Below the pieces are notes generated by a model, which saw only the letters and a program-made list of their open reading frames with translations, had not been told where the DNA came from and ran no database searches. Positions 1 to 64,000 of a DNA stretch of 64,000 nucleotides are shown here, piece after piece; positions within the stretch are counted from its first letter, which is position 1; each line of letters opens with the position of its first letter. This DNA comes from a bacterium (GTDB lineage Bacteria > Bdellovibrionota > Bacteriovoracia > Bacteriovoracales > Bacteriovoracaceae). The stretch spans positions 124,001 through 188,000 of the forward strand of contig JAUHVL010000003.1 of the NCBI GenBank assembly GCA_030425045.1, read 5' to 3'. The position numbers were made by a program, and so were the translations under genes.

Positions 1-42
1 GATTTCCAGTAGCTAATTAAACATTTCCAGCTTTCCCTTTGG

Positions 43-68
43 GGGCAAGTGCCCTCATTGGGTTTTTT
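43..68 (+). terminator. possible weak terminator or attenuator at the window start
   Basis: A short hairpin (GGGCA at 43-47, TGCCC at 50-54) is followed after eight bases by a six-T run at 63-68. The stem is short and not adjacent to the T run, so this is a weak candidate. It would end transcription of a gene lying left of the window, just before the SD of the first CDS. Confidence 0.3.
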
Positions 69-94
69 ATTAACTTTCCATAAAGGAGGATTTT

Positions 95-385
95 ATGGTT
101 GAGCAAGCAATTGATCAAAAACATTCACATGACCAGCAGGTAGAGTCAACAACTGAAGGTGGTTTCATTACAATTTCTGGAACTATTTTTTCAACACTAG
201 GCAAAGTCTTTCTTGCTATCGGTACAACTGGATTACTTATGTATCTATTTGTTGCAGCAGAAGCCGTTGTTGGATTAGGTGCACTCTACACTGGTGCAAC
301 TGCTATCGCCGGAGGTCTAGCAACGATGATGCTTGGAAATCGTCTAGCAAATGGTTTTTGGATTGATGGATTACTTTCAGCTTAG
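95..385 (+). CDS. small two-segment membrane protein, unknown function
   Basis: This 96-residue protein has a hydrophilic, His- and Gln-containing N-terminus of about 30 residues. Two Gly/Ala-rich hydrophobic stretches follow (about residues 35-58 and 60-82), separated by only a short turn. There is no cleavable signal peptide, so it is probably an inner-membrane protein. The start ATG follows a strong SD (AAAGGAGG). It is first in a co-directional run (95, 427, 855, 1209), each member with a strong SD, which suggests one transcript of the mobile element. I do not recognise a family. A small pilin-like, holin-like or coat-like protein are all conceivable, but nothing decides between them. Confidence 0.6.
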   Translation: MVEQAIDQKHSHDQQVESTTEGGFITISGTIFSTLGKVFLAIGTTGLLMYLFVAAEAVVGLGALYTGATAIAGGLATMMLGNRLANGFWIDGLLSA

Positions 386-426
386 TTGAAAGGGAGGGGA
401 ATCCCTCCCTTCATTTTGGAGGACTT

Positions 427-846
427 ATGATTAGAGTAATAAGAAATACTAAAACTAATAGAGTTGTAGCTCTTCAGGTTAATGGAAAGAAGTTTTCAGT
501 AAGTAGAGATTTAGGTCATGCACTATCTTTGGAAGAAGATGCAAATCTAGAACAATCTCAAGAGCTTGTGAAAAAAGCACAGAAGACTCAAAAGGCAATT
601 AATGACAAAAGTTATGTTGGGGAATCTTCTCAAATGAAACTGAAGGTCAATTTTGATGAAATGAATCGAATTGATAGCAAGAAGACTGTAGTTGAATTTA
701 AAAAAGAGCTTGATTCAAATTCAAAAGAAATATTTTTTGGTTTGATTGAAGACTTCATACTTTCAGTAAATAGAGCTCAATACAAAAGACATCTCGATTA
801 CTGCTCTTCTGTTAAAGACCTAACGAATGAAAAGCAATCAGCCTAG
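427..846 (+). CDS. hypothetical protein of the mobile element
   Basis: This 139-residue soluble protein is rich in Lys, Glu and Ser and has no signal peptide or membrane segment. The first 30 residues look like a small beta unit (RVIRNTKTNRVVALQVNGKK); the rest is predicted mainly helical. The start is set by a strong GGAGG SD. It sits between a small membrane protein and the DUF2958 gene and ends eight bases before the latter. I do not recognise it; its job is unknown. Confidence 0.6.
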   Translation: MIRVIRNTKTNRVVALQVNGKKFSVSRDLGHALSLEEDANLEQSQELVKKAQKTQKAINDKSYVGESSQMKLKVNFDEMNRIDSKKTVVEFKKELDSNSKEIFFGLIEDFILSVNRAQYKRHLDYCSSVKDLTNEKQSA

Positions 847-854
847 GAGGAGTA

Positions 855-1160
855 ATGAAGTTAATACCGAAAAGTGTAAGAGTTCCCGCGATTGGAGAAA
901 CGGAAAATCAAGAAGATCCGCTAGCATTGATAAAGCTATTTCATCCTTTTAGCTCATGGAGATGGTTTGTCGTTGAGTATTGCGAGAAAGACGAGCTTTG
1001 CTTTGGCTTGATTGAGGGACATGAGGTTGAGCTAGGCTACTTTTCTTTAGCTGAATTGAAAGGATTAAGATTAAGGGGATTACCAGTAGAAAGAGACCTG
1101 CACTTTGAACCAATAAAGCTTTCTGAATTAAAGAAGAAGCTTAAAAATTATTCCATTTAG
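855..1160 (+). CDS. DUF2958 domain protein
   Basis: This 101-residue protein matches my memory of the DUF2958 family along its whole length. Landmarks are the DPLALIKLFHP segment, the WRWFVVEY aromatic strand, CFGLIEGHEVELGYFSLAEL near the middle, and the GLPVERDLHFEP segment near the end. DUF2958 proteins are typical cargo of plasmids and integrative elements and have no established biochemical role. The SD (AGGAGGAG) is strong and the gene follows the previous one by eight bases. This gene is one of the better signs that the region belongs to a mobile element. Confidence 0.85.
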   Translation: MKLIPKSVRVPAIGETENQEDPLALIKLFHPFSSWRWFVVEYCEKDELCFGLIEGHEVELGYFSLAELKGLRLRGLPVERDLHFEPIKLSELKKKLKNYSI

Positions 1161-1164
1161 TTCC

Positions 1165-1196
1165 CCCCGCGAAGCGGGGACCCCTCCTTGAGGAGG
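1165..1196 (+). promoter_or_regulatory. tandem hairpins in front of the resolvase gene
   Basis: A perfect stem (CCCCGC at 1165-1170, GCGGGG at 1174-1179, three-base loop) is followed by a second (CCTCC at 1183-1187, GGAGG at 1192-1196). The second stem hides an SD-like AGGAGG, while the functional-looking GGGAGGTGAT just downstream stays free. There is no T run, so a terminator is unlikely. A role in setting resolvase translation or in mRNA processing is inferred. Confidence 0.35.
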
Positions 1197-1208
1197 TTGG
1201 GAGGTGAT

Positions 1209-1808
1209 ATGACAACAGTTGCCATTTACTGTAGAACATCAACGAACATGCAACAAAGTGGCCTTGAATCACAAAAAAGAGCTCTTGTTGAATATTGCAA
1301 AAGTAAGCAAATTCAAAATTATGAACTTTATGAAGATTTTGGAGTCTCTGGAACTAAATCTAGTCGACCTGAGCTAGATCGACTTATGAAAGAAGTTCGT
1401 AAAGGTAAGGTCGGAACTGTTATCGTTTATTCATTTTCAAGGTTTGCTAGGAGTACTAAGTTTCTATTGGACTCATTAGAGGAGTTTAATGACCTAGACG
1501 TAAACTTTGTCAGTCTTAGTGAGAATGTTGATTTAAGCACAGCCATTGGAAAAGCAATGTTTACTATCATATCGGCCATTGCAGCTCTTGAAAGAGATCT
1601 TATTTCAGAGAGAGTCAAGAATGGAATGAAGAATGCCAGAGCCAAAGGGAAACAGATTGGCAGAGAAAAAACGAGACCAACTGAGGCTATACTGGCTCTA
1701 AGAAGCAAGGGGTATACATATAAACAGATTGCAAGAATGTTAGATGTCTCTGAAGGTACAGTAGGAAATGCTATTAGAGATGGATTGCACAAGAATAATA
1801 AAGATTAA
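1209..1808 (+). CDS. small serine recombinase (resolvase/invertase family)
   Basis: This 199-residue site-specific DNA recombinase has the resolvase catalytic domain in residues 1-140. The nucleophile is Ser11 in the YCRTS motif, followed by the GVSGTKSSRPELDRL loop and the SRFARS arginine motif. The long E-helix carries ALERDLISERVKNGM. The C-terminal 45 residues form a Hin-type helix-turn-helix (YKQIARMLDVSEGTV). I chose the ATG at 1209 because GGGAGGTGAT lies just before it; a TTG at 1188 is in frame but has no SD and sits in a hairpin. Small enzymes of this kind resolve multimers or invert segments. Here it probably serves multimer resolution or switching within the element. Confidence 0.92.
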   Translation: MTTVAIYCRTSTNMQQSGLESQKRALVEYCKSKQIQNYELYEDFGVSGTKSSRPELDRLMKEVRKGKVGTVIVYSFSRFARSTKFLLDSLEEFNDLDVNFVSLSENVDLSTAIGKAMFTIISAIAALERDLISERVKNGMKNARAKGKQIGREKTRPTEAILALRSKGYTYKQIARMLDVSEGTVGNAIRDGLHKNNKD

Positions 1809-1830
1809 CCTTTAATGTGTACGGAGCCGG

Positions 1831-1856
1831 ACCCATAAAGGAAATGTTTAATGGGT
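1831..1856. repeat. imperfect inverted repeat after the resolvase gene
   Basis: ACCCAT (1831-1836) and ATGGGT (1851-1856) face each other with AAA/TTT continuing part of the pairing inward. It lies just after the resolvase stop, within a 249-base gap that holds no gene. It could be part of a recombination (res-like) site or a weak hairpin; nothing proves either. Confidence 0.3.
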
Positions 1857-2057
1857 GATTATAAAACCCTAATATTTCATAATTTAAGATGTTGTATACT
1901 AGGACGATTTATCAAAATAAATCTTTCCCATGAGTACTTGGTTTTAACTAATGCTTGGAAATTATTGAATGAAGGATACTTTACCATTTAATTGTGCAGA
2001 TACTTTTCAATTCTAAGTACTAAAAAATAAAAAGTTAGAAATTATTTTGGAGGTCAG

Positions 2058-2378
2058 ATGGAAACTCAAAGTGTTTTCGCTGTTTCATCTATAGGTCTAT
2101 TGCTAGGAAGCTCTCTATATATCGGAGGAGCTGTGGCTGGAGGTATCTATACAGGGCTAATTTCAGCTCTAGGGATGGGGCTAATATTAATTAAATTAAA
2201 AGATAGCTTTCCCAGGGTGTGGGTAAGGATGCTGAAACATCCGATCCTGACAGACGTTGTATTATCTAGTTTGTTAGCAGCACTCTTAATCAATAACACG
2301 GTTACTGGAATTATCTCAGCAGCAGGCGCAGGTTTATTTGTCAGTGCGGGCATAACAATTGCCACTAGACTAAAATAG
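2058..2378 (+). CDS. small multi-span membrane protein, unknown function
   Basis: This 106-residue, very hydrophobic protein is rich in Gly, Ala, Leu and Ile. It has about four hydrophobic segments (roughly residues 6-28, 31-47, 62-80 and 82-103) around one short basic stretch (KLKDSFPRVWVRMLKH). There is no lipobox or clear cleavage site. A strong SD (TTTTGGAGG) sets the start. It stands alone between the resolvase and the repressor control region. Composition resembles holins or small immunity proteins, but I do not recognise a family. Confidence 0.55.
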   Translation: METQSVFAVSSIGLLLGSSLYIGGAVAGGIYTGLISALGMGLILIKLKDSFPRVWVRMLKHPILTDVVLSSLLAALLINNTVTGIISAAGAGLFVSAGITIATRLK

Positions 2379-2390
2379 TTGTTCTTTTTG

Positions 2391-2490
2391 GCGAACGATT
2401 TTGTTCGCTAGGTCGAATTGGCGAACGCGTAATGATAGTAAGTATGGTGGCTTAAAAAAATGCCGTTCGCTTCTGTGAATAGGTGTTCGT
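2391..2490. promoter_or_regulatory. cluster of GCGAAC/GTTCGC operator half-sites upstream of the XRE repressor
   Basis: One perfect inverted repeat has GCGAAC at 2391-2396 and GTTCGC at 2403-2408 with a six-base spacer. Further half-sites are GCGAAC at 2421-2426, GTTCGC at 2465-2470 and GTTCGT at 2485-2490. Five half-sites within 100 bases directly before a helix-turn-helix repressor gene is the usual picture of an autoregulatory operator region. The binding protein is inferred, not shown. Confidence 0.6.
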
Positions 2491-2530
2491 TCGTATTGAA
2501 GTATATCCGATAATTAAGGTTGGAGAGTAT

Positions 2531-2815
2531 ATGGAGTTTAAAACTACGCTCAACTCCTTAATGGAGAAGAGAGGACATTCATTAGGTTCACTCGCGAAGG
2601 AAACAGGAATCAGCAAGAGTTCTCTTCATGGATACCTTCAGGGCGCAGAACCTTCTCTTACTAATATGATGAAACTTGCTCGCTTTTTTGGTGTTTCGTT
2701 GGACTATTTAGCTACTGGAGAAAACCCAGATCCTGTAGAGCAGATGCTGAAAGTTCACGTTCATAGTGGCCTTTATGAAGTGAATATAAAGAAAGTAGTG
2801 AAAGAGGAGGATTAA
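2531..2815 (+). CDS. XRE/Cro-type helix-turn-helix repressor
   Basis: This 94-residue DNA-binding protein has its helix-turn-helix in residues 5-62. It includes the pattern SLAKETGISKSSLHGYLQGAE followed by PSLTNMMKLARFFGVSLDYLATGE, typical of XRE repressors. The C-terminal 30 residues are short, with no peptidase domain, so this is not a LexA-cleaved repressor. I chose the ATG at 2531, preceded by GGAGAG; an upstream GTG at 2483 lies inside the operator region. It ends in a one-base overlap with the next gene, so repressor and envelope genes are probably co-transcribed. It most likely represses its own promoter through the GCGAAC sites. Confidence 0.88.
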   Translation: MEFKTTLNSLMEKRGHSLGSLAKETGISKSSLHGYLQGAEPSLTNMMKLARFFGVSLDYLATGENPDPVEQMLKVHVHSGLYEVNIKKVVKEED

Positions 2816-3321
2816 TGAATTTACTACTAATCTTCTTTTTCATGTTCGGACAATTGTGCCTTGCGAGTGAAGACCCTCGAAACTTTAAATTTAGTGCTTT
2901 ATCCGATTGCTCTAAGAAAAACATAAGAAAAGAAATTGATACTTATGAAAAAAGATTTCGTCCAAAGCATAGTTTTCATCTTATTAAGATTTTTAATAAA
3001 GGATGGAATTGTGAGGAGGAAATAATTTGTTCTGTGTATATGGATAAAAATCTAAAAACAATTGATCCAATTTGGAGATATTGCTCAAAAAGTTTAAGAA
3101 AAAAGAAAATAGTAGCAAAAAAAGAATCTAAGCTTGATAAGTGTGAACCTCAAATGATTGGTCAGTATGTGATCGAAAACGGATATCGAAAGCACTCTAT
3201 TCCCAAAATGGCAAAGGATTTAGGGTGTCAACCAAGAGATATATGTAATGCTTTTATTTTTATGTATCCCGATAAAAAGGAAGTATGGCAAAGGGGATGT
3301 GAGGATAAAGGTTTTTGGTAG
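2815..3321 (+). CDS. secreted Cys-containing protein, unknown
   Basis: This 168-residue protein has a short hydrophobic signal peptide (MNLLLIFFFMFGQLCLAS, cleavage near residue 18). The mature part is basic and has several Cys residues in two similar units: about residues 32-85 (FSALSDCSKKN through RYCSKSLRKK) and 102-160 (LDKCEPQMIG through QRGCEDKG). In each unit one Cys comes early, another in an EIICSVYMD or DICNAFIFMYPD segment, and the last before the end. That suggests a duplicated disulfide-bonded periplasmic domain. The SD AGAGGAGG is strong. First of the envelope-protein run behind the repressor; the family is not recognised. Confidence 0.6.
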   Translation: MNLLLIFFFMFGQLCLASEDPRNFKFSALSDCSKKNIRKEIDTYEKRFRPKHSFHLIKIFNKGWNCEEEIICSVYMDKNLKTIDPIWRYCSKSLRKKKIVAKKESKLDKCEPQMIGQYVIENGYRKHSIPKMAKDLGCQPRDICNAFIFMYPDKKEVWQRGCEDKGFW

Positions 3322-3329
3322 GAGATCAT

Positions 3330-3692
3330 ATGTTTACTAGTAAAATGAAAAGGAAAAAGTATATCCTTTTGAGCTTAGCTGCGAGTATTTTTATCTTTGC
3401 CTTGATGGTGTTTTTTGGGGGAACTTTCTCTCAAAAAGTGAATGGAATTGATATGCTAAAGATCTACTCCACTCCATGGTATTTCTTGATGACTGTCTTC
3501 TTTCTAAGAAGAGCAGGCGATGCCTTAGGCAAAGAGGGAGTAGTATATATTAATATTGCTTTAGCAGCGACGGTCACTCTCTTAGGTGCTTTTGTGCCTA
3601 TATTTAAACCTAAGTTTTTATTAATTCCCTTTGTATTAATGGCTTTCTTCCCATCAAAGCAAAAAGTCGAACCAGATAAGGAGGTTACATGA
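3330..3692 (+). CDS. small inner-membrane protein, unknown
   Basis: This 120-residue protein has about four hydrophobic segments (residues 12-30, 42-57, 68-86 and 90-107) and a basic start (MFTSKMKRKKY), so the N-terminus is probably cytoplasmic. The charged C-terminus (KQKVEPDKEVT) is also likely cytoplasmic. I chose the ATG at 3330, which follows TAGGAG; an earlier in-frame start at 3315 overlaps the previous gene. It overlaps the next gene by four bases (ATGA type), so the two are translationally coupled. The family is not recognised. Confidence 0.55.
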   Translation: MFTSKMKRKKYILLSLAASIFIFALMVFFGGTFSQKVNGIDMLKIYSTPWYFLMTVFFLRRAGDALGKEGVVYINIALAATVTLLGAFVPIFKPKFLLIPFVLMAFFPSKQKVEPDKEVT

Positions 3693-4291
3693 AAAAGGTA
3701 TTCATTTTTACGATATTTATTACTGGTTTAGTCGGATGCTCTTCTTCTCCATTTAAAGAAGAAACAGCCCAGCAAAACAAGATTAACCAACATCTTTCTC
3801 AGGGGGTTAAGTATCTCGAGGGTGACTTTGAAGAAAAGTACAATAGTTCTGGTAGAAGTGGAATGTATATGACAGCTATTGGTACTGCAATTTACCCAGT
3901 AGAGAAGAGCCAAAAGGTTGTTGAGTCAGCAGCTGTTACAGATGCAAAATTCAGACTTACTGAGTCTGCTCCATCTAATTTCAAAAGAGAGGTTCAGCAG
4001 GCAATTGGGACAGAGTATGAAGGTGTGGGTGACTATAGCGAGATTTCTGTTTCTGTTACCGAAGTAAGAGGCTTGACGGGGATAAAGGTTCGGTATTCAG
4101 ATATTTCCTGCAAAACAAAGGTTTCACCAACATCTAAGGGAAGCTATAAGACAGAGAGAGAGTGTCGTGCTATTGCAAAAGTAAAACTTAGTGACCTTAA
4201 AAAGGCTTATAGTTATACCTTAGATGAAAAGTACCGAGGAAAGAAGAAACAAATTGATCGTAGAGTTGCTCAGCAGCTAACTTCTAAATAA
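3689..4291 (+). CDS. lipoprotein, unknown function
   Basis: This 200-residue protein has a lipoprotein signal peptide (MKKVFIFTIFITGLVGC; lipobox Cys at residue 17) followed by SSS. Lipidation and anchoring in the envelope are therefore likely. The mature part is mixed alpha/beta, with a conserved-looking VESAAVTDAKFRLTESAP segment and two Cys about 25 residues apart (DISCKTK, TERECRA). The end is strongly basic (KYRGKKKQIDRRVAQQ). The layout recalls small LPP20/FlgT-like lipoproteins with a xxAxxxAxxxL helix before the sheet, but that is only a resemblance. It is coupled to the preceding membrane protein by a four-base overlap. Confidence 0.6.
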   Translation: MKKVFIFTIFITGLVGCSSSPFKEETAQQNKINQHLSQGVKYLEGDFEEKYNSSGRSGMYMTAIGTAIYPVEKSQKVVESAAVTDAKFRLTESAPSNFKREVQQAIGTEYEGVGDYSEISVSVTEVRGLTGIKVRYSDISCKTKVSPTSKGSYKTERECRAIAKVKLSDLKKAYSYTLDEKYRGKKKQIDRRVAQQLTSK

Positions 4292-4314
4292 GTAAAAAAT
4301 TCAAGGGGAGGTCT

Positions 4315-4746
4315 ATGAATAAAATCGTTTTAGTGATTTTTGTTTTGACTTCCTCTTGTGCGCATAAGACTCGGAACAATCTATTGGGAAAGAATATTCC
4401 GTTTCAAGATTCTACAAGAGTTCATGAAGACCATGAAGGAAAAATCAACTTTTCAACAATTCAATCGTGGATCAGGTCTAAGAAAATTCATATAGGGTTT
4501 AATTCCTGTAAAAAAAGTTTTGGGTCATATATTTCATTTTCAGAAATGAGCCCTTCAGAAATTACTATGTCTAGAATGTTTTTGGTTAAGCATGGGGTTC
4601 GTTTACGTTCTTTTTCTAGTGAGCTTAATGAAGTGTTCAATGAGCAAAAGCTAGAGGGGAACTTTTTAAAATTAACTATTACAACGGAAAGGTGTTTTGG
4701 GAAAGATGGACGCTTTGCATTGGTTGAAAGTTACGAGGTTTATTGA
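4315..4746 (+). CDS. small lipoprotein, unknown
   Basis: This 143-residue protein begins with a short lipoprotein signal (MNKIVLVIFVLTSSC; lipobox Cys at residue 15). The mature part has a Cys in NSCKKSF and one in TTERCFGKDG, which could pair, and a SFSEMSPSEITMSR segment. There is a good SD (AGGGGAGG). Second lipoprotein of the repressor-linked envelope run. The family is not recognised. Confidence 0.55.
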   Translation: MNKIVLVIFVLTSSCAHKTRNNLLGKNIPFQDSTRVHEDHEGKINFSTIQSWIRSKKIHIGFNSCKKSFGSYISFSEMSPSEITMSRMFLVKHGVRLRSFSSELNEVFNEQKLEGNFLKLTITTERCFGKDGRFALVESYEVY

Positions 4747-4748
4747 TT

Positions 4749-5312
4749 ATGGGTTTTTTAATAGTCATTGGCGGAGTATTAGCAATTAGCGGATTGAATT
4801 ATATGTTTTCAGAAGTCGGAAGTGGGATTGAGGGGAAGCCTCCAATAGTGACAATTAAAAAAAGTGTAGAGCTTCTAAAAGAATATAACAAAAAAATACC
4901 AGAAATGAATCATAGAGAAGTTTCTCGTCTTTCCTGGGAAATGCTTCAGAGTGGACAGGTTAATAAAAGCTTATCTTTGTCGTGCTTCCAAAATCAGCCA
5001 AGTGAATACTACTTTGTTAACTATTTAGATTTGGAAATAAATGAAATTGAGTACCTAAGATATTTTTTCTTACCCAAGTTTTCATCGGATCATTCGATTA
5101 AATACAGATTTTCCACTAGTAACCAAGTGATTAGAAAGTTTGTTAAAGAAAAGGTCGTCAATAAAATCGACATAAAAACGATTGTTTGTAAACGCTGTTT
5201 AAGAGGGGAAGGGAAATCTGTCGAGGCTAGGGTCACTGATGGTGGCTGTAGCAAAGATGAAAGATTGTATGACATTGTTACCGAGATTTACTTACCTTTC
5301 AGGGGGCGATAA
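4749..5312 (+). CDS. membrane-anchored protein, unknown
   Basis: This 187-residue protein has one N-terminal hydrophobic segment (MGFLIVIGGVLAISGLNYMF), more like a signal anchor than a cleaved signal. The remaining 165 residues are soluble and mixed in charge, with four Cys: one near LSLSCFQNQ, a pair in IVCKRCLRG and one in GGCSKDE. I chose the ATG at 4749; an in-frame TTG at 4743 overlaps the preceding stop. It shares one base with the next start. The KRCLRG Cys pair might hold metal or a disulfide. The family is not recognised. Confidence 0.5.
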   Translation: MGFLIVIGGVLAISGLNYMFSEVGSGIEGKPPIVTIKKSVELLKEYNKKIPEMNHREVSRLSWEMLQSGQVNKSLSLSCFQNQPSEYYFVNYLDLEINEIEYLRYFFLPKFSSDHSIKYRFSTSNQVIRKFVKEKVVNKIDIKTIVCKRCLRGEGKSVEARVTDGGCSKDERLYDIVTEIYLPFRGR

Positions 5313-5842
5313 TGGAAATAGTAGCTGTATTTGCACTCGTTGGATGGCTTGGGCATGGTATAGTAAGTAATATTATGCAGAGCAATCATGATGTCAAATC
5401 ATGGGAGAAGTGTAGGTTTGATAAAGATGTATACAAAAGTGGCCTTCTTGGTTTTATTGCCCATCCCAGTTATCAAAAACTGTCCCAATCTGAAAGGAAT
5501 AAAAAAGTAGCTGAACTTGGAAAAGAGGGGATGATTAATCAAGATCCAAATCTCTCTTGTTATGAATCAATCAGGAGCTTAAACTTTGTAGGTTGTTATT
5601 ATCATCAGGTGATTAATAATTACGAGCTTCTTAGCCGTTATGAGTCTGCACTGGCTATTCCCGCAGAGGAATATAATGAAATCAATTCATATTATTTGGA
5701 CGTCAAAAAGGACACATATCTAATGAACGATCAAATGAATACTGAAATTAAGGTGCCTGCCAATGTAAGGTTTGCTTCATGTCGACCTGAGATAGATGGT
5801 TATGAGACATGGATTACTTCTGTAATTTTTATTAAGGAGTAG
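5312..5842 (+). CDS. membrane-anchored or secreted protein, unknown
   Basis: This 176-residue protein begins with a hydrophobic stretch (MEIVAVFALVGWLGHGIVSNIM) that could be a signal anchor. The mature part has several Cys (KCRFD, LSCYES, VGCYYHQ, ASCRPEI) and many aromatic residues. It resembles its upstream neighbour in size, layout and Cys use, so the two may be distant relatives, though I see no clear alignment. Its start overlaps the previous stop by one base. Last of the six envelope genes behind the repressor. Confidence 0.5.
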   Translation: MEIVAVFALVGWLGHGIVSNIMQSNHDVKSWEKCRFDKDVYKSGLLGFIAHPSYQKLSQSERNKKVAELGKEGMINQDPNLSCYESIRSLNFVGCYYHQVINNYELLSRYESALAIPAEEYNEINSYYLDVKKDTYLMNDQMNTEIKVPANVRFASCRPEIDGYETWITSVIFIKE

Positions 5843-5844
5843 TT

Positions 5845-6708
5845 ATGGAACTGAAGCTTGCACAAAAGAAAAGCTGGGACATTTAATATCGTAGTAAATG
5901 TCTTGAGAGTATGTCGAGCGAAACGCTGTTGGCTTTTCAGAAAGAGGTTCAATCATTTTTAAAGTTTTTAAATAAGCAGGATGAGAATGATTCCGAGTGG
6001 AAAGAGTTGCAATGTAGCATGTTAGCAATGGAGTATTTTTTAATCATTCAGTATAGCATGTTAACGAAAGGGGGTTACTTTTCCGGTATGTATGAGGATG
6101 AAGAAGTCTGCACTGCTGAATTACCGCAGAAGGAGGATAATATGGAGAGGAAGAGACTTGAAGATGTTGCCGATATTATTGATATTGAAGAGTGCTTAGA
6201 TTTACCAGATGATGAACTTAGAGAAGAGATAAAAAAAGAGCTGATTGATATGTTTGAAGGACTTGAAGAGCATGCTTTTACCGGTAAGTCTAAGAAGCAC
6301 CCCCTTTTAAATGGAATGAGTGAGAAGGAAAGATGGGAAGCAATAAATCTTGTGTATGATCTTCGAGTAGAATTTGAATTACTTAAATTTACAAATAAAA
6401 ATCCAGATATTGTTGTTGTTCAACTCGCTATGCAGGAACTATGGGAAGCTTTTGGTTCTGATGAGTATAGTAAGCTTGACGATGAAGAAGAGGAACGCTT
6501 TCTTAAGAGAGTTGAGTCCTTTCGAGAGCAGCTAAAGGAAATTGATAGCCCAAGTTATGACCTAAAGAGACTGGACTTTGATTGTATGACAATTTGCTCG
6601 ATTATTATGATGAATCAAAATGTGAAGCAATCAGGTAGCGCTTTAGGGGAAAGCGCTGCTGAAGATTTTTTTAGTCTGTTAACTAAAGATAAAAAGAAAG
6701 TTGGGTGA
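5845..6708 (+). CDS. acidic hypothetical protein with an in-frame stop after 13 codons
   Basis: An ATG at 5845 with a clear AAGGAG SD opens a reading frame that hits TAA at 5884-5886 after 13 codons. The same frame then runs open from 5887 to 6708. The main open part can restart at the ATG at 5911, giving 265 residues, but that ATG has no good SD. The protein is strongly acidic (many Glu/Asp runs such as DDEEEE), helical, and has no signal peptide or membrane segment. Either translation starts at 5911, or the TAA is a recent nonsense mutation near the true start. It lies directly after the envelope genes and is last in the rightward run. The family is not recognised. Confidence 0.55.
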
Positions 6709-6743
6709 GTTTGTTTAAAAAGTAACTGCACTAATGCACTTTT

Positions 6744-8405
6744 TTACCAAAAATGATCACCGCACCACTCGATTAGGCGAAAAGCATGCTCCTCTCTATC
6801 GTGCAGCTTGGCAGTTTGAATTTCTGCTATTTCCTCATGAAGCAAGCCTACGCCTTTTAGTATTCCATACTCCCTGAGTTGTTCATCCCTTCTTCCTCCC
6901 GGAGTATAGGGGGTGCTTTTGGCAGATCTAATAATTGCTTCAGCATTGATTTTTTTGTGTAGTCTATTTGAAGGTATTGCCATGCCAGAGCTTGTAAAAA
7001 AAAGATCTTCAATAAAGTAGCGGGCAGATTTTCTCATCCTGGGCCTTGCGTTTATTGTCCTGGAAAGCACCCTTAGCTCGTTAATTAATTTTTCTCTTAC
7101 CCTTCTTGCTGTCGACCTTGTGATTCCGGTGGAAAAGCTCCATAGGGTTGCACCTTGCCTTTCAAGCACTAGATATTGTTCTCTGTAGCCGTATAGATAC
7201 CTGTAGTAAGCAGAGTGAGATTTATACTCCCTAGAGGTCGGATTTGTTTTGATTCCATGAAAAATAGCAAATTTTAAAAAATGCTTTTCCCAGTCTTTAT
7301 CATCGAATTTTGGCTCAAATCCAGTTTTGCTAGGAGCAACCAAGAAAAAGTCCTCTTTTGAGACCGGATTCTCTGGTAGGGGTTGCTCCTCTACCCCTAC
7401 ATAGCTTGCAATTTCCTCAAGTGAGTAAGCGGGGTTGCTATAAGCTTCTTCAAGCCTTCCTTTTATGTACTTAGATTGCTTGATTTTAGGTGCATAGCTA
7501 ATTTCTCCAGTGTCAGAATTTAGAACTTCTCGAAGTTTATAGTTCTGAGTTTCTGGAACTCTCATAAGTCCTGCAGTGCTCCTTGCTCTAGCCATGTCCC
7601 CTTTGAATATCTGACAAAGCTTGGTCTGAACTTCCTTGAAAAAAACACAAGCTCCTATTCTTTGAGGTGAATCATACGCTCCCTTTTCTAGAAGGTTGAT
7701 GTGCTTCACTCCCCAGTATAAATGAAGACCATTCCCCGACTTCACTATAACCTGAGGAGAGATCGCATCATTCCTTTTTAGGAGCTCCTCTACTTCTTTT
7801 TCATGGGTGTCTTTGAAATCTATATCGACATAGCAAAAATGAATTCCACTGAGTACTCGATGATCCCGCTTGGGCTTACGTGAGTTTTTGTAAGCGCTTG
7901 TTCTGACTTGCGATTTGAGAGGGATAGTCTCTATTTGCTGAATATCGTTCAAGCTCTCACCCGTGTCAGGGCAAACACCAGTAGATGAGAGAATCTGTCT
8001 TTGCTTAGTGTAGTGTTTAGTTTTAAGCGTTGTTTCTATTGGATTAGGTGAAAAAAATGCATTGTAGAGATCGAGTCCCCAGCCACGTAGTTCTAAATTA
8101 AGGTTTTCCTGCGTGAATGCATCGGGGAGTTTGTTATACTTCTTAATCTGTTTAAGCGAGAGACCACCTAATTTTTTCTTGGTAGAGCATTTAGTTTTTG
8201 AGCTGAGAAAATCATCTATTTCATGGAGTTCGATTCTAGGCTTCCAAATGTCTTTATATCCATCAGCAGGTTCTGCTGGGAGCAGGGTTACTTGAAATGG
8301 AAGCAACCCCTTTGAGGGGGTTGCCCCTAGTCTTTGAGGATGAATAGTTGTTTCAGGAAAATCTGCTGAGGTTGGATTAGTGATAATTATTTCTTTAGTT
8401 TTCAT
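6744..8405 (-). CDS. archaeo-eukaryotic-type primase (RepB/PrimPol-like replication protein)
   Basis: This 553-residue protein carries the three motifs of the AEP primase superfamily. They are YVDIDF (Asp194, Asp196), SGNGLHLYW (residues 223-231, His228), and GDMARARSTAGL with MRVPETQNYK (Asp270, Arg282, Asn288), which matches the RxPGTxNxK pattern of RepB/PrimPol-like proteins. The first 110 residues are unassigned. Residues 340-553 are basic and include an ITRSTARRVREKL segment that may bind DNA. Such enzymes prime or start replication of plasmids and phages. A strong SD (GGTGGAGGAG) precedes it, and it follows the ATPase gene by only two bases, so they form one operon. The pair is best read as the element's own replication module. 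Confidence 0.75.
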   Translation of the reverse strand: MKTKEIIITNPTSADFPETTIHPQRLGATPSKGLLPFQVTLLPAEPADGYKDIWKPRIELHEIDDFLSSKTKCSTKKKLGGLSLKQIKKYNKLPDAFTQENLNLELRGWGLDLYNAFFSPNPIETTLKTKHYTKQRQILSSTGVCPDTGESLNDIQQIETIPLKSQVRTSAYKNSRKPKRDHRVLSGIHFCYVDIDFKDTHEKEVEELLKRNDAISPQVIVKSGNGLHLYWGVKHINLLEKGAYDSPQRIGACVFFKEVQTKLCQIFKGDMARARSTAGLMRVPETQNYKLREVLNSDTGEISYAPKIKQSKYIKGRLEEAYSNPAYSLEEIASYVGVEEQPLPENPVSKEDFFLVAPSKTGFEPKFDDKDWEKHFLKFAIFHGIKTNPTSREYKSHSAYYRYLYGYREQYLVLERQGATLWSFSTGITRSTARRVREKLINELRVLSRTINARPRMRKSARYFIEDLFFTSSGMAIPSNRLHKKINAEAIIRSAKSTPYTPGGRRDEQLREYGILKGVGLLHEEIAEIQTAKLHDREEHAFRLIEWCGDHFW

Positions 8406-8407
8406 TA

Positions 8408-10240
8408 TTACTCCTCCACCTCTGTATCTATATATATACGTGAGCAGTTTTCTGCTGCATTGCTGCTTGTAAAGTCTGCCATTTGAGGAAAATTGTTATA
8501 CTCTCTTCCGTTCAATAGTCTTCCGAGCTTCTTGGGAGACCTACCAGCCCACTGCTTAAAGAAAAAGGCACTCTTTTGCTCTTCACACTGACGTAGTACA
8601 GACTGAACCCACGCTTCATCCATCTTTCTAAAATTGGTGCCACTCTCGCCTCCCACAATTACCCAATCAATGTCTTTCAGATTAAGTTCACCAAGATTTT
8701 CAAGTAGTGGTTCGCATGATAGAAATTTAACCTTGGCTGGAGTGTCACGAAGCAATTCTATTCTAGGTACTCCATATCTTTGATCTTCAACGGAGACGCC
8801 CCACCAGACATTACGAAGGCCAGCATACTCTTTAAGATCATTATTAAGTAAATAATGAAGCCTTGAGGCTCTTTTTGTAAGAACTTGGAATGTGTGTTGA
8901 GGGCAGGATTTCATTACTTCACAAACTTCCGTTAAGTATTCTACAGTGAAGCTTTCATGGAAAAAGTCTGACATACTGTTAACGAGTATCTTTTTTGGTT
9001 TCTTCCATTTTTTGGGTTGGTCTAATAAGTCTGGTGCAACCCTAGGAATAAATCCTTTCTCGTAGGCATTTCCCTTAACTCCTTCAAATCTTTTTGCAAA
9101 AGTTTCGGCATAGCAATTTTTGCATCCAGGTGAAATCTTTGAACAGCCCCTCATCGGGTTCCATGTTTCGTCGGTCCACTCAATCCCTTTCTTTGGAGTT
9201 GTTGCCTTTGGAGTAGGTGAAAACTTTAAGTCATTTAGTATCTCTTTTTTTAAATCATAAAATCTTCTCTCTTTTTTTCCTGTCCTTTCAGTAAAATGAT
9301 TAATCCACCCCTTTTTATTATAGGGAAACTCTGCCATGATCTGCCTAAGGATATCTTTACTGGAGTCCTCTTGCTGGTTAACTCTGAGTTCTTTGAGAGC
9401 TTGCGGAAGTGATTCCTTAAGGTGAATTGACCTGAGCTTCAACTGCTTGAATGTTCTAAAAGAGAACTCTAGTTCATATCTATTAGCTTCATCTCGAAGC
9501 TGGTCATAGACGAACTGGTCAGTATCATCTTTGAGAAGAAATTTTTGTATGTACTCAATTTTTTCCCTAGTAGTGAGCTCTAGTTCGATATAAAAACCAC
9601 GGTCTTTTAGAGCTAGATTTTTCTTTCCAAGAGCGGTGTTGGTTAAAATAATCACTCCTGCTTCAAAATTGTACTCTTGAGGTGTGCCCTTGCCTTTAAC
9701 TGTTGTTTCATAACAAATTCTTCTTACTTGCTTATCGTCAGTTGCTGACTTCAGTAAGTTTGCTGCTTTAAGATCATCAAAGACTGAGTCACAGTCATCG
9801 AAAACGATGACCATTCCTTTTTCTCTATACTCATATAGCTTTTCAAAAAGTCTTTTAGTGGTAATAAAACCTGAAATAATAATAAAGTTTTTTCCTTCCT
9901 CCATTTTGTGCTTTCTGAACAATTCTCTAATAATTGTTGTCTTGGCGTAGCCTGGTTTGCTTTTGACGATTGCAAAGTGATGCTTTCCTTGAATTACGAT
10001 ATTGAGCTCACTTATAAGCTTTAAATATTTTTGACCACAGTTTAGCTTTGCAACACTATTGGTAAACTCATCTATATCAAAAACTTGTTTTTGCTCTATG
10101 ATAGGCTCATTTTCGGGATAACTTTCTTCTACCTCTATGTCCTCAATAGACTGCAGTACTGCACTAAGATCTATAAGTTCTTTACTCATTGAAATGGCCG
10201 ATTTGTCTTTTGTTTGGTGATTTTCACTGCAATTCTGCAT
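8408..10240 (-). CDS. AAA+ ATPase fused to a phage Gp37/Gp68 (DUF5131) domain
   Basis: This 610-residue protein has two clear parts. Residues 60-290 are an AAA+-like ATPase: a Walker A variant (KSKPGYAKTT, Lys100), Walker B VIVFDDCD (Asp148/149), a sensor-like VIILTN and an arginine near LKDRG. Residues 300-340 resemble a winged helix, followed by a Thr/Pro/Lys linker. Residues 350-590 match the phage Gp37/Gp68 family: IEWTDETWNPMRGC, then three Cys (366, 373, 376), NCYAE, VNSMSDFFHE, FQVLTKR, WWGVSVED, LSCEPLLE, VIVGGESG and FFKQWAG. The function of that family is not established; the Cys triad could bind a metal or Fe-S cluster. The two parts are normally separate proteins. The SD is AAGGAG, and the gene leads the minus-strand operon ending in the primase. 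Confidence 0.8.
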   Translation of the reverse strand: MQNCSENHQTKDKSAISMSKELIDLSAVLQSIEDIEVEESYPENEPIIEQKQVFDIDEFTNSVAKLNCGQKYLKLISELNIVIQGKHHFAIVKSKPGYAKTTIIRELFRKHKMEEGKNFIIISGFITTKRLFEKLYEYREKGMVIVFDDCDSVFDDLKAANLLKSATDDKQVRRICYETTVKGKGTPQEYNFEAGVIILTNTALGKKNLALKDRGFYIELELTTREKIEYIQKFLLKDDTDQFVYDQLRDEANRYELEFSFRTFKQLKLRSIHLKESLPQALKELRVNQQEDSSKDILRQIMAEFPYNKKGWINHFTERTGKKERRFYDLKKEILNDLKFSPTPKATTPKKGIEWTDETWNPMRGCSKISPGCKNCYAETFAKRFEGVKGNAYEKGFIPRVAPDLLDQPKKWKKPKKILVNSMSDFFHESFTVEYLTEVCEVMKSCPQHTFQVLTKRASRLHYLLNNDLKEYAGLRNVWWGVSVEDQRYGVPRIELLRDTPAKVKFLSCEPLLENLGELNLKDIDWVIVGGESGTNFRKMDEAWVQSVLRQCEEQKSAFFFKQWAGRSPKKLGRLLNGREYNNFPQMADFTSSNAAENCSRIYIDTEVEE

Positions 10241-10271
10241 AATGTTTCTCCTTAAATATGTGATTATGCGT

Positions 10272-10290
10272 TAATTCGCTTGTCGAATTA
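10272..10290. promoter_or_regulatory. inverted repeat between divergent element genes
   Basis: A perfect inverted repeat (TAATTCG at 10272-10278, CGAATTA at 10284-10290, five-base centre) lies between the divergent ATPase gene and the gene starting near 10363, next to an AT-rich ATTATAAAATATT stretch. It is a likely operator for one or both directions. TCGAATT also occurs beside the repressor operators at 2413-2419, which may or may not be meaningful. Confidence 0.45.
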
Positions 10291-10362
10291 TAAAATATTA
10301 AGTACTTAGTGATTGATCCAAACCTCTTTAAAGGTTTATTTTTCAGGATCAGAGGGGTTTTG

Positions 10363-11391
10363 TTGAAAGACGATCGTTTTAAGTACATTAACGACAGGCT
10401 GAAAGAGAGAGCATTTTCATGCTGGGATGTTGCTGTTTCTAAATCTCGAAAAGGAGATACGAAGACTGGAACAAAGTATATGGGACATACTGTAAAAGGT
10501 GTGACCAACCCTCATCATGAAGGGTTTTCTCAGGCTAGACTTGATGACTTGTCTGACGTTTTAACTGTTTTATCAAGAGGTGAAGATAAGGAAGCCTTTA
10601 TAGCTGAGTTCATTGGCGCTGCTGATCACTTTTTTAGACAAGAGGATGCAGTACTTGAGAAAGTTGATGCTAAGGAGAAGGCACTTTCGATTATAAAAAA
10701 GACTCTTGAAGGTCTTGCTCAATCTGAAAAATCTTTAGAGGAATCATTATATCTTCTAGGTGGATTAGGTGAGTTTGAAAAGCTTTATAAATTTAAGATT
10801 GGTTTAGAAAAATTAATAAACTCTTCGGAAATTAGCATTAAAGAGCAACGCTCATTTAACAGGTTAAATAATTACGATGAGGGGAATATTGGTTTAGGTA
10901 ACAAAGAAGCTATTATTAAGTTGTTTAATTTCTTTGTTAAAACTTTAAGTAAGTGGGAAATTAAAGAGGGTAGAAAAAAAGTTATTGATAATAACTTTTT
11001 GATTGATCTCGAAAAAGAGTTCTTTATAACATTCTTATTTAAAGATGAGGATCTGGAGGTTATTTCTGGGGGTGCTGTGAAGGTTCCAAGTAAGTTTGCT
11101 GGAGGCAACAAGAAAGGCATTACCCCAACAGCCTTTAAGATAATTTATCAAGTCGTTGACTCTCTTGGAATTACTCATATTGGTGCTGAAACAATAGGAA
11201 AAATCATTAATAAGAGGTCTGAGGTTGATATACCTGAACATGTCTTAGTAAAAGCTGATGATTCTATAAAGCAAATTCAAATAGCGGAAGAAGAGCTGGA
11301 TAGGGCTTCGGAACCTTATATATTATTTCCAGATGGTACTAAAATTCCAGATTTCTATGATCATGTAGAAAGAGAAACCCCTGAAAATTAA
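10363..11391 (+). CDS. hypothetical protein of the mobile element
   Basis: This protein of about 342 residues is soluble and largely helical. A long Lys/Glu-rich central part and an FFRQEDAVLEKVDAKEKAL segment suggest a coiled coil near residues 85-120. I chose TTG at 10363 because AGAGGGG lies six bases upstream; an in-frame GTG at 10309 has no SD, and a hairpin (AAACCT/AGGTTT, 10318-10335) sits between the two. The C-terminus (YILFPDGTKIPDFYDHV) looks like a compact strand-rich end. It is divergent from the replication operon. The family is not recognised. Confidence 0.55.
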   Translation: MKDDRFKYINDRLKERAFSCWDVAVSKSRKGDTKTGTKYMGHTVKGVTNPHHEGFSQARLDDLSDVLTVLSRGEDKEAFIAEFIGAADHFFRQEDAVLEKVDAKEKALSIIKKTLEGLAQSEKSLEESLYLLGGLGEFEKLYKFKIGLEKLINSSEISIKEQRSFNRLNNYDEGNIGLGNKEAIIKLFNFFVKTLSKWEIKEGRKKVIDNNFLIDLEKEFFITFLFKDEDLEVISGGAVKVPSKFAGGNKKGITPTAFKIIYQVVDSLGITHIGAETIGKIINKRSEVDIPEHVLVKADDSIKQIQIAEEELDRASEPYILFPDGTKIPDFYDHVERETPEN

Positions 11392-11448
11392 TTTTTGAAT
11401 CCCAGGAAGGGTTTCGTTGAATCATTTTGACGTTGATAGAAATCCTAC

Positions 11449-11766
11449 ATGGATTTTTCAACGGACGAAAAGACATTCAATCCTTGTGAGCAATTTGATG
11501 ATACCAGTAAGGTAAAATCAAAGACTTGTAGCTCATGTCACAAAACCCTCCTTTATGAGTTTTTTTATAAAAACAAAAGTAAGAAGGATGGTTACGAGAG
11601 TTACTGTAAATGCTGTGCTAAAAAAAGGAATAAGAAAAAGCAGCAAGAGAGAAAAGCAAAGAGGTCACAAGTATTCACCATTGCATTTAATGGTCTTCCA
11701 GATGAGAGAGTCTTTATCTCGAAGCTGCAGCTATTGATTAAGGAGATTTTGCATGGTGAAGAATAA
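11449..11766 (+). CDS. small zinc-finger-like protein next to the recombinase
   Basis: This 105-residue basic protein has a treble-clef-like arrangement of Cys pairs. CSSC (TCSSCHKTLLYEFFYKNK) comes first, and CKCC (YCKCCAKKR) follows about 25 residues later. A run of Lys/Arg (RNKKKQQERKAKR) comes next. This is the pattern of the small phage zinc-finger proteins related to HNH nucleases, but no catalytic His-Asn-His is visible, so I expect DNA binding without cleavage. It overlaps the recombinase start by 14 bases, so the two are probably co-translated. A role as a recombination directionality factor is possible but unproven. Confidence 0.6.
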   Translation: MDFSTDEKTFNPCEQFDDTSKVKSKTCSSCHKTLLYEFFYKNKSKKDGYESYCKCCAKKRNKKKQQERKAKRSQVFTIAFNGLPDERVFISKLQLLIKEILHGEE

Positions 11767-13297
11767 GGAAGTTAAAATCGGGGCTGTGTATGGGAGAGTT
11801 TCTGTTGATGAATCAGCAGAGGTCGAGCATGGCTCACTAGAGCAGCAACAACATATGGGGCGTGAGTTTGCTGAAGGTCTTTCCGCGACTACTGGTATCT
11901 CTCACATTATTAAGTACAATCTGATTGAAGAGCGTGGGGTCAGTGGTAAGAATACTAACCGCCCAAAGTATCAAGAACTACTTTCATTAGTTCAATCAAG
12001 AAGCATAGACTTCGTCATAGCTAAAGAGATTTCAAGAATCAGTCGCTCAACTAAAGACTTCTGTGACTTCTTAAATATTTGTAAAGAAAATAGCGTTTCT
12101 GTTCATATTCGAGGTATGGCTGCTGACCCTAATTCTCCTATGGGTGAGATGATATTTAAAATCTTTGCAATGATTGCTGAGTTTGAACGTCAACAAATTG
12201 TTGAGAGAACGAAGTCCTCTATTCGTTCAGCTATGAAGAACAATGCAAAAATAAATGGTGGACCAACGCCTTTAGGATTTAAAAAACATCCAGAAAGGAA
12301 GGGGGTATGGGTACCAGTAAAGAAGGAATTGAAAACTGTTGAAATGATAATGCAGAAATTCAATGAAAGACTTTCTTATGTTGAGGTTGTTAATGATTTA
12401 AAAAGTCTTGGGTTAAAGACAAAGACTGGAAAAGATTTTCGTAGCTGTTCACTAAAAAGACTTCTGACGAATAAAAAATATATTGGAAAAATGAGTGTCC
12501 CTAATGACACTGGTGAAGAGATTTGGGTTGATCTTCCCTTTGGAGAGGTTGTTAGCAAAGAATTATTTGATGAAGTTCAGGCGAATATTAAAAAAGTTGA
12601 AGGTAAAAAAGGAATTAATAAAAACAGAAGCAGAATCTATATTTTATCCAGTCTTTTGGAATATGAAGATGGCACTTCTTTTTTAGGTCAATCTGGAACA
12701 GGACGAAAGGGAGACACTCATTATTACTACTATAACAAGAAACACAAGCTATCACTTGAAGCAGTGAAGCTAGAAAAGGCAATTCTGAATTCCTTGAGAG
12801 TGTTTGAGGATAACCAAAAGATGATTAATTACGCTAATGATCTGAAGAAAGATACTTACAGCAAGCTAGACTTTGTGAATCAAGAGATTTCAAAAAGACA
12901 TAGTGAAATGAGAGCTATTGAGAAAGAAGAGACTGAAATTTTACAGAATTTAAAGTCAATGGGGATGAAGGGGTCTTCTAGGGTCATGGAGTGGTTGGAT
13001 TCTCAGCTTCTTGAGATTGAGAATAAGAAGTTTGGGATTAATGAGAGCTTAACTGTGCTTGGAAAGGAAAAAGAAAGCCTAGAGGGGGCTTTCCTGGATG
13101 CTAAGAGCCTCAAGTCTTCGCTCAAGGCGGTGTTTGATAGATTAGATGGTGCAGCTCCTGATGTTCAACGAGGAATCGCACGTCAGTTATTTAAAAAGAT
13201 TAAGGTTCGTAAGGATAATAGGATTGAGATTCTGTGGAATGTCCCTTGTGTTCCTGGCGGTCAAGGGTTTGTGAAAGAAAGTAAATGGGGTGGCTGA
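11753..13297 (+). CDS. large serine recombinase (integrase) of the element
   Basis: This 514-residue protein has the three parts of large serine recombinases. The catalytic domain (residues 8-160) has Ser17 in YGRVS, GVSGKNTNRPKYQEL, SRISRST and EFERQQIVERTKSSI. The recombinase domain (170-280) includes GGPTPLGFKKHPERKG and LLTNKKYIG. The third part normally is a zinc ribbon, but here the region around residues 296-330 (ILSSLLEYEDG, GTGRKGDTHYYYYNKK) has lost all its Cys. A long coiled coil (about 360-450) follows. It should integrate and excise the element. The last codons and stop lie within the tRNA-His 3' end, so the present C-terminus was created or adjusted by integration. Confidence 0.93.
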   Translation: MVKNKEVKIGAVYGRVSVDESAEVEHGSLEQQQHMGREFAEGLSATTGISHIIKYNLIEERGVSGKNTNRPKYQELLSLVQSRSIDFVIAKEISRISRSTKDFCDFLNICKENSVSVHIRGMAADPNSPMGEMIFKIFAMIAEFERQQIVERTKSSIRSAMKNNAKINGGPTPLGFKKHPERKGVWVPVKKELKTVEMIMQKFNERLSYVEVVNDLKSLGLKTKTGKDFRSCSLKRLLTNKKYIGKMSVPNDTGEEIWVDLPFGEVVSKELFDEVQANIKKVEGKKGINKNRSRIYILSSLLEYEDGTSFLGQSGTGRKGDTHYYYYNKKHKLSLEAVKLEKAILNSLRVFEDNQKMINYANDLKKDTYSKLDFVNQEISKRHSEMRAIEKEETEILQNLKSMGMKGSSRVMEWLDSQLLEIENKKFGINESLTVLGKEKESLEGAFLDAKSLKSSLKAVFDRLDGAAPDVQRGIARQLFKKIKVRKDNRIEILWNVPCVPGGQGFVKESKWGG

Positions 13298-13362
13298 CCG
13301 GGCTCGAACCGGCGACAACCAGAACCACAATCTGGCGCTCTACCAACTGAACTACAGCCACC
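13286..13362 (-). tRNA. tRNA-His (anticodon GTG)
   Basis: A complete 77-base cloverleaf on the minus strand. The acceptor stem GTGGCTG pairs with CAGCCAC, with the extra 5' G at 13362 opposite C, as tRNA-His requires. The D arm is AGTTCAGTTGGTAGAGC, the anticodon loop reads TTGTGGT, the T loop is GTTCGAGC, and CCA is encoded at 13286-13288. Its 3' end points into the mobile element and overlaps the recombinase stop, which marks it as the likely integration target. Bacterial tRNA-His is usually single-copy, so integration had to keep it intact, and it did. Confidence 0.96.
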
Positions 13363-13374
13363 TCAAGTTTGCAG

Positions 13375-13404
13375 ATAGTAATATTGCGAGGTGCGTTTAG
13401 TCAA
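13375..13404 (-). promoter_or_regulatory. promoter of tRNA-His
   Basis: On the minus strand, TTGACT (13404-13399) and TACTAT (13380-13375) are separated by 18 bases, and the tRNA begins 13 bases past the -10. Placement fits a sigma-70-type tRNA promoter. Confidence 0.6.
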
Positions 13405-13417
13405 TAGAATTAGTATT

Positions 13418-13446
13418 TTGACCTATTGAATTGGGCCTTATAAAAT
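13418..13446 (+). promoter_or_regulatory. sigma-70-type promoter of the outer-membrane protein gene
   Basis: TTGACC at 13418-13423 and TAAAAT at 13441-13446 are separated by 17 bases, 31 bases before the start codon at 13478. It is back-to-back with the tRNA-His promoter. Confidence 0.68.
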
Positions 13447-13477
13447 AGGGGAAATACTTTTAACAAAGGTTGTCAAA

Positions 13478-14086
13478 ATGCTAAAGAAACTCGCAGCAAT
13501 AAGTTCTTCACTGGTTTTAACGGCTTCGGCTTGGGGTTATGGAATGGGTCAAAGTATGTATCCAATGATGCCTGAAGGGAAGTTGATTGGTGCTGAGGTT
13601 ACTGGTGTGACTTCAAACGGCAAGGGAATGGGTGTTCAAGGTCGTTATACCCATAAAATTAATCCTCAAGCTGTTGCTGATATTGGTTTAGGGATTAGTG
13701 GTGGCGATCGTGACTCACGAATTTTTGCTGGTTTTGATTACGAGCTTTTTCCTGATTACGGAAATCAGCCGAGAGTGTCGATGAAGATTCAATTAGAGAA
13801 TGCAAAGGAATTCGACTCTAGAAGAAATATCTTAAGCTTGGCCCCAATGGTCTCTAAAGGTTTTAGTTTTTGGGGAACAGAAGCTTATCCTTTTATTGCT
13901 CTTCCTTTTGGTGTGAATCTTAATGATGAGGCCAGTACTTATCAGACTCAAATGAATGTAAGTTTTGGAGCTACAGGAAATATTCCTTTTGATGGTTATA
14001 GAAAATATATTGCTTCAATTGAGGGAACAATCGATCTCAAAGATAGCTATACTGGTGTCTTTCTTGGATTTGGATATCCTCTTTAA
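13478..14086 (+). CDS. exported beta-barrel-type outer-membrane protein
   Basis: This 202-residue protein has a cleaved signal peptide (MLKKLAAISSSLVLTASAWG). The mature part is made of alternating polar/hydrophobic strands (GVQGRYTHKINPQAVADIGLGISG, DSRIFAGFDYELF, AYPFIALPFGVNLN, MNVSFGATGNIPF) and ends in GVFLGFGYPL. This fits a small eight-strand outer-membrane barrel. It has its own promoter and is followed six bases later by the HAD phosphatase gene. Function and ligand are unknown. Confidence 0.7.
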   Translation: MLKKLAAISSSLVLTASAWGYGMGQSMYPMMPEGKLIGAEVTGVTSNGKGMGVQGRYTHKINPQAVADIGLGISGGDRDSRIFAGFDYELFPDYGNQPRVSMKIQLENAKEFDSRRNILSLAPMVSKGFSFWGTEAYPFIALPFGVNLNDEASTYQTQMNVSFGATGNIPFDGYRKYIASIEGTIDLKDSYTGVFLGFGYPL

Positions 14087-14091
14087 TAATC

Positions 14092-14832
14092 TTGAGTTTT
14101 AAAAAACCTAAAATAGTTTTTTCTGATTTTGATGGGACGATGACCGATGGGCATCGTCTTACTCGAACATTTTTTGATATTGTCGATTTGCTTAATAAAA
14201 ATAATGTACCGTTAGTCATTGTTACTGGGCGATCTCGTGCTTGGGCACATTTTTTGATGTCTCATTTTTCTGAAATTATGAATGCTATTACTGAAGGTGG
14301 GGGAATGTTTCACTACCGTAATGAGCGAGGACGTATAGCTGAGCGAGTGTATATTGATTATGAAGAAGTTGAAAGACTAGAGCAAGTTACCAGACAGCTA
14401 AAATTAGAGTTTCCCAATATCGAACTTTCACTAGATTCATCAGCTCGTAAAACTGATAGAGCAATTGAGCTTTATTGGTTAAAAGAACATGCAAGTGAGC
14501 ATCGTGAAATAGAAGATTTCTTTAAGCAGCATAGTGTGAACTATTCAACCTCTAATGTTCATTTAAACTTTTGGTGTGGTGAGATTTCTAAATCTGTTGC
14601 GATGAAAAAATTCCTATCAGAAGAGATGAAAATCACTCCTGAAGAAACGGTCTTTTTTGGAGACTCACTAAACGATGAATCTGCTTTTAAAGAATTCCCT
14701 CATACCGTTGGGGTCTCTAATATTAAAGACGTTATCGAACGACTAGAGTATAAACCATCTGTAATTTTAGAGGGTGATGATAATATTGGCCCTAATGGGG
14801 TAAAAGCTTACCTGAAGTCACTCTTTCAATAA
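14092..14832 (+). CDS. HAD-superfamily phosphatase (Cof/mannosyl-3-phosphoglycerate phosphatase type)
   Basis: This 246-residue cytoplasmic protein has all HAD motifs. Motif I is FSDFDGTMTDG near residue 10, motif II is VIVTGR near residue 42, motif III has a Lys near SKSVAMKKFL, and motif IV is FFGDSLNDESAF. The cap between motifs II and III is of the Cof/sucrose-phosphatase kind, so it probably removes phosphate from a sugar phosphate or similar small molecule. The start is TTG at 14092; no ATG lies before motif I. The 3' end overlaps the convergent rluA-like gene by 41 bases, which is long for this genome. Confidence 0.8.
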   Translation: MSFKKPKIVFSDFDGTMTDGHRLTRTFFDIVDLLNKNNVPLVIVTGRSRAWAHFLMSHFSEIMNAITEGGGMFHYRNERGRIAERVYIDYEEVERLEQVTRQLKLEFPNIELSLDSSARKTDRAIELYWLKEHASEHREIEDFFKQHSVNYSTSNVHLNFWCGEISKSVAMKKFLSEEMKITPEETVFFGDSLNDESAFKEFPHTVGVSNIKDVIERLEYKPSVILEGDDNIGPNGVKAYLKSLFQ

Positions 14833-15868
14833 GTTTTTTTTCTAAATCTTCTGAAGTTATTTTTAAATTTTGATCTATCCATGTCTTGAGGTCATGGGGA
14901 ATATGAGATGTAAAAACTTTTCTTTCGTCGCTCCAAGGGATACTGAGGGCAAAGGCGTGAAGTGCATGTCTACTTATTTGCATTAAATCGTGATCTTCTT
15001 TGGTGGCGTAAAGATCCTTAAACCGTTGAAACATTTTATAAGAACCCAGATAGAGCTTATCACCGAGGAGGGGAAGACCGTGGGCCAAAGCGTGAACACG
15101 AATTTGATGTTGTCTTCCAGTTTGAGGATAGGCTAATCCTAAAACATAGTTTCCTTCTGTATGAACAATTTCAAATTCTGTGTGGGCCCTTTTTCCTTCA
15201 GTAGAGTCTTCTGGATGATAGTTTATATAAACTCTTCTTAATCCTTCGCCTCCAACATCAAGTCTTTCTTTTGCGAAAAATTCACTTTCTCCCTTGTAAT
15301 ATTCATTAGAAATAGCAATAAAGAAGTAACACTTCTTTATTAATTCTTCTTCAAAGCATTGCCCATAGTAACTTGATGTCTTGGAGTTTTTTCCCACCAG
15401 CATAACACCAGATGTTTCTCGATCTAATCGATGAATTGAGTGAGTGGGTTTTCCCGATTTGTGCTCAAGAAAAACGGTAGCACAATTAAATAAGTGTTTA
15501 CCTGTTGGGTGAGTGGACATATAGGGAGGTTTTGAAATGACATAGAGGTTTTCATCTTCGTAGATAATGTCAGCTTCAGTTTGAAGTTCTAACTTTTCAC
15601 CCCTCCAGTATTCATCTTCATGTTCCGTATTTTTTATCGTAAAAACGACGACTTCTTTTTCGTAAACTTTAGCGTTTGGTCGATGTGGATGAGGACGGCC
15701 TTCGATTTTTGCATCACCATCTTTAATTTTCTTTTTGATTTGTTCGCGACTAAAACTTTTCATATAGATCAATAGAAATTGATCCAGTCGCATTCCGGAC
15801 TGCTCTTCATTGACTTGATAAGCCGCCTCAAAAACTTGAGGAAGAAATTTCTTATAAAGGATGGTCAA
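14792..15868 (-). CDS. RluA-family 23S rRNA/tRNA pseudouridine synthase
   Basis: This 358-residue enzyme has an N-terminal S4 RNA-binding domain (GMRLDQFLLIYMKSFSREQIKKKI, about residues 24-70). The RluA catalytic domain follows, with the active-site motif HRLDRETSG (about residue 147) and GRQHQIRVHA later on. It converts uridine to pseudouridine in structured RNA; the target base cannot be told from sequence. The start is TTG at 15868, two bases after the prkA stop, so it is coupled to prkA. The C-terminal 40 residues overlap the convergent HAD gene. Confidence 0.88.
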   Translation of the reverse strand: MTILYKKFLPQVFEAAYQVNEEQSGMRLDQFLLIYMKSFSREQIKKKIKDGDAKIEGRPHPHRPNAKVYEKEVVVFTIKNTEHEDEYWRGEKLELQTEADIIYEDENLYVISKPPYMSTHPTGKHLFNCATVFLEHKSGKPTHSIHRLDRETSGVMLVGKNSKTSSYYGQCFEEELIKKCYFFIAISNEYYKGESEFFAKERLDVGGEGLRRVYINYHPEDSTEGKRAHTEFEIVHTEGNYVLGLAYPQTGRQHQIRVHALAHGLPLLGDKLYLGSYKMFQRFKDLYATKEDHDLMQISRHALHAFALSIPWSDERKVFTSHIPHDLKTWIDQNLKITSEDLEKKLIERVTSGKLLPH

Positions 15869-15870
15869 TA

Positions 15871-18072
15871 CTAATAACGTTCTTTGATTAGAAATTTAAT
15901 CAAACTTAAAGCGCCAAGTTCACTATATCCAAAGTTTTCTGTCAAGTTACTAATGGTTTTCTCAAACTGCTCGAGTTGTTCCTTGGATAAATGGTGATTT
16001 AGGCTTTTCTCCCCACCATTCTCTGTAAACTTAGCCTCAAGAAAGACAATATTTTTTGAGATATTTTGAATAACTTTTTTCTGTTCATCTCTAAAAGATT
16101 GCTGAAGTCTATCCACAAGATTAGGAAAAACTTCAGTGTAGTTTATAGCTTTACCGGGGTTATCAAGACTATAAGCACCCATCTTAGAGAGTAGGTGTGA
16201 CCTGAACTTCATAGGATCTTCTTTTAGGTTGATACTATTTTCAAATTCTTTGATGAAGTAGTCATCATGCTCTTCGAATTTCCCTGTAATTTCGTTTTTC
16301 TTTTTCTCTCCTTTCACAAGAGCTTTCACGTTCTCAATATATCTTTTGATATAATCCTCGTAAGATCGAGCATCGACCAGACCTAGACTTGTTCTTAACT
16401 CTTTTTCAAAGCCGTCGAGAAAATAATCTTTGATGAGAGCAATAAACCTAGCTGGATGATGATAATCTGCCTGAGGTGTCATATTGAGAAAATCAAAATC
16501 ATTTTTCTTAGTAATCAGTTTGTTGAGATACTCAATGATTTCGATAAAGGTAATGTTTTTATAAAGGCTTGCTAGTTTATAGATAACTTTCTTAATGTCT
16601 CTTGGAGAAATACCAAATTTACCTTCATACATATTTTCATATTCAAATTCACTTTGGACTTTTCCAATATTGCTGATAAGAATATTTTGAGATTCAGAGT
16701 CGAGTCTCTCGGGAGCAATCTTTTCTGCAAGAAGAATAGCTTTTTCTAGAGGTGTTAGATTCGTTGTAATATTGGCCAGAGTTTTATCGGGGTAATTTTT
16801 TACTTGGGGATATCTTAGTCTTGTCATAACAGAAAAAAGACAAAGGGCCTTGAGAGCGTGAGGCTCAAAAATCGTTTTATCTTTAATCCACTCAACCTGT
16901 TTTTCATAGATTTGAGTCTCTTCTTTATAATTGAGAAGATAAGGAACACGAATAAAGTTAAATCTTCCTTTAAAGGAATTAAAGTCAGGATGTTGTTTAA
17001 AGGCCGCCAAGTGAACTTCATTTGATGTGCCGACAAAGAAAATATCTAAGTCTGTAAGAATCCCATGGAGATTAATATTGCGCGTTTCCATGGTCATTAA
17101 TAGGTATTTAAAAGTATCGAGAGGTCTTTTCAATAAATCAGAAAATTCGAGAATCCCTCTATTGGCGAGGACAACTTCTCCTTTCATCGAAAAAAGATTT
17201 AATGATTGAAGACTTGGAGGAAGACTTGCTAACCGACGATCCATTGTGATCTGCTGCATCTGAGCGTCTACATGCATTTGTGGCTCAATAGTAATGGCCG
17301 AGGTTGAATATCTTCTACTTATTTCAAAACGCTCAATTCTAATATGTTTTAAAACTTCTTGATGACTCCCTTTATAATTTTTTAAGAGTGCATCGTAGAT
17401 CATTTTATTTCTGGTTGATAAGTCTCCATTGTATAAATAACTCTTTTGAACAGAGTCTAATGCTTTAGGGTGATCTTCTAATAATTTATTAAGGACTTCT
17501 TTTCTTTCTTCGATTGGAATTAAAAGTAGAGGGTGATCCTTTAGATCAGAGTTCATGATAGCGAGAATATCTTTGTCTTCAAGATGAGCATAAGTGTTTA
17601 AATTACTATGTACTTTTTCAGATTTTAAGCCGAGACTTCCTTTGGTGTACTGCTCAATGGGAAAGACCCAACTGAAGGTAAAAAGAGTACCTTCATCGGT
17701 ATTGGAATATTCTTCAAGACCAGAAATGAGCTTCTTCACTATAGAAGATTTCGACGAACCATTTGGGCCGACAAGTAAAATAAATTTGTTATTAAAACCT
17801 TCTTCTTCAAAATTGATTAAATTTTGGATGAGCGATTTTTGAACACCATGTTGACCATAAACAGCAGGAGAGTTGAGATGATCCATATCGAAGAGTTTGT
17901 AATCACCTTCTTCTGTTTTACCAAAATGCTTTAGCATATCGAGCATATATAAATAGGTAGGTCGACAAGCAGCAACCGGGTTCTCCTCTACTTTTTTTCC
18001 ATATTCTTCAAAAGAGAGAAGCTCGTGTCTTGATGTTTCAACATTTGGGTTTTCTTTTGGCCATTCTAACAT
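15871..18072 (-). CDS. prkA: PrkA-family serine protein kinase
   Basis: This 733-residue protein belongs to the PrkA/YeaG family. An AAA-like module carries Walker A GPNGSSKSS (residues 102-110), and the family-typical LLIPIEERKEVLNKLLEDHP, VLANRGILEFSDLLK and NINLHGILTDLDIFFVGTSNEVH segments follow. The C-terminal kinase-like domain starts near residue 480. It is longer than E. coli YeaG (about 640). PrkA proteins phosphorylate unknown targets in starvation and stress responses. The usual partners SpoVR/YeaH are not in the window; instead the gene pairs with an rluA-like gene. The start ATG at 18072 lies 34 bases from the divergent gene. Confidence 0.85.
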   Translation of the reverse strand: MLEWPKENPNVETSRHELLSFEEYGKKVEENPVAACRPTYLYMLDMLKHFGKTEEGDYKLFDMDHLNSPAVYGQHGVQKSLIQNLINFEEEGFNNKFILLVGPNGSSKSSIVKKLISGLEEYSNTDEGTLFTFSWVFPIEQYTKGSLGLKSEKVHSNLNTYAHLEDKDILAIMNSDLKDHPLLLIPIEERKEVLNKLLEDHPKALDSVQKSYLYNGDLSTRNKMIYDALLKNYKGSHQEVLKHIRIERFEISRRYSTSAITIEPQMHVDAQMQQITMDRRLASLPPSLQSLNLFSMKGEVVLANRGILEFSDLLKRPLDTFKYLLMTMETRNINLHGILTDLDIFFVGTSNEVHLAAFKQHPDFNSFKGRFNFIRVPYLLNYKEETQIYEKQVEWIKDKTIFEPHALKALCLFSVMTRLRYPQVKNYPDKTLANITTNLTPLEKAILLAEKIAPERLDSESQNILISNIGKVQSEFEYENMYEGKFGISPRDIKKVIYKLASLYKNITFIEIIEYLNKLITKKNDFDFLNMTPQADYHHPARFIALIKDYFLDGFEKELRTSLGLVDARSYEDYIKRYIENVKALVKGEKKKNEITGKFEEHDDYFIKEFENSINLKEDPMKFRSHLLSKMGAYSLDNPGKAINYTEVFPNLVDRLQQSFRDEQKKVIQNISKNIVFLEAKFTENGGEKSLNHHLSKEQLEQFEKTISNLTENFGYSELGALSLIKFLIKERY

Positions 18073-18106
18073 TTATTTTCTCCAACTAATGTCCTAGACT
18101 TCATTA

Positions 18107-19228
18107 ATGGTTTTGATCAAAAAGTACATTCTACCATTAATTACTATTATCTCTGTGGTAGGCATCGGTGTCTATTTTTTGCAAGAAAAATACCTTGATA
18201 AAAATCATCAAGAAATTCCGCTAGCTGGTACGCTCGAAAAGTTAAGTCGTGTTTGGACAACGGGAGAGTTAAATGGGTTTGACGCGCCTGAATGTAGTAA
18301 GGTTAATATCGCTTTTCGTAAATGTAATCCACACTTTCTAAAATGCTTGGCAAAAAATAATTATCGAGTAAATAACTTTGCTATTCATTTTCCTACTCAT
18401 CAAAAAAATCTACCTTACCAAATTATAGATGGGCGTTATTTGTGGATTGAGTTGAAAAATAAAGAAAAATCTAAAGAGCTTCTTCTCGAAAATATTTGTC
18501 GAGAAACAATCTTAGATGAAGGTGATTACGCAATTGGACCACAAAGTAGAAATGACTTTATTTGGAATAACTTAGGACGAAAAATTTTCATCGATAAATT
18601 CCAAGTTTTAAATTGGGAAATTGAAGAATGGCTCGATCAAGAAGGAAAAACATTATCGCGACCAGATAATTTAAAAAAGTATGAAGTAGCAGACTGGCTT
18701 TTGCCGGAGCAAATGCAGCAGTATTGTCATTTTAGAGGTGGGCAGGTTTCCATGGCCCATGTTCTTGATGCCGCATTTTTTTACAAAACGTATGACAGAG
18801 GTGATACGGTTCTTCATCGAAGTCCTTACCCTTGGCAACCAAAAGGTCGCAAAACGTTTTTAAAAGAGTTGAAGAAAAAAGATTTCAAGTTAGAGAAGTC
18901 TCATTGTAAAAAAATTCCCGCGTTGGAGTGTAGAGAATTATTGAGTCCTGAAGAAATTTATAAATCCTCACCAACATGGTCTGGTGTTTTTCAAGCGCTA
19001 GGCGGTCATATGGAATACACGCGAAACCCTCTGCGACCGCGAAGAAACGTCAATGTCTCAAGCTGGTATTTCCCACTGAATTCATCTTGGCATCAAGTCG
19101 GGCGAAGGGCCTATTGGGATGGAAAGGGGCATGCTTTATCAAACTTTACTTTTTCTAGAGAAGATCCAAGCGATAAAGTCAGTACGATTGGCGTTGCTTT
19201 TCGCTGTATGAGGTTTGACGATGATTAA
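18107..19228 (+). CDS. membrane-anchored FGE/SUMF1-like domain protein
   Basis: This 373-residue protein has an N-terminal signal anchor (KKYILPLITIISVVGIGVYFL) and a periplasmic domain resembling the formylglycine-generating-enzyme fold. The domain starts at KIFIDKFQVLNWEIEEWL, continues with EQMQQYCHFRGGQVSMAHVLDAAF (in place of the usual YCxWxGxRLPTEAEWE), and ends with GVAFRCMR (the family's GFRCxR). In non-sulfatase settings such domains often act as binding modules, so I would not call it an enzyme. It overlaps the next gene by eight bases. Confidence 0.6.
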   Translation: MVLIKKYILPLITIISVVGIGVYFLQEKYLDKNHQEIPLAGTLEKLSRVWTTGELNGFDAPECSKVNIAFRKCNPHFLKCLAKNNYRVNNFAIHFPTHQKNLPYQIIDGRYLWIELKNKEKSKELLLENICRETILDEGDYAIGPQSRNDFIWNNLGRKIFIDKFQVLNWEIEEWLDQEGKTLSRPDNLKKYEVADWLLPEQMQQYCHFRGGQVSMAHVLDAAFFYKTYDRGDTVLHRSPYPWQPKGRKTFLKELKKKDFKLEKSHCKKIPALECRELLSPEEIYKSSPTWSGVFQALGGHMEYTRNPLRPRRNVNVSSWYFPLNSSWHQVGRRAYWDGKGHALSNFTFSREDPSDKVSTIGVAFRCMRFDDD

Positions 19229-19856
19229 ATTTTTCATTTGTACTATGCTTTCAATTCATTTGAGTTACGGATTTTTTGACAATATCGAGTACGCGAGAGA
19301 TGTGACTTACTCTGAATATATGAAGTGGGATACGCCAATCAAAGGTCCTGCTGGAACTTGGATTGAGTTATTCAAGTTTAAAATAGGTGGACTTTTAAAG
19401 AAAGAGAAGCAGTTTTGCTTTTTTTATAAGTCACCGTTGTCATCGCAAAAGCTGGGACAATTTACGGTTACAGAGGCGAATTCTCAAAAATGTGAGTGGT
19501 CTCCCGATTTTAAATCTTATCTGAATGAAATTGAAATAGAGTATATTACTTTTAGTAAAAATAAAGAGGAGCTAACATTTAAATATCGAAAGAAAAGTCG
19601 TTTAAAAGCTGTCACGATCACTTTTTTTAATATGTCAGAACGAATTTCTGGAGTTGTTCTGATTCCTCCCGGAAAAGAGTTGGTAGAAAAAAAGAAAAAA
19701 GAGCTGGGCCCATTATGTGGTCAAAGAAATAGTGAAGCTTGTGTGAGAAAAGCTGACTCTTCTCGATTAGATCAATGTCAAGAAATGGAGAAGTATTTTT
19801 TCTGTAATCCCGGCACAACTCTTAGCTGTAAGGATCAAAAAGTATTTTGCTTGTAG
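19221..19856 (+). CDS. exported protein, unknown
   Basis: This 211-residue protein has a signal peptide (MIKFFICTMLSIHLSYGFFD). The mature part is strand-rich and basic, with a Cys-containing C-terminal tail (LGPLCGQRNSEACVRKADSS, then CQEMEKYFFCNPGTTLSC) of seven Cys in about 50 residues. I chose the ATG at 19221 rather than the TTG at 19215. It overlaps the FGE-like gene by eight bases, so the two are one unit, and its 3' end overlaps the convergent lipoprotein gene by 22 bases. The family is not recognised. Confidence 0.55.
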   Translation: MIKFFICTMLSIHLSYGFFDNIEYARDVTYSEYMKWDTPIKGPAGTWIELFKFKIGGLLKKEKQFCFFYKSPLSSQKLGQFTVTEANSQKCEWSPDFKSYLNEIEIEYITFSKNKEELTFKYRKKSRLKAVTITFFNMSERISGVVLIPPGKELVEKKKKELGPLCGQRNSEACVRKADSSRLDQCQEMEKYFFCNPGTTLSCKDQKVFCL

Positions 19857-21013
19857 ATCATTTTTTCAAGAAGAGGGTCTTTGACGACCTCATGACCTAA
19901 AAACATCGCCGGAATTACAAGATAGGCCGACTGCTCTAGCACTTTCTTTCTTTGCTCTGTGATTTTTTTATCATAAGAGTCGAAAAAACAATCATTAGTT
20001 GCAGCGTAGAAGTGATGGCAGGTTTTGATCGGAGGAAAAATTGTAAGTTTGTTTCTCTGCAAACTTTTACTTTCTTTATTAAAGCTTAACTTTGCGATAC
20101 CAAGATAGCGTCCTTTTCCCTCTTCTTTTATGATGGGAATATTTTTTATTAATCCACTTCCTTCAACTCCTCCTGAAGAAATAACGAGATCAACGATTCC
20201 TGAGGGAAGTCTCTCAATATAGTTTTTGAGTGGGTCTTTACTAGGACATTTAAGTTTTTTATTTAAGCTTTGAAATGAATGATACTGGTTTTTACATTGA
20301 GACTTTATATTGAGGTTAACAATAATGGCGTTTACTTTTTTTTCATTTAGGTATTTAACCTCTTTTAAAGTAGAAGCGACTAAGTCTTTAAAATAAATAC
20401 CCTTAAACTCTTTTGTCTTATCGTTATCGATAGACTTGTAATCAGATAGATTGATAATTCCAATTTTGAGGCCATTTTTTTCGATAATTTTGTGACTACT
20501 TATGTTTTGATTTGAGAGAACAAAGTTTTCACCATTGGCCGCATTAACAATATTTGAAGAGAAAATAGGTAAAGGGTAAAGAGTATCAAGGGATAGTTTA
20601 TCAATTAAAGTATTAAGCTCTGGCCCAATAATGTTTAGCGCATCGAAGTTCATTTCTTTTATAAGGCGAATTTGTTTATCGACACTAATATTTAAGTTAA
20701 ATGGGTTTCCATTTCCAATAAGGATCACCTGGTCTTTAAATCTTTTCTCAGCAATATCATGATAGGTTTTTAAAATGGAGAGACCACCCGACTTAAAAAC
20801 TTGTTTTGATTCTTTTGAATTTTTCTTTTCAACGATAGGGTAAATTTGTCCCGAAATCTCATGAGCTGTCATGATATAAAGATCGATCGATTTATCAGAT
20901 CCTTCCAGATCTTTGTAGTATGGAATTGTGTTCAGTTGGGTGTAACGATTCTCATCCTGACAAGAACTCAATAATAAGAACGATAAGAATGAGAATACAA
21001 TTACTTTTATCAT
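19835..21013 (-). CDS. lipoprotein with a degenerate 5'-nucleotidase (UshA-like) fold
   Basis: This 392-residue lipoprotein (MIKVIVFSFLSFLLLSSC, lipobox Cys at residue 18) is laid out like the metallophosphatase domain of UshA/YchR proteins: DLYIMTAHEISGQIYP, then GGLSILKTYHD, VILIGNGNPF, MNFDALNIIGPELN and KIGIINLS. The catalytic residues are gone. The TNDxHG position reads TAHEISG, the GD position reads GNGNP, and the GNHE/D position reads GPELN. It is probably a non-enzymatic envelope protein. Its ATG directly abuts the desulfurase stop, so it is in that operon. Confidence 0.6.
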   Translation of the reverse strand: MIKVIVFSFLSFLLLSSCQDENRYTQLNTIPYYKDLEGSDKSIDLYIMTAHEISGQIYPIVEKKNSKESKQVFKSGGLSILKTYHDIAEKRFKDQVILIGNGNPFNLNISVDKQIRLIKEMNFDALNIIGPELNTLIDKLSLDTLYPLPIFSSNIVNAANGENFVLSNQNISSHKIIEKNGLKIGIINLSDYKSIDNDKTKEFKGIYFKDLVASTLKEVKYLNEKKVNAIIVNLNIKSQCKNQYHSFQSLNKKLKCPSKDPLKNYIERLPSGIVDLVISSGGVEGSGLIKNIPIIKEEGKGRYLGIAKLSFNKESKSLQRNKLTIFPPIKTCHHFYAATNDCFFDSYDKKITEQRKKVLEQSAYLVIPAMFLGHEVVKDPLLEKMIYKQNTF

Positions 21014-22147
21014 TTACAAGCTTTGATAAATATCACAAAGAGCACTGTAGATTTTAGCATAATCTTCTTTAGGATTCGAATGACCAATACTGATACGAAT
21101 CGCTCCAGCTCCTTGCTCTTCAGAAACATTCATATTTTCGAGAATTCTTGAAATAGAAGTTTTTTGATCACAACAAGCCGAAGAGGTCGTCACAAGAATA
21201 CCGTGCTTTTCAAGCTTTGCTTGAATTTTTTGTCCCGATGTTCCAGGTAGGGAAAGAAATGATGTCGAAGCTAATCTCGGAGCATCCTCACCAAAGATAA
21301 CGAGGCTTGGAAATTTCTCTTTAAGTGTTTTCTCAAAGTTAATTCGCTCTTTTTTTAACTCTTCAAGTTGCTCTAGCTTTTTAATACTCGACTCAAGAGC
21401 ACAGGCAAAAGAAGCAATACCGATATAGTTTTGAGTACCACCTCTTAAACTTCTCTCTTGATTACCACCAATAATAAAAGGTCTTAAATTGTTTGCATCT
21501 TGGCAGAGAATTAAGCCAGAGCCTATTAGTCCGCCAACTTTGTGACTAGAAAGGACAGCGTAATCAATATTTGATTCATTAAAATTAAAACTCGTTTTAC
21601 CTATAAGTTGAGTTGTATCACAGAGAAAAGGAACATTAGCCTCTCTACAAAGTTTACCAATCTCACAATAGGGTTGAATGACACCCGTTTCATTATTGGC
21701 TGCCATGATAGAAACCATGGCCATATTTGGATTGAGTTTATTCTTAAAATCTTCGAGATCGATTTCTCCATTAGATTTCGTTTGAACAGTTATAAGTTCC
21801 ATACCAAAAAGCTGGCAATAGTATTCAGCATTATTAACCACTGCAGGGTGTTCAATACTAGAAATCATCAGAGATGATTTTCCATTTTCTTTGGCATCTA
21901 ATAAGAGGCTATTAAAAATATGAGAAATACCTTCTGTCGAGCCTGAGTTAAAAATAATTTGTGAACTCTTAGCTCCCAAAAGCTTGGCACAAGTCATACG
22001 ACAGTTTTCTTGTTCCATATAAAGATTTTGGCCAATTGAGTGAGCAGCATTTGGATTAGCGTATTCACATTGATCGAGCTTTTTCATAAGAAGCTCTTTT
22101 ACACAGTTAGAAACAGGAGCACTCCCATTATAATCAGCGTATAACAT
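21014..22147 (-). CDS. cysteine desulfurase (NifS/IscS family)
   Basis: This 377-residue PLP enzyme removes sulfur from cysteine for Fe-S cluster or thio-modification pathways. Visible landmarks are the N-terminal YADYNGSAP, NSGSTEGISH, SSIEHPAV, NNETGVIQP, the PLP lysine in LSSHKVGG (about residue 200), RGGTQN and the catalytic Cys loop TTSSACCDQK. I chose the ATG at 22147 with an AAGGAA SD; the open frame reaches further but overlaps the rhodanese gene. It sits 14 bases after the rhodanese gene, which could accept the persulfide. Confidence 0.9.
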   Translation of the reverse strand: MLYADYNGSAPVSNCVKELLMKKLDQCEYANPNAAHSIGQNLYMEQENCRMTCAKLLGAKSSQIIFNSGSTEGISHIFNSLLLDAKENGKSSLMISSIEHPAVVNNAEYYCQLFGMELITVQTKSNGEIDLEDFKNKLNPNMAMVSIMAANNETGVIQPYCEIGKLCREANVPFLCDTTQLIGKTSFNFNESNIDYAVLSSHKVGGLIGSGLILCQDANNLRPFIIGGNQERSLRGGTQNYIGIASFACALESSIKKLEQLEELKKERINFEKTLKEKFPSLVIFGEDAPRLASTSFLSLPGTSGQKIQAKLEKHGILVTTSSACCDQKTSISRILENMNVSEEQGAGAIRISIGHSNPKEDYAKIYSALCDIYQSL

Positions 22148-22160
22148 GTAATTTTCCTTC

Positions 22161-22481
22161 TTATTTAGAGACTGGATATCCTTCTTCTTCCCATGCGAGA
22201 ATTCCACCGGTGACGTTGTAGAGATCATTAAATTCTTTCTCCTCTGCTAAAAATTGACAAGCACTCATACTTCTTTTGCCACTTCTGCACATAATGGCAA
22301 CTTTGGCATTTGGGTTAGTCAGATCTTTAGTTTGGTTTTCAAAATCACTTAATGGCTTGAACATCGCTTGCTCAACATGACCAGCATCCCATTCGTCCTG
22401 TTCTCTACAGTCGATAAGAATAATTTCTTCGCCGTTTTCTATGGCCGCTTTTAATTCTGAAACTGTCATCGTTCCGATCAT
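22161..22481 (-). CDS. rhodanese-domain sulfurtransferase
   Basis: This 106-residue single-domain rhodanese has the start DCREQDEWDAGHV, the active-site loop CRSGKRS (Cys near residue 70) and the VTGGILAWEEEGYPV end. It should carry or transfer persulfide sulfur. It leads the operon to the cysteine desulfurase and the lipoprotein, which supports a shared sulfur-handling role for the first two genes. Confidence 0.9.
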   Translation of the reverse strand: MIGTMTVSELKAAIENGEEIILIDCREQDEWDAGHVEQAMFKPLSDFENQTKDLTNPNAKVAIMCRSGKRSMSACQFLAEEKEFNDLYNVTGGILAWEEEGYPVSK

Positions 22482-22514
22482 TTTCTGTCCTTTTTTCGAA
22501 TGTCTAAGGCGCCT

Positions 22515-22544
22515 ATTATAGAGTTTTCTCTAACGTTTTGTTAG
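22515..22544 (-). promoter_or_regulatory. rhodanese operon promoter region with inverted repeat
   Basis: On the minus strand TATAAT is at 22520-22515. An inverted repeat (CTAAC at 22530-22534, GTTAG at 22540-22544) covers the place where the -35 should be, which itself is poor. That layout suits an activated or repressed promoter, but is inferred. Confidence 0.4.
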
Positions 22545-22566
22545 GCCATTTTTAATGAAATTCATT

Positions 22567-22595
22567 TTGACGAACCGTTCAATGATTTTTACAAT
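22567..22595 (+). promoter_or_regulatory. promoter of parAB
   Basis: TTGACG at 22567-22572 and TACAAT at 22590-22595 are separated by exactly 17 bases, about 80 bases before the parA start. Confidence 0.68.
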
Positions 22596-22675
22596 TCTAA
22601 TTAGTTACCTAAGGAAATTTTTTAACGCAGTGAGAAATAAGGGTAATTCTTAAAAATGCCTAACTTGGAGGGGCC

Positions 22676-23449
22676 ATGAAAGTCATTACAGTAGCCAATA
22701 ATAAGGGTGGAGTGGGTAAAACCATGAATGCCTACCAACTGACCTGTCATCTAGCTAATCAAGGGCATAGAGTTCTTGTGATCGATCTCGACTCACAAGC
22801 AAATTTAAGTTCAACTTTTGGGGTTCAGATTCAAAGAACTTTAATTCCAGAGTGGCTTATTGGAGATATCGAAATTGAAGATGTTGTGCTTCCTTCTGAA
22901 GGAGAAGGTGAGTTTCATCAAAATATTGATATCATCGCCTCCAGTAGACATTTGGCGAATCTTTCAAAGTTATTGATTCTCTCTGAGCAAGAGATCAGAA
23001 GAGGGGCTGGTAGAAAAGAAAGGCTTCTAAAAAAACGATTAAAAGTAATTGAAGAAAAATATAATTATGTTGTGATTGATACTCCTCCTATGCTTGGAGA
23101 CGAACTCATTATGGCACTTGTTGCTTCAAATAAAATTCTTATTCCTACTCAAGCTCAAGACTATTCTATTGATGGTCTCGAAGAGTTGATGGATACATTT
23201 GAAATTATCAGAGAAACAGAAAATCCAAATCTTGAATTTGCGATTATTCCTTCGATGGTTAATAAGAGAAGAAAAATTGAAAACCAAAGACTTAGTGAGC
23301 TTGCTCAGTCATTTCAAATTACTCCTTCCATTAGAAACCTTGTTCAAATGCAAGAGTCTATTTCAACTAAGACTCCTATTTTTGAAATGAATAAAAATTC
23401 TGAAGGTTATAAAGATTATCAGGCCCTGTGGGAGTCGTTGAGTTTATAA
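22676..23449 (+). CDS. parA: ParA-family partition ATPase
   Basis: This 257-residue protein has the deviant Walker A NKGGVGKT (residues 9-16), the LVIDLDSQANLSSTFG switch, VIDTPPMLGDE and PTQAQDYSIDGL. These are typical of ParA/Soj ATPases that move DNA (or cargo) over the nucleoid. The SD (TTGGAGG) is strong. ParB follows after ten bases. There are no rsmG/mnmG-like genes nearby, as usually seen for the main chromosomal parAB, so this could be either the chromosomal pair in an unusual place or an additional copy. Confidence 0.88.
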   Translation: MKVITVANNKGGVGKTMNAYQLTCHLANQGHRVLVIDLDSQANLSSTFGVQIQRTLIPEWLIGDIEIEDVVLPSEGEGEFHQNIDIIASSRHLANLSKLLILSEQEIRRGAGRKERLLKKRLKVIEEKYNYVVIDTPPMLGDELIMALVASNKILIPTQAQDYSIDGLEELMDTFEIIRETENPNLEFAIIPSMVNKRRKIENQRLSELAQSFQITPSIRNLVQMQESISTKTPIFEMNKNSEGYKDYQALWESLSL

Positions 23450-23459
23450 GGAGTGAGTG

Positions 23460-24335
23460 ATGGCCAAGAAGTTTGCAGCTAGAGTTACCAAAAAAGAAAG
23501 AAAAACCGTTGATCTCTCAGATAAAATCAAAAGAGATCTCTATAAATTAGCAGATGAAAGTCTTTTAGAAGATGCGAGACTCTTAGAGCTCAATATCAAA
23601 GATATTGTCGTTAAAGATCAGGTTCGTACTAAATTTAATGATGCTTCGATAAAAGAGCTTGCGGCTAATATTAAAACAAATGGTTTGATTCAACCGTTAG
23701 TTGTACACGAAGAAAATGGCAAATATGTTTTAATCTGTGGTGAACGACGTTTTAGAGCAATGTCGACTCTTACCGAAATGAAAACATGTCCTTGTTTTGT
23801 TTTGGAAGACAAATCACCTCAAGAGTTAATGGCCATTCAGTTTTCAGAAAACTCGTCTAGGGAGGCCCTTCATTATATCGACAAAGCCGATGGGATTTTG
23901 AATTATCAAAAAGCAACAAAGGCAAGTGAAAGAAAAATAACAGCAGCTCTTGGTATTTCTAAATCAGAAGTTCACCGTTCACTTTTAATTGCAAAAATGT
24001 CGAAAAAAATTAAAGAAGCAGCTAAAGCTCACAATATTGAAAAATATGTTCTTCTCGAGTTTGATGCTCTAGAAGCTGGTACTGAAAAAACAAATATCGC
24101 TAGAAAGATTTATAAAGGTGAAATCACAAAAAGGGCCCAGCTCAAAAGAGTGATCAATGCCGGAAGTAAAGTGAAAAAGCGTGCCGCTCCAAGAAAGAAG
24201 CCAGTCCTTCCTGCTGGGTTTTCTGCTAACGCATTTTTAAAAGCGATGGAAACTCAGTCTAAAGATATGGATGCAGAGACAGCAAAAGCTCTTAAGACAT
24301 TAGTAGAAAAAACTAAACAAGCTGTTGAGAATTAG
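23460..24335 (+). CDS. parB: ParB/Noc-type centromere-binding protein
   Basis: This 291-residue protein has the ParB N-terminal CTP-binding domain: DQVRTKFNDASIKELAANI, NGLIQPLVVHEENGKYVLICGERRFRA around residues 50-105, and IQFSENSSREALHYIDKADG. The helix-turn-helix region is ERKITAALGISKSEVHRSLLIAK. A Lys/Arg/Ala-rich linker leads to a short C-terminal dimer segment. I chose the ATG at 23460, with AAGGAG upstream. I did not see a parS (TGTTTCACGTGAAACA-like) site in the window. Confidence 0.87.
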   Translation: MAKKFAARVTKKERKTVDLSDKIKRDLYKLADESLLEDARLLELNIKDIVVKDQVRTKFNDASIKELAANIKTNGLIQPLVVHEENGKYVLICGERRFRAMSTLTEMKTCPCFVLEDKSPQELMAIQFSENSSREALHYIDKADGILNYQKATKASERKITAALGISKSEVHRSLLIAKMSKKIKEAAKAHNIEKYVLLEFDALEAGTEKTNIARKIYKGEITKRAQLKRVINAGSKVKKRAAPRKKPVLPAGFSANAFLKAMETQSKDMDAETAKALKTLVEKTKQAVEN

Positions 24336-24348
24336 ATATTAATTCTTA

Positions 24349-26124
24349 ATGAATATTGTTCTTCCTCTTGTTCACTTAGATAATTTGGTGTTTTCACCTC
24401 TTCCACAGTTTTATTTAAAGGCTTATGCGGTTGAGTCTGGGATCAAGCCAGAAGAAATTCAAATTCTTGAATTCAGTAGAGAAGACGATTTAGCGAACAC
24501 TGTAAGCGAAATTATAAAATCTTCTCCTCAAATATTAGCGTTCAGTACTTATGTTTGGAACTTTAAATTTATAAAAGAGTTGTCCCGTTCGATAAAGCAG
24601 TTATTGGGTGAAAAAGTTCTAATTGTATGGGGAGGTCCACATATAAGTGAAAAGCCTGAAGAATTTATTAAAAATAATCGTGACTCTGTTGACATTATTG
24701 TTGGTTGGTATGGAGAAAAATCATTTACGGAAATTATAAAAAAATATCGTGAAAATTACTCGATAGAGGAAATCACCAGAAGTATTAGTGGTACATATAG
24801 TGCTTATTATTCATCAGAGGCAAAAAAGTCTGATTTTATTCCAATTGAAAAACTACCTTCTCCACATAATATTGAGTGGTTTCCTGAAGATTTAAAATTA
24901 AATATTGATAAAAGAGTTTTCTTAGTTGAAACATATCGAAACTGTCCTTTTTCTTGTGGTTATTGTTTATGGGGACAAGCTGACAATAAGATTGACTGTC
25001 TATCTGAAGATCAGGTGATAGAAAGCTTTGAGTATTTGATATCTTTGGGAGCAAGGCACTTTAAATTTGCTGATGCTGGTTTGGGATTTCGAAGAAGTAG
25101 AGATAAAAAAATCTTGAAGTGGTTTGTTGATAATAAAATTTGGGAAAAAGGAGTTCACCTTAGGACTTATTTTTTTTGGCAATGTCTTGACGAGGAATGG
25201 TGTGAAATATTCAAAATTCTTATAGAGAAAAAAGTTCTTGGCCAGCTTGATATAGGTATTCAAACATTCAATAGAAGAGCAATAGAAGTCATGCAAAGGC
25301 CAACAAACTTTAAAAGATTTGATCAAGCTATTGAGATGTTAAATAGATTTGAGATACCATTCTCAATTGACCTCATTTTAGGTTTACCGGGAGATAGCTT
25401 GGAAGGATGGAGATCGAGTGTTCGAAAAACATTGAGTTATGGTCCCCAGCGTTTTCAAAGTTTTCTATGTTCAGTATTGCCCGGAACTTATTACGATTTA
25501 AATCGAGAAAAATTAGGTTTAAAAACAGTAAAAGGGAGTTCGTTGGATGATGATGAAAAAGTACTCGAGTGCCATGGCTTTTCTTTTCATGAAGTTCAAG
25601 AAGCTTTAAATATCGAGTCTTGGCTTTATTTTTGCTTTTCAATAAATATTTGCTCTCATCTTATTCATACAATGTCCGAGGATTTGGTAATAGATAAGTT
25701 GGACATGGTTGAAAGTTTAATGACTTGGGCCGAGAGTAATGGACCTCAGTTGTGTAAAACAATTTCCGGGTATCGAAACAATCTATACGATTCTAGACAA
25801 AAAGGAAGAGTTGAAATTGAGACAGCAATAATAGATAATTTTATTGAGATTAATCAGGAGCTTCACCAGTTTATTGATTATAAATCGAGAGAGCTTCAAT
25901 ACCATGATATTCTTGATATTCAGTTTTTTTCTTTTCCAAAAACAAAAGCACTCATCAATTCGCTAAAAAAACTTGAGAATATAACTTTTGTAGATGAAGG
26001 CTCGATGGAGTTGACTCTTAGAAGCAAAAAGCGTGTCTCATTTAATAACCCAAAAGATTTTCCTATTCTTGGTGTTATTGGAACAAAGTATCAGTTCTGG
26101 GTGTGGGAACCTAGGGAGATATAG
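24349..26124 (+). CDS. B12-binding-domain radical SAM enzyme
   Basis: This 591-residue protein starts with a cobalamin-binding-like Rossmann domain (residues 1-140; ILAFSTYVWNFKFIKEL, VLIVWGGPHIS). A radical SAM domain follows with the cluster motif CPFSCGYC (near residue 200), FKFADAGLGF, LDIGIQTFNRRAIEVMQRP and FSIDLILGLPGDS. The C-terminal 170 residues look like DUF4080-type proteins. Substrate unknown. Start ATG at 24349 has no clear SD and lies 13 bases after parB. It looks more AT-rich than parAB and could be a later arrival. The 3' end overlaps the convergent pseudogene by 14 bases. Confidence 0.82.
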   Translation: MNIVLPLVHLDNLVFSPLPQFYLKAYAVESGIKPEEIQILEFSREDDLANTVSEIIKSSPQILAFSTYVWNFKFIKELSRSIKQLLGEKVLIVWGGPHISEKPEEFIKNNRDSVDIIVGWYGEKSFTEIIKKYRENYSIEEITRSISGTYSAYYSSEAKKSDFIPIEKLPSPHNIEWFPEDLKLNIDKRVFLVETYRNCPFSCGYCLWGQADNKIDCLSEDQVIESFEYLISLGARHFKFADAGLGFRRSRDKKILKWFVDNKIWEKGVHLRTYFFWQCLDEEWCEIFKILIEKKVLGQLDIGIQTFNRRAIEVMQRPTNFKRFDQAIEMLNRFEIPFSIDLILGLPGDSLEGWRSSVRKTLSYGPQRFQSFLCSVLPGTYYDLNREKLGLKTVKGSSLDDDEKVLECHGFSFHEVQEALNIESWLYFCFSINICSHLIHTMSEDLVIDKLDMVESLMTWAESNGPQLCKTISGYRNNLYDSRQKGRVEIETAIIDNFIEINQELHQFIDYKSRELQYHDILDIQFFSFPKTKALINSLKKLENITFVDEGSMELTLRSKKRVSFNNPKDFPILGVIGTKYQFWVWEPREI

Positions 26125-26902
26125 ACGAATAAGTTCTTATCAATTGGATAAGTCTATTAATATTTTCATCTCTTTTCTTTCGGTCTTCACAGCGAAAGCT
26201 TGTACGGTAATTGACTTTAATATTACTCAATTGTTTCTGATAAGAAATTTTTCTTGGTAGTGAAATTTGCTCGCTGGAATTTGTGAGAAGATGAATCATC
26301 TGTCTTACGATCTCTTCTCTTTTAAAATAATGTTCACTTGAACAGTCTGCTATTCCCTGGCGTTTTGTTTGTTCTGAAAAAATAAGCTCTTCTAAAAGGA
26401 GATCAAATGTTTTGAATGTTACATCGCTTGTGGCCTGACAGCGATAGTATTTGATCAGGTGAAAACACTCTGGAGTTTCTTCACCACTGACACGGCAATC
26501 TCTTGTTTTACCATATTGTTTCATCATTTCTGTTGTTGTCATGATTTGATAGCCGTCTCTGGTGCTCTCTCCATGTTTAGCAAAAATACTATTTCTGCTT
26601 AGGTAGATAAAACCATGAACTTCTGTATTGTTGAGGTGATTATAAATTCGACCGATATCTCCTCTTTGTGGAGTTTCGACTTCAAGGCAGTTCTCTTGTA
26701 ATAAAGATAACCACTCGTTTGGATGGGTAAACCTCTTGGCATGAACAAGACCATTTATATAGAGAGCTCCATTCTAGCAATTAGGCCCGTCAATATGGGA
26801 GCTGGTTCCATCGAGATCAAGAATTGTCGTCAGTTGGGCTGTCGTCATCGCGGCAAAAGTGCTTTGAAATAGACAAAAAAGTAAAACGAGAACTTTGTTC
26901 AT
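26111..26902 (-). pseudogene. exported-protein gene broken by an amber codon
   Basis: Read from ATG at 26902, the frame encodes a signal peptide (MNKVLVLLFCLFQSTFA) and runs to 26111, about 263 codons. It is interrupted by TAG at 26776-26774 (codon 43), between GPNC and NGALYINGL. In the exported proteins this resembles, the pattern GPNCWN is expected, so TGG changed to TAG by a single base is the simplest explanation (family pattern from memory). Downstream the frame stays intact and has several Cys (ENCLEVE, RDCRVSG, RCQATSD). An internal start could give a 143-residue fragment from 26542, without a signal peptide. Confidence 0.7.
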
Positions 26903-27145
26903 AGGTCATCATAGCAGCTTAGGCTCGCATGGAAGCAGCGATTGAAAGGTTTCCATAACATGTAAAAGATCTAATCACTCTAAAATGGCATGTAACTAGC
27001 TGAATTTATGGAGAGAACTTTTTTGCATCCTTGAGGGTGGCGTCTTATCCCTTTAAAATTTAATAAGTAGCTGTGATTTCGTACGCACTTGGTATGCCGA
27101 TTGCAACACTCAACTATAGATAAATTACTGAGATGGTTGAGGACT

Positions 27146-27997
27146 ATGAAACTATTTGAAATCGTGAAATTAACAAATAAGAGCTGTCAAAACCTTGGAC
27201 AGTTGTTAGTTTTGACTGCTTTCATTCTGTCTACAACAGCTGCTGCCCAAACTGAAATCGAACAGGGAACCCACCTTAAGATTGGTTACTTAAATCCTTT
27301 TAGTAATGTTGAAAGGGTGCGAACTCCAAGTGCAGTTGTTCCTAATGATCGTGTAGAGATTAGACCGAAGTCTCATGAGTCATGGACCGCCAAAATACTT
27401 GTTGAAGATAGTGCAGGAGTTATGGTCGGTGTTCGTGATAACTTAAGAAAATGGCAAGAAATAGAAGAGTATCGTAAAAATTGGAACCTCGAAAAGACGG
27501 GAATGTATGATACTCCTGATCTGGCCGCAAAGAAGGCTTATATAAACAGACAATTGATAAAGTATTTAGATAAGCGTCTTTCTGGTGAAGTGAGAAATGC
27601 TGAAGAAGGTTCTACACTCCATAGAGTTGGACAAGTTCAAAAAGCTCTTAAGCCAAATGCTGAGGCTAAAGTTAGTGAGAAAATAAAAATTAAGTTTAAA
27701 GCTCGTGTCCTTCAAGGTGAGGCCATCGTTAGAGTTGATAATCCTTGGGTTGAATATCGTACTAATATCAACAGAAAAGGTGAGATCACTATGAATGCAG
27801 CACGTGAAATCAAATTTATTGGTGTAAAAACGAATGTTGATTATAACGTAAAGCAGGGTTCTTGGGTTGCTACCTTTGATAAGCCCATTAATGACAAGCT
27901 ACTTGCTCGGGTTTCTTCAAGCCAGTCAGATAAACAAATGGCGTTTGAAGAGCAAACTAACCGTACATTACAATTTATCTTTCGCACTCCATTTTAA
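27146..27997 (+). CDS. exported protein, unknown
   Basis: This 283-residue protein has a long signal peptide (KSCQNLGQLLVLTAFILSTTAAAQ, cleaved near residue 36). The mature part is basic and strand-rich, with segments such as IEIRPKSHESWTAKILV-like strands, ARVLQGEAIVRVDNPWVEYRT, GSWVATFDKP and a final TLQFIFRTPF. It could be a small barrel or a surface-associated periplasmic protein. I chose the ATG at 27146 after TTGAGG; upstream codons are in frame but lack an SD. It stands alone before the dehydrogenase gene. Confidence 0.6.
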   Translation: MKLFEIVKLTNKSCQNLGQLLVLTAFILSTTAAAQTEIEQGTHLKIGYLNPFSNVERVRTPSAVVPNDRVEIRPKSHESWTAKILVEDSAGVMVGVRDNLRKWQEIEEYRKNWNLEKTGMYDTPDLAAKKAYINRQLIKYLDKRLSGEVRNAEEGSTLHRVGQVQKALKPNAEAKVSEKIKIKFKARVLQGEAIVRVDNPWVEYRTNINRKGEITMNAAREIKFIGVKTNVDYNVKQGSWVATFDKPINDKLLARVSSSQSDKQMAFEEQTNRTLQFIFRTPF

Positions 27998-28117
27998 TCT
28001 AGTATATCCAATACCATATTTCATAATGCTTTGGGCTTACCGATATTGGCTGGTTTGGTAATTGGCGATATAATAATTCCATCATTATTTATTAGAGTAC
28101 TGGAGAGAAAAGTGAGC

Positions 28118-29371
28118 ATGTTTGATAGTCCGCTCTTTAAAGATTCTTTTGAGCAATTAGGCCAAGCTGGTAATACGATGGGAATCGATCCCAATATTAT
28201 TGAACGACTAAAGTATCCAAAAAGGGCGATGCAAGTTTCAGTTCCTATCAGACTTGATGATGGGTCGGTTAAAACTTTTCAAGGTTTTCGAGTTCAACAC
28301 AATATGACTATTGGACCTGGAAAAGGTGGTCTTCGTTATCACCCTCATGTCACCCTTTCTGAAACAGCTGCACTTGCCATGCTGATGACTTTTAAAAATG
28401 CGTTGGTTGGCCTACCTCTTGGGGGAGCAAAGGGTGGAGTTCAAGTCGATCCAAATGATCTTTCAAGACAAGAACTTCAATCACTAACCAGAAGATATAC
28501 TACTGAGATCAATATGATTATTGGTCCTAATATTGATATTCCTGCACCAGATATTGGAACAGATGGACAGACAATGGCCTGGTTTATGGATACATATTCT
28601 CAAATCAAAGGTTACACCGTCCCTGAAGTTGTGACAGGAAAACCTATTGCTGTGGGTGGTTCTCTTGGAAGAAAAGAGTCAACTGGTAAAGGCGTTGCTT
28701 ACTGTGTGAATTTTGCTTATCAAAAACTTGGTAAGACGATTGATAAAAATACAACAGTTGCTGTTCATGGTTTTGGTAAGGTGGGGACACCTGCTGCAGA
28801 AGATCTGGCCCAACAGGGAGCAAGAATCGTTGCCCTTGGAGATGTATCGGGTGCGATTTATAACGTTGACGGTTTAGATATCGCTGACGTTGTAAACTTT
28901 GTTAAAGAAAATAAATTTTTAAAAGGCTATCCTAAAGCAGAGTTTATAACGAATGACGAACTACTTGAACTCGATGTGGACGTTCTCATTCCAGCTGCTA
29001 TCGATGGGGTGATTACAATTAAAAATGCTCATAATATTAAAGCAAAAATTATCGCTGAAGGTGCTAACGGACCTGTCACAAAAGAAGCGATTGATATCTT
29101 AACGTCAAAAAATATTTTCATTATCCCAGATATTTTATGTAACGCCGGTGGTGTGATCGTTTCTTATTTTGAATGGGTTCAAGGACTCCAGAACTTTTTC
29201 TGGGGACTTGATGAAATTAATAGAAAATTACACGATATTTTAAAGCAATCGTTTCAAGTGGTTGTCGATTGCTCTGAAGAGTTTAATACTGATATGAAGC
29301 AGGCCGCTCTTATTGGTGCTCTTCGTAGACTCGATCGTGCAATGAGACTGAGAGGTTTATTCCCTGTTTAA
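28118..29371 (+). CDS. gdhA: Glu/Leu/Phe/Val dehydrogenase (probable glutamate dehydrogenase)
   Basis: This 417-residue enzyme interconverts an amino acid, most likely glutamate, with its 2-oxo acid and ammonia using NAD(P)H. Visible parts are GGLRYHP, the catalytic Lys in MTFKNALVGLPLGGAKGG (about residue 100), APDIGT, and the Rossmann nucleotide-binding VAVHGFGKVGTPAAEDLA, followed by EGANGP and PDILCNAGGVIVSYFEW. The last three match the glutamate type better than leucine dehydrogenase. I chose the ATG at 28118; upstream in-frame starts add an unrelated hydrophobic segment. For a bacterium living on amino acids, this would feed carbon into the TCA cycle. Confidence 0.9.
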   Translation: MFDSPLFKDSFEQLGQAGNTMGIDPNIIERLKYPKRAMQVSVPIRLDDGSVKTFQGFRVQHNMTIGPGKGGLRYHPHVTLSETAALAMLMTFKNALVGLPLGGAKGGVQVDPNDLSRQELQSLTRRYTTEINMIIGPNIDIPAPDIGTDGQTMAWFMDTYSQIKGYTVPEVVTGKPIAVGGSLGRKESTGKGVAYCVNFAYQKLGKTIDKNTTVAVHGFGKVGTPAAEDLAQQGARIVALGDVSGAIYNVDGLDIADVVNFVKENKFLKGYPKAEFITNDELLELDVDVLIPAAIDGVITIKNAHNIKAKIIAEGANGPVTKEAIDILTSKNIFIIPDILCNAGGVIVSYFEWVQGLQNFFWGLDEINRKLHDILKQSFQVVVDCSEEFNTDMKQAALIGALRRLDRAMRLRGLFPV

Positions 29372-29384
29372 GATAATTCTTTTA

Positions 29385-29834
29385 TTGCTTTTCAGTTCAT
29401 TTACCTTTGCCTCAATCGATGTAGATATTGCAGGCAAAAAACGTTATTACACTGATTATAAAAAAGTTTGTGAAAAACTAGGTATCAAACATGCTGATAT
29501 GGTTGAACCTCTCGATACCAATACAATGGATTGTATGAGTCGGAGAGTTAATATCAAAAAGTTTTGTATGTCTCAAAGCAAGATTTTTAAGAGTCCCTTT
29601 TTAAGAGGTTATATCAATACAAAAATGAAAGAAGTTGTTTGTGAAGCAGGCACAGCGATGAAGTTGTCTATGGAGTGTGAGCGCTTTCCGAAGCTTTGTA
29701 AAAAAGATGTAAAAAAAAGTTGTGAACGACTTAGAAGTATTTACGCCGAAGAACTAGAGTCTAAATACGCTAATAAACTTGATGGTAAAATTCATTGTTA
29801 TTTTGCGATGAAATCAAAATCTGACATATTGTAA
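29385..29834 (+). CDS. small exported protein with an uncertain, probably non-ATG start
   Basis: From TTG at 29385 the protein has 149 residues and begins MLFSSFTFAS, which is only the end of a signal peptide. The frame is open upstream to 29352 and reads KIILLLLFSSFTFAS, a full signal peptide, but there is no ATG, GTG or TTG there, only CTG, ATA or ATT codons. The real start is therefore probably non-canonical. The frame overlaps the dehydrogenase stop, so coupled translation is likely. The mature part has eight Cys in a helical context (KVCEKLG, MDCMSRR, KFCMSQS, VVCEAGT, MECERFPKLCKKDVKKSCE). The family is not recognised. Confidence 0.55.
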   Translation: MLFSSFTFASIDVDIAGKKRYYTDYKKVCEKLGIKHADMVEPLDTNTMDCMSRRVNIKKFCMSQSKIFKSPFLRGYINTKMKEVVCEAGTAMKLSMECERFPKLCKKDVKKSCERLRSIYAEELESKYANKLDGKIHCYFAMKSKSDIL

Positions 29835-29922
29835 TCATATTTTTCATTAAAAAGACGAACAAGTCTTTAGGTCAAAACGTTTACCATTTTGCAAGTTTGT
29901 TTTTCTTGAATAAGAAGTGGTC

Positions 29923-30444
29923 ATGAATGTAAAACTTTATGGTCTATTAGCTTATCGAAATAATTATTGTCTTCCTACCATTTATGGTTACTCCACAAAA
30001 GGTTTGCCTGGTATTGATATTGTTGGTCTTGGCTCTATGGGGAGAGTCTTAAAAGAAAAAATTATTTTTATAACGAGAGAGTTTAATCAAAAATACCCTC
30101 TGAAGCGTTATGTTCTTTCGGTTGAGGGAGTTGATCATCTTGATAAAAATGACATTAAAGAGTTAAAGAATTTAGAACTAGGCTTTTTAATTCTCTTTTG
30201 GAAGCTCGCCGAGATCATCTCAATTTCGAGACTAGAGCAATGTCTTTGTTCAGGACAAATCAATGTGAGACAAGAGCTTACTTCTCCACCCATTAAAAAT
30301 GACTTCTGGCATGAGTTGGACAAAGAGTTGGCCAATAAGAAGAGTAAGGTGACGGTTATCGGACCCACGGTTGATCAACGGTATGAGTTTATTCAACAAT
30401 TTCCAATACAAAGCCTGCTTCAGCAATTGACAGCCCCACAGTAA
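29923..30444 (+). CDS. stand-alone ChlI-like domain (ComM/YifB N-terminal type)
   Basis: This 173-residue protein resembles only the N-terminal domain of ComM/YifB-type Mg-chelatase-like ATPases. GYSTKGLPGIDIVGLGSMGRVLKEKI corresponds to the family's GLPxFxIVGLPxxAVxEx, LKRYVLSVEG to the KRITVNL strand, and ELGFLILFWKLAEI to the DLPIALGLL helix. There is no Walker ATPase part. The C-terminal 60 residues include a strand KSKVTVIGP. It may be a remnant of a comM duplication or a domain with its own role. Start ATG at 29923 has a weak SD. Moderate confidence because it rests on remembered family patterns. Confidence 0.5.
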   Translation: MNVKLYGLLAYRNNYCLPTIYGYSTKGLPGIDIVGLGSMGRVLKEKIIFITREFNQKYPLKRYVLSVEGVDHLDKNDIKELKNLELGFLILFWKLAEIISISRLEQCLCSGQINVRQELTSPPIKNDFWHELDKELANKKSKVTVIGPTVDQRYEFIQQFPIQSLLQQLTAPQ

Positions 30445-30495
30445 AATCTTGTGATTACTTTATAAAGAGGGTATTTTCTCTGGAAAGGAGTCCTC

Positions 30496-31404
30496 GTGAA
30501 AGTAATACTATTGTTCTTATTTAGTTTATCGATTTTTCCCTGTGAGAATTACAAGTTAAAGCTTTTAGGTGGATTAGAAGAGCCATTATTAGAAGAAACG
30601 TCGGGAATAGCGGTTTCAAGAAAACATTCAAATATAGTATGGGCCCATAACGATTCGGGAGATGAAGCTCGCTTCTTTGCCTTTACCAAGTCTGGAAAAG
30701 CAAGAGGACAGTTTAAAATTTCGGGAGCTAAACATATTGATTGGGAGGACATGGCCATCGGGAAATGCCCAACATTTTCAAGAAGCTCTAAAGAAGATTG
30801 TTTATACTTTGGAGATATCGGTGACAATCCTTTTAAAAGAAAAAATATAGTTATTTATATCGTTAAAGAGCCTAAACCTTCCAAAGATAATAAAACCGTT
30901 GAGGTAAACTTATTTCATCAATATGAGGTTACCTTAGATACGAAGGCACGAAATTTTGAGACGATGGTTGTTGATAAAAATAAAATTGTCTTAATTAGTA
31001 AATCAGATGCGAGAGCTGGGAAGAAGTATAAAGAAGAAGGAAACTCTCACCTTTATAAATTCACAATGAGTAAAAAGAAAAAAGTTTCAGCAGAGAAGTT
31101 TTCATCGCTTAACCTGTTTGATCTTGATGGCTTTAAAAGAAAAAAAGATGAAAAGTGGCAAAACTATTTTGGATGGTTGACTGCTGGAGATTATGATAGT
31201 GAATCAAAAAAGTTATATCTGCTCACATATGGTCTGCTGCTAGAGTATAAAGTAGCAGATTGGAAAAAATTAGAACTTGTTGGGACTTTTGAGCTTCCTA
31301 AAATGCCTCAAGCAGAATCTGTCGCTATTATGAGAAATGGTTCTGCACTGGTTGTCAGTGAGTATTCTCATCAGCCACTTTATGAAATTGCATGTCAAAA
31401 TTAA
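30496..31404 (+). CDS. exported beta-propeller-like protein
   Basis: This 302-residue protein has a signal peptide (MKVILLFLFSLSIFPC; the Cys may make it a lipoprotein, but the lipobox is poor). The mature part matches a common exported family: ETSGIAVSRKHSNIVWAHNDSGDEARFFAF, KHIDWEDMAIG, DCLYFGDIGDNPFKRKNIVIYIVKEP, NFETMVVD, LTAGDYDSESKKLYLLTYG and PQAESVAIM. The periodic strands fit a beta-propeller. Role unknown; binding or hydrolysis at the envelope is possible. GTG start with a good SD (AAAGGAG). It overlaps the following MFS gene by 13 bases. Confidence 0.65.
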   Translation: MKVILLFLFSLSIFPCENYKLKLLGGLEEPLLEETSGIAVSRKHSNIVWAHNDSGDEARFFAFTKSGKARGQFKISGAKHIDWEDMAIGKCPTFSRSSKEDCLYFGDIGDNPFKRKNIVIYIVKEPKPSKDNKTVEVNLFHQYEVTLDTKARNFETMVVDKNKIVLISKSDARAGKKYKEEGNSHLYKFTMSKKKKVSAEKFSSLNLFDLDGFKRKKDEKWQNYFGWLTAGDYDSESKKLYLLTYGLLLEYKVADWKKLELVGTFELPKMPQAESVAIMRNGSALVVSEYSHQPLYEIACQN

Positions 31405-32624
31405 AAAGTGAAAGTGACGTTTTATCTTTAAATGAGTTAAAGCTCGTTCTTTTACTGGCGGCGATTCAGTTTGCTCATATTCTCGACTTTGTCGTGATAA
31501 TGCCTTTAGGTCCGACGTTAATGGATTACTTTCAAATTAGTCCAGCCCAGTTTGCCCTTCTGGCTTCCTCTTATAACTTTAGTGCTGCTATCTCGGGTAT
31601 TTTTTTTGGAACGATTGCTGATCGGTTTGATAGAAAAGTATTGTTAAATTGCTTTTTCTTGGGATTTATTGTGGGCACCTTCTTATGTGCCATGAGTTCC
31701 GAGTATGAATATCTTTTGGCCTCAAGAGTTTTAACGGGATGCTTTGGTGGGATTATCAATGCTGTTGTTTATGCTATTGTTCCAGATCTCATACCATACG
31801 AGAGAAGGGGGCGCGCGATGGGAATTATCATGAGCGCCTTTTCTGTTGCGAGTGTGGTTGGTGTTCCCCTTGGTGTTGCCATATCAGATTATTATTCCTG
31901 GAAGTATTCTTTTGCTTTTATAGGAATATTTAGCTTTTTCATTTTTATACCAACTTACTTTAAAGTTCCTTCTCTAGATGCTCATATTGTTTCGGGAAGC
32001 ACTTTTGATTTTGTAAAAAGATATGGAAAGGTGTTTGTTAATAAGCGATACACAACCTCCTTTATTCTTATTTTTTTGGCCAGTGGATCAATGTTTATGT
32101 TGATTCCTTTTTTAAGTCCTTATGCTGTTAAAAATATGAAGATAGATTTATTAGATATTAAATATGCTTATCTCATTGGAGGTGCTGTCACCATTGTTAC
32201 GGCAAGAATCTTTGGGAGGCTTACGGATCAGATCGGTGGATTAAAATTATTTTTCGTTTTATGTCTCGCTTCTTTTATTCCCGTCATTTTGTTTACTCAT
32301 TCGGGAGAAATTAGTCGCTGGACATATTTTGCAATTGCCGCTCTTTTTATGTCATTGGTAAGTGGAAGAATGATACCGTGTTTTACTCTTATTACAGAAA
32401 TTCCTGACGGTTCTGATCGAGGAAGTTTTATGAGTGTTTTAAACTCTGTTCGATCTCTCGGGTCTGCATTATTCTCTCTTATTGGTGGGCTCATTATTGT
32501 GGAAAATGCTACTGGTCAGCTGATTAATTACGATAAGGCCAGCTATCTTTCAATCGTTATGGGACTGGTGACAATTTTTCTGGCCTTTGATCTTCATAAA
32601 AAACTACATAAGAATGTGTTATAA
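31392..32624 (+). CDS. MFS transporter, DHA1-like
   Basis: This 410-residue inner-membrane protein has 12 predicted transmembrane helices. Typical major-facilitator features are DFVVIMPLGPTLMDYF in helix 1, GTIADRFDRKVLL in loop 2-3 (the GxxxDRxGRR-type motif), and YERRGRAMG in loop 4-5. That puts it nearest the drug:H+ antiporter or AraJ-like exporters. Substrate unknown. The start lies inside the propeller gene, so they are co-translated. The PilZ gene follows 26 bases later, so the three may form one transcript. Confidence 0.82.
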   Translation: MSKLKSESDVLSLNELKLVLLLAAIQFAHILDFVVIMPLGPTLMDYFQISPAQFALLASSYNFSAAISGIFFGTIADRFDRKVLLNCFFLGFIVGTFLCAMSSEYEYLLASRVLTGCFGGIINAVVYAIVPDLIPYERRGRAMGIIMSAFSVASVVGVPLGVAISDYYSWKYSFAFIGIFSFFIFIPTYFKVPSLDAHIVSGSTFDFVKRYGKVFVNKRYTTSFILIFLASGSMFMLIPFLSPYAVKNMKIDLLDIKYAYLIGGAVTIVTARIFGRLTDQIGGLKLFFVLCLASFIPVILFTHSGEISRWTYFAIAALFMSLVSGRMIPCFTLITEIPDGSDRGSFMSVLNSVRSLGSALFSLIGGLIIVENATGQLINYDKASYLSIVMGLVTIFLAFDLHKKLHKNVL

Positions 32625-32650
32625 TATCCTCTTGAGCGAAGGGTGTTATT

Positions 32651-33409
32651 ATGAAGTTTTTCAAAAACTTACTTCAATTTCTTAGCAAAGAAGAATTAGA
32701 GCAACAAAAAGAGTATCGCCGAAGTGAACGTTATGATGTTTCCTCTAAACTTCCTCTAAAAGCATATCTCATCAAAGAAGAAAAGAAAGTCTCTGTTTCA
32801 TTACTCGACGTTTCGTTGTATGGAATTGGTTGCGAAGAAACGAGCGAACTTGAAATTGCTGCTGATGATATGATTAAGTTAAGTATAGAACTTGATGATG
32901 TGGCCATTATGTTAATGAGTCGAGTGGTTTATAAAGCAAATGGACGCCTTGGAATGGATGTCTTCACTGAGCTTGAAAGTAATTATGATGGATACCTTCA
33001 AATCTTAACTCCCATAAGTGTGGGAGCAACTCTTAAAGAATACGATGTTAATAAAATTAACCAAAGTGATGAAGGTTATACTAAACACATTTTTTTTGGT
33101 GCGCAAAACTCATCCCTAACTCTCTGGACAACAAAAGGAAAACTTCAAAATACTGATGACATCAAAATGTATGAATTTAATATGGATAACTTTATCATGC
33201 GGATAGAGAATCATAAGTTTACTTATACCTTTCTTGATAACTCACGAGTATTCAGTCTTAAGAAACACCATAAGTCAGAAGTCTTCAAAGAAGAAGTTGA
33301 TGTCGACCTCGAAACAGAGTCAAAAAAGCTTTTTTCAATGATTATTCTAAGTGCGAAGGATAATTTGCCTGGTAGCTTGAAAGAGTATTTGCTTCAAACC
33401 ATTCGTTAA
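32651..33409 (+). CDS. PilZ-domain protein
   Basis: This 252-residue protein has a PilZ domain in residues 17-110. The RRSER motif (RxxxR) is followed by DVSLYG (D/NxSxxG), the two elements that bind c-di-GMP, and by a terminal GRLGMDVF strand. Residues 115-252 are unassigned and mixed alpha/beta. It is a likely c-di-GMP receptor in motility, adhesion or host-entry control. The convergent pfkA gene ends one base away, and an imperfect hairpin spans both stop codons. Confidence 0.82.
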   Translation: MKFFKNLLQFLSKEELEQQKEYRRSERYDVSSKLPLKAYLIKEEKKVSVSLLDVSLYGIGCEETSELEIAADDMIKLSIELDDVAIMLMSRVVYKANGRLGMDVFTELESNYDGYLQILTPISVGATLKEYDVNKINQSDEGYTKHIFFGAQNSSLTLWTTKGKLQNTDDIKMYEFNMDNFIMRIENHKFTYTFLDNSRVFSLKKHHKSEVFKEEVDVDLETESKKLFSMIILSAKDNLPGSLKEYLLQTIR

Positions 33410-33410
33410 G

Positions 33411-34379
33411 CTAGATAGATAAAGCTTTAACGAGATCGATATAATGTGGAAGGTATTCACCCTTATTTTTCAAACAATCACTAAGAGGTCTTGTAGTTAC
33501 GACACCTTCATTGAAAACGGTGGCCAGGGGATAGTTACCCTCAATGAGTGAGAGGACTGATTGGTAACCCATACTTGATGCTAAAAAGCGATCGATGGCC
33601 GAGGGGCTGCCGCCTCTTTGGACGTGACCGAGAATGCATAGTCTAGAGTCGAGGCCATATTTTTTAGAGAGTGTGGATTGTAATTCATAACTTCTTCCCG
33701 AAATTTTTCCTTCAGCACAAATAATAATGGATGAATTTTTTCCTCTCGCAACACCTCTTTTAATATCTCCAACGATTTGTTCATAGTCGACTTCATCTGC
33801 TGGAAAGACAATATTTTCGGCACCAGTACAGATACCAACGTGCATAGCAATTGCTGAGGAGTTTCTTCCCATAACTTCGATGATAAATGTTCTTTCGTGG
33901 GAGGAGGCGGTATCTCTAATTTTATCGACTGCCTCAACCGCAGTCTGAACAGCGGTATCAAAGCCGATGGTATAGTCGGTATTATCGATATCGTTATCAA
34001 TCGTTCCCGGTACACCAATAACAGGAATTTTGTGCTCTTCCCATAAGGCCCAAGCACCATTAAACGATCCATCTCCACCAATGACAACGAGACCATCAAT
34101 GGAATGTTTCTTTAGTATGTCGGCAGCTTTTTTTCTTCCTGCTTTTTCTTTAAATTCTGGACAGCGACTACTTTGAAGAATCGTTCCGCCTTGCTGGAGA
34201 ATATTACCAACACTAGAAATTTCCATCGGCCAAAAATTTTCTTCGAGGAGGCCTGCGTATCCGCGGCGAATACCAATAGGCTCAAGATTTTTTCCAATAG
34301 CGGTTCTTACGATGGCCCTTACAGCACAATTCATACCTGGGCTATCACCACCTGAACAAAGTAATGCAATTTTTTTCAT
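33411..34379 (-). CDS. pfkA: ATP-dependent 6-phosphofructokinase
   Basis: This 322-residue glycolytic enzyme makes fructose 1,6-bisphosphate. Visible are CSGGDSPGMN at the N-terminus (ATP phosphates), GIRRGYAGL, the VVIGGDGSFNGAW signature near residue 100, GVPGTIDNDIDNTDYTIGFDTA with the catalytic Asp, and GHVQRGGSPSAIDR. The Gly of the GGDGS motif (not Asp) favours ATP rather than pyrophosphate as donor. Length is normal. It is transcribed away from the hybrid kinase gene. Confidence 0.95.
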   Translation of the reverse strand: MKKIALLCSGGDSPGMNCAVRAIVRTAIGKNLEPIGIRRGYAGLLEENFWPMEISSVGNILQQGGTILQSSRCPEFKEKAGRKKAADILKKHSIDGLVVIGGDGSFNGAWALWEEHKIPVIGVPGTIDNDIDNTDYTIGFDTAVQTAVEAVDKIRDTASSHERTFIIEVMGRNSSAIAMHVGICTGAENIVFPADEVDYEQIVGDIKRGVARGKNSSIIICAEGKISGRSYELQSTLSKKYGLDSRLCILGHVQRGGSPSAIDRFLASSMGYQSVLSLIEGNYPLATVFNEGVVTTRPLSDCLKNKGEYLPHYIDLVKALSI

Positions 34380-34489
34380 AAGTTCATTTTATACTAAATT
34401 AAATTTTTTTCTAAGGAAGAAATTACTTGAGTTAAATTGTGGGTATTAGATTTTGTATAATATTTGTATAAATTTACTGTGGACTTAGG

Positions 34490-36403
34490 ATGAGTGATTA
34501 TAAAAATTTAACCACTGAACAAATTGAAGTTTTATGGAAAGTTTTTCATGAAAGTTTAGATATCGTTTTAGTTAAAAATTTTGATGGCAACTTTGTATAC
34601 TGTAACAAAGCCGTCGCTAAACTTTACAACACAACACCTGAAGAAATGGTTGGAAAAGATGACGCTTTCTTTACGGGAAATAGAGAACAATCAGATTTTT
34701 TTAGAGATAATGTTCGTGAGATCATGAAGCAAGGAGAAACTGAAGTTGTCTACGAAGATAGCACGAATGCTGAAACGGGTGAAGTTCGCAATTTTAAGTC
34801 AATAAAGATTCCTTATAAAAACGAAAAAGGCGAAGATAATATTATTGTCATCGCTCAAGATATTACTCAAGAGAGAGCGAAAGAAAGAGAGATTAATTTT
34901 ATTTTAAGCACTTTAAATGTTGGGACCTGGCGCTGGAACATTGTTGATAATGAACTAAGTTGGAATGATACGAATTATAATGTTTTTGGTATTAATAAAG
35001 AGGATTTTTCAGGTGCCTATGAAGCGTGGGAAAATTCACTTGATCCCGATGATAAAGAGCAAGCATTGATTGATTTGAATGATGCTTTAGAAGGAAAGCG
35101 TGATTTTAGTACAACGTTTGGAATCATAACTCCGAAAGGTGAGCGTCGATATATTGGAGGAAAGGGAGAGGTTTTTAGAGATAAAGATGGAAGCCCTCTT
35201 AAAATGATCGGAATAAATTGGGATAGAACAGAAGAGTACTTGGCAGAGAAAAGATATGAGGAACAAAAAAGAATAACACAACATCAAAATAGGCTTGCCT
35301 CAATAGGTGAACTTGCAGCAGGAGTTGGTCATGAAGTGAATAACCCACTGGCGATTGCTGATGGAATGTTAAATAGACTTTGGAAAACTTATCAAAAAGA
35401 TCCTCATAATAGTGAGAAAATTGAAGAACTTTATAGCAAAACAAATATCGCCTTAAAACGTATCGCTGAAATTGTTAAAGGCTTGAAAACCTTTTCAAGA
35501 GCAGATGATAGTAACTTTAGACATTTTAATCCTGTTTTTCCTATTGAAGAGACATTAGGTCTTGTAAAAGAGATTTATGGTAAAGAAGATATAATTATTG
35601 ACTATAAAAACTCACTATCTCAAGAAACTATGATTTATGGAGCAATTGGTTCTTTTCAGCAGATTCTTATGAATCTGTTATCAAATGCAAAAGATGCTCT
35701 GAGTGTTGAAAAAAATAAGCGAATCTCAATTGAAGTTGCAACAATTGATAATACTTTTAGATTAAACTTTTCAGATAATGGTCCAGGGATGGATAAGCCT
35801 ACTCTTGATAGAATCTTTGAGCCTTTTTATACAACAAAGGACGTCTCTAAAGGAACAGGTATAGGGCTTTCTCTCGTAAGAAATTTTATCGAGGACTTTG
35901 GTGGTAAAATTAATATTAACTCTGAGGTTGGCAAAGGAACAACATTTGTCGTCGATATCCCAATAGCGAAGTTTTCTCAAAAAGAAGAGATGATAGAGAC
36001 GACTCTAGATAACAAAACGGAAAATGTATTTGAAAATAAAGTTAATGCAATAATTGTAGATGATGAAGAATATATCGTTGAATTTATTACTGAGTATTTA
36101 AAAGAAATGGGAATAAAAAGTAATCATTTCTCTTCAGCTGTAGAAGCACTCGTTTTTTATCGAAGTAATAAAGAGAACATAGATTTAGTTATCTCTGATA
36201 TCAAAATGCCTGTTATGGATGGGCTAGAGTTCTATGATAATTTGAAAAATAAGGAACAATACCAAAGGGGTTTCGTCTTTATAACTGGAGGTATCAATAA
36301 TATCGATATTCATGAAAGATATAAAGATGAGAAAAATGTATCGATACTGGAAAAGCCATTCAACTATAATGACTTATTGTTAATGATTAAAAAGCATCTC
36401 TAA
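34490..36403 (+). CDS. hybrid PAS sensor histidine kinase with receiver domain
   Basis: This 637-residue soluble kinase has two PAS domains (about 10-125 and 135-250) and a HisKA domain with His281 in GVGHEVNNP. The HATPase follows, with NLLSNAKDAL (N box), FSDNGPGMD (G1), FEPFYTTK and GTGIGLSLV. A C-terminal receiver domain (about 525-637) has AIIVDDEE, the phospho-Asp in VISDIKMPVMDG and the Lys in ILEKPF. There is no membrane segment, so it senses a cytoplasmic signal. No partner gene is adjacent. A TATAAT at 34456-34461 may be its -10. Its stop shares four bases (CTAA) with the convergent gpmI stop. Confidence 0.93.
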   Translation: MSDYKNLTTEQIEVLWKVFHESLDIVLVKNFDGNFVYCNKAVAKLYNTTPEEMVGKDDAFFTGNREQSDFFRDNVREIMKQGETEVVYEDSTNAETGEVRNFKSIKIPYKNEKGEDNIIVIAQDITQERAKEREINFILSTLNVGTWRWNIVDNELSWNDTNYNVFGINKEDFSGAYEAWENSLDPDDKEQALIDLNDALEGKRDFSTTFGIITPKGERRYIGGKGEVFRDKDGSPLKMIGINWDRTEEYLAEKRYEEQKRITQHQNRLASIGELAAGVGHEVNNPLAIADGMLNRLWKTYQKDPHNSEKIEELYSKTNIALKRIAEIVKGLKTFSRADDSNFRHFNPVFPIEETLGLVKEIYGKEDIIIDYKNSLSQETMIYGAIGSFQQILMNLLSNAKDALSVEKNKRISIEVATIDNTFRLNFSDNGPGMDKPTLDRIFEPFYTTKDVSKGTGIGLSLVRNFIEDFGGKININSEVGKGTTFVVDIPIAKFSQKEEMIETTLDNKTENVFENKVNAIIVDDEEYIVEFITEYLKEMGIKSNHFSSAVEALVFYRSNKENIDLVISDIKMPVMDGLEFYDNLKNKEQYQRGFVFITGGINNIDIHERYKDEKNVSILEKPFNYNDLLLMIKKHL

Positions 36404-37941
36404 TTAAAAATCTGTTTACCGGTAAAGCTATTAGATTTTGGTAAATCCATCATATAAACAAGAGTGGGAATGACATCCTTGAGTGCCCTTTCTTCATCAG
36501 ACAAGTTTAGTTCGAGTTTTTGTCCTTCAAGTTTGGGATGAATAATTGAAAAGGGAACGGGGGCATTTGTATGAGATGTGTGGGGTTCTCCATTTTCATA
36601 AACCATGCGGTCACTATTTCCATGGTCAGCAGTAATGACAAGGGCAATGTCATTATCAAGACACTTTTTTGCAAGCTCACCAACGGTGTGATCGAGGGTT
36701 TCGATTGCTTTAACTGCGGCATCGTAGTTACCTGTATGTCCAACCATATCGCTATTGGCATAATTGACGAGGTAAAATGAATACTTTTCATCATCTAATG
36801 CCGCGAGAAGCTTCTCCGTGACTTGTGGGGCTGACATCTCTGGCTTTTGATCATAAGTGGCCACTTCTTTTGGGGAGGGGATGAGTGTTTGAGTCTCGTT
36901 TTCAAAAGGCTCTTTTCTTCCTCCATTAAAAAAGAAAGTAATGTGAGCATATTTTTCTGTTTCAGCAATTTTAAACTGATGAAGTCCAAGCTTTGAAAGA
37001 TACTCACTAAAGCAGCCTTCAATTTTTTCTTTATCAAAAAGAATAGGTAGCGTTAATTCATCTGGAACATAAGGAGTCATGCATAAAAAGAAATGAGGAG
37101 TCCAAGCTCTTTCAAATTGATTAAACTCGGGGTCGTTCATGGCGAGTGATATCTGTATCGCTCTATCAGGCCTAAAATTAATAAAGAAAACACTATCATC
37201 ATTAGACATTTTATATGTTTCGTTAAAAAGAAGAGGCTCAACAAACTCGTCCGTAATATTATTTTGATATTGCTGCTCGAGATAAATCAGAGGATCGATT
37301 TCTTTGATTACTCCTAAACCAGTAAACATATCGTAACAAGACTTTGTTTTTTCCCAGCGACGATCTCGATCCATTCCAATCGATCGGCCTTGCATGGAAG
37401 CAAAGTTGAGGCCATCAATTGTTAGTAACTTTTCTATATAAGCTTTCGCAGATTTCGGAGGAGTATCTCTTCCATCTAAAAAAGCATGAAAATAAACTTC
37501 TATTTTTTCTTTAATTAAATGCTGAGCAACTTCAATAATGTGATCTATATGAGAGTGAACACCTCCATCAGATAGGAGGCCCATAAGATGAACTCTATTG
37601 GAGCCACCTTTTGCTTTAGCTATTAACTCACAAAACTGTTCTCTTGAGTGAAGTGATCCTTCGCTAATAGCTTCGTTTATTCTGACGAAGTCCTGTCTTA
37701 CTGGGCGACCTGCACCTAGATTCATATGTCCTACTTCAGAGTTTCCACAGACTCCTTTTGGAAGACCAACGGAAATTCCTCCAGCATCGAGAGTGGTAAA
37801 AGGATACCGTTGAAAGTAGTGATCAATATTTTTAGTGTTTGCATCTTTGATGGCATTTTTTTGCTTATTATCGTTGATTCCAAAGCCATCAAGAATGACG
37901 AGACAGGTTCTTTTGGTGAGGTTTTTAATTGAATTTTTCAT
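36400..37941 (-). CDS. gpmI: 2,3-bisphosphoglycerate-independent phosphoglycerate mutase
   Basis: This 513-residue Mn-dependent enzyme interconverts 3- and 2-phosphoglycerate. Landmarks are VILDGFGIN at the start, GNSEVGHMNLGAGR with the catalytic Ser, the HAFLDGRDTPP loop, GRSIGMDRDRRWEK, FFINFRPDRAIQIS, THITFFFNGGRKEPF-like (here AHITFFFNGGRKEPF), NYANSDMVGHTGN and LVITADHGNSD. All metal ligands seem present. With pfkA it gives glycolysis genes on both sides of the hybrid kinase; no regulatory link is shown. Confidence 0.95.
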   Translation of the reverse strand: MKNSIKNLTKRTCLVILDGFGINDNKQKNAIKDANTKNIDHYFQRYPFTTLDAGGISVGLPKGVCGNSEVGHMNLGAGRPVRQDFVRINEAISEGSLHSREQFCELIAKAKGGSNRVHLMGLLSDGGVHSHIDHIIEVAQHLIKEKIEVYFHAFLDGRDTPPKSAKAYIEKLLTIDGLNFASMQGRSIGMDRDRRWEKTKSCYDMFTGLGVIKEIDPLIYLEQQYQNNITDEFVEPLLFNETYKMSNDDSVFFINFRPDRAIQISLAMNDPEFNQFERAWTPHFFLCMTPYVPDELTLPILFDKEKIEGCFSEYLSKLGLHQFKIAETEKYAHITFFFNGGRKEPFENETQTLIPSPKEVATYDQKPEMSAPQVTEKLLAALDDEKYSFYLVNYANSDMVGHTGNYDAAVKAIETLDHTVGELAKKCLDNDIALVITADHGNSDRMVYENGEPHTSHTNAPVPFSIIHPKLEGQKLELNLSDEERALKDVIPTLVYMMDLPKSNSFTGKQIFN

Positions 37942-37958
37942 GTCTTATTCATAACATT

Positions 37959-39584
37959 TCAGAAGTTGTAAGTACATCCTGCACCAATTTCTAGCAGCGT
38001 AATATCTTCATTATTGCTGTATGACTTATTGCCTTGTCTGAAATAGAGGTCGAAGTAGAAATTATTGAGAAACTGCATTTCTCTTTGTGCCGCGAAAGAT
38101 ATTTCGTATTGAAAAAAGTCTAGTGCATTTAGGCTATTTACATTACGTTTGAAATCAAGTGCTGAGAAAAGTGTCCAATATTCTGTCACTGTGCTTGGGT
38201 TCGATAGTGATGCTGAGAATATACTACTTGTCGGCAGGTTTAATATTTCTGCTTCTCGAATAAATTCGAAAGAGTAAGTTGGGGACCACCATCTTGATCG
38301 ATTATGTCTTTGATAACTCCATGAGAGTCCAAGCGCTGCCTTTCTTTCTGTTGACTCCTTGATAAAGGAGTAGATTCCTCCCCATGTCATCGCACCAGAT
38401 CTGAGAGTGTAAGTATACTCAGGTCTAAAGGTGTGAGAGTCATCATTTCTTTCAAGTGGAGTTTCTTTAGCGGGCTTACTCCATAAAGTATTATAGTTAT
38501 AGGTAATTTTATATAACGATTGGTTATGGGTGAACTTTTTAAAATCAATGCCTGCGGATAAATATCTTCTGTCTGCTCTTTTAGCAGAGTCTTGAGCAGA
38601 GTTTTCTGCGGATAGATTTAAGTTGGCGAGGATTGACCAACGATTTTTAAGTTTCTTATTCAGAAAACTTTGAAGATTAAAAGTATTTAAAATTCCTTTA
38701 TCGACGCCATACTCGTTTTTAAAAGCATCAGATTGAACATTTTCTCTTTGAGAGTCGGTAAGCTCATGGAGGTTATATTTCTGTGAGATGAGGTAACTTA
38801 AGGTAGTACTAAAATAGTCTTTTTCTAGAGAGTCAAAATAATATTTGGCATAATCTCGAGAAGATGCTGTGGTTCCTTGATTCTGATAAATTCCTCTTAA
38901 ATATATCTGTGACGAATCTTGTTTGTGATAATAAAAAAGTGATTCGGCTAAAATAACATCGATTTCATCTTTTAGTTTTCGAGCATCGTCTCTACCCGAG
39001 GGAATCTCTTTTGCTTTTATAAAAATTTTATAAGCTTCTTCTTCATTTCTTTCACGCATTTTGAGCTTTCCTAGCATGAAAGTACAATAAAAAGTTTGGT
39101 AGTTGAATTCTCTTGTAATTTTATAATATTTTTCCGCTTTGTGATGAAACCTCTTTTTATGAACATCTGAAAAAGATTTTTCTTTTAAAAGCTTGTAGTA
39201 AAAGTCTGCTAAGTTTAAATAAAGTTGAGTCACTTCGTCCTCAGGAAACGTTACTTTACGGATAGCATTTTTTATTTGAGAGTTATCCTTCAAGTCTAAA
39301 AGCTCTTTCGTATGAAGTCTCCCAATGACTTGATGGTAAGCACGAAAGGCTTTAGAAAATTCTTTTTCAGTGAAGAGGTAGTTCCCCCAGTGAATAAGAC
39401 TATCGATATGAGGTATCGTATCAGCGATGTTGAGTTTAATAAGTTTTTTATAGGTATAAGAATCTTCGTTCTCAAGAGCGAGTTTTGCTTTTGCTAATCG
39501 AAACTTTTGAAGGTTTGCAAGATTTGCAAAAATAATACTTGGGTAAAGTAGTAAACTAAAGGCCATAAGTCCAATGATTCTCAT
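37959..39584 (-). CDS. exported protein with TPR-like helices and a C-terminal outer-membrane barrel
   Basis: This 541-residue protein has a signal peptide (MRIIGLMAFSLLLYPSIIFA). Residues 25-230 are helical repeats (SLIHWGNYLFTEKEFSKAFRAYHQVIG, ADFYYKLLKEKSFSDVHKKRFHHKAEKYY, LGKLKMRERNEEEAYKIFIKAK) like TPRs. From about residue 300, amphipathic strands with aromatic ends begin (WSILANLNLSAEN, RYLSAGIDFKKF, HTFRPEYTYTLRSG, YTYSFEFIREAE-like). They end in the final EIGAGCTYNF, as in outer-membrane barrels. A periplasmic scaffold attached to a barrel is the likely arrangement. It is 18 bases from gpmI. The family is not recognised. Confidence 0.65.
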   Translation of the reverse strand: MRIIGLMAFSLLLYPSIIFANLANLQKFRLAKAKLALENEDSYTYKKLIKLNIADTIPHIDSLIHWGNYLFTEKEFSKAFRAYHQVIGRLHTKELLDLKDNSQIKNAIRKVTFPEDEVTQLYLNLADFYYKLLKEKSFSDVHKKRFHHKAEKYYKITREFNYQTFYCTFMLGKLKMRERNEEEAYKIFIKAKEIPSGRDDARKLKDEIDVILAESLFYYHKQDSSQIYLRGIYQNQGTTASSRDYAKYYFDSLEKDYFSTTLSYLISQKYNLHELTDSQRENVQSDAFKNEYGVDKGILNTFNLQSFLNKKLKNRWSILANLNLSAENSAQDSAKRADRRYLSAGIDFKKFTHNQSLYKITYNYNTLWSKPAKETPLERNDDSHTFRPEYTYTLRSGAMTWGGIYSFIKESTERKAALGLSWSYQRHNRSRWWSPTYSFEFIREAEILNLPTSSIFSASLSNPSTVTEYWTLFSALDFKRNVNSLNALDFFQYEISFAAQREMQFLNNFYFDLYFRQGNKSYSNNEDITLLEIGAGCTYNF

Positions 39585-39696
39585 ATGTTCTATTGTATAT
39601 CGAATTCAAAAATCTGCGATGGTGGTAAGGATTTCTCATTTCATCTTAATCATGACGATTCCTATAAACACAATGTAAAAATCCGTAAAGATAAGT

Positions 39697-41223
39697 ATGA
39701 AAATGAGATTCATTTTTATATTACTCTTTTCAACCTTTTGCCAAACAGCTGTCTTTGGTTACGGTATTTTTGATCTCAAGGGAAGGGCCATTGCTAGAGA
39801 ATACGATGGGAATGCTTTTAGATTGAAAAGTGGACAAGATTTATCAGATGAACAAATTGTTTTCACAGGGCCAAAGTCAACGCTAAGTATTTATATTTCA
39901 AAAAATTCTTATCTCAATTTGGGACGAAACTCAGTGATGAAGTTTTCTAAAGAAAAAGAGAAGTTGGTCATTCATTTGTTCAGAGGACAGATCAGAGTTT
40001 ATCACTCAGAGAAAGATCAGAATATTAAGTTTGTTACTCCCGTCAAAGATATGGAATCAAAAGGTAAAGTTACTTTTGTTGCGGAAGTTTATGAGTATGA
40101 TGAATTTCCAAGTTTAGATCTCGTTATGTTGCGGGGAAGTTTTTATACAGACTTACATAGAATTAGGTCAGGGATGAGATTTGAGGCTCATTGGCAAGAT
40201 TACGAAATCTCTGAAGTCGGAGCCAGGTTTGAGAACTGGTTAGTTGCGGGAGAGAAGAGATTTATTTCTGATAACTTAAGATCTCGAAATTTTAACTTTG
40301 AAGTTGAGATTGAATGGAGAAAAGTAGTACCTGTAATCGAAGTGCCAAAAAGAGAAATCGCTTCTGTCGAAGTAGGGGAATTTGAAGAACCTGAAGTTAT
40401 TCCGATTATGGTCCATGAATCAATTCATGATTTAATTTCTATCTCTGCGGGTAAAGTTATGGAGAAAGTGAAGTGGTTCAGTGAGGAAAAAATTAAAGAT
40501 ATTGATCTAAGAGAGAAGGCCTTAAGTCTTGCTATTGAGAAAGTTGCTCTCACAGTTTTTTTCAATGTTAAAAAAATACTAGAAATGGATCTTCTTGATA
40601 AGGCCGATCAGTTTACAGAGCATTTGATTGCGGAAGATATGACTGATCTTGAAAACAACGAAATCAAAGATTCTCTCTGGGTACTCACCTCACAACATGT
40701 CGATAGTAAGGTGAGAAAAAATATTAATTTTGACGATGACATTTATAGGGATGTGAAAGGTGATATTGAAAGAGAGATTTTTTATCAAATTATAAATAAG
40801 GCAAAAGAGTGGAGTTATGGACAAGCAAAGAAAAAAGCCCAAGACTCTTATCAAGATCACATTAAAAAAAATCAGCTTACTCCTCCGGAAGGGATAGAGG
40901 AGCTGATCGAAAGAGTTGCTGAGCGTACATCAACTGATTTTTCAAATAAAGTAGCGGTGAGCATCTCAGGAAAAATTGCGAGTTATCAAGTAAACCAAGC
41001 AATGAGGCGTGCTCGAGCAATCGTGACACCTGTGGTTCAAAATAAGCTTAAAAAAATGTATCAAGTTAGAATCTATGCAGAAGTGGAGCGATTGTTAAGT
41101 GATGGTAGGGCGCGAGTTATAGCTTCTCGAAAAGAGGAAGAATTTGATACAAGAAAAATTCAATATCAAAATCAAGAATTTAAGAAAAGAAGAAGACAAA
41201 CAATTCGAAATTTTAGAAATTGA
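39697..41223 (+). CDS. exported FecR-domain protein
   Basis: This 508-residue protein has a signal peptide (MKMRFIFILLFSTFCQTAVFG). A FecR-like domain follows (residues 30-150): FRLKSGQDLSDEQIVFTGPKSTLSIYISKNSYLNLGRNSVMKF, then LVIHLFRGQIRVYHS and TFVAEVYEYDE. The remainder (about 170-508) is long, helical and highly charged, with possible coiled coil (KKKAQDSYQDHIKKN, RVIASRKEEEFDTRKIQYQNQEF) and a very basic end. The FecR domain here is not linked to a sigma factor or TonB receptor, so a structural envelope role is more likely. Convergent with katG, separated by a terminator. Confidence 0.72.
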   Translation: MKMRFIFILLFSTFCQTAVFGYGIFDLKGRAIAREYDGNAFRLKSGQDLSDEQIVFTGPKSTLSIYISKNSYLNLGRNSVMKFSKEKEKLVIHLFRGQIRVYHSEKDQNIKFVTPVKDMESKGKVTFVAEVYEYDEFPSLDLVMLRGSFYTDLHRIRSGMRFEAHWQDYEISEVGARFENWLVAGEKRFISDNLRSRNFNFEVEIEWRKVVPVIEVPKREIASVEVGEFEEPEVIPIMVHESIHDLISISAGKVMEKVKWFSEEKIKDIDLREKALSLAIEKVALTVFFNVKKILEMDLLDKADQFTEHLIAEDMTDLENNEIKDSLWVLTSQHVDSKVRKNINFDDDIYRDVKGDIEREIFYQIINKAKEWSYGQAKKKAQDSYQDHIKKNQLTPPEGIEELIERVAERTSTDFSNKVAVSISGKIASYQVNQAMRRARAIVTPVVQNKLKKMYQVRIYAEVERLLSDGRARVIASRKEEEFDTRKIQYQNQEFKKRRRQTIRNFRN

Positions 41224-41256
41224 GGTGATGTTAAAAAACATCACCCCAATATTTTT
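41224..41256 (+). terminator. intrinsic terminator between the FecR-domain gene and katG
   Basis: GGTGATGTT (41224-41232) and AACATCACC (41237-41245) form a nine-base-pair stem with a four-A loop. A T run follows at 41252-41256. It starts one base after the FecR-gene stop. The stem may also end katG from the other side, though T-richness on that side is weaker. Confidence 0.72.
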
Positions 41257-43486
41257 AGAAACGATCTAGATTCATTACTTTTGACCATGCTTTTACGAAA
41301 TCACGTACAAACTTCGCTTTTCCGTCGTTGGCGGCATAGACTTCACCAATTGCTCTTAACTCTGAACTTGATCCAAATGCAAGATCTACAGGAGTTGCTG
41401 TCCATTTTGACTTTCCTGTTTTTCTATCAAGACCAGCGTAGACACCATCTGTTGCCGTTCTTTTCCACTCAGTTGACATGTCATAAAGATTAACAAAGAA
41501 ATCATTCGTTAGGATTCCTGGTCTCTTTGTAAATACTCCGTGGGCTGACCCATCAGTGTTCGCATTAAGTGCTCTCATTCCACCGATGAGAACTGTCATC
41601 TCTGGAACTGATAGATTAAGCTTCGCAGCTTTGTCGATCATGGCATTAATAGGTGAGAAGTAACTTTTCATTGAAAAGTAATTTCTAAAGGCATCAGCTT
41701 GTAATTCTAAATCAGAGAATGAGTTTACATCAGTTTGTGCCTGAGTGGCATCAGTTCTACCAGCTTTAAAAGGAACTTTGATTGCGTAACCAGCTTTTTT
41801 CGCTGCTTGCTCAACCGCTGCTGCTCCACCAAGAACAATGATGTCGGCCATTGAAATTTTAGCTCCATTAGCTTGAGACTTATTAAAATTGTTTCTAATA
41901 GATGAAAGCTTGTTTAAAACTCTGTTGAGTTCATCTGGGTTGTTTACATTCCAGTTTTTCATTGGCTCAAGTCTAATTCTTGCACCGTTAGCACCACCTC
42001 TCATATCAGTTCCTCTGAAAGATGCAGCAGACGCCCAAGCTGTTCTCACAAGCTCAGAGACAGATAAACCAGATCTTAAGATTGTTCTTTTAAGTTCTGT
42101 CGCTTGAGAATTATTAATGAGTTTATGACTTACTCTTGGAAGAGGGTCTTGCCATAGGAATGTTTCCTTTGGAACTTCACTTCCAATGTATCTTGCTTTT
42201 GGTCCCATATCTCTGTGAGTTAATTTAAACCATGCTCTTGCAAAAGCTTTTTCAAACTCATCAGGGTTTTCTAAAAACCTTCTGGAGATTTTGTCATAAG
42301 CAGGATCTTTTTTTAGAGCAAGATCTGTTGTGAACATAATTGGAGCATGAGTTTTTCCTTTGATATGTGCATCTGGAACGAGGTTTTTAGCACTTTCGTC
42401 AGTTGGAATCCACTGAATAGCTCCCGCAGGACTTTTCGTCATTTTCCATTCGTAGGCATAGAGAAAACTTAAGTACTGAACACTCCATTCAATTGGCGTT
42501 GCTGTCCAAGCGCCTTCTAAACCAGAAGTGATCGTATCAGCACCTTTTCCCGTTCCACACTTGTTCTTCCAACCAATTCCTTGATCTTCAATCTTGGCAC
42601 CAGCAGGTTCAACACCGACACATTCTTCAGGCTTTTTAGCTCCGTGAGCTTTACCAAAAGAGTGTCCACCAGCAATAAGGGCAACCGTTTCTTCATCATT
42701 CATTGCCATTCTTCCAAAGGCTTCTCTAATTGCTTTAGCTGCGAGAAGAGGATCTGGTTTTCCACCCGGACCAACGGGGTTAACATAGATTAAGCCCATT
42801 TGAGTTGCACCAAATGGCTTTTTTAACTTTCCGCTTTTGGTTTTTCTTTTACTATCAAGAAATTTTTTCTCAGGTCCCCAGTAAACGAGATCTGGTTCCC
42901 AATCGTCCATACGTCCACCAGCAAAACCAATGGTGTTAAAGCCCATTGACTCTAATGCCACGTTTCCGGTTAAGACCATAAGGTCTGCCCAAGATAAACG
43001 CTTGCCGTATTTCTTTTTGATTGGCCACAAGAGACGTCTTGCTTTGTCGAGGTTGGTATTATCTGGCCAGCTATTAAGTGGTTCAAAACGAAGTTGTCCA
43101 CCAGCGGCACCACCACGTCCATCAAAGACTCTGTAAGTACCAGCACTATGCCAAGCCATCCTGATAAAAAATGGACCATAGTGACCATAGTCTGCAGGCC
43201 ACCAGTCTTGAGAAGTTTTCATCACTTTTTCGATGTCTTTTTTGACTTGTTTAAGATTGAGTTTTTTAAACTCTTTAGCGTAGTTAAACCTTCTATCCAT
43301 AGGACTCGACTCATTGGCATGTTGTCTTAAGGGTTGAAGGTTAATTCTGTTAGGCCACCAAAACTCATTTGGTTTTGCTTCACCTTTACTCATCTTTTTG
43401 TGCATCATCGATGATTCTTTATCAACGGTAGACGTACAACTAACAATGAACAAAAGTGAGAGCAGTAGAATCATTTTTGATTTCAT
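41255..43486 (-). CDS. katG: catalase-peroxidase KatG with a lipoprotein signal peptide
   Basis: This 743-residue heme enzyme removes hydrogen peroxide. The N-terminal half has [11 protein letters not shown] (distal Arg, Trp, His), the crosslink Tyr in [11 protein letters not shown], Met in [11 protein letters not shown], proximal His in [11 protein letters not shown] and Trp in LEGAWT. The C-terminal half is the usual degenerate copy. Unusually, it begins with [17 protein letters not shown], a lipoprotein signal (lipobox Cys17), so the enzyme is exported and probably lipid-anchored. Most KatGs are cytoplasmic, with KatP-like periplasmic ones known. The SD is AAGGAG. An OxyR-like site lies upstream. 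Confidence 0.95.
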
Positions 43487-43543
43487 TTTAACTCCTTGTG
43501 TTTTTTATCATTGGAGTGTAAATGAAATATATGTTTATCACCA

Positions 43544-43579
43544 ATATATCTTGGCTATACTTTGATAGCTTAAAACTAT
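43544..43579 (-). promoter_or_regulatory. OxyR-like operator upstream of katG
   Basis: Four tetranucleotides follow the OxyR pattern: ATAT (43544-43547), seven bases, CTAT (43555-43558), six bases, ATAG (43565-43568), seven bases, CTAT (43576-43579). The E. coli consensus is ATAG-N7-CTAT-N7-ATAG-N7-CTAT, so one spacer is a base short and one base differs. It lies 58-93 bases before the katG start, next to a possible promoter (TTGGTG at 43544-43539, TACACT at 43520-43515, spacer 18). No oxyR gene is in the window. Confidence 0.5.
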
Positions 43580-43640
43580 AACGCTTGATATCTTAGATTT
43601 AAAGTTATGCAATTCACTAAATAAGAAATAGACTATTTTC

Positions 43641-44720
43641 GTGCACTTAATAATTTTTTTAATTTTATTTATCACCATTCAGTTCTCAATGGGAAACCAT
43701 CATCCTTTAGTACGATTAACCCTTTTGGTGACAATTCCTGGCTGTTATTTATTTGTAGGGAAATTTAGGGAAGACATAAAAAACTTATCAACACACAAAG
43801 TCGTTGTGATTTTACTTGTCTTAGTTTCAATCCTTCGCGTCGGACAATTTTCACGAAAAATGCTGAAGTCTGAGGTTAAAACTGAAGACATTGCAGTTGT
43901 TTATCAAAAATCAATAAACCGCTTACTTGATGGGGAAAACCCTTACCGTCAATCACTTGATCCTTATCCCTTCCATTACAAAGGTAATGATCATTATTTT
44001 GATCGTCCGAAATACACACCTCTTCAAATATTTACTTATGCGCCTTTTGTCTCATTACTTGGATTAAAGGGAGTTTATGTCGGCAACCTCGTGGTTTATC
44101 TTCTTCTAGGACTTTTTTTATATCGTTACTTTAAACCAAGTGGTTTTCATTACCTTTCGCTCTTAATGCTCGTGGGAGCTGAATTTCTTTTTAATAAAGT
44201 TTTTAGTAAGGGAGTAAATGATCTTCTACCTGCTTATCTCGCTTTACTTTCATGGCATTCATTAACCAATGAAAAAAAGGCCGGTTGCTATTTAGGTTTT
44301 TCTTTTTTAGCGAAACAATTACCTGCTGGTTTATTTGGACTATGGTTTTTGATATTAAAAAAATGGAAAGGCTTTCTCATTACAGTACCCATCGTACTCG
44401 TTGTATCACTTCCTTTTTTTCTCTCTGATTTAAAAGCAGTTTATGAAAACCTTTTATTATTTAACCTCTTAAGACCCGTTAGAGAAACGTCATTACTTCT
44501 CGTTATTCCACCTGCCTTTCAGAAAATTGTTTCCCTGTTTGGATTAATTTCTGCTATCACTCTACCTTTATATTATAAAAATAAGTGGGGTATTCCTTTT
44601 ATAGGTCTCACTCTTTTTATCATGACTTCAAAAATGTCTCCGGGGAATTACTTCATTTGGACCTTTCCTTTTTTAGTTATGTGGCTACTTGATCAAAAAT
44701 CCCTTGAAAAAACTGTCTAA
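43641..44720 (+). CDS. membrane glycosyltransferase, GT87/DUF2029-like
   Basis: This 359-residue protein has about nine transmembrane segments and the layout of GT-C glycosyltransferases that use polyprenyl-phosphate sugars. A large loop follows the third helix (EDIAVVYQKSINRLLDGENPYRQS, then YFDRPKYTPLQIFTYAPFV). The NPYxxx and YxPLxxxxYxPF patterns are typical of the DUF2029/GT87 family. Later come GVNDLLPAYLALLSW, FLAKQLPAGLFGLWFL and KMSPGNYFIWTFPFL. It starts at GTG 43641. It may add mannose or arabinose-like sugars to a periplasmic acceptor; a polyprenol-phosphate-mannose-like synthase lies at 56.5 kb but in another transcript. Confidence 0.68.
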   Translation: MHLIIFLILFITIQFSMGNHHPLVRLTLLVTIPGCYLFVGKFREDIKNLSTHKVVVILLVLVSILRVGQFSRKMLKSEVKTEDIAVVYQKSINRLLDGENPYRQSLDPYPFHYKGNDHYFDRPKYTPLQIFTYAPFVSLLGLKGVYVGNLVVYLLLGLFLYRYFKPSGFHYLSLLMLVGAEFLFNKVFSKGVNDLLPAYLALLSWHSLTNEKKAGCYLGFSFLAKQLPAGLFGLWFLILKKWKGFLITVPIVLVVSLPFFLSDLKAVYENLLLFNLLRPVRETSLLLVIPPAFQKIVSLFGLISAITLPLYYKNKWGIPFIGLTLFIMTSKMSPGNYFIWTFPFLVMWLLDQKSLEKTV

Positions 44721-44736
44721 ACATTAGACGACTTAA

Positions 44737-44778
44737 AATTGTTTAAACAATTGACAGTCATTTTTAGCATTCTAAACA
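44737..44778 (+). promoter_or_regulatory. promoter with palindromic operator for the small lipoprotein gene
   Basis: TTGACA (44751-44756) and TAAACA (44773-44778) are separated by 16 bases. A perfect 16-base palindrome AATTGTTTAAACAATT (44737-44752) overlaps the -35, as an operator would. The region lies about 85 bases before the lipoprotein start. The -35 is a consensus match; the -10 is weaker. Confidence 0.5.
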
Positions 44779-44860
44779 CCTAATATTTAAAACTCATCAC
44801 TGGCACATAGATTGCATCATGAATATTAAGAATTTTTTAAAAGACCTTTTGGAGGAAACC

Positions 44861-45439
44861 ATGAAGTCACGAAAGAGTGTATTGACAACTTTAGTTATGC
44901 TTTTTGCATTGGCCATTACGCCAGGTTGTGGAAGTAAAGACAACGAAGCTGGAGACAGTGGAAACAATACGAACCCCAATAATAATACAACGGTTGTAAA
45001 CCCCATCGTTATCGATGGAAGAGAAACATGTCGAACAGACTTAGTTAACTTTGATGATTTTAAAACAGCTGTTTCAAACGGTGAATTTATTAATCAACAA
45101 TATCCGATTGTCGTATTCTATGTTCAAAAAATGAGAAAGAGAGGAATACTTTGGGTATCGAGTACAAGTAGCTCAAGAATTTCTTACGATAATGGAAACT
45201 TAACTCACGAGTACGGTAATTCAAAAGAAGCAGTTAGAGATGCTTTAATGGATAAATTAAATGATTCTGTTTCATCTCGTTTTCTAGACTCTGGTCACTT
45301 CCAGTTTGAAGTATCAAACGGAGACCAATACGAAATTGACCTTTGTTCGCCAATTGCTGCGAATCCACTCAAGTTTTATGACAAGAGTGCAAACGAGTAT
45401 CATAACGTTTCTCCTTATTGGAATTATTATTATTATTAA
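44861..45439 (+). CDS. small lipoprotein with its own transcription unit
   Basis: This 192-residue lipoprotein has the signal MKSRKSVLTTLVMLFALAITPGC (lipobox Cys at residue 23). An Asn/Gly-rich linker follows (EAGDSGNNTNPNNNTTVV). Then comes a folded part with two Cys (ETCRTDL and DLCSPIA) and a Tyr-rich end (WNYYYY). I chose the ATG at 44861 with a good GGAGG SD; an ATG at 44819 is in frame without an SD. It has its own promoter and strong terminator, which suggests a dedicated, well expressed transcript. The family is not recognised. Confidence 0.65.
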   Translation: MKSRKSVLTTLVMLFALAITPGCGSKDNEAGDSGNNTNPNNNTTVVNPIVIDGRETCRTDLVNFDDFKTAVSNGEFINQQYPIVVFYVQKMRKRGILWVSSTSSSRISYDNGNLTHEYGNSKEAVRDALMDKLNDSVSSRFLDSGHFQFEVSNGDQYEIDLCSPIAANPLKFYDKSANEYHNVSPYWNYYYY

Positions 45440-45477
45440 TATACGTGCTACCCCTCGCGTATAGTAATAGATAAAAG

Positions 45478-45512
45478 AAAGGCGCTCACCCCCCCCTGGA
45501 GCGCCTTTTTTT
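45478..45512 (+). terminator. strong intrinsic terminator
   Basis: AAAGGCGCTC (45478-45487) pairs with GAGCGCCTTT (45499-45508) around a C-rich loop, followed by a T run to 45512. It ends the small lipoprotein transcript. Confidence 0.9.
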
Positions 45513-45612
45513 ATTTCAGTCTTAGTTCATCTGATTTATCTCATTTCCTAATTTTAAAATCTCACTTATAATGAGCATGTTTTAAATATGTCGTCTAAGG
45601 AAGGTGAGTAAA

Positions 45613-47325
45613 ATGGCCAAGTATGATATTGAACTAAGAGATATTAAATTTAATCTCTTTGAGCATTTAGAAATTCAAAAAAATGAAAATTCTCCCGATC
45701 AAGCCGAGCTTGGCGATATCCTCGAGCAATTTAACAAATTCGTTGAAAATGAAATTTTTCCAACCAGAGTTGTGGGTGACATTAAAGGAGTTACTTTAAC
45801 CGATAAGGGAGTCACTATCCCTGAAGAGTTTCATAAAGCGCTAGATAAATATTACGAAAATGGATGGTTCACCATAGGTTTTCCTGAAAAGGTAGGCGGA
45901 ATGCCCGTACCCCATGCGATGACTGTGGCCACGGTTTCTTTAAACTCTGGTGCAAACCTCGCCATGACTTCCTATGCAGAACTTGGGCGTGCCTTTTTAA
46001 ATACTTTGTTAACAGTCGGGAGCGAAGAGCAAATTAATTTTATCGCTCCTCAAATTGTCTCTGGTACTTGGGGTGGTACCATGTGTTTAACTGAAGCCGG
46101 TGCCGGTAGTGATGTGGGTGCTCTTAAAACGACAGCAACACCTACAGGTGATGGTCGCTATAAAATTCAAGGAACGAAAATATTTATTACTGGTGGGGAA
46201 AATGACTACTTCAAAAATATTATTCATCTAGTACTTGCGAGAACACCGGGGGCTCCAGAGGGAACAAAGGGTCTCTCATTATTTCTTGTTCCTCGTTACA
46301 CTATTAATGAAGATGGCTCCCTAGGTGACGGTAATAACGTTGTCTGTACAAAAACAGAAGAAAAAATGGGGATCCATGCCTCTGCTACATGTGAAATGAC
46401 TTTTGGCCGCGACGGTGATTGTTATGGAACATTACTTGGTAACGAATTAGAAGGGATGAAAAACATGTTCATCATGATGAACGAAGCACGACTTTTATGT
46501 GCTATCCAGGGTGAATGTCACGCTGGGATGGTTTTTTGTCAGACTAAAAAATACACTAATGAGCGAGCTCAGTTTGGACAAGAAATTATCAAACACCCCG
46601 ACGTAAAAAAGACACTTTTAAAAATGAGAGCAATGTCTCGAGGCTTGAGAGCATTCGTTCTTTATACAGCGAATCTTTTCGACAAAAAGACAGAAGAAGC
46701 AGAAAGACAAATTGGTCTTCTTACTCCGATAGCAAAAGCTTTCTGTACAGATGAAGGTTTTAATACAGCAGTTGATGCGATTCAAACTCACGGTGGGTAT
46801 GGTTACTGTCAGGAGTATGAAATTGAACAATATGCACGTGATGTAAAAATTGCTTCGATTTACGAAGGGACAAATGCTATCCAGGCGATTGACCTTGTGA
46901 TGAGAAAAATTATTAAAGACCAAGGGGTCGCTTTTAAAGAATTGATGGGTGATATCCAAAAAACTCTCGGTCAAGCACCGGCGGAGCTAGCTAAAAATGC
47001 GGGCTTTTTGGGTGAGTGCTTGAAAGACCTTGTTGATGTTACCACTGAAATGGGAACACGTATGGCAGAGAAAAAAGTAGAAGATATTTTATTTTCCTCT
47101 ACTGATTATCTTGCGATGTGTGGGAATATCGTTGTTGCTTGGCGTTTATTGGCCTCGGCAGTTTCTGCAAACCAATTAAAGGACTCAAATAGTACAGATT
47201 CATCTTACTATGCTTCAAAACTAGATGATTTCAATATCTTCTGCTCGAATTACTTAGTTCGCAATAAGTCATTATTCTTATCGGTGAAAGATTTTGGCGC
47301 AGAGCTAAGAGAAGTGGAAGTTTAG
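45613..47325 (+). CDS. acyl-CoA dehydrogenase with C-terminal extension
   Basis: This 570-residue flavoenzyme performs the first step of fatty-acid beta-oxidation. Visible are LNSGANLAMTSYAELG in the N-terminal helical domain and the MCLTEAGAGSDVGALKTTA and KIFITGGENDYF strands. MGIHASATCEM follows, then NEARLLCAIQG, ERAQFGQEIIKHPDVKKTL, QTHGGYGYCQEYEIEQYARDVKIASIYEGTNAIQ (catalytic Glu in YEGTN, near residue 420), and the acyl-CoA-dehydrogenase C-terminal domain. The 150-residue tail is typical of the DUF1974-like or FadE5-like subgroup. I chose the ATG at 45613, following GGAAGG. No other beta-oxidation gene is adjacent. Confidence 0.92.
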   Translation: MAKYDIELRDIKFNLFEHLEIQKNENSPDQAELGDILEQFNKFVENEIFPTRVVGDIKGVTLTDKGVTIPEEFHKALDKYYENGWFTIGFPEKVGGMPVPHAMTVATVSLNSGANLAMTSYAELGRAFLNTLLTVGSEEQINFIAPQIVSGTWGGTMCLTEAGAGSDVGALKTTATPTGDGRYKIQGTKIFITGGENDYFKNIIHLVLARTPGAPEGTKGLSLFLVPRYTINEDGSLGDGNNVVCTKTEEKMGIHASATCEMTFGRDGDCYGTLLGNELEGMKNMFIMMNEARLLCAIQGECHAGMVFCQTKKYTNERAQFGQEIIKHPDVKKTLLKMRAMSRGLRAFVLYTANLFDKKTEEAERQIGLLTPIAKAFCTDEGFNTAVDAIQTHGGYGYCQEYEIEQYARDVKIASIYEGTNAIQAIDLVMRKIIKDQGVAFKELMGDIQKTLGQAPAELAKNAGFLGECLKDLVDVTTEMGTRMAEKKVEDILFSSTDYLAMCGNIVVAWRLLASAVSANQLKDSNSTDSSYYASKLDDFNIFCSNYLVRNKSLFLSVKDFGAELREVEV

Positions 47326-47342
47326 TAACCGTAGTGTTAGAC

Positions 47343-47362
47343 TTAAATTAGTTTTAATTTAA
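47343..47362. repeat. AT-rich perfect hairpin after the acyl-CoA dehydrogenase gene
   Basis: TTAAATTA (47343-47350) and TAATTTAA (47355-47362) form a perfect eight-base stem with loop GTTT, 18 bases after the stop and 16 bases before the next start. Without G or C it is a weak terminator; an operator or RNA-stabilising hairpin are alternatives. Confidence 0.4.
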
Positions 47363-47377
47363 AAGTTTAGGTATTTA

Positions 47378-48202
47378 ATGAATTTGGAAGATCTTTATCG
47401 CGAGATAGAGACCTTTTCGAAGGAGACGCACGGTAGCTCAGACTTATTTAAAGAAGAAGTTTTTGTCCGAGGTGAAAGCGAAAATGATTTCGCTCCTTTG
47501 AAGCATCTTTGTAAAAAGATTGAAGGTCTCGATAATTTTGTAAAATTACAAGAATCTGGTTTTGTTTGTGACTCATATGATTTGTATGAGCACTCCTCTT
47601 TTAGTGACTGGTACGAGCATCAATTTTCAAGAAAGTTGAAACGTGCTGAAGCTAAAAAGGTTCTCTTATTTTATTTACCAGATAATAAAGCAATTTTTGA
47701 TGCCATCGAAACGGTCAATAATTGTTATCAAACCTTAAGAAGCCAACATATTATTCTTAATAATAAAAACCTTCCGGTTCAGATTGGTGAGTGGTACTGC
47801 AAGTTTATCTTCGGACTACAGCAAAGAAAGTCTACATCTCAACGAGGTTTTGATTGTTATCTTGGGGACAAGCGAGTCGAAATCAGAGTGGAGTGGGGGG
47901 ATCACACTTCTCCAAAAGGTGTAAAAATAAGAAAATCTATGGTCACCCTCAGTGACTATTCGATCATGATATATATCGCAAATAATTTTATGATTAGAGA
48001 AATATGTTTTCTCGATTCTGATTTTATTATGAGAAAGTTTTCAGGTAAGGGACATACTATCTTTTTAAAAGATACCGATGTGACTCAATACTTCTTTAGT
48101 AATTCGAGTAAGCATTTGGATAAAGTAGTGAATAGTTCCGCGTTACTTAAGTACAGTACGCCTAATTTTGCGATGAAGTTAGCAGAATCTTTTGGTAGCT
48201 AA
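47378..48202 (+). CDS. hypothetical protein with a possible PD-(D/E)XK nuclease-like core
   Basis: This 274-residue cytoplasmic protein is mostly unknown. Residues 138-175 read VQIGEWYCKFIFGLQQRKSTSQRGFDCYLG then DKRVEIRVEWGDHTSPKG. This has the Glu - GxD - (E)xR spacing seen in the restriction-endonuclease-like fold of DUF6998-type proteins (GExxAxxxLGL, GYDA, VQIKGR). Here ExR replaces ExK. If real, it could be a nuclease or a decayed one. No methylase or mobile-element gene is adjacent, so this is not an obvious restriction system. Its stop shares four bases (CTAA) with the convergent methyltransferase. Confidence 0.45.
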   Translation: MNLEDLYREIETFSKETHGSSDLFKEEVFVRGESENDFAPLKHLCKKIEGLDNFVKLQESGFVCDSYDLYEHSSFSDWYEHQFSRKLKRAEAKKVLLFYLPDNKAIFDAIETVNNCYQTLRSQHIILNNKNLPVQIGEWYCKFIFGLQQRKSTSQRGFDCYLGDKRVEIRVEWGDHTSPKGVKIRKSMVTLSDYSIMIYIANNFMIREICFLDSDFIMRKFSGKGHTIFLKDTDVTQYFFSNSSKHLDKVVNSSALLKYSTPNFAMKLAESFGS

Positions 48203-49410
48203 AAGAGACTATACTTAAGAAGCCTACACTCTAAATTTCCATTTCTGATAGGGAGTCTTTCTTCTGTTCTCAGCGAGATGGCCTTTCTTAATTCATTGTT
48301 ACTTGTGAGTAGGTGAGCGCGCCATCCATTCCAATTATTTTTCAGGTTTTCACCAAGCTCATAATAAAGCTCTTTCATGGTATCCTCATTGAGCCTTTCA
48401 CCGTAAGGAGGGTTACTAATGATGACACCTTTTCTTTTTTCAGGAGGGCAAAAGGTAAGTGCATCAGCATTACTTAATGAAAAGGATTTAAGAGGCAGTC
48501 CTGCTTCAAGAATTGTTTCCTTAATGAGTTCTAGGTAAGTACTATCTCTTTCAACACCATAAATAAAACCTTGCTTTAAAATAAGAGCGAGCTTTTTCGT
48601 TTGATTAAGAATTTTTTTTCTCTCTTCAAAGAAGTAGTTCTTCAGCTCTTGATTTTTTTGAAACCATTTTTGATTCATAAAAGCGAATGATTCAGCTAGG
48701 TCTCTTTTTTGTAGCTTTAAATATGTTGGTGCAACTTTCGCTTTGATAAGCGCAGCTTCGATCAAAATGGTTCCACTTCCAGAGAAGAGATCACAAAGAG
48801 GTTCTCTGTTATAACTCCAATTACTATGGAGAATAAGAGCTGCCGCTAGGTTTTCTCTCAGAGGTGCCCTATGCCCTGGCATTCGATAGCCTCTATTTGA
48901 TAGAGGAACTTGGCATAGATCCACATAAATTTTAGCGTTATAAAGTGCTTTATCAGACTCACTATCTTCAACCCTTACCATTAGAGGAAAGTCTGGACTC
49001 TTTTTATCTACACTCGGTCTTCCACCAGCTTTTTCACGATATTGATCGACTAGTGCGTCTTTAATTTTTTGCGAAATAAAAATTGAGTTTCCTAGGTCCT
49101 CTTTGGCCTTGCGATCGAAGAGAACTTGTATTTTAAATGTTTGATTAATACTTAACGTTTTATTCCAAGGGTATTCCTTGCTTTTTCGATAAAGCTCTTC
49201 AGGTGTATTAAAATCAAAGCTGAAGAAGAGACGAAACAATCGACTCGCCGTTCTTGAGTAAAGAAGTGTTTTGAGTGCTTCCTCTTCTGAGGTATCAAAT
49301 GAGACTCCGCCCTTGTGAACTTCAACTGATATTCCAATTATTGAGGTAATTTCCCGCTGCAGTATGTTTTCTACTCCTTGGGAGCATGAGGCAAAATAGC
49401 TGTTTTCCAT
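48199..49410 (-). CDS. rlmL: RlmL-type THUMP 23S rRNA guanine-N2 methyltransferase
   Basis: This 403-residue protein has an N-terminal THUMP RNA-binding domain ([25 protein letters not shown], about residues 12-165). A UPF0020 SAM-dependent methyltransferase domain follows, with [39 protein letters not shown] and the catalytic [10 protein letters not shown] (about residue 330). The pattern is that of the N-terminal half of E. coli RlmL (m2G2445); E. coli fuses it to RlmK, which is absent here, as in many bacteria. The family also includes RlmG/TrmN types, so the exact target base is inferred. Confidence 0.82.
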
Positions 49411-49514
49411 GGACCTCTTATATATTTGCGGCGTGGCAATGTATACACTTTCCTCTTAAGAATGTTATATTTTCGCATCTAAATAGCTTTAAAAGACTTA
49501 TGAAGGAGTGCACT

Positions 49515-50807
49515 ATGCATACAGATTACAAAGTAAAAGACATGTCTCTAGCGGATTGGGGACGAAAAGAAATTGAAATTGCCGAAGCAGAAATGCCTGG
49601 CTTAATGGCACTCCGAGATGAGTTTGGACAATCAAAGCCTTTAAAGGGAGCTAAAATTGCTGGTTGTCTTCATATGACAATTCAAACAGCGGTTTTAATT
49701 GAAACTCTCGTTGAGCTTGGAGCTGAAGTTCGTTGGTCGTCTTGTAATATTTTCTCAACTCAAGATCATGCAGCAGCAGCTATCGCTAAAGCTGGAATTC
49801 CAGTATTTGCATGGAAAGGAATGAACGAAGAGGAGTTTGATTGGTGTATTGAGCAAACTCTAAAGTGGGCTGATGGTTCAAACCTTAACATGATTCTTGA
49901 TGACGGTGGGGACCTTACTAATATGGTTCTTGATCGTTTTCCTGAGATGGTAAAAGATATCAAAGGACTTTCCGAAGAAACAACAACGGGTGTTCATAGA
50001 TTATATGAAAGAGTGAAAAAAGGAACACTTCCACTTCCTGCGATCAACATTAACGACTCTGTTACAAAATCTAAATTTGATAACCTTTATGGTTGTAGAG
50101 AGTCTCTCGTTGACGGTATTAAGCGTGCAACTGATGTAATGATCGCTGGTAAGGTTTGTGTTGTTGCTGGTTATGGTGACGTTGGTAAAGGATCTGCTGG
50201 ATCATTACTTGGTTTAGGTGGAAGAATTATTGTAACAGAAATCGATCCCATCTGTGCTCTTCAAGCAGCAATGGAAGGTTTTGAAGTGATGCCAATGGAT
50301 GAAGCTGCAAAACTTGGTGATATTTTTGTTACCTGTACTGGTAACCTTGATGTTATTACCGGTAGACATCTTGATATGATGAAAGACGGAGCGATCGTTT
50401 GTAATATTGGTCACTTTGATAATGAGATTGATGTTGCTTACATGAATAATAACTACGATAAAGTAAATATTAAGCCTCAGGTTGATCAGTACGTTAGAAA
50501 AGATGGAACGAAGCTCGTTCTTCTTGCTGAAGGTCGTCTTGTAAACCTTGGTTGTGCAACTGGACACCCTTCATTTGTAATGTCTAACTCGTTTACTAAC
50601 CAGGTTCTTGCGCAAATGGAACTTTGGGAAAACTCAAGTAAATACGACAACAATGTTTATATGCTGCCAAAGCATCTTGATGAAAAAGTTGCGAGACTTC
50701 ACTTAGAAAAAATTGGTGTAAGACTTGATACTTTAACGTCTAAGCAAGCTGAGTACCTCGATATGAATGTTGAGGGGCCGTATAAGCCAGAGCATTACAG
50801 ATACTAA
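49515..50807 (+). CDS. ahcY: adenosylhomocysteinase
   Basis: This 430-residue NAD-dependent enzyme splits S-adenosylhomocysteine and so renews the methylation cycle. Landmarks are [85 protein letters not shown] with the Lys that holds substrate, and the NAD motif [16 protein letters not shown] (near residue 225). Also GHFDNEIDV and the C-terminal [26 protein letters not shown] tail that closes the NAD site. I chose the ATG at 49515, with AAGGAG upstream; the open frame extends further only by chance. I saw no SAH riboswitch upstream. Confidence 0.96.
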
Positions 50808-50822
50808 AATAGAAAATATACT

Positions 50823-50852
50823 AGAGGCGTCTTGTCGGACGCCTCTTCTCCT
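50823..50852 (+). terminator. intrinsic terminator after ahcY
   Basis: AGAGGCGTC (50823-50831) and GACGCCTCT (50838-50846) form a nine-base-pair stem with a six-base loop. A pyrimidine-rich TCTCCTTTCTC tail follows. The T run is interrupted, so efficiency may be partial. Confidence 0.75.
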
Positions 50853-50900
50853 TTCTCTCTAATCAGGTTATAATTTCAAAAAATTTAAAAGGTTATCTAA

Positions 50901-51338
50901 TTGAAAGTATTCATTGGTTGTGATCACGCTGCTTTTGAGGAAAAAGAAGTCGTTAAAAAGTATATTCAACAAAAATTTGAGGTCGTCGACTGCGGCACAA
51001 ACTCTGCCGAAAGGTGCGACTATCCAGACTTTGCTATGGCCGTTGCTAAAGAAGTTCAAGCTGATAACGGTGTAGGAGTACTTTTATGTGGGTCTGGCAT
51101 AGGGGTTTCAATGGCGGCCAATCGGTTTGCCGGAGTGAGGGCAGCACTTTGTCGATCTGCAGAAGATGCAAAACTATCAAGACAACATAATAACAGTAAT
51201 GTCATTTGTGTTGGAGCAAGAACCACATCGGTTGAAGATATTAAACAAATACTAGATGCATGGTTCTCGGCAGATTTTGAAGAGGGGCGGCACACCGGTC
51301 GTATCGATAAATTTAATCAACTAGGAGAAAGGCACTAG
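50901..51338 (+). CDS. rpiB: RpiB/LacAB-type sugar-phosphate isomerase (ribose-5-phosphate isomerase B)
   Basis: This 145-residue enzyme interconverts ribose 5-phosphate and ribulose 5-phosphate. It has the start VFIGCDHAAFEEKE, VVDCGTNSAERCDYPDFA, the GVLLCGSGIGVSMAANRFAGVRAALC signature with the active-site Cys, and HNNSNVICVGARTT. The start is TTG at 50901 with AAAGG upstream. It overlaps the following membrane-protein gene by one base. Confidence 0.93.
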   Translation: MKVFIGCDHAAFEEKEVVKKYIQQKFEVVDCGTNSAERCDYPDFAMAVAKEVQADNGVGVLLCGSGIGVSMAANRFAGVRAALCRSAEDAKLSRQHNNSNVICVGARTTSVEDIKQILDAWFSADFEEGRHTGRIDKFNQLGERH

Positions 51339-52033
51339 TGTTTTTTCCAAAAAGAATAATAGAGAAAGTTCTCTTTAGTGTTATTTTTTTCATCATCATC
51401 TTAGGTGTCTACTTGTCACGTACTGACTTAACTTTTTTTGAGGGAACCTATGTGCGAGAAGATGGTGTTATTGAATGGTTAACGGTATTGGCATTATTTC
51501 TATGTATGATTCTTTGTATGTACCGAATAAGAATCTTGAAACCATTTCGCAATAGACGATTTGTCTTTGGATTATATTTTTTCGTCGCTCTTTTTTTCTT
51601 TGGCATGATGGAAGAAATATCTTGGGGCCAACGAATTTGGGAACAATTTTTTGACTTTCGAGTTCCTGACTTTTTTCAAAAGTATAATACCCAAAGAGAA
51701 ATGAACTTTCATAATTTGAAGTTTGGTGAAACAAAAATTAATAAACTTATTTTTGGTACGTTCTTGGGGATTATGATCGTATGTTATTTTTTAATTCTTC
51801 CTTTTCTTTACCAGAAAAAAGAAGCAATTAAGGAATGGGTAAATAAACACGCACTTCCAATCCCAAATTATTACCACATTATCGCTTATATCACTTTGGC
51901 CATCTTCGCCCAGCTTATTGGTGGTGGAAAGAAAGGAGAAATCCTAGAATTTGGTGGTTGTTGGATAGTCTTCTTAATGATTTTGGTTCCTATGAACCGA
52001 GATGTCTTTAGCCGAAAATCTTTCGAGCGTTAA
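51338..52033 (+). CDS. inner-membrane protein, unknown
   Basis: This 231-residue protein has about six transmembrane segments (near residues 7-25, 45-63, 76-92, 140-163, 182-200 and 205-220). A conserved-looking GMMEEISWGQRIW motif follows the third one, and RVPDFFQKYNTQREMNFHNLKFG follows it in a loop. The Glu-Glu-x-Ser-Trp-Gly-Gln motif recurs in uncharacterised bacterial membrane proteins, as far as I recall. GTG start overlapping the rpiB stop, so coupled to it. Its stop shares TTAA with the convergent gene. Confidence 0.65.
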   Translation: MFFPKRIIEKVLFSVIFFIIILGVYLSRTDLTFFEGTYVREDGVIEWLTVLALFLCMILCMYRIRILKPFRNRRFVFGLYFFVALFFFGMMEEISWGQRIWEQFFDFRVPDFFQKYNTQREMNFHNLKFGETKINKLIFGTFLGIMIVCYFLILPFLYQKKEAIKEWVNKHALPIPNYYHIIAYITLAIFAQLIGGGKKGEILEFGGCWIVFLMILVPMNRDVFSRKSFER

Positions 52034-53391
52034 AAACGATATTTAATATACGATGTAACGGTATCTTGAGCTCTGTAAGGACTCCAGTAAGATTCTTCAC
52101 TTGGAGCTTTTAAGGTTTCAAGTGAAAAGCCAAATAGTAGAGTGCTAAAAGGATTATACATAATATTTCCTTTTAGAAGATTGTCTTTTCTAACCAAGTC
52201 GTAGCGAAGTTGTGCCGAAGTAATAATTCTCTCTGTAAGAGCGTAACTTCCAGAAACACCGACGGCCGTATCCCATTTTGTCGTTTCAGAATAAACCTCA
52301 TCACTACCTTGAATATGCTCAGTAAAATACTTAAGGCCTTGCAGTGAAAGTGAGTAAATTGGCCTATTAAAATTGATAGCAGCATAACCATAGATTTCAC
52401 TTTCATACTTAGGATCAATTTTAATATAGCGGTTACTAAATTCTTGTTGCTCTGTACTTAGCTTCGCCGTCAACGAGTCAAAGTCTCCAGCAAGTCTTGC
52501 TGTTGGATCGACAAAAGTTGCTCCAAGATGAGTCGTAACATCATCGTTAACGGTATACTTAACTTCACCACCTGAAATAAAGTGGTGGTTAACAGCGGCT
52601 CCAGCGTTAACATAAGCAGTTCTATTTTCTACGTAGTTAACAGCGGCATTAATTCTTAAGCGTGGTTCAGGTTTATATAAGCTATAACCGCTTAAAGAAA
52701 TTCCATTACTAAAAGCGTATGATAGTCTCACTCCCATAGATTTATGAAGAAAAACATCTCTAGAGTTTGGTCTCTCTACATCAAAGTAAAGATCGTAAGT
52801 TCCAAAGTCTGTATTTGCGCGATTAGGAGGAAGTTTATACCAACCACTTTTGGTGACAACTTTTCCATCTTCGATATCGAGGTGAGGAGTCAGTGTTGGT
52901 ACATAAAAATATGAGATAAAAAATTGTGATCTAAAAGAACCAGAAGGGTTATCAATCATTAGGCCAAGAACACCTTCTTGTTTATCGTCCATCAAATCAA
53001 ATGAACGTTGACCATTGAGATGCTCTAGTTGCCAAAACTGCTCAGAGCTATTCCAGTCGATAACTTTTCTTCCTAAGATATACTTGTCACCAGCAACCCC
53101 CGTGTAGGAAATATAACCTTCTGATAATGAGGCGTCGAAGTGTCGTGACGCAACATCAAGCTCTGTACTGATATCCATTTTTCCGGAAATATATGATCTT
53201 TCCAGCTCGTATTGATAATCTAGCCCTAACCAGTTCTGATTGGTTTCTAGTGAGCCAGTTGATGGACTTGTCGTGTTAAAAAGCTGGATATTCTCATACG
53301 TAAACCCAATATCTTGTTGAGTTTTAGCCGCAAATACGGAAAATTGGCAGGTTATGGCCGAGATAGTTAGTATGGAAAGTAAGCGATTCAT
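52030..53391 (-). CDS. exported outer-membrane beta-barrel protein
   Basis: This 453-residue protein has a signal peptide (MNRLLSILTISAITCQFSVFA). The mature part is a long series of amphipathic strands with Tyr/Trp/Phe ends: IGFTYENIQLFN, WLGLDYQYELE, SGKMDISTELDVAS, SEGYISYTG, QFFISYFYVPTL, YGYAAINFNRPIYSLSLQGL, DTAVGVSGSYAL, ITSAQLRYDLV. It ends in TVTSYIKYRF, a terminal Phe as in outer-membrane proteins. I estimate 16-18 strands. An in-frame GTG at 53397 is an alternative start closer to an AGGA. Substrate unknown; divergent from the giant lipoprotein gene. Confidence 0.72.
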   Translation of the reverse strand: MNRLLSILTISAITCQFSVFAAKTQQDIGFTYENIQLFNTTSPSTGSLETNQNWLGLDYQYELERSYISGKMDISTELDVASRHFDASLSEGYISYTGVAGDKYILGRKVIDWNSSEQFWQLEHLNGQRSFDLMDDKQEGVLGLMIDNPSGSFRSQFFISYFYVPTLTPHLDIEDGKVVTKSGWYKLPPNRANTDFGTYDLYFDVERPNSRDVFLHKSMGVRLSYAFSNGISLSGYSLYKPEPRLRINAAVNYVENRTAYVNAGAAVNHHFISGGEVKYTVNDDVTTHLGATFVDPTARLAGDFDSLTAKLSTEQQEFSNRYIKIDPKYESEIYGYAAINFNRPIYSLSLQGLKYFTEHIQGSDEVYSETTKWDTAVGVSGSYALTERIITSAQLRYDLVRKDNLLKGNIMYNPFSTLLFGFSLETLKAPSEESYWSPYRAQDTVTSYIKYRF

Positions 53392-53535
53392 AAACACAAT
53401 ATCCTATAAAAACATTACTCGCGATAGTCTTTTCCTCTAAATTGTGAAAAAGTTACACTAAGGTGCGTTTTTTACTGGTTTTTATTCCTATTTCTGGGAA
53501 TATGCGTCTTTAATGCATACAAGGTAGGGAAAATC

Positions 53536-56490
53536 TTGTTTCGACAACTACAACAACTCACAATTCTGATTTTCGGACTTAGTCTGTTTAGTTGCGGATA
53601 TTTCTCTGATCAGCCAGTTGAGAATGCTGATATTGCCTTTGTTTCCAATGTTCTCGAAGCCAATTGTAATATCACCAAAGATGCTGAGCAGATCTCTAAG
53701 CTTGCTGAAGAAAATATTGGAAGCTCGCTCAATTGTTTACGAACAGGTTTGAAAACGTACACAGAAGTATCGAAAAGGGCCAACCCCAATTTTATTACGC
53801 TTTCTGAGTTAACCACGTTTATCAATGAAAACTTAAATGGAGCTTCTAGTTCTTTGAGAGAAAAACTTTCTCTTTTTTTTAGACTTGGAAATGTTTTTTT
53901 AAATGAACCAAATGAAAGTTTATCCGTTAAGAATATTGATGCCATTTTTGATCTTTTACGTGTTTTAAATATTGAGGCTATTCAATTAAAAAATGCGATT
54001 GATGGTGCAAACGCAAAAAGAGAAGGGGAGAACTTTCTTGCTTATTCAAGACAGTTCTCTCGATCGTTAATTCGATTAGCAGATTTCTACCTACCAATTG
54101 TAGAAGCTAACCTTTCGAAAAGCTCAGGTCATGCTATTGATCTGAAAGAGTTTATTTTAGATATCTTTGAAGGAAATACTTTTGGTGATTTTGAAGTTGA
54201 TCCAGAGACTCTCGACTCTATTCTCGGTTTTAAAATCCTTTTTGTTGGCGGAGAGAAGATCTTTTTAAACTCAAGAGAAGTGAAGCGCTTCCTCGAGATT
54301 TCTCCTGATCTGGCTTCATCAGTTTTTAATCTCTATTTTGCAAACGAAGAAGACCTTGGTGGGCAGATAAATCAATTAGTTTATTTTCAAAAAAATATAA
54401 ATGAAATTTCAGAACAAGTTTTTTCTCATGGTGATCGAACGATCATCACAACTCAAAAAGATATCGATTTAATTTTTGATAAGTATTTTGATGAAATGGA
54501 AAACATGGATTTTCTTCAGCCAACAGTCAAAGAACTAAAAAATAAGTTGATTGATGGAAAAAATAATTATTCTGAAATCTATACTTTTAAAAATATCAAC
54601 TCTCTTTTCTCTCTTGCTGATATTGGTCTAGATGCTTATTTATATTATCTAAACAATGAAGGTTTCTTCAAAAAAGAACAAGCTATCAGACCTGGATTCA
54701 CTCAGAGAGGTCGAATTAGTAAGCAAGACTTTGTTAATTCAACATCAAACCTTGCTGAAACGTTAAGATTGAAAATTACAGATTCGAGGATTTTCCCTTC
54801 TGAAGTAGAGTACTTTGATTTTTTTAAATTTCTAAATAACGAAATGGAAGAAATCAATATTGATGAAAATGTTCTTGATGCTGCTATAGGAATTAAAACG
54901 CTTTTTGTCGGTGGTAGGAAAGAAATAACGAATAAAGATGAAATTATTATTCTCCTAAATAAGTTAAGAAACCTTGGGGATCTCTATTACGATTTAACTT
55001 CAGTTGATCTCGAAACAATTTCCGCAAAAGACTTACTAAAAATGGGTCTAGAAGATATTAAGGTTTTTAAAAGTATTATTGAATCTTCTGATTCTTTACA
55101 GCCCGTTATTACTGCTAAAAACATTACGACGATCGTTGAATATATTTCTGATGATGGAACGAGCTATGAAAACTACGTACCTTTAATTGAGAGTTTAAAA
55201 TCTAAAATTATAAAAGGGTATAAAGACATTTTTTCTGTTCGTGATTTTATTGTCGCTGCAGATTTAATCGAAGAGTTCGTAGAGAAGTTATATTTTACAG
55301 AAATAACGTTTGATCTCATTAAGCCTGATAGAAGAAATAATGACAGAGTCGTGGTTAAACAATCAGAGCTCAAAGGAGCAAGTTACTCTAAAATTCCTTT
55401 AGAAAAACAAGTCGCTTACTTAAAAGAGTTAAATCAAATTTTGAATACCTATAGATATTATAGAAATGAAGATGGTTATAGTTTCTATGGTAACTCGATA
55501 AAAAGGTATGTTAACGGCTTAAGAGAAATTGTCGCTGTAAAATGGGTCGCTGACCTTTTACTTCCTGTGTATGGAGAGTATCCATCAGATGAGGAAATTG
55601 AAGCAGGAAAGCCTGCCAAATGGACTTTAACAAAAGAAAAGTTAGATGCTGTTCTTTTCGAGTTTAGACCGGCCCTCGAAACATTTGGAATGTGGACAGA
55701 GAATATTCAAACCTTTGGAAGGAATATTTTATTACTTGCTGATCTCTTTCAAGAGCAATCTGATGGAACGCTCGATATTGATGCTAGGGAAATTGCTGAG
55801 TATGGCGGATTGGTTTTCATGGCCGTTAAAGTTGGCGATGAAATGCTTGATACAATGATTAGTAAAGGCTACTGCGAAAATAAAAATACTGTAGATGACC
55901 CAGAGCTTGAGAATGACTGTTATCGTGAACATTTCTTTAAGACACTCATGATAGATCTCAATATGAAGCAATATATGACGAAGCTTTATGATTATGTTGT
56001 AAGTGCCGATTACGATGAGGTCATTAATTTTGTTAAAAGTGTTGAAGGTTTCACTCGCGATTTAACTGACGTGAGAACAGGATACCGTATGGCACGAATA
56101 ATTTTTGGTGCTATGTTAAATATTGAGTCTACATTAATTCGATTTGATCTTAACCAAGATAATATTCTTGAGTTTGCAGAGCTTGAAAAAGGTTACGCCG
56201 TTTATGATGATGCCGTCATTAGTTTGTCCGGTCTCGATAAAATTGCAGGCGGATTTTTTGAGTATCTCGCCCCCAAGGCTTATTACTATATGATTGATAA
56301 AATGAAGTTACCCCCAGAGGGAGCAGCTGGTGCAGCTGTTTTACAGACATACTTCTTACCTAAGAAAATACAAGCCAAAAGACTTAATGTTGGTAAACTC
56401 CTTGAGGGTATTATTGAGCAAGCAAATGCTCAGCTTGAAGCTGAAAATGAAGCTGCCGAGCAAGAGGCTGGAGAGGAAGCAACTCCTTAA
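53536..56490 (+). CDS. giant repeat-containing lipoprotein with EF-hand-like loop
   Basis: This 984-residue lipoprotein has a short signal (MFRQLQQLTILIFGLSLFSC, Cys20) and a largely helical mature part. It contains at least two related segments: DFEVDPETLDSILGFKILFVGGEKIFLNSREVKRFL (about residues 214-249) and EINIDENVLDAAIGIKTLFVGGRKEITNKDEIIILL (about 443-478). A weaker third (KWTLTKEKLDAVLFEFRPALETF, near 696) is possible. Near residue 870 is an EF-hand-like loop, DLNQDNILEFAEL. The C-terminus is Glu/Ala-rich. It starts at TTG 53536. I see no enzyme domain; a structural or surface role is likely. Its stop shares TTAA with the next convergent gene. Confidence 0.65.
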   Translation: MFRQLQQLTILIFGLSLFSCGYFSDQPVENADIAFVSNVLEANCNITKDAEQISKLAEENIGSSLNCLRTGLKTYTEVSKRANPNFITLSELTTFINENLNGASSSLREKLSLFFRLGNVFLNEPNESLSVKNIDAIFDLLRVLNIEAIQLKNAIDGANAKREGENFLAYSRQFSRSLIRLADFYLPIVEANLSKSSGHAIDLKEFILDIFEGNTFGDFEVDPETLDSILGFKILFVGGEKIFLNSREVKRFLEISPDLASSVFNLYFANEEDLGGQINQLVYFQKNINEISEQVFSHGDRTIITTQKDIDLIFDKYFDEMENMDFLQPTVKELKNKLIDGKNNYSEIYTFKNINSLFSLADIGLDAYLYYLNNEGFFKKEQAIRPGFTQRGRISKQDFVNSTSNLAETLRLKITDSRIFPSEVEYFDFFKFLNNEMEEINIDENVLDAAIGIKTLFVGGRKEITNKDEIIILLNKLRNLGDLYYDLTSVDLETISAKDLLKMGLEDIKVFKSIIESSDSLQPVITAKNITTIVEYISDDGTSYENYVPLIESLKSKIIKGYKDIFSVRDFIVAADLIEEFVEKLYFTEITFDLIKPDRRNNDRVVVKQSELKGASYSKIPLEKQVAYLKELNQILNTYRYYRNEDGYSFYGNSIKRYVNGLREIVAVKWVADLLLPVYGEYPSDEEIEAGKPAKWTLTKEKLDAVLFEFRPALETFGMWTENIQTFGRNILLLADLFQEQSDGTLDIDAREIAEYGGLVFMAVKVGDEMLDTMISKGYCENKNTVDDPELENDCYREHFFKTLMIDLNMKQYMTKLYDYVVSADYDEVINFVKSVEGFTRDLTDVRTGYRMARIIFGAMLNIESTLIRFDLNQDNILEFAELEKGYAVYDDAVISLSGLDKIAGGFFEYLAPKAYYYMIDKMKLPPEGAAGAAVLQTYFLPKKIQAKRLNVGKLLEGIIEQANAQLEAENEAAEQEAGEEATP

Positions 56491-57221
56491 ATTGAACCAG
56501 TAAGCTGCTTAAACTTTAATCTCACGACTGAAAACAATGCTTCAAAGATAATTCCACCGGCCATTTTACTTTGACCATCTCTTCTTTCGGTAAAGATGAT
56601 GGGAACTTCTTTGACTTTCATTCCTTTTAACCAGACTTTGTAGTTAAGCTCTAGTTGGAAAATATATCCACGAGAAAGAATGTCGTTTAGGTCGAGTGAC
56701 TCCAATGCTTTTCGAGTGAAACATTTGAATCCACCAGTGGTATCGAGAACAGGTATACCTGTTACGATACGAATATAAATAGAAGCAAGGTAACTTAAGA
56801 GTAATCTTCTAAAAGGCCAGTTGATGATTCTAATACCATTAATATAACGAGAACCAATAACAAGATCATTTTTCTGAGCAGCGGATAAAAGATCGGCTAC
56901 AGCTTTAGGATCATGAGAGAAGTCACAATCCATCTCAAAGATAAATTGAAAGTCTCTTTCTAGGCCCCATTTAAAGCCTGTGATATAAGCCGTTCCGAGT
57001 CCGAGTTTACCCTGTCTTTCAATGATATGAAGTCTCTCGTATTTATTCTGGAGCCTCTTAACAACATCTGCTGTTCCGTCTGGCGAACCATCTTCAATAA
57101 TAAGAAGCGATACTTGTGGATACAGACCAAAGATCGCTTCAATCATACGCTCGATATTATCGATTTCGTTATAAGTAGGGATGATAATTAGTGATTGGTG
57201 ATAAGGTAAATTTTCTTCCAT
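56487..57221 (-). CDS. GT2 glycosyltransferase, polyprenol-phosphate mannose synthase type
   Basis: This 244-residue enzyme has the GT2 core: SLIIIPTYNEIDNIERMI, LLIIEDGSPDGTADVV, GLGTAYITGFKWGL and the DxD metal site in EMDCDFSHDP (about residue 100), then IGSRYINGIRI and the TTGGFKCFTRKAL loop. It lacks a C-terminal membrane domain. The best match in memory is dolichyl/polyprenol-phosphate mannose synthases (Dpm1/Ppm1), so it likely makes a lipid-linked sugar used by membrane GT-C enzymes such as the one at 43.6 kb. It is 22 bases downstream of the DCC-family gene on the same strand. Confidence 0.86.
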   Translation of the reverse strand: MEENLPYHQSLIIIPTYNEIDNIERMIEAIFGLYPQVSLLIIEDGSPDGTADVVKRLQNKYERLHIIERQGKLGLGTAYITGFKWGLERDFQFIFEMDCDFSHDPKAVADLLSAAQKNDLVIGSRYINGIRIINWPFRRLLLSYLASIYIRIVTGIPVLDTTGGFKCFTRKALESLDLNDILSRGYIFQLELNYKVWLKGMKVKEVPIIFTERRDGQSKMAGGIIFEALFSVVRLKFKQLTGSI

Positions 57222-57243
57222 GTGTAGAAACCATTAAAATTTA

Positions 57244-57639
57244 TTAATGTTTATTTCTACAACCCGTGCAGCGGTTAAGCAATGATTCTCTATAATTATT
57301 CACAGCATGATAAAAAAAGCTAATGGCCTTCTGACCCATTTTTGACTCTATAAGCCATGTGAATTTTTGAATCTTTGGGTTGAGGCTAATCAGATATTCT
57401 ACGACCTTTTCTCCAACCAGAACCTCCGGACCTTTTTCATCTAAGACAAGATGAATTGTCTCTTTACATTGCTTTTTATCGAGAAAAGGATATCTTTCAT
57501 AGACCCTATCATCGTGAAGACTAATCATATTTACTTTTTCATTAATATTGATTCGATCTAATGAATCTTTAAAGCGAACACATAAAGTACATTCATGATC
57601 AAATAAGAGAAGAGGTGTATTTAAATTTTTATCATCCAT
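57244..57639 (-). CDS. DCC-family thiol protein (DUF393)
   Basis: This 131-residue thioredoxin-like protein has the DCC motif as DHECTLC near the start (DxxCxxC), followed by MISLHDDRVYERYPFL, IHLVLDEKGPEVLVGEKVVEYL and a Cys pair near the end (NRCTGCRNKH). DCC proteins are proposed thiol-disulfide oxidoreductases with poorly known partners. I chose the ATG at 57639; the frame reaches back into the upstream gene, but the ATG gives the normal family start. It ends 22 bases before the glycosyltransferase. Confidence 0.82.
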   Translation of the reverse strand: MDDKNLNTPLLLFDHECTLCVRFKDSLDRININEKVNMISLHDDRVYERYPFLDKKQCKETIHLVLDEKGPEVLVGEKVVEYLISLNPKIQKFTWLIESKMGQKAISFFYHAVNNYRESLLNRCTGCRNKH

Positions 57640-57650
57640 GATTTTTATTT

Positions 57651-59234
57651 CTACTCTAAGTCGAGTCTTCTCCAAGCAGAGACTTGATACCTTCTCGATA
57701 TAATTTCAAAGATAACCGTATCTGATTTTTTATTAATTTCTGCTTCTTCAGCAGCTTTTGCCATTGCAAAACTCATGGCCTTACCACTGGCAGGAGATCT
57801 TTTTCCTTTTTTCATCGGCTTTTGAAAAGAGTTATGCGCTCTTCTTTTTTTCTTATTAAAGCCTTTTCCACCACCAAATCTAAGAACATTGCCACGATTT
57901 CTTTTTGTACGAGCGTAATTGAATTTTTTAAACCCTTTTCCAAGCCCACCCTTTCTAAGTTTCGCAATATTTGCTTTTACTGCTGGGGTAACAGGCTGTC
58001 TTGCTAGTAATCTTGCTACTGGTCCCGGAATTCCCAATTTCTCTGCTGCTTGTGACTGTTGTCTTTGTTCTAATGTAAGTGGTGAGTTGTCTTCTTGTTC
58101 TGCTAATTTACTAATTTCCCTTAGCATGCGGTTTGCTTTGGCTGCGTTAGCAGCAGCTGTCGTTGATAAACTACCGTTTCTCAATTCTCCATTAGCGGCG
58201 GCTGCAAACTCAGACCCAAAACCATTACTAATGAAGTCTGAAAATCCAGGTAGATCGATATCGGTAAAATATTTTTTATCAAAACAGTTTTGTTCTCCGA
58301 CACATGTACACTTCATGTCAGGTCCAAGGTTTCCATCGATACAGGGAACTCTATAACTTTCTTGAGCAATCTTTTTATCATGAAGATATGACATACAGTG
58401 ATCGGGATCATTTTGTGTTTCTGGTTGAGCACAGTAACATTCTTTTTCGGTGATTGGGTTACAGTCACCTTTTCCAGGAAGACCTTCCGCAATTTCTTTT
58501 ACTTGGTTCGCGTACTCTTGCTGTCTTTGAGATTCAGTGAGGTAAAAAGCTGAAAGAAATCCTGAAGCAGCTGCTTTTAAAATATTGCCACCAGTTGGAC
58601 TTTTTACAGTGTTAACGGCAAAGCAGCCTGCTGTTGCCCCATATCCCACACCTTGAAACTGAGCTGTTTGAGCTCTTTGCTCATGACTATTCGCCGCTCC
58701 ATAGAGAGCTTTCTTTTGGTTAGTATCTCCCTCTTGCATCATACTACTGATCTCTTGCTGACCAAGTTGTTGCATCATCGTTCCTGCGGCTTCCGTTCCA
58801 ATAGCGATATACTGGCAGGGAAGTTGCTGGCCACCGCCTTGTTGTCCGGCTCCCTCTGTTGCACCTTCTGCTGCAGGAGCTGCTTGCTGAGGTTGTCCGG
58901 CACCCATGGAGCCCACAACGGCCGTAAAGGCCTTACCAACCATTTCAACTATTGTTGAGTCAATTCCTAGAAATTCTGTTTTTCCACGCCCTCGACAAGC
59001 GTTTGGGTCGTCAAGCTTCTCACACTCTTCTCGCATTTGACGGTAAGAAAGTTGCTCATGAACGTAGTTCTGACTTGTATGTCGATCTTGGTCAGAAAGG
59101 TTCATGTCGACAGGGTCTTTGGGTTGGTTCACTTTTAGGGGATCATTAATTTGAATGATTTGTTGAGTCTGAGCATGCAAAGAAGCCATCGATAGATAAA
59201 TCGTTAAAATTACTAAAAGGTTTTTAATATTCAT
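57651..59234 (-). CDS. large exported Cys-containing protein with a basic tail
   Basis: This 527-residue protein has a signal peptide (MNIKNLLVILTIYLSMASLHA). Its regions are: a charged helical start; a Gln/Gly/Ala-rich linker (about 110-135); a hydrophobic helical pair (GATAGCFAVNTV, GFLSAFYLTESQ); a Cys-rich part (GDCNPITEKECYCAQPETQNDPDHC, VPCIDGNLGPDMKCTCVGEQNCF, about 260-320); and a Lys/Arg/Gly-rich end (GKGFKKFNYARTKRNRGN, NKKKRRAHNSF). I do not recognise it; it may belong to exported proteins restricted to the Bdellovibrionota (recollection). The basic tail suggests binding of nucleic acid, lipid A or peptidoglycan. Confidence 0.62.
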   Translation of the reverse strand: MNIKNLLVILTIYLSMASLHAQTQQIIQINDPLKVNQPKDPVDMNLSDQDRHTSQNYVHEQLSYRQMREECEKLDDPNACRGRGKTEFLGIDSTIVEMVGKAFTAVVGSMGAGQPQQAAPAAEGATEGAGQQGGGQQLPCQYIAIGTEAAGTMMQQLGQQEISSMMQEGDTNQKKALYGAANSHEQRAQTAQFQGVGYGATAGCFAVNTVKSPTGGNILKAAASGFLSAFYLTESQRQQEYANQVKEIAEGLPGKGDCNPITEKECYCAQPETQNDPDHCMSYLHDKKIAQESYRVPCIDGNLGPDMKCTCVGEQNCFDKKYFTDIDLPGFSDFISNGFGSEFAAAANGELRNGSLSTTAAANAAKANRMLREISKLAEQEDNSPLTLEQRQQSQAAEKLGIPGPVARLLARQPVTPAVKANIAKLRKGGLGKGFKKFNYARTKRNRGNVLRFGGGKGFNKKKRRAHNSFQKPMKKGKRSPASGKAMSFAMAKAAEEAEINKKSDTVIFEIISRRYQVSAWRRLDLE

Positions 59235-59434
59235 GGGTTCTCCTGCTCAGATCCTATTTTACCACTGCTAGGGCGATACAGCGCTCTAGGCAAAGATTTG
59301 CAGGTCTTTTTAAATGTAATTTCAGGTACATAGAGTATTGTCGATGAATTTTCTTTAGACTTAGACTGCAAAGAAAAATTGACGGTTTTTTCATAGTTGA
59401 GATAGAAAAAAGATAAAGAATAAAAGGGGTTACA

Positions 59435-59926
59435 TTGGAATTATCACACTCTATGGTTCATTACTTGCTTACAATTCACAAGCTTAAAGAAAAGCGTGGG
59501 TATGCTCGTGTTACAGATATAGCAAAGGAACTAGAGTTAACGAAAGGTTCTGTTTCTACCGCTATTAATAATCTTAAGAAAAAAGAATTGGTCTATGAGG
59601 AAGAGGATTGTAAATTTCTCGACCTAACTGATCTTGGGCACGCTCAGGTTCATCATATTCTCTCTTCTCGAACTCTTTTATTTTATTTTTTAAAAGACTT
59701 TGTTGGTGTTGACGAAGAAACGGCAGAAAACGATTCATGTCAAATGGAACATCTTTTGAGTGAAACAACTCGTGAAAAACTATTTGAGTTTATGAAAGAT
59801 GTTGCTTGTATGTGTGATGATGATGAAAGCGCAAGAAAATTCAATCTCTCACTAAATTTATGTCAGTATTCTTCACCTGAAGAGTTTATTGAATCTCAAG
59901 AAGGTGATTCATATCTTGCTGAATAA
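59435..59926 (+). CDS. DtxR/MntR-family regulator with altered metal ligands
   Basis: This 163-residue protein has the DtxR/MntR layout. An N-terminal winged helix covers residues 8-60 (VTDIAKELELTKGSVSTAINNLKKKELVYEE). The dimerisation helices follow with DSCQMEHLLSE, which keeps the family Cys and Glu-His ligands. Other metal positions differ: the MntR Asp8/Glu11 site reads SMVHYLLTIHKL and the RHRLL His site reads SSRTLLF. Metal specificity is therefore uncertain; it may use another metal or none. TTG start with AAGGGG upstream. It overlaps the next gene. Confidence 0.8.
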   Translation: MELSHSMVHYLLTIHKLKEKRGYARVTDIAKELELTKGSVSTAINNLKKKELVYEEEDCKFLDLTDLGHAQVHHILSSRTLLFYFLKDFVGVDEETAENDSCQMEHLLSETTREKLFEFMKDVACMCDDDESARKFNLSLNLCQYSSPEEFIESQEGDSYLAE

Positions 59927-60650
59927 ATTCTTATTCATTTTTACTTTGATTTTTTATGTCCTTAAGTTAGAGGCAAATACTTTAACGGGTTTCTGTTTCC
60001 CGTCGAATGTTTCACTAAATAGTGTGAAATCTCATGTGAATGTTATTCTTGCACCACAAGATAAAGTTTTCACTCGAGAAAGTATGAACTGTATTGAACT
60101 ATCAATATCTCAAAATAGAATTCCTCTTTTTAGAAATTGGTTAAAAAAAAGATTTCAAATAAGTGATGAATACAGTGTTCACCAAAATGGTGATCAGCAA
60201 ATTCAAACTGTATCTAGTCAGAATATTCCATCAAAACATTGTAAAATGGAGATGGTGAGGACCTTAAATAGTAATTTAAATACAACTAATCTTGGGCTTA
60301 AAAAAAAGGGAACTCTTTCAAATACACAAACGAGTACCACTGGAGAAACAAAGTCTAATCTGATGTTACTTTCAGGAAAAAAAGGTTCAGTCAGGGTTAA
60401 TGACAATAGTGTCGATATTACCTGTCACTATAAAAGCGCTCATCGATATCTTCTCGATATAAGTGTAAACGGATTAGATTCAAGTCTTATTACTAGTGTC
60501 GAAATCGTTGCGGGCCAGAAATTAAACCTCGGTGATATTGTTAAAGATATCAATAGGAAGTCTCGAAAAATTAATTCAGATGGCCTTGGTATTGAAGTAG
60601 AAAAGTCAAAGGGCTCTACAACTTATTCTTATTTTATAACGATTAAATAG
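59916..60650 (+). CDS. exported protein, unknown
   Basis: This 244-residue protein has a signal peptide when started at TTG 59916 (MLNKFLFIFTLIFYVLKLEA), with AAGAAGG upstream. Upstream in-frame starts would lie inside the regulator gene. The mature part is basic and strand-rich, with Cys in GFCFPS, MNCIELS, KHCKMEM and ITCHYKS. Its secondary pattern (VNGLDSSLITSVEIVAGQKLNLGDIVKDI) faintly recalls FlgA/SAF-like domains, but I would not name it. It overlaps the DtxR-like gene by 11 bases, so the two are coupled. Confidence 0.55.
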   Translation: MLNKFLFIFTLIFYVLKLEANTLTGFCFPSNVSLNSVKSHVNVILAPQDKVFTRESMNCIELSISQNRIPLFRNWLKKRFQISDEYSVHQNGDQQIQTVSSQNIPSKHCKMEMVRTLNSNLNTTNLGLKKKGTLSNTQTSTTGETKSNLMLLSGKKGSVRVNDNSVDITCHYKSAHRYLLDISVNGLDSSLITSVEIVAGQKLNLGDIVKDINRKSRKINSDGLGIEVEKSKGSTTYSYFITIK

Positions 60651-60654
60651 TGAT

Positions 60655-61884
60655 TTATTCTAAAATAGTTTCTCTATCTGTAAGTGTTGATTGACCTTTA
60701 TAGAGACTGTAGATCCCTTTAAAAAGAAGTCTAAATAGTGTTGTCACAATAAATAAGATACCAGCATATAACAAGAGGTCGTAGGTGTTAAAAACTTCGC
60801 CATAGATACCTATAAGAATTCCACCGAAAATATTTGGAACTAAAAAGGCCATCTCGTTAAATGAATAGAGCTTTGTCAGTTGCTCCGTGGGAACACTTTC
60901 CGAAATATAATTAAGCTGTGATGTTATCCTGACAAAAACAAGAACTCCCCAAAAAAATAATATGAGTGCACTCAGTGGATAGTTAAAAATATTTATCCAA
61001 AGAATAAAAATGAGTGGTTCCGTGAGTGCGGTACTTGCCGCCAATTTACCTTGAGTAAAGTAGCGGCTTAACTTTTGAGAAAAGATACCTCCAATAAAGC
61101 CACCTAGCCCGAAGCTGCCCATGAGGATGCCGTATTCAAATTTAGTTTGCTTTAAAAACTCAATGGTAAAGGGAAGGATGAGGGGGAAAAGTATTCCAAT
61201 AGCAAGACCTGCGATAAAAGAGTTGCTGAAGATTGCTTTGATATCAAGTCTATTGTTGATATAGCTAAGTCCTGATTTAAGATCTTGAATTAAAGCACGA
61301 TGGCTTACTTTTTCTGTCGATTTAAACTCATAGTTGATTTTCATTAAGAGAAATAGTCCTAAAAGGTAACTAAGAAGATCTAGAAATAAGATGAACTCCA
61401 CACCATTTAAAAATGTAAAAAGAGTCGCTCCTAAAACGGGAGAGATCAGATGAATTAAGGCAATGGTAGAGCCCTGCAAACTATTAGCAGCCTTAATGTC
61501 TTTAAAGGGTACAACTTCATTGACCAGGGCCTGTCTTGAAGGTCTAAAGATTCCTGTAAAAAAAGCAATAGCTGATTGGCATATCAAAATTGAGTAAAAG
61601 CTAGGGAAAATTAATAAAAGTAAGACAAAGGGGATACGAGCTATTTCACAAAAAATAAGTATTTTTTTTCGGTTTATTTTCTCTCCTAGTGGTCCACCTA
61701 AAATTCCACCGAGAGTTAAGAAAACTAAAAAAGCAGCACGTAAGATACCAAGGTCCGCTTTTGATGATGTTAGCTGGTAAACAAAAAGTAGTAAGGCGGT
61801 GTCTGTTACAAAAGAGCCCAGTTCAGAGACTGCACCGGCGATATAGAGCTTCCTGTAGTTTTTGTATCCCATTAGAAATTTCAT
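60655..61884 (-). CDS. MFS transporter (EntS-like exporter subgroup)
   Basis: This 409-residue inner-membrane protein has 12 predicted helices. The subgroup-typical start is MGYKNYRKLYIAGAVSELGSFVTDTALLLFVYQLT, then GGILGGPLGEKINRKKILIFCE in loop 2-3, RPSRQALVNEVVPFKDIKAANSL in loop 4-5 and LTEPLIFILW later. This is the pattern of enterobactin-exporter-like MFS proteins, which often export siderophores or macrolides; the substrate is not fixed by sequence. Being near a DtxR-like regulator is suggestive but the genes converge. Confidence 0.82.
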   Translation of the reverse strand: MKFLMGYKNYRKLYIAGAVSELGSFVTDTALLLFVYQLTSSKADLGILRAAFLVFLTLGGILGGPLGEKINRKKILIFCEIARIPFVLLLLIFPSFYSILICQSAIAFFTGIFRPSRQALVNEVVPFKDIKAANSLQGSTIALIHLISPVLGATLFTFLNGVEFILFLDLLSYLLGLFLLMKINYEFKSTEKVSHRALIQDLKSGLSYINNRLDIKAIFSNSFIAGLAIGILFPLILPFTIEFLKQTKFEYGILMGSFGLGGFIGGIFSQKLSRYFTQGKLAASTALTEPLIFILWINIFNYPLSALILFFWGVLVFVRITSQLNYISESVPTEQLTKLYSFNEMAFLVPNIFGGILIGIYGEVFNTYDLLLYAGILFIVTTLFRLLFKGIYSLYKGQSTLTDRETILE

Positions 61885-62002
61885 CAGCTCTATGCTCTCT
61901 TATAAAGTCTTGAAAGTCACTGAAACCGACGCAAAGCTCGATGAGAAACGGAGCGTAAAGAGATACAATTCGAGTTATTAATACCTTAAACTTGGCTTCA
62001 TT

Positions 62003-64000
62003 GTGAGTAATATTGTCCTGCCTGAATTCCCTGCTTTTGAAAAAATAAAGGAAGCTCTTTCTGTTGAAAGAGAAAATTACCTTAAATCTGAATCTTTTGG
62101 AAAAGCCGAGGAGTATATTCGAGCAGACGATGATGCTGAAATAATTTTGAATTTTTATCAAGACTATCTAAATCTTGTATGGAAGCAAATTACTGAGAAC
62201 CCATGGTGTTTAGATTTTTTTGAGAAAGAAAATATCGCTCTTAAGACACTCGTCGATGAGAGTTATATTTTAGATGTGTGCTTTGTCGATGACTGCTTGA
62301 TTCCAGAAAAAGATCTCCTCTATTTTGGACAAGATGGTGGTATTGATAAAAATATTTTAATGCTCCATCTCGATTCACTTGGGAAGTGGTTTGAGGATAA
62401 GATTGCTTCTCATACTCTAACTCAAAAGTTTATTCGAGAAGAGTTTGATGAGGATCGAAAAGTTTCAGAGTTGGTTTGTCAGTGTATTAATTGTCGATCT
62501 GAATTTCGTACAAAATTAAGAAAAAACCTATTGGAAGAATGCTTAAACGAGATTGATGAGACAGAGGCAAAAATTGTCGAGTCTCAAGACAAGGTTTCTA
62601 TTGATGAAGTTTCGAGTCTCTATGCCATCATGTCTAAATCGATCGAAAAGAAAGTTTTTAAATTTCGCTATCGTTTGAAGAAATCTTCAATTAATAAGTT
62701 ACAACAACAGCTCAAGTCTGTGATTAAAGAAAAGTTTAACTATCCCTCTGATGTTGCCAAAAATAGAGAAGCTTTAGTTCGATCATCTCTTATGGAGTTT
62801 GTTTACGAAGAGGGCATGAATGAAGAGTTCTTTGATGCTGATGCTTTTAAAAAATTTTTCAAACTTATTGGACCAGGTATATGGAAAAATAAAAGTTTTA
62901 TTAATCGTGAGTTTAAAAAGTTCTCTCGCTCGATTTTAATTTTAAAGAAAAAAGATATTAGTGGAAAAATTCTTCAGGACTATATCGGAGAATTTTGGAT
63001 CCATTCACAGGCAAGAACGATCAAGAGAAAGATTGTTTATCATATGGGGCCTACCAACTCTGGAAAGACTTATCATGCGATTGAAAAGTTAGCATCAGTC
63101 GATAAGGGTTGTTATTTAGCACCGCTTCGATTATTAGCTGCAGAGCTTTACGATACTTTAAATAATAAAGATGTAAAAACTTCGTTGTTAACGGGAGAAG
63201 AGGTCATTGAGGTTGAAAATGCGACTCATTACTCTTCAACAATCGAGATGGCCCGCTTAACAGAGTTCTTTGATTGTTGTGTGATTGATGAAATACAAAT
63301 GATAACAGATCCTCAAAGAGGATGGGCTTGGACTCGAGCTCTAGTTAATATTTTTGCGGACGAGATTCATATCTGTGGTGATCCAAGTGTTTTAGAACTG
63401 GTAGAGAAGATTGTTGAGTTGTGCGGTGATGAGCTTGTGATTAAAAAATATGATCGAATGACGAACTTGGTAGTTGATCGCTCGCCTGTTGTTTTAGGTG
63501 AGTTAAAAAAATCTGATGCCCTTATCGTATTCTCACGAAGAAATGCTTTACGTTATAAGCGTGATCTTGAAAAACTTGATTTTAAAGTTTCAATCGTTTA
63601 CGGAAGATTATCTCCGGAAGTGAGAAGAGAGCAAGCTCGAAAATTTGATCAAGGTGAAACCGATATTATGGTCAGCACCGATGCTATTGCGATGGGGATG
63701 AATCTTCCCATTCAAAGAATTGTATTTTCAACCTTGAGTAAGCATATTGACTCTGTTGAATATCCTATTACTGACAGTGAAATTAAACAGATTGCTGGAC
63801 GAGCCGGCCGATTTAAACGTTTTCCAACTGGGCATGTTTCATGTCTAACCAAGGTAGAGGATGGCTTAGAGATTGTGAGAGATGCTTTGTCGAAAACTTT
63901 AGATCAGCGAACAAAGTGTATGGTTGGTCCTGATTTAGATATTTATAGTCAGGTGAATAAGGCCCTTGAAGACAATGGTTTAAGTCGTTTAAAGCTATCT
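62003..64000 (+). CDS. SUV3-type ATP-dependent RNA helicase (partial, runs off the window)
   Basis: The frame is open from GTG at 62003 to the window end (666 codons). The first 340 residues form a family-specific N-terminal region, mostly helical. Then come the SUV3-type motifs: IVYHMGPTNSGKTYHAI (Walker A, near residue 350), YLAPLRLLAAELY, LLTGEE, CVIDEIQM (DEIQ box), RGWAWTRALVN, ICGDPS, LIVFSRRN, VYGRLSPEVRREQARKFDQGETDIMVSTDAIAMGMNLPI and QIAGRAGRF. SUV3 is best known from mitochondria, where it works with an exoribonuclease in RNA decay; bacterial members exist. An in-frame TAA at 61979 and the lack of other starts fix the GTG. Confidence 0.88.
   Translation, partial: MSNIVLPEFPAFEKIKEALSVERENYLKSESFGKAEEYIRADDDAEIILNFYQDYLNLVWKQITENPWCLDFFEKENIALKTLVDESYILDVCFVDDCLIPEKDLLYFGQDGGIDKNILMLHLDSLGKWFEDKIASHTLTQKFIREEFDEDRKVSELVCQCINCRSEFRTKLRKNLLEECLNEIDETEAKIVESQDKVSIDEVSSLYAIMSKSIEKKVFKFRYRLKKSSINKLQQQLKSVIKEKFNYPSDVAKNREALVRSSLMEFVYEEGMNEEFFDADAFKKFFKLIGPGIWKNKSFINREFKKFSRSILILKKKDISGKILQDYIGEFWIHSQARTIKRKIVYHMGPTNSGKTYHAIEKLASVDKGCYLAPLRLLAAELYDTLNNKDVKTSLLTGEEVIEVENATHYSSTIEMARLTEFFDCCVIDEIQMITDPQRGWAWTRALVNIFADEIHICGDPSVLELVEKIVELCGDELVIKKYDRMTNLVVDRSPVVLGELKKSDALIVFSRRNALRYKRDLEKLDFKVSIVYGRLSPEVRREQARKFDQGETDIMVSTDAIAMGMNLPIQRIVFSTLSKHIDSVEYPITDSEIKQIAGRAGRFKRFPTGHVSCLTKVEDGLEIVRDALSKTLDQRTKCMVGPDLDIYSQVNKALEDNGLSRLKLS

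Follow-up and report, generated by a model that had tools for sequence, protein, structure and literature searches.

The DUF5131 (Gp37/Gp68) proteins (Pfam PF07505, PHROG 2045) are usually encoded by a gene of their own, and to our knowledge they have no known activity; no described activity or functional study of the family was found in the literature among the matches listed. Two PADLOC candidates, PDC-M30 and PDC-M41, pair TcmP as gene A with DUF5131 as gene B. The PDC systems are called putative, and are said to have been found through 'guilt by embedding' (PMC10855318). The T4-like nrdC.10 proteins (annotated '36.7 kDa protein'; PHROG 1250) are likewise stand-alone, and a weak AAA match of T4 nrdC.10 is already on record in PMC1524935.

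Here, we describe a protein in which these two families are joined. It is encoded in the window (the whole 64,000-nt stretch of DNA analysed here); each half is a member of a described family, and the pairing was found once in the collections searched. The initial annotation had proposed that an ATPase and a Gp37/Gp68 domain share one protein, and profile matches to both halves bear this out; the coordinates, 610-residue length and residue numbers that it gave were correct. The strand, which it left unstated, is minus: the plus-strand translation of 8408-10240 contains 33 stops. A Shine-Dalgarno-like AAGGAG lies 7 nt 5' of the fusion-gene ATG. The gene is laid out as follows.

8408..10240, minus strand: fusion gene (610 aa), comprising an AAA+-type ATPase, a C-terminal helical segment, a linker and DUF5131
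9317..10078, minus strand: ATPase domain, residues 55-308 (approximate ends), T4 nrdC.10/PHROG 1250 family (PHROG match and AAA+ fold of the model)
9938..9961, minus strand: variant Walker A, SKPGYAKT, residues 94-101 (alignments)
9794..9811, minus strand: Walker B, residues 144-149, with D148 and D149 (alignment)
9227..9316, minus strand: helical segment, residues 309-338, helix-turn-helix-like by eye, with the pattern F..xTG..RR.F (alignment; helices in both models)
9185..9223, minus strand: linker FSPTPKATTPKKG, residues 340-352 (in-frame start codon absent)
8486..9187, minus strand: DUF5131 (Gp37/Gp68) domain, residues 352-585, predicted radical-SAM-like fold (Pfam and model)
9113..9145, minus strand: three-Cys motif CX6CX2C, formed by C366, C373 and C376 (alignment)

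The C-terminal half is a full-length DUF5131 domain. Pfam placed it at residues 352-585, close to the 350-590 first proposed, with profile positions 3-243 of 243 covered and a score of 304.2 bits against a cut-off of 28.9. The same half matched PHROG 2045 and contained a weaker Pfam match to GP88 (26.3 versus 24.4 bits). The three Cys pointed out in the initial annotation are present and form the family motif CX6CX2CY, which occurred in 156 of 160 DUF5131 rows, that of the window included; the four exceptions were two rows with CX9CX2C, one with CX8CX2C and one without the first Cys. The domain also keeps 45 of the 47 columns with a conservation of 95% or more. It resembles its family in domain length, motif and conserved columns, and differs in being fused.

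In the model of the whole protein, the DUF5131 part was mostly predicted at pLDDT 86-98. Among solved folds, six entries for spore photoproduct lyase came closest to this part (Z 12.8 to 13.2), and the best of the six superposed over 191 residues at Z 13.2 and rmsd 2.9. Rows 7-37 were radical-SAM enzymes (SuiB 11.6, viperin 11.5, lipoyl synthase and others; Z 11.6 to 8.9). From Z 8.8 downwards, TIM barrels of unrelated kinds appeared. With Foldseek, the whole model had no match at E 0.001 or better; the first match was spore photoproduct lyase, at E 0.004 to 0.009, followed by a designed TIM barrel. In the structural alignment, model residue 351 pairs with residue 75 of spore photoproduct lyase, and C366 presumably falls on the first cluster Cys of that enzyme, at about residue 90, by an offset that assumes no gap.

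Sequence comparisons tie the half to the radical-SAM superfamily indirectly, through the NCBIfam model 'radical SAM mobile pair protein A' (TIGR04471; 76 bits versus a cut-off of 355, E 2.9e-21). The usual radical-SAM cluster motif is CX3CX2C, and this half has CX6CX2C instead. No match to Pfam Radical_SAM (PF04055) was detected in the fusion at E up to 1, nor to the spore photoproduct lyase profile at NCBIfam E up to 0.1. Against the sequences of solved structures, the whole fusion matched lactoferrin alone (E 0.16 or worse), and the DUF5131 profile gave one match, at E 0.76. We conclude that DUF5131 is predicted, on the strength of the model, to be a radical-SAM barrel (a partial TIM barrel) closest to the DNA-repair enzyme spore photoproduct lyase, with which it shares the predicted fold but not the cluster motif. 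We liken it to a radical-SAM enzyme, and do not file it as a member of the superfamily, because of its CX6CX2C motif and the absence of PF04055. The structure prediction suggested with the initial annotation accordingly modelled an AAA+ fold and a radical-SAM-like barrel; the description of Gp37/Gp68 as being of unknown function held in that we found no described activity, and can be narrowed to a predicted radical-SAM fold.

The N-terminal half matched PHROG 1250 (E 1.3e-28, residues 55-261) and stayed below the Pfam cut-offs for AAA (14.1 versus 21.2 bits) and nSTAND3 (19.8 versus 27.2 bits, E 7e-4). K100, D148, D149, N201 and R214 are invariant in an alignment of five family members. We infer that N201 is the sensor-1 Asn and R214 the arginine finger, and with these the half has the AAA+ residue set of Walker A Lys, Walker B Asp, sensor-1 Asn and arginine finger. 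Its Walker A had been singled out as unusual. The Ala before the Lys is indeed uncommon, but it is not peculiar to the fusion: it recurs in two relatives (L166 and L165), that is, in three of the nine alignment rows that reach the motif, and in this alignment GxAK is a family trait.

Searched alone (E up to 0.01), the ATPase half matched 1103 phage records and one plasmid record. Relatives include the T4-like nrdC.10 proteins, 32 IMG/VR loci and three more IMG/VR contigs. The T4-like proteins stop before the helical C-terminal segment (about residues 309-338), which the cellular relatives have, as do two of the three additional IMG/VR ones. The plasmid relative, on pK2D_1, adjoins RepA, an annotated replication initiator. 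Stand-alone relatives also occur in the phylum of the window: besides the genome of the window itself, matches were clear in six genomes (G137, G352, G219, G213, G297 and G216) and marginal in the remaining six (E 1.8e-6 or worse). In G297, the ATPase gene follows RepB-domain and ParB-domain genes and a gene that by eye resembles a serine recombinase. By eye, it lies beside type IV secretion-like genes in G137 and G352, and the neighbours among G137, G352 and G219 include restriction-like genes.

Residues 45-342 were refolded alone because the ATPase was poorly modelled within the whole protein, and this model (alignment of 21 sequences) showed an AAA+ fold at pLDDT 82. Its best Foldseek matches were RuvB and Cdc6/Orc1, then RFC, with RuvB rows at a TM of about 0.5 and rmsd of about 8-11. 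VIA-align placed dynein, CbbQ and NorQ at the top of a near-tied range (Z 13.7 to 12.4) that holds RuvB at 12.7; this alignment covers RuvB up to model residue 246 only, so that the C-terminal helical segment lies outside it. The ATPase profile matched solved chains weakly and in mixture (Sec18 4e-4, dynein 7e-4, RFC 0.0015, T4-type clamp loader 0.005). The fusion matched no RuvB profile, either in Pfam (E up to 1) or in NCBIfam (E up to 0.1). The ATPase half is thus predicted from its model to have an AAA+ fold with a loose likeness, among AAA+ rings, to RuvB, Orc1/Cdc6 and RFC. The likeness to RuvB and Orc rests on the Foldseek ranking, and identity to RuvB and Orc1/Cdc6 is 10-18%, with a loose superposition.

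The neighbourhood of the fusion gene adds the following features.

6744..8405, minus strand: next gene, 553 aa, weakly primase-like (PHROG 2478, E 0.018; relative in G016)
11753..13297, plus strand: large serine recombinase, likely the island integrase (profiles; relatives beside tRNA-His)
13286..13361, minus strand: tRNA-His, at the island's right end and likely its integration target
13278..13293, plus strand: 16-bp direct repeat; its other copy, at L226:17165, lies 35.8 kb upstream, beyond the window

The initial annotation had placed the fusion in an operon with a primase. The pair is tight, since the genes are 2 nt apart and the end of the fusion gene contains a Shine-Dalgarno-like GGAGG that precedes the start of the 553-aa gene, but the primase label is weak. 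The motifs VDIDF and GNGLHLYW of the 553-aa protein resemble, as we take it, those of archaeo-eukaryotic-type primases. One relative was found in the phylum samples, in G016; it matches PHROG 2478 (4.6e-5) and, at 0.001, a family of DnaD-like loaders. The role in replication or DNA handling that had been proposed from this arrangement is plausible, although the surrounding island is also rich in defence genes.

This mobile island of the bacterial chromosome, of about 36 kb, is located at tRNA-His, where the serine recombinase gene ends. As a control, the 39.8 kb upstream were shuffled 60 times (order-1; plus strand only): a 16-mer match was obtained in 0/60 shuffles and a 12-mer match in 36/60. 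Relatives of the recombinase occurred in 11 of 356 genomes (E up to 1e-60). Homologous recombinases were at tRNA-His, with different cargo, in three of six stretches examined (G044, G057 and G012), and no family ATPase or relative of the fusion was seen in the six, one of which is only 4.9 kb long. The cargo of the island comprises an MzaC-like helicase, a type IIG-like enzyme, a C5 DNA methylase, a radical-SAM protein, an AAA_5 gene followed by an McrBC-like gene, an ASCH-like protein (E 0.011, under the cut-off) and, by eye, a single-stranded DNA-binding protein (SSB)-like gene (L225).

Several side observations concern the island itself. A PA0069-type radical-SAM protein, an ASCH-like small protein and an Eco57I-type methylase of about 1080 aa co-occur on it, upstream of the window (L225:12688-14480, minus strand, and L225:6008-9241, plus strand). 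Near the stand-alone ATPase of G219 (L187:1704-6835) there is also a PA0069-type radical-SAM gene, with ASCH-like and approximately 1100-aa genes that by eye resemble those of the island, and the set may be a conserved cassette. Relatives of three further island genes, small resolvase-like (1188-1808), helix-turn-helix-like (2483-2815) and endonuclease VII-like (11449-11766), lie close to other serine recombinases in the phylum. The left repeat copy is preceded by sequence that by eye resembles a recombinase gene 3' end (L226:17135-17180), as if it were the leftover of an older island.

Gp37/Gp68 proteins had been described as stand-alone. This is accurate in that they normally have their own gene, but the gene often lies within 300 bp of TcmP: it did so for 51 of 82 cellular ORFs, a count that takes in many close relatives, versus 0 of 78 IMG/VR ORFs. 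A tree thinned at 65% identity, from which nine phylum rows were exempt, contained 14 cellular rows with TcmP and 21 without it. The window's DUF5131 sits in this quick tree on an end branch of 1.68, so its placement is unsure; its starred set of 17 rows consists of nine with TcmP, four cellular rows without, three viral rows and the window. Within the phylum, TcmP was adjacent in seven of the 11 other DUF5131 genomes, a count from which the partial DUF5131 matches in G101 and G096 were left out, and no TcmP was found within the approximately 1.5 kb examined around DUF5131 in G211 and G283. No TcmP was found in the window or in its genome (TIGR04474, E up to 0.001).

We dropped the reading that viral DUF5131 genes never accompany TcmP because three named phages have TcmP next door: the Gordonia phages Jablanski and Fairfaxidum (TIGR04474) and Synechococcus phage Ssp-JY39 (purpose-built profile). 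In Jablanski and Fairfaxidum (L242 and L247), DUF5131 lies between the integrase and the immunity repressor, convergent with a TcmP that is annotated as a methyltransferase, a location that would suit a phage-carried defence or moron gene. In Mycobacterium phage Bipper (L243:3992-5373), DUF5131 overlaps a gene annotated as an ASCH (spelt ACSH) domain protein; this domain was not confirmed among the Pfam matches at E up to 1. One long TcmP (L245:4770-6086) carries a C-terminal GMT-like winged helix-turn-helix (PF22560, 1.7e-9), and therefore this partner may bring its own DNA-binding module.

The reading that we prefer, to which we tentatively assign a probability of roughly 0.4, is that the fusion serves DNA maintenance, its ATPase half bringing a radical-SAM enzyme to the DNA of the element. 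The ATPase half would presumably bind island DNA and assemble, at the origin or fork, into a ring or clamp driven by ATP. The radical-SAM half, thereby brought to island DNA, would repair or chemically modify bases with SAM and a [4Fe-4S] cluster. The product of the neighbouring weakly primase-like gene would aid replication, and the fusion would stand in for TcmP, which often accompanies DUF5131 in cellular genomes. Arguing for this are the profile matches, the predicted radical-SAM fold and conserved columns of DUF5131, the plasmid-maintenance settings of two ATPase relatives (pK2D_1 and G297), and RuvB, Cdc6/Orc1 and RFC as the best Foldseek matches of the ATPase. The coupling to the weakly primase-like gene, the SSB-like gene on the same island and the lack of a TcmP match in the genome of the window point the same way. 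Against it we counted the Foldseek E of 0.004 at best, the CX6CX2C motif and missing PF04055, the loose RuvB/Orc likeness, the mixed profile matches and the weak primase label. Also counted against it were the ATPase relatives beside type IV secretion-like or restriction-like genes, the defence-rich island and the solitary fusion, which leaves the linkage of the halves without the backing of conservation.

The main rival of this DNA-maintenance reading is that the fusion is a sensor and effector of defence, in which the ATPase would be a switch that senses phage, DUF5131 the effector, and the ATPase the replacement for the TcmP of a PDC-M30/M41-like system. The window's DUF5131 matches the B genes of PDC-M30 and PDC-M41 at 3e-99 and 6.6e-99, but it has the ATPase fused to it and no TcmP. 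According to PMC10855318, 32 of 100 P. aeruginosa strains have a predicted PDC-M30, and 68.8% of these 32 were phage resistant; the putative standing of the PDC systems in that source tempers this point. The MzaC-like, McrBC-like and type IIG-like genes of the island and the sub-threshold nSTAND3 match would also suit defence. Yet the stand-alone ATPase relatives L161 and L163 had no PADLOC match (E up to 0.01), T4-like phages and a plasmid carry members of the ATPase family, and the fusion gene is coupled to the weakly primase-like gene. We regard a defence role as possible, if somewhat unlikely.

A further explanation is that two independently working proteins were merged in frame by chance, their coupling being co-expression only. 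The Pro/Thr/Lys composition of the linker would fit such a merger, as would the single example found. The whole-fusion query matched 1256 phage and 350 plasmid records through either half, and none of the 1256 or the 350 records reached at least 80% query coverage. Locus scans, which covered genome and viral loci matching six short peptide patterns, gave 80 genome loci (kept from 82), whose matches start no earlier than residue 333 and so lie in the DUF5131 half and the stretch leading up to it. In 76 of 77 viral loci, the match begins at residue 315 or later; the other, L158, was reported from residue 287. No ORF of these 157 DUF5131 loci, L158 included, matched the ATPase profile. Whole-genome searches used a 368-genome sample of the phylum of the window, in which DUF5131 was present in 12 genomes and the ATPase search matched 13, with both only in the genome of the window. 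There, the DUF5131 open frame measures 620 residues from stop to stop, versus 103-298 in the other 11. The phage, plasmid, genome, viral and phylum searches thus produced no second example when relatives and other elements were checked for the fusion, as the initial annotation had proposed. Ten other long DUF5131 open frames (L003, L136, L087, L147, L156, L153, L135, L024, L104 and L071) were rejected as further fusions, with no other domain above the Pfam cut-off; by eye, their upstream parts resemble read-through in G+C-rich DNA 5' of the usual start. A chance merger is made quite improbable by the conserved residues kept in both halves and by the lack, among the 157 DUF5131 loci and the 368-genome sample, of any genome with the ATPase and DUF5131 genes side by side.

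The fusion reads as genuine because the DUF5131 frame has no start codon in residues 319-362, where in-frame ATG, GTG and TTG are all absent. The five start codons in that segment are all out of frame, and both frames that hold them are interrupted there by stops, so that the sequence makes a frameshift joining two separate genes, raised earlier as a possible refutation, unlikely. An assembly or frameshift artefact is a highly improbable explanation, given this lack of a usable start for a separate DUF5131 gene and the fact that the fusion is the sole DUF5131 match in its genome, even though the single example comes from an assembly of 91 contigs.

The fusion combines known families in a pairing found nowhere else in the searched collections, and we infer its function. 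DUF5131 is widespread in phages and bacteria, and the fusion hints at its role. The predicted lyase-like fold and the natural AAA+ fusion provide two testable handles, radical-SAM chemistry and a DNA substrate. Both matter for the PDC-M30/M41 defence candidates, which await validation, and for nrdC.10, an unexplained gene of T4. A bolder proposal, which we hold to be rather doubtful, is that DUF5131, as a radical-SAM enzyme, has DNA as its target and is here loaded onto replicating element DNA by an AAA+ motor. If true, the fusion would identify DNA at the fork as the substrate of a large family found in phages and bacteria, and the TcmP-DUF5131 candidate defence pair would be recast as a DNA-modifying or DNA-damaging system.

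Follow-up and report, generated by a model that had tools for sequence, protein, structure and literature searches.

An integrative island at tRNA-His that probably carries attP inside its own large serine recombinase gene and splits that gene on integration

In this study, we analysed a 64,000-nt stretch of a draft bacterial genome (hereafter the window, G000:C66:124001-188000; host genome G000, 91 contigs) and find that its left-hand part most probably belongs to an integrative island with attP inside the gene for its own large serine recombinase, such that integration splits the gene. We place the probability of this explanation as a whole at roughly nine in ten. It is supported, at the level of sequence, by the insertion itself, a common core at both ends, a matched reading phase, an attP dyad that spans the junction, purifying selection on the detached part of the protein, and recurrence in many lineages. 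Among the large serine recombinases of the Bdellovibrio-like phylum, this variant is widespread and seems not to have been described before; a literature search of open-access papers returned no account of a serine integrase whose gene is divided when its element integrates.

The recombinase ORF occupies positions 11753..13297 (+) and, in its integrated, truncated form, encodes an N-terminal 514 aa that we refer to as the body. A resolvase catalytic domain (PF00239, 3e-30) is followed by a Recombinase (RD) domain (PF07508, 9e-14) and a long C-terminal region that includes a coiled-coil, as is characteristic of large serine recombinases, and relatives of the body in the PDB include TP901-1 integrase. 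A 105-aa ORF without a Pfam match (11449..11766, +) overlaps the start of the gene and is probably co-transcribed with it. The initial annotation had placed the end of this frame, W-G-G-stop, antisense inside the 3' end of tRNA-His, and its coordinates are exact: the final codons TGG GGT GGC TGA (13286-13297) are the exact reverse complement of the 3' end of a tRNA-His (GTG) identified by ARAGORN at 13286..13361 (-), the integration target, in which the CCA is encoded and the 3' end is position 13286. The overlap, given there as the last four codons, is real but consists of three sense codons, the fourth being the stop. It is not a product of chance, since recombinases of the same kind in other species also end inside tRNA or tmRNA 3' ends.

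The attR core, AAAGTAAATGGGGTGG, spans 16 nt (13278..13293, +) and combines 8 nt of the tRNA-His 3' end with 8 nt of flanking sequence. A second copy of the tRNA-His 3' end had been predicted to the left of the window, and a search of the host genome located it: the right end has a partner at C66:101437-101479, which contains a left-end core identical at 16/16 nt (G000:C66:101464-101479), 22.5 kb to the left of the window. The two cores are 35,814 bp apart, and positions 1..13285 constitute the right-hand part of a 35.8-kb integrated element whose matching left end lies outside the window. Past the core, the right end runs into the tRNA (CTGACCGG...) and the left end into ATCTCACC..., the left flank being similar to the last codons of the recombinase (82% over 43 nt). 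In further support of an element integrated at tRNA-His, relatives have empty tRNA-His sites that lack the recombinase. This comparison was made on a related element in G055, because the left flank of the G000 element belongs to the end of an older element and its own empty site is therefore not visible. The reconstructed G055 site, in which tRNA-His is followed directly by a terminator, occurs uninterrupted in relatives at ~76-84% identity (e.g. G019, G042, G124, G051, G052, G028, G093 and G095), and in G055 itself the two halves are 11.7 kb apart. A direct repeat in G000 and an empty site for its G055 relative are together the marks of a tRNA-targeting island. Of the two findings that the initial annotation had named as contrary to it, the same overlap in element-free relatives and a missing left-end repeat, neither materialised.

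When the ends of the element are joined, as in an excised form, the stop is lost and one uninterrupted 671-aa frame results (...KWGG-SHHFSSENYRQ...). Its C-terminal part, the tail, is a 157-aa stretch encoded at the left end (G000:C66:101472-101954, +, left of the window), which reads as an open frame when the ends are joined and lies ~36 kb from the body when the element is integrated. The att site thus lies inside the integrase ORF and the N- and C-terminal parts lie at the two ends of the element, as in integrases of the suicidal type. The C-terminus had been expected to differ in the excised form, and the joined sequence bears this out, yet what would be regained is a conserved domain of ~157 aa, not a few residues. 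The earlier interpretation was right but understated, its main omission being that the attachment site splits one gene.

We searched 369 genomes of the phylum with the joined 671-aa sequence. In three relatives, likewise at tRNA-His and with body identities of 36-40%, the body lies at the right end and the tail at the left; the two are separated by 11.7, 14.0 and 13.2 kb and give joined ORFs of 667, 669 and 671 aa, respectively; a tail profile (A1) matches 130/369 genomes. Uninterrupted body-plus-tail ORFs are found in G090 (659 aa) and, twice, in G309 (767 and 793 aa). Both G309 genes contain a tRNA-His-like core mid-gene, although their dyads are weak and their contigs (G309:C277, L066; G309:C42, L124) have no terminal overlap when checked for circularity, and so they do not establish that an excised form exists. 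Searches of phage and plasmid collections returned no fused gene, the tail being matched there only weakly and in part; IMG/VR, scanned with the tail profile, likewise contained no fused gene, and its matches were confined to short helix-turn-helix segments. At one locus (L120, G035:C216), the tail directly adjoins the body, but the reading frame changes across nine consecutive A, which could reflect decay, a sequencing error or a programmed frameshift.

The attP sites of serine integrases are dyad-symmetric. Across 18 elements, joining the ends produced inverted repeats of 4-15 bp at attP (mean 9.2; >=8 bp in 13/18), whose centre lies about 4.5-6 nt inside the core in almost every case, compared with means of 4.9 at attB, 5.5 at attL and 6.0 at attR of the same elements. 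Mismatched ends, in which bodies were joined to the tails of other elements, averaged 5.4, with 4.6% reaching 8. The body gene contributes one half of each palindrome and the tail gene the other; in the chromosome the two halves are separated by many kb. This line of evidence is independent of the reading frame. In the window element, the left arm is CTGGCGGT (13254..13261, +) and its partner, ACCGCCAG, lies at the left end of the element within the first codons of the tail; a dyad centre at +4.5 from 13286 predicts GT at 13290..13291 (+) as the crossover dinucleotide. The G048 attP reaches only 4 bp by this perfect-match measure. The geometry of the insertion would fit the recombinase as the catalyst of attP x attB recombination.

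The same anatomy recurs at other targets. Bodies end inside tRNA-Glu (G134), tRNA-Asp (G129, G144), tRNA-Asn (G193, G033, G180, G165), tRNA-Pro (G275) and tmRNA (G113, G047, G037, G129), the last assigned by recognition of its TGGTGGAGGTGGTGGGAATCGAACCC 3' end, with ARAGORN run for tRNA only. Using a core search anchored on the tRNA/tmRNA 3' end, we found that in each of the 18 nearest pairs, which lie at tRNA-His, Glu, Asp, Asn, Pro and tmRNA, body and tail have a core in common (6-17 nt) and read in the same phase across it, with all three phases represented. Sixteen of the 18 consist of a body and tail around one element that ends at a tRNA or tmRNA, while G180B and G165A each adjoin a further element in tandem at their right end; the G059 body and tail are on separate contigs. 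G021, with no tRNA or tmRNA identified at its right end, was excluded, and G082 (at a contig edge) and G035 (with its frameshift) fall outside the clear pair calls. An unanchored longest-common-substring search was noisy at short cores, gave some out-of-phase hits and was replaced.

Phase changes occur jointly in the two parts. Cores of the tRNA-Asn type include each of phases 0, 1 and 2; the tmRNA clade includes phases 1 and 2, body and tail having shifted together; and the two tandem elements of G180 have different phases, each matched at both ends, with the tested cross pairing out of phase. Not every tail on a contig matches, since a second, farther tail on G129:C11 is out of phase. If the pairs were independent, the chance of an 18/18 match would be 3^-18; the pairs are related, and counting about seven phase lineages from the tree gives a conservative 3^-7 (~5e-4).

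What the tail contributes can be considered from its sequence and predicted structure. By sequence profile, the second half of the tail matches both PF07508 and the RD domain of the SPbeta integrase YokA. In a structure model of moderate quality (pLDDT 79, pTM 0.42), three short helices typical of a helix-turn-helix precede a long helix and two more; Foldseek with this model gave no significant match. We infer from profile and model that the tail may be an extra DNA-binding module. The tail protein is under purifying selection, with dN of 0.03-0.23 and dS of 0.19-1.42 between pairs and dN/dS of about 0.05-0.3. In the integrated state, the tails of G000, G055, G048, G033 and G275 have no start codon before the conserved first helix-turn-helix, and the first start codon in G000 is codon 109/160. 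Because the tail is under purifying selection and yet often lacks a start codon when integrated, it is most likely selected in its joined form.

An alternative is that the tail is an independent left-end gene, such as a recombination directionality factor or a regulator, that abuts attL and owes its shared phase to att arms constraining both coding ends. In some tails (G001, G059, G180B and others) an in-frame start codon does lie close to the core, and separate expression of the tail is possible in some elements; tails without a body also exist, and one such group reads ATG GGG TCA at the core and hence has its own start. We nevertheless regard this alternative as improbable, given that several tails (the window element's among them) lack a start before the conserved domain, that phase matches in every one of the nearest pairs with three phases represented, and that uninterrupted body-plus-tail ORFs occur. 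The tail-only units (L051, with two tails; L053; L054; L055; and L125, with four tails) lie in some cases in tandem arrays beside tRNA-His or tRNA-Pro, and in several arrays the sequence beside the tRNA, including the terminator, is repeated at each unit boundary. These units are possibly cassettes mobilised in trans.

It could also be argued that this is an ordinary serine-integrase island in which the stop overlaps the tRNA by accident and the left-end ORF is a decayed, functionless leftover. Integrase gene ends that overlap att sites are common in general, and the older tandem copy in G000 is visibly decayed, with one TGA in its tail. Purifying selection on the tails, their presence in more than a third of the genomes searched (130/369) and their supply of the matching attP arm make this reading very improbable, more so than an independent gene. 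An assembly or mis-joining artefact, conceivable in a draft of 91 contigs, is the least credible account of all, as this layout recurs across many assemblies (the single-contig G144 and large contigs of G048, G129 and G193 among them) and relatives have empty sites.

To the left of the window lies what appears to be an older element in tandem at this tRNA-His (L003, G000:C66:92425-101479). It has a TGA-bearing tail at its left end (C66:92461-92916) and, at its right end, only ~43 bp that resemble the end of a recombinase gene; joining its remnants gave no clear dyad. Its appearance is that of a decayed or non-autonomous unit in which att sequences were retained but the recombinase was lost. 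The simplest reading of these sequences would be that the tRNA-His already held an older, related element and that the present one entered on the tRNA side of it. G000 probably hosts several such elements, since a second large serine recombinase, broken by a stop, reads into tRNA-Val (L129, G000:C63:48500-52500) and two further tails lie on other contigs (L127 and L128; G000:C14 and C52).

The 35.8-kb element also carries candidate defence genes to the left of the window (G000:C66:102929-116890 and 118991-120034), among them an AAA_13 protein matching PDC-S06, a Z1-domain protein matching MzaC, an Eco57I-type methylase, AAA_5 and McrBC-like proteins, and a C5 cytosine methylase. Within the window, a 610-aa protein (8408-10240, -) appears to be an unusual fusion of a weak STAND NTPase match in its N-terminal part to DUF5131 in its C-terminal half (E = 9e-91), and adjoins a 553-aa protein without a Pfam match (6744-8405). 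A second, small serine recombinase of the resolvase/invertase type (206 aa, 1188-1808, +) is encoded inside the same element.

Our model predicts that, in the circular form, the whole gene would encode a canonical body of ~510 aa joined to a helical tail of ~157 aa, half helix-turn-helix and half PF07508-like, and that the fused 671-aa protein would perform integration. Recombination of attP with attB at the tRNA-His 3' end would split the frame. The body would remain at the right end, terminating within the 3' end of the tRNA, and the tail would be stranded 35.8 kb away at the left end with no start codon; from then on, only the truncated 514-aa body could be made. One possibility is a lock, in which the 514-aa body is unable to act and excision would occur through an intact copy in trans, as has been proposed for archaeal suicidal integrases (PMC8371274). 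Alternatively, the 514-aa form may be biased towards excision, giving a built-in direction switch. We slightly favour the lock. In either case, integration itself would act as the directionality switch, with the fused form coexisting only with attP and integrating, and the body coexisting only with attL and attR and being locked or excision-biased; we advance this proposal tentatively, at somewhat less than even odds. Since the body has all canonical domains, it could be fully active, and the split could be without effect on activity. If the directionality switch is real, a DNA rearrangement edits the enzyme, replacing or supplementing a separate directionality factor. Control of direction is a central question for serine integrases, and the island would offer a natural, defined two-state enzyme pair that is directly assayable.

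Phage-type large serine integrases typically have attP beside the gene, target mostly protein genes and take their direction from a separate recombination directionality factor. The recombinase described here resembles the phiC31, Bxb1, TP901-1 and SPbeta YokA integrases in the domain order of its body, its dyad-symmetric attP and its short core, and differs in that attP is inside the gene and the tail resembles a second RD-like domain. With respect to target, the Ralstonia phiRSM1 / phiRs551 integrase (PMC3816273, PMC5608472) is similarly a serine recombinase that uses a tRNA 3' end in reverse orientation, with a 13-nt core; it is, however, a small resolvase-type enzyme with attP between ORF14 and ORF15 and an unsplit gene (PMC3816273). 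The serine integrases of mycobacterial AICEs at tRNA-Leu share a tRNA target, with no self-splitting reported (PMC3218068). Serine integration at tRNA genes has been called rare, citing phiRSM1 and these AICEs (PMC3218068), and, according to Islander, no integrases other than tyrosine ones are known to target tDNAs (PMC4383910). The initial annotation's remark that serine integrases usually do not use tRNA genes agrees with both papers, but such targeting is common in this phylum. Our data add many serine-recombinase islands at tRNA/tmRNA genes, a target that Islander treats as tyrosine-only (PMC4383910), and such elements would escape island finders in which only tyrosine integrases at tDNAs are retained.

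The closest parallel is with the archaeal 'suicidal' integrases of the SSV1, pTN3 and pT26-2 types, in which attP likewise lies in the integrase gene, integration at a tRNA splits that gene to opposite ends of the element, the fragments persist and the arrangement recurs (PMC8371274). These enzymes were described in a 2021 review as exclusively archaeal and as not occurring in bacteria (PMC8371274). They are tyrosine recombinases with the catalytic domain in the C-terminal fragment, whereas the enzyme described here is an unrelated large serine recombinase, in bacteria, that is split after the catalytic, RD and coiled-coil regions, leaving a canonical-looking enzyme intact and losing only an added C-terminal module. 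As a serine recombinase with relatives in Bacteriovoracaceae, Bdellovibrio and Oligoflexia, it falls outside the SSV-type family; it works like an archaeal suicidal integrase without being a member of that family. Self-splitting integration would thus extend to bacteria and to a second recombinase family, unrelated to the first.
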